Made by a program: the position numbers and the translations under genes. DNA of 5,060 nucleotides from Deltaproteobacteria bacterium RIFOXYA12_FULL_61_11 (GTDB lineage Bacteria; Bdellovibrionota_F; JAHFAK01; YA12-FULL-61-11), in contig MGSU01000329.1 of NCBI GenBank assembly GCA_001799195.1, positions 1 through 5,060 on the forward strand, given 5' to 3'. Below, piece after piece: positions 1 through 5,060 of this stretch (position 1 is the stretch's first letter; each line of letters opens with the position of its first letter). Below the pieces are notes generated by a model. The model did no database searches, was not told where the DNA came from, and worked only from the letters and a program-made list of their open reading frames with translations.

Positions 1-1049
1 TCGTCCTGGAGCATGTCGCCGAGGGAACGTTCGTCGGTGGAGTTGATCCTGCTATCGATGGAGGTGGGTTCGAGACTGTTCACGTCCCCCAACTCCTTGA
101 GAGTCTTTTCTGAGATCTTGATCTTCCGGGACAGCTCCTTGAGCGACGGTTCCTTGCCGGTCTCCTGGAGTATCTGGTTGTAGACCCGGTTGACCTTGCT
201 CATCTTCTCGATCACGTGGACCGGCAGTCGGACCGTCCTACTCTGTACCGCTATCGCTCGCGTGATCGCCTGCCGGATCCACCAGATGGCATAGGTGCTG
301 AATTTGTGGCCTTTCTCGTAGTTGAAGCGGTCCACGGCCTTCATCAGGCCGATATTGCCTTCCTGGATCAGGTCGAGGATGTTGAGGTTCTTGTTCTGGT
401 ACTTCTTGGCGATGTGGATGACCAACCGCAGGTTCGACTTGATGAAGCGGTTTTTGAGCCGGTTCAACTCGAAGTAGGCCTTCTCGATGTCGCGCAAGGT
501 CGAGGAGAAGAGTTCGGGGGCGCTGATCCGGTGGAGCTCGCAGAACTTGCCGCTGTCGGTGACCGAAACCAGCTCGCGCTTGATCTTGATCAACAAGTCG
601 GCGCAGAAGTTGATCAATTCTTTATTGTAATCGACCAGGAAGAGCGTGCGGACCACGCGTTGCTCGTCGGCGAGGAAGTCCTCGTCGCCCTCGATGATGC
701 GGTGCAGATCGTCGAACAGAGCCTCGGTGCTGACCTCGAGATCCATTTTGATGGACTTGTCGAAGGTCAACGCGGTCTCGTTGCGAACCAGGTTCTTGAT
801 CGCCAACTCGAGAAAATCCCGCAACAGGGGATAGATCTTGGCCAGGGTATAGATACCCCCGATGATCGCCAGCTCGCGGTCTCGGATACCGGTCGCAAGC
901 TCGAGTTCGTCCTGCTTGGTCAGGAGCGGGATGGTGGAGATCTCCCGGAAGTAGGTCGAGACGAGATCGCCGTCGAGGAGTTGCGGCTCCTCGATCTCCG
1001 GTTCGGCTTCCACCTCCAGCGGTTCGTCGTCGTAGAACGTGTCGTCCAT
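1..1049 (-). CDS. RNA polymerase sigma-70 family factor, C-terminus cut by window edge
   Basis: 349 residues are visible from ATG 1049; the gene continues past base 1. An acidic N-terminus (about residues 1-25) leads directly into region 1.2 (about 27-60, LVSTYFREI...[12 protein letters not shown]), so there is no space for a region 1.1 domain. A helical spacer of about 130 residues follows (60-190), resembling a shortened non-conserved region of RpoD-type factors. Regions 2.1-2.4 cover about 195-285 ([58 protein letters not shown]). The -10-reading residues F250, T252, Y253, W256, W257, Q260 and T263 match sigma-70. Region 3 follows, and the last visible residues (RSLGDMLQD) match the sigma finger (LGDFIED in E. 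coli). Region 4, which reads the -35 box, is outside the window. Oddities: H248 where sigma-70 has Tyr425, and V268 where it has Asp445. The GGGAGG Shine-Dalgarno sequence is only 2 bases from the ATG, but no better in-frame start is visible. The sigma-70 family is certain; group 1 versus group 2 is unresolved, with group 2 favoured. Confidence 0.95.
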
Positions 1050-1060
1050 GGCCTCCCGCC

Positions 1061-1076
1061 GGCCGTCACTTCGGCC
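1061..1076 (-). other. Small hairpin in the leader of the sigma gene
   Basis: GGCCG (1061-1065) and CGGCC (1072-1076) form a 5-bp GC stem with a 6-base loop. It sits between the predicted start of transcription and the Shine-Dalgarno sequence. It has no U-tract, so it is not a terminator. It may be a chance structure in GC-rich DNA. Confidence 0.25.
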
Positions 1077-1086
1077 CGAGGGCGCG

Positions 1087-1116
1087 AGTATAGTCCATCC
1101 ACCCCCAGGGAAGCAA
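1087..1116 (-). promoter_or_regulatory. Predicted sigma-70 type promoter for the sigma-factor gene
   Basis: On the minus strand a -35-like TTGCTT (1116-1111) is followed by an 18-base spacer and a -10 box TATACT (1092-1087), which is 5/6 to consensus. Transcription would start near 1080, giving a leader of about 30 bases. It lies in the 95-base gap after the second FHA-GGDEF gene. This suggests the sigma gene can be transcribed on its own as well as by read-through. The -35 match is weak (3/6). Confidence 0.5.
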
Positions 1117-1144
1117 CTTGTCACCTCGCAACGGAACCACTCTT

Positions 1145-2056
1145 TCAGCCTTCTGTCTGGAGTACCGACATGACGCAGTTCCGGCCGCCGTTCTTGGCCT
1201 TGTAGAGGTAAGCGTCGGCGGCTTCGATCATCTCCTCGCACGTCTCGAAACGCTGTTTGTTCAGGGTGGCGATACCCACGCTGATGGTGACGGAGAAGAC
1301 CGTGGCCTGCCATTGGAAGACGTGGTTCTCGATGGTTCTGCGCATCCGGTCGGAGAAGATGAAGGCCTGCTTCTCGTTGATCCCCCGCAATAAAAGGGTG
1401 AACTCCTCTCCGCCGTAGCGAGAGAAGACATCCTCGATGCGGATGATGCGGCGGACCAGGTCAGAGATCGAGCGCAGCACGAAATCGCCGACCGGGTGCC
1501 CATAGGTGTCATTGATCTTTTTGAAATGGTCGACATCGAAGAGCACCATGGACAGGCAGGTGCGATGACGATTGGCGAAGGTCAGTTCGCTCTTGATGCG
1601 CTCGAGGAAGTACTTGCGGTTGTAAATCTTGGTCAGGCCGTCCTTGGTCGCGCTGTCGTAGAGATGTTTCTGGAAATTCTCCTCCAATTCATCCTGGTAA
1701 GTGAACTTGAGGATGGTGGTATCTCCGAGGCGTATCTTGTCCCCGTCGCTGACCTGGTGCATCCCGGTGACCTTCTTTTCGTTGACGAAGGTGCCGTTGG
1801 TGCTGTTGAGGTCCTGGAGGTAGAGGCCGCTCTTGACCGTGCTCAACTTCGCATGGCTGCGCGAGATCGAGGGGTCCTCGATGCAGATGTCGGCCTCGCG
1901 GGTCCGACCGATCAGCCATTCGGTACCCGTGAGTTTGTACATCATGCCCACCGCATTGCCGGTGAGCACGATGAGGCAGGGCTCGCCGGCATGGTTCGGT
2001 CCGCGACCCCTCTCTTTCTCGTTGAAGATCGTCTTCTCGGTGCGTTCGGGTTCCAT
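1145..2056 (-). CDS. FHA-GGDEF diguanylate cyclase, second copy
   Basis: 303 residues; makes c-di-GMP from two GTP in the cytoplasm. The FHA domain (about 27-118) keeps the phosphothreonine-binding signature: G50-R51, S65-R66-S67-H68 and N84-S-T-N-G-T89. A short charged helix ([14 protein letters not shown], 121-134) links to the GGDEF domain (about 135-298). That domain has [11 protein letters not shown] (173-183, metal-binding D174 and the Asn/Asp substrate residues), the active site RYGGEEF (213-219) and the RIED inhibitory site (206-209) five residues upstream, so product feedback inhibition is expected. The C-terminal [13 protein letters not shown] motif is intact. There is no signal peptide or membrane segment, so input is probably phosphoprotein binding through FHA. 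T9 in EKTI is a candidate phosphosite. The start is ATG 2056 with GAGG 9 bases upstream; 45 bases separate it from the preceding paralogue, consistent with one operon. No terminator is seen after the stop. Its cognate kinase is not in the window. Confidence 0.95.
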
Positions 2057-2078
2057 GTCTTCTCGCCTCGATACCGAT

Positions 2079-2091
2079 GGGGCCTCGCCCC
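2079..2091 (-). other. Short GC hairpin between the two FHA-GGDEF genes
   Basis: On the transcribed strand GGGGC-GAG-GCCCC forms a 5-bp stem with a 3-base loop inside the 45-base gap between the cyclase genes. It has no U-run. It could mark an RNA-processing or attenuation point that sets different levels for the two cyclases, or it may be chance. Confidence 0.25.
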
Positions 2092-2101
2092 TGGGAATAC
2101 G

Positions 2102-3034
2102 TCACCCCGCAGGACAGTTCAAGCTGCTACAGACGCGATTGCGACCGCCCTGTTTTGCTTTGTAGAGATAGTCATCCGCGGCTTTGAGCACGGCCGAGGC
2201 ATCCTGGTAACGGCCAGCGCACTGCGTCGCCACGCCGATGCTGATGGTCACGGGGATGGACGTGCCCTCATGGACGAACGAATGCCCCTCAATGGCACGC
2301 CGCACGCGATCGCTGAACTGGTGTGCCTTCGTCTCCTCGATCCCTCGCAGGAGCATGACGAATTCTTCCCCACCGTACCTGGCGAAACAATCTTCTTGGC
2401 GAATGATCTTCTTGATGCCCGCGGCCAGGGTTTTGAGCACGTAATCGCCGGCAGGATGCCCATGCGTGTCGTTGACCTTCTTGAAATGGTCGACGTCCAT
2501 CATGAGCAAACTGAAGATGCTGCCGTGCCGGGTGGCGAAGGTCATCTCGGAGTCGAGCCGTTCCATGAAAAAGCGCTTGTTGTTGATCTGGGTCAAGAAA
2601 TCCCTGGTCGCGTTCTCGTAGAGTTGCCGTTGGAAGTTCTCCTCCAATTCGTCCTGGAAGGAGTATTTGACGTATTGCGAGGTCCCGAAGCGGAGCCGGT
2701 CGCCCTCGACGAGAGCACAGGGCGTGTCGTCGAGGCGCCGGTCGTTGACGAAGGTGCCGTTCGTGCTGTTATTGTCCCTCAGGATATAGCCGTCCTCGAC
2801 CTGTTCGATCCATGCGTGCACCCTCGAGACGGTGGGATCGTCGATGGGGATGTCGTTCTCGGCGTCGCGTCCGAGGGAGACCTTCGGATTCTCGACGATG
2901 AGGATGCGTCCGGTCATGCGGCCGGACAGGAAGATCAGCGACGGTTTGGCTTTCTTGCGCAAGGTCCTCCCGACCTTCGCCTGCTCGGAGCTGACGATAA
3001 TGGTCTTCTCGTTCTCCCACTCTTCGATGCCCAT
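2102..3034 (-). CDS. FHA-GGDEF diguanylate cyclase, first copy
   Basis: 310 residues; same architecture and predicted reaction (2 GTP to c-di-GMP) as the gene at 1145-2056. FHA domain about 31-125: G55-R56, S70-R71-x-H73, N89-S-T-N-G-T94. Linker helix [14 protein letters not shown] (127-140). GGDEF domain about 141-305 with MDVDHFKKVND (179-189), active site RYGGEEF (219-225), RQED inhibitory site (212-215) and DDYLYKAKQGGRN near the end. All catalytic residues are present. T11 in EKTI lies in a disordered-looking N-terminal tail of about 30 residues. The start is ATG 3034: AAGGGG (3046-3041) sits 6 bases upstream, and the ATG shares its A with the TGA of the metallo-hydrolase gene. That implies translational coupling. 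An open frame extends upstream to 3127, but it overlaps the preceding gene and has no FHA-like sequence. More than half of the GGDEF residues match the downstream paralogue by eye, so this is a tandem duplication that has since diverged. Confidence 0.95.
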   Translation of the reverse strand: MGIEEWENEKTIIVSSEQAKVGRTLRKKAKPSLIFLSGRMTGRILIVENPKVSLGRDAENDIPIDDPTVSRVHAWIEQVEDGYILRDNNSTNGTFVNDRRLDDTPCALVEGDRLRFGTSQYVKYSFQDELEENFQRQLYENATRDFLTQINNKRFFMERLDSEMTFATRHGSIFSLLMMDVDHFKKVNDTHGHPAGDYVLKTLAAGIKKIIRQEDCFARYGGEEFVMLLRGIEETKAHQFSDRVRRAIEGHSFVHEGTSIPVTISIGVATQCAGRYQDASAVLKAADDYLYKAKQGGRNRVCSSLNCPAG

Positions 3035-3825
3035 CACCGTCCCCTTCGTTCCTTGATAGGATCCATGCTGTCCGCAGCCTCTTCTGCAAGAAATAGTCTG
3101 GTCAGGTCTTCGGCCTCCACGAACCAATCGAGCTCCGCGAATCTGGGCTTGAGCTCATAGTCGTCCATCACCGGGTACCGGTGGGTCAGGAGCAGCCGCT
3201 TGCAACCCGAGCGGTCGACCAACTCGCGCACAGCCGCAGGAGTAAGATGGTTCGGGACTCCCTTCCCGTCCGGGAAGGAGCACTCGCATATCGCCAGTTC
3301 GACCCCGGCTGCTCGACGCACCAATTCGTCATGCAAGCCGGTATCCCCGCTGTAGAGCAGCCGCCGCCCCTCGAAGACCAGCACCGCGGACAGCGCTTCG
3401 GGAGTATGGATCGCCGAGAACGGTTCTACCTCGACGCAGGCCAGAACGTGGCGTTGTCCGGGGAGCAGTTCCTCCACCACGAGCGGTCGTGCCGGATCGA
3501 GCGAGGAGCCGTAGATCGCGCGCATACCGTCGAGATGGGCGCCAAGACCTCTCGGTCCGAGCAGGTGCAGGGGGCGCTCAGAGGGGGTGGCGTTGTGCAG
3601 GGCGAATAGCAGGGTTGCGAGGTCATGCACGTGGTCGAGATGGAGGTGAGAGAGGAAGACGGCCTCGAGCTGGTCGAGTTCGAGCCCTGCTCGGGCGTAC
3701 TTGCCGAGAGCCCCGGGACCGAAGTCCAGGGCTACGGTATGTTTGTCCCCGGCCAAGACGAGGCCCGAGGCGTGACGGCTGGGGTGCGGTACTGCCGTTC
3801 CTGCCCCGAGTACGATGATCTCCAC
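3034..3825 (-). CDS. Metallo-beta-lactamase-fold hydrolase (RNase Z-like superfamily)
   Basis: 263 residues, probably cytoplasmic; a two-metal hydrolase with unknown substrate. It opens with the typical strand and loop of the fold (EIIVLGAGTAVPHPSRHASG, 2-21). It carries HLHLDH (60-65, metal ligands H60, H62, D64, H65), H140, the bridging aspartate in YSGDTG (D161) and the final histidine in LLLTHRYP (H215). NHLTP (192-196) is the usual lead-in to the last motif. The order of motifs is that of the RNase Z/arylsulfatase-like branch, but the long exosite arm expected of true tRNase Z is not evident, so the function is left open. The GTG start at 3825 is chosen because AAGGAG lies exactly 6 bases upstream and the fold begins at once. 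An open frame running back to 4002 would add 59 residues unlike the family, partly encoded by the inserted element. The stop overlaps the start of the FHA-GGDEF gene by one base, which suggests co-translation. Confidence 0.9.
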   Translation of the reverse strand: MEIIVLGAGTAVPHPSRHASGLVLAGDKHTVALDFGPGALGKYARAGLELDQLEAVFLSHLHLDHVHDLATLLFALHNATPSERPLHLLGPRGLGAHLDGMRAIYGSSLDPARPLVVEELLPGQRHVLACVEVEPFSAIHTPEALSAVLVFEGRRLLYSGDTGLHDELVRRAAGVELAICECSFPDGKGVPNHLTPAAVRELVDRSGCKRLLLTHRYPVMDDYELKPRFAELDWFVEAEDLTRLFLAEEAADSMDPIKERRGR

Positions 3826-3831
3826 TTCCGG

Positions 3832-3837
3832 CTCCTT
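3832..3837 (-). promoter_or_regulatory. Shine-Dalgarno site deciding the GTG start of the metallo-hydrolase
   Basis: AAGGAG on the minus strand, 6 bases before GTG 3825. This near-consensus site supports the short start over the longer in-frame opening at 4002. The surrounding 8-mer AAGGAGCC (3837-3830) is perfectly complementary to GGCTCCTT (3932-3925) further up the leader. Confidence 0.8.
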
Positions 3838-3890
3838 ACCCGACGGATGAGGTCGGCGGCTCCCGACCACACCCTCTTCCTGTAGCTTCT

Positions 3891-3919
3891 TCCATAGCGC
3901 AGCGGCCGTGGTATGTAAA
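3891..3919 (-). promoter_or_regulatory. Weak candidate promoter for the metallo-hydrolase/FHA-GGDEF operon
   Basis: On the minus strand TTTACA (3919-3914, 5/6 to the -35 consensus) is followed by 17 bases and TATGGA (3896-3891, only TAT of the -10 matches). It lies downstream of the inserted element and about 65 bases before the GTG start. The spacing is ideal but the -10 is poor, so this is tentative. Confidence 0.25.
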
Positions 3920-3930
3920 CGAGGAAGGAG

Positions 3931-3939
3931 CCCGGACGG
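3931..3939. repeat. Left copy of 9-base target-site duplication
   Basis: CCCGGACGG directly abuts the left terminal repeat; an identical copy is at 4195-4203. The match stops exactly at 9 bases on both sides. Confidence 0.7.
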
Positions 3940-3957
3940 GTAAGCATTCAGTCTTGG
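3940..3957 (+). repeat. Left terminal inverted repeat
   Basis: GTAAGCATTCAGTCTTGG. It is 15/18 identical to the reverse complement of 4177-4194, and the inner 11 bases TTCAGTCTTGG (3947-3957) are perfect. Confidence 0.75.
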
Positions 3958-4021
3958 TTGGGGTAAGGGGTCCTGTCGCCTCTCACCCCGACGCCACTGC
4001 ATCCTGCGCGGCGCTGGAGGT

Positions 4022-4035
4022 CCGCATCCTTGCGG
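4022..4035. repeat. Small hairpin inside the element
   Basis: CCGCA (4022-4026) and TGCGG (4031-4035) form a 5-bp stem with the loop TCCT. This contains one of three copies of a GCATCCT(T)GC motif in the element. Confidence 0.4.
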
Positions 4036-4037
4036 TC

Positions 4038-4073
4038 ACCCCCACCATGCTCATGCTTGCGCGTGGCGGGGGT
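4038..4073. repeat. Imperfect 13-base stem-loop inside the element
   Basis: ACCCCCACCATGC (4038-4050) pairs with GCGTGGCGGGGGT (4061-4073) across a 10-base loop. There are 11 Watson-Crick pairs and one T-G wobble, leaving a single A-C mismatch. No U-tract follows on either strand, so it is not a standard intrinsic terminator. Confidence 0.6.
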
Positions 4074-4084
4074 CCCCCGTCGGC

Positions 4085-4129
4085 GCCACCACCGTTGCTC
4101 TCTGCATCCTGCAGCAACGGTAGGTCGGC
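4085..4129. repeat. Long stem-loop inside the element
   Basis: A perfect 9-bp stem, ACCGTTGCT (4091-4099) with AGCAACGGT (4113-4121), encloses a 13-base loop containing GCATCCTGC. The stem continues outward for six more pairs (GCC-ACC with GGT-GGC) with single-base bulges at 4122 and 4126. This is the strongest secondary structure in the window. Confidence 0.65.
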
Positions 4130-4176
4130 TTCCCTGCCGCCACCCCAATGTGGTGATAAACAACCTGCATTGTACC

Positions 4177-4194
4177 CCAAGACTGAAGGGATAC
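4177..4194 (-). repeat. Right terminal inverted repeat
   Basis: Read on the minus strand as GTATCCCTTCAGTCTTGG, it mirrors the left end. The three mismatches all fall in positions 4-7. Confidence 0.75.
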
Positions 4195-4203
4195 CCCGGA
4201 CGG
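4195..4203. repeat. Right copy of 9-base target-site duplication
   Basis: CCCGGACGG lies between the right terminal repeat and the stop codon of the lhgO-like gene (4204-4206). The insertion therefore fell immediately 3' of that gene without altering its reading frame. Confidence 0.7.
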
Positions 4204-5060
4204 TCACCAGATAATATGGTCGACCACATGGCGGGAGAACGAGAACGAGCAGGTGAAGGCCGGACTGACCGCATTGAGGACATGGGTCGAACGGGGCCGG
4301 TATTCCACGGCGAAGTCCATCACCAGGGTCGAGGTGCTGCGATCGAGGAGTTGGGCCCTAATACCCGCGGGCATGGGTTCGAAACCGCCGGGCAGGGAGT
4401 GCACCAGACGCCGCGCGTCGGTCTCGAGTACACCGCGCTGGTACTTGCGCAATTCTCGCATGGCCAGAGCGCGGAAACCGAAGGCGTTGCGCCACCACAA
4501 CCGGGAGTAATCGCCCAGAACCTCCCCGAGGTCCTGAGCCGAGAAGCGCTGCAGCCCCTGATACTGCTCCCTCCAGAATCCGGGTATGGCGGTCGGCCCG
4601 ATCTTGACCGCGCCGTCTGCCATCTTGGTGAAATGCACCCCGAGGAAGGGATTGACGAGGTCCGGCACCGGATAGACGTTGGTGGAGAGCTCGGCGGGAT
4701 CGCCGGTGTAACGGTAATAGACGCCCTTGAAGGGGAGGACCGTGTAGTTCCTGCCCACTCCGAGTTGATGGGCCACGCGATCAGCATGGAGCCCCGCGGC
4801 GTTGATCAGGTGTCCACAGACGATCGAGCGGGTGGGGGTGAGGACGCGTTCGCCGAGGATTCTCAAGAGCGGTTCGCGGAACAAGAAGGTTGCGCCCCGG
4901 GCCTCGAGGTCCTCGCGCAGGGTCTTGCAGACCTCTTTCGGGGCCACGGTCGCCGTGGCCGGCGAGAAGAGGGCCTGGCCCACGGTGCGGGCGTTCGGCT
5001 CGATGTCGCGGAGCTGTTGTTCGTCGATCAGTTCGACTTCGACACCGTTCGCCGCCCCCC
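4204..5060 (-). CDS. FAD-dependent oxidoreductase, L-2-hydroxyglutarate oxidase-like; N-terminus outside window
   Basis: 284 C-terminal residues are visible; the frame is open to the right edge, so the first roughly 100 residues with the GxGxxG FAD-binding loop are missing. The family (DAO fold, LhgO/L2HGDH) oxidises L-2-hydroxyglutarate to 2-oxoglutarate, with electrons going to FAD and on to the quinone pool or oxygen. Matching features are the LIDEQQLRDIEPNA stretch near the right edge, LINAAGLHADRVA (about 84-96 of the visible part), LPFKGVYYRY (108-117), YPVPDLVNPFLGVHFTKM (129-146), GPTAIPGFWREQY (154-166) and MPAGIRAQLLD (229-239) before the final FAD/substrate-binding strands (NAVSPAFT). 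A GTG at 4983 is internal, since the upstream codons continue the family sequence. The protein ends soon after the last conserved helix. The exact substrate is inferred; a related 2-hydroxyacid oxidase is possible. The stop abuts the 9-base duplication of the inserted element. Confidence 0.85.
   Translation of the reverse strand, partial: GAANGVEVELIDEQQLRDIEPNARTVGQALFSPATATVAPKEVCKTLREDLEARGATFLFREPLLRILGERVLTPTRSIVCGHLINAAGLHADRVAHQLGVGRNYTVLPFKGVYYRYTGDPAELSTNVYPVPDLVNPFLGVHFTKMADGAVKIGPTAIPGFWREQYQGLQRFSAQDLGEVLGDYSRLWWRNAFGFRALAMRELRKYQRGVLETDARRLVHSLPGGFEPMPAGIRAQLLDRSTSTLVMDFAVEYRPRSTHVLNAVSPAFTCSFSFSRHVVDHIIW

Follow-up and report, generated by a model that had tools for sequence, protein, structure and literature searches.

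A modular bacterial MITE with REP-like units and insertions spaced relative to predicted promoters

The marked stretch at positions 3931–4203 of the window (the whole 5,060-nucleotide stretch of DNA that was analyzed) is a genuine mobile element, a bacterial MITE, and its mobility is well supported. We interpret it as a DDE-type MITE that is mobilized in trans, with insertions aimed at promoters and a modular build that incorporates REP-like units, and we assign this reading a probability of roughly 0.85. The family was studied in one genome without close relatives, a 4.64-Mb draft that consists of 342 contigs and is 87% complete.

The window copy comprises 255 bp (3940–4194) and lies between exact 9-bp CCCGGACGG repeats. 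Its 18-bp terminal inverted repeats (TIRs) are identical at 15 of 18 positions (GTAAGCATTCAGTCTTGG versus the reverse complement of GTATCCCTTCAGTCTTGG). A preliminary description of this DNA had already reported these inverted repeats and the exact 9-bp duplication, both of which are confirmed in the sequence at 3931–4203, and had claimed that the element has no coding capacity. Indeed, no coding capacity is evident inside the window copy, and the ORF list contains only short, mechanical ORFs there. The window copy and its target-site duplications (TSDs) are organized as follows:

3931–3939, no strand: left target-site duplication CCCGGACGG (from the sequence and the TSD statistics over 71 copies)
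3940–3957, plus strand: left terminal inverted repeat GTAAGCATTCAGTCTTGG (from the sequence, the end counts and the copy alignment)
3958–3966, plus strand: left spacer, weakly conserved between copies (columns 19–26 with a mean of 30% minor letters)
3967–3987, plus strand: 5′ part of the conserved structured core (GGGGTCCTGTCGCC TCTCACC)
3988–4040, plus strand: module A, a 53-bp double hairpin with loops GCATCCTGC and GCATCCTTGC and joiner CTGGAGGT; its ends are ambiguous by 2–3 bp in the window copy
4041–4090, plus strand: 3′ part of the conserved core with the apical hairpin CCCACCATGCTCATGCTTGCGCGTGGCGGGGGTCCCCCGTCGGCGCCACC, the loop of which is site B, empty in the window copy
4091–4144, plus strand: module C, a 54-bp double hairpin that is near-identical to a unit in the Y1 transposase gene at G000:C194
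4145–4176, plus strand: end of the core and right spacer, weakly conserved
4177–4194, plus strand: right terminal inverted repeat CCAAGACTGAAGGGATAC
4195–4203, no strand: right target-site duplication CCCGGACGG (from the sequence and the TSD statistics)

When the element was compared with its own genome, BLAST returned 61 matches. The core motif CCACCATGCTCATNCTTGC is present at 89 places, versus none for the reversed control, and the TTCAGTCTTGG end (with at most one mismatch) occurs 194 times versus 29 times for its reversed control. At least 88 distinct core copies are found at unrelated sites. A TSD score of at least 7 was reached by 21 of the 71 testable copies, versus 0.03% of 6243 mispaired flank pairs. 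The high-scoring direct repeats typically comprise 8–10 exact bp, and the window copy and copy L016 each show an exact 9-bp TSD. About half of the copies are without a convincing TSD (decayed or recombined). Comparison of the flanks between copies revealed no similar pair. Taken together, these counts far exceed chance expectation. The combination of unrelated flanks and target duplications demonstrates independent insertions of a transposing element. Several features that define a MITE are present, namely a short sequence (<500 bp) without a transposase gene, TIRs, a TSD, and multiple dispersed copies.

These data substantiate the MITE-like element with target duplication proposed in the preliminary description. 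The opposite case considered there, a non-mobile region with homology across both boundaries or with no other genomic copies, fails because the genome contains many copies and because their homology does not extend past the proposed boundaries. The full element has no copy in 59 genomes, among which only a 34-bp chance match was detected, and none in IMG/VR, plasmids, and phages. G001, a genome of the same class, possesses neither the element nor the neighbor gene. A GTDB contig match in Prevotella (L038) was rejected as a copy, as it covers only 21 bases and the remainder of the element is absent.

Two observations concern variation within the family. At L029:1–335 (G000:C32), two elements of different subfamilies are located side by side, and the second lies between ACCGGGAAGG duplications that arose within or beside the first. 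One subfamily (L054, L113, L119, L126, L138, and L105) features extended ends of the form GTAAGCCTTCAG-n-AGTTCAGTTTTGG, with a joint change of the two inverted repeats (TTCAGTTTTGG/CCAAAACTGAA).

The ends of the family read GTANNCNTTCAGTCTTGG. A DDE-type transposase would recognize these ∼18-bp ends and insert the element with an 8–9 bp staggered cut. The preliminary description had pointed to a transposase gene with the same ends as a test, and here the search came back empty in the 87%-complete draft. Such a partner is no strict requirement, as for many MITEs none is known. Neither the one IS66 gene nor any of the five DDE_Tnp_1 genes carries the element ends, and there is no gene of the Transposase_mut/IS256 type. 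The ORFs beside solitary TTCAGTCTTGG ends encode radical SAM, AbiE, response regulator, LUD, and lactamase-fold proteins and no transposase.

IS66 elements possess ends that begin with GTAA or GTAT and produce 8-bp TSDs. An IS66-derived MITE would accordingly share with our element the GTAA/GTAT ends and the many TSDs of 8 bp, and the genome does contain an IS66 transposase gene. GTA...TAC ends are common among the copies. However, the surroundings of the single IS66 gene (C91) are without TTCAGTCTTGG ends, and the TSD, although 8 bp in some copies, is exactly 9 bp in others, including the window copy and L016, which makes an IS66 origin doubtful. Close to this IS66 gene, the sequence GTATACATTCAG was considered as an IS end and discarded, being a single copy with no partner end. 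At L136:1614–3636 (G000:C91), the IS66 transposase gene adjoins a DDE_Tnp_1 gene at the contig end.

The most conserved part of the element is its inner ∼74 bp, which span GGGGTCCTGTCGC...GCGCCACCCC and are near-invariant. In the alignment of 71 copies, columns 28–99 show a mean of 0.8% minor letters outside seven variable sites, the corresponding means being 26–30% for the spacers and about 8% for the inner portion of the ends. One covarying pair, GTC[G/A]CC with GG[C/T]GCC, is represented by 26 G-C and 17 A-U combinations and is never broken (0 cases). Most other core pairs never vary and are thus uninformative on pairing. The window copy folds better than shuffled sequences on either strand (z −6.3 and −5.1). 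A search of Rfam gave nothing above chance. The possibility that the core is coding was also considered. Most substitutions occupy a single codon phase (147/54/21), yet this bias is caused by five sites, and a coding core was not accepted, many copies having an in-frame TAA just upstream and lacking a conserved start.

Diverged homologues of the core were found in an unrelated genome, G286, where they are not bounded by the ends of this family (at least three full and two partial copies in 342 kb). The cores from both genomes fold into nested hairpins that resemble each other, and the upper stem has changed on each of its two sides. As the core occurs in G286 without the MITE ends, its fold either predates the MITE termini or can be separated from them. 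Core homologues with other termini are located at L195:237–318, L197:1501–1576, and L198 (minus strand, 18411–18520), and in L231 (2306–2105, minus strand) the core is split by ∼115 bp near the apical hairpin.

The commonest form of the element measures ∼148 bp and consists of an end, a short spacer, the structured core, a second spacer, and the other end. Longer forms are explained by three fixed sites, each of which holds zero or one double-hairpin unit of 53–54 bp. Site A precedes the core hairpin (+53/54 bp), site B lies in the apical loop (+54 bp), and site C follows immediately after GCGCCACC (+54 bp). No module is present in 44 copies, whereas 18 carry A, 6 carry A and B, 3 carry B alone, 1 carries A and C (the window copy), and at least 1 carries B and C; copies outside these counts are incomplete. 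On a tree built from the module-free part, 16 state changes fall on A and 9 on B, indicating that modules were gained, lost, or exchanged many times. Copy L106 carries an A/B fusion, and in the chimera L060 the left end of the element is joined to the 3′ end of a Y1 gene; both favor recombination between copies as the probable route. In this picture, the units sit in loops or junctions of a structured ∼74-bp core, at three sites, and have moved between element lineages many times, most likely via recombination between copies.

Each unit is built from two hairpins with loops like GCATCCTGC and GCATCCyTGC and a joiner that reads TGGAGGT or GGTAGGT. The modules thereby contain a REP-type tag, GGAGGT or GTAGGT, followed by an xGCATCCyTGCx palindrome. 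Matching 54-bp double-hairpin units occur in frame inside Y1 (RAYT-like) transposase genes, in the region encoding the C-terminal tail. The Y1_Tnp gene at C194 carries two such 54-bp units in tandem, an extra 36 codons ahead of its terminal KKD*, which are missing from related genes. Units in Y1 genes were seen at L083:2160–2298 (G000:C194) and also at L090, L092, L093, L095, L099, and L101; in L093 and L099 they are apparently near the N terminus. The unit-bearing genes score above the cut-off of the Pfam model Y1_Tnp and below that of the NCBIfam RAYT model (30 versus 80 bits). Genome-wide, ∼20 loci outside the MITEs carry a unit, many solitary extragenic copies were not seen, and 377 kb of other contigs contain none. 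This scarcity outside MITEs and Y1 genes characterizes the units as REP-like and tied to Y1 genes, rather than as a classical high-copy REP family.

The shared units raise the question of whether the element itself derives from Y1 (RAYT-like) transposase genes rather than from a DDE transposon, with the REP-like units as its own ancestral sequence. Modules common to the element and the tails of Y1 genes, the L060 chimera, and the core itself, which repeats the pattern GG[AG]GGT-hairpin-GCCACC, are in line with such a descent. HUH/Y1 transposition is not known to make target duplications, whereas the element has clear 8–10 bp duplications and long inverted ends. Moreover, 44 copies are without a module, and the tree shows modules coming and going. 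We consider a Y1 origin very improbable and retain the DDE-type MITE as the vehicle of the REP-like units.

A second property of the family is the spacing of its insertions relative to promoters, which were predicted from the sigma70-like consensus, with gene starts taken from a home-made codon-usage gene finder. This spacing is statistically strong. When the best sigma70-like promoter was picked for each element from its two flanks together, its −35 box lay 18–20 bp outside an element end in 37 of 69 copies, whereas shuffled flanks gave a mean of 5.4 and a maximum of 11 in 300 trials. The peak is 2–3 bp wide (24 of 69 at offset 19 and 11 of 69 at offset 20), with background beyond. Scoring the boxes separately, TTGAC (at least 4 of 5) is found at offset 20 outward in 20 of 156 flanks against a background of 1.7 per offset, and TATAAT (at least 5 of 6) at 43–44 in 9 flanks against a background of 0.36 per offset. 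Together, these two peaks describe a sigma70 promoter whose boxes are 17 bp apart, and even flanks with a weak −35 match retain the −10 enrichment. The peak is also present in copies with clear TSDs and at both ends of the element (left 16, right 12). About half of the copies show no recognizable promoter at the fixed distance.

The distribution of complete copies over intergenic gaps is likewise skewed: divergent, codirectional, and convergent gaps contain 33, 28, and 2 copies versus 20.5, 35.6, and 6.9 expected from intergenic space (p = 0.0017). An outward promoter carried by the element is ruled out, because the −35 and −10 peaks fall outside the element. Paralogous duplication of flanks is excluded as a source of the peak by the lack of similar flank pairs. 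A literature search for promoter-directed bacterial insertion elements yielded nothing comparable, which is weak evidence of absence.

The cause of the spacing is probably targeting. The observed spacing puts the insertion point at about −55 of the promoter, which is also where the upstream edge of RNA polymerase lies. The transposition complex may recognize promoters, in the simplest case either by docking at this edge of the polymerase footprint or by reading promoter DNA. Alternatively, the spacing might be a trace of selection, with closer insertions lost and crowded gaps leaving only a strip just upstream of the −35 box. In favor of selection, copies are rarely closer than 60 bp to a start codon, the intergenic gaps themselves are short, and codirectional copies show an even spread across the strip open to them (their position in the gap does not differ from uniform, p = 0.24). 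Selection alone, however, predicts a sharp near edge followed by a broad upstream tail, in contrast to the 2–3 bp peak that drops to background. The absence of a promoter excess further upstream counts against simple purifying selection, and we regard this explanation as unlikely.

The copies could also be domesticated regulatory parts, with the core acting as a fixed upstream activator site or RNA and being retained near promoters for its usefulness. A near-invariant core with a covarying pair, a similar fold in G286, the strong folding of the window copy, and the position at about −55 would all agree with domestication. Both ends, however, face promoters about equally and thus show no fixed orientation, flanks and modules vary freely, and TSDs are still readable in many copies. 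Domestication therefore appears quite improbable, and targeted insertion remains the preferred explanation for the spacing.

The surroundings of the window copy illustrate this arrangement, with the following genes and predicted promoter boxes:

4204–5058, minus strand: FAD-dependent oxidoreductase, L-2-hydroxyglutarate oxidase (LhgO)-like; upstream gene, the stop of which adjoins the TSD
3034–3825, minus strand: metallo-β-lactamase fold hydrolase, RNase Z/cyclic-nucleotide phosphodiesterase-like; downstream gene, below NCBIfam cut-offs
3914–3919, minus strand: predicted −35 box TTTACA, starting 20 bp outside the left end of the element (score 8 at offset 20; consensus only)
3891–3896, minus strand: predicted −10 box TATGGA, 17 bp from the −35 box (consensus only)

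From the stop of the lhgO-like gene (4204) to the GTG predicted as the start of the hydrolase gene (3825), the intergenic distance is 378 bp. Subtracting the element and one TSD copy leaves the 114 bases that the preliminary description had given as the gene distance. The hydrolase gene heads a series that also includes two FHA-GGDEF genes and a sigma-70 factor. The two FHA-GGDEF diguanylate cyclase genes (1145–3052, minus strand) are adjacent to each other, between the hydrolase gene and the sigma-70 factor, and apparently represent a tandem duplication. According to the consensus prediction, transcription of the hydrolase/GGDEF operon would start near 3884, placing the element at about −56. 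The window copy probably leaves the operon's own promoter intact, and it may form a folded barrier between this promoter and lhgO transcription, with partial insulation likely. The preliminary description had suggested an influence on read-through into the c-di-GMP operon, which is plausible, but the position at about −56 of the predicted operon promoter is more informative. The modular build, the REP-like units, the conserved core, and the promoter spacing go beyond that description.

More broadly, the family could be a DDE transposon family whose transposition complex is guided to active sigma70 promoters, so that insertion takes place where the RNA polymerase footprint ends upstream, at about −55, and the promoter stays working, with a core fold shared across distant bacterial lineages. 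We put this wider proposal forward only tentatively, at somewhat less than even odds. If true, the family would be a bacterial counterpart of promoter-targeting retrotransposons, and its fixed, non-destructive landing beside promoters would reveal an uncomplicated strategy by which a bacterial mobile element reaches sites that are both safe and useful for transcription. The insertion preference would then have a testable target, either RNA polymerase or promoter DNA. The family also unites two classes of small repeats that are usually kept apart, the MITE with TIRs and TSDs and the RAYT-associated hairpin unit, and its invariant core, of which an unrelated genome contains a diverged homologue, suggests a folded repeat that is absent from Rfam.

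Among known systems, the Tf1 retrotransposon of fission yeast inserts at a preferred distance upstream of promoters. Our element resembles Tf1 in this preference, whereas Tf1 is a eukaryotic retrotransposon with no shared parts. The in-frame units in Y1 genes resemble the Rickettsia palindromic elements in coding genes.

Like our element, QMITE2 of Coxiella burnetii is a MITE (150–190 bp) with long TIRs, 7–11 bp TSDs, a strong fold, and an internal GTAG-type REP palindrome (PMC5896051). It carries one REP, whereas our element offers three fixed sites for optional 54-bp units, and, compared by description, it is mainly 3′ untranslated or intergenic, in contrast to the position upstream of promoters seen here (PMC5896051). 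BOX elements of Streptococcus are likewise interspersed and foldable, with TIRs, TSDs, and optional modules (PMC3049150). In BOX, however, boxB is repeated in tandem at one place and the elements are enriched between convergent genes, whereas here each of three sites takes at most one unit and convergent gaps are avoided.

The units share with REP/BIME sequences and their RAYTs the tagged hairpins (GGAGG/GTAGG, then a palindrome) and the association with Y1 transposase genes (PMC2817692, PMC3733652), and REPs inside other palindromes and within genes have already been recorded. In contrast to REP/RAYT systems, our units are rare outside MITEs and Y1 genes and form part of the Y1 reading frames, and the Y1 proteins score 30 bits, less than the 80 that NCBI sets as its RAYT cut-off. 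Correia, ERIC, RUP, and other bacterial MITEs are also intergenic, with TIRs, TSDs, and stable folds (reviewed in PMC10969869). Correia elements are often found upstream of genes and act through internal promoters (PMC10969869), whereas here the promoter lies outside, at a fixed 18–20 bp.
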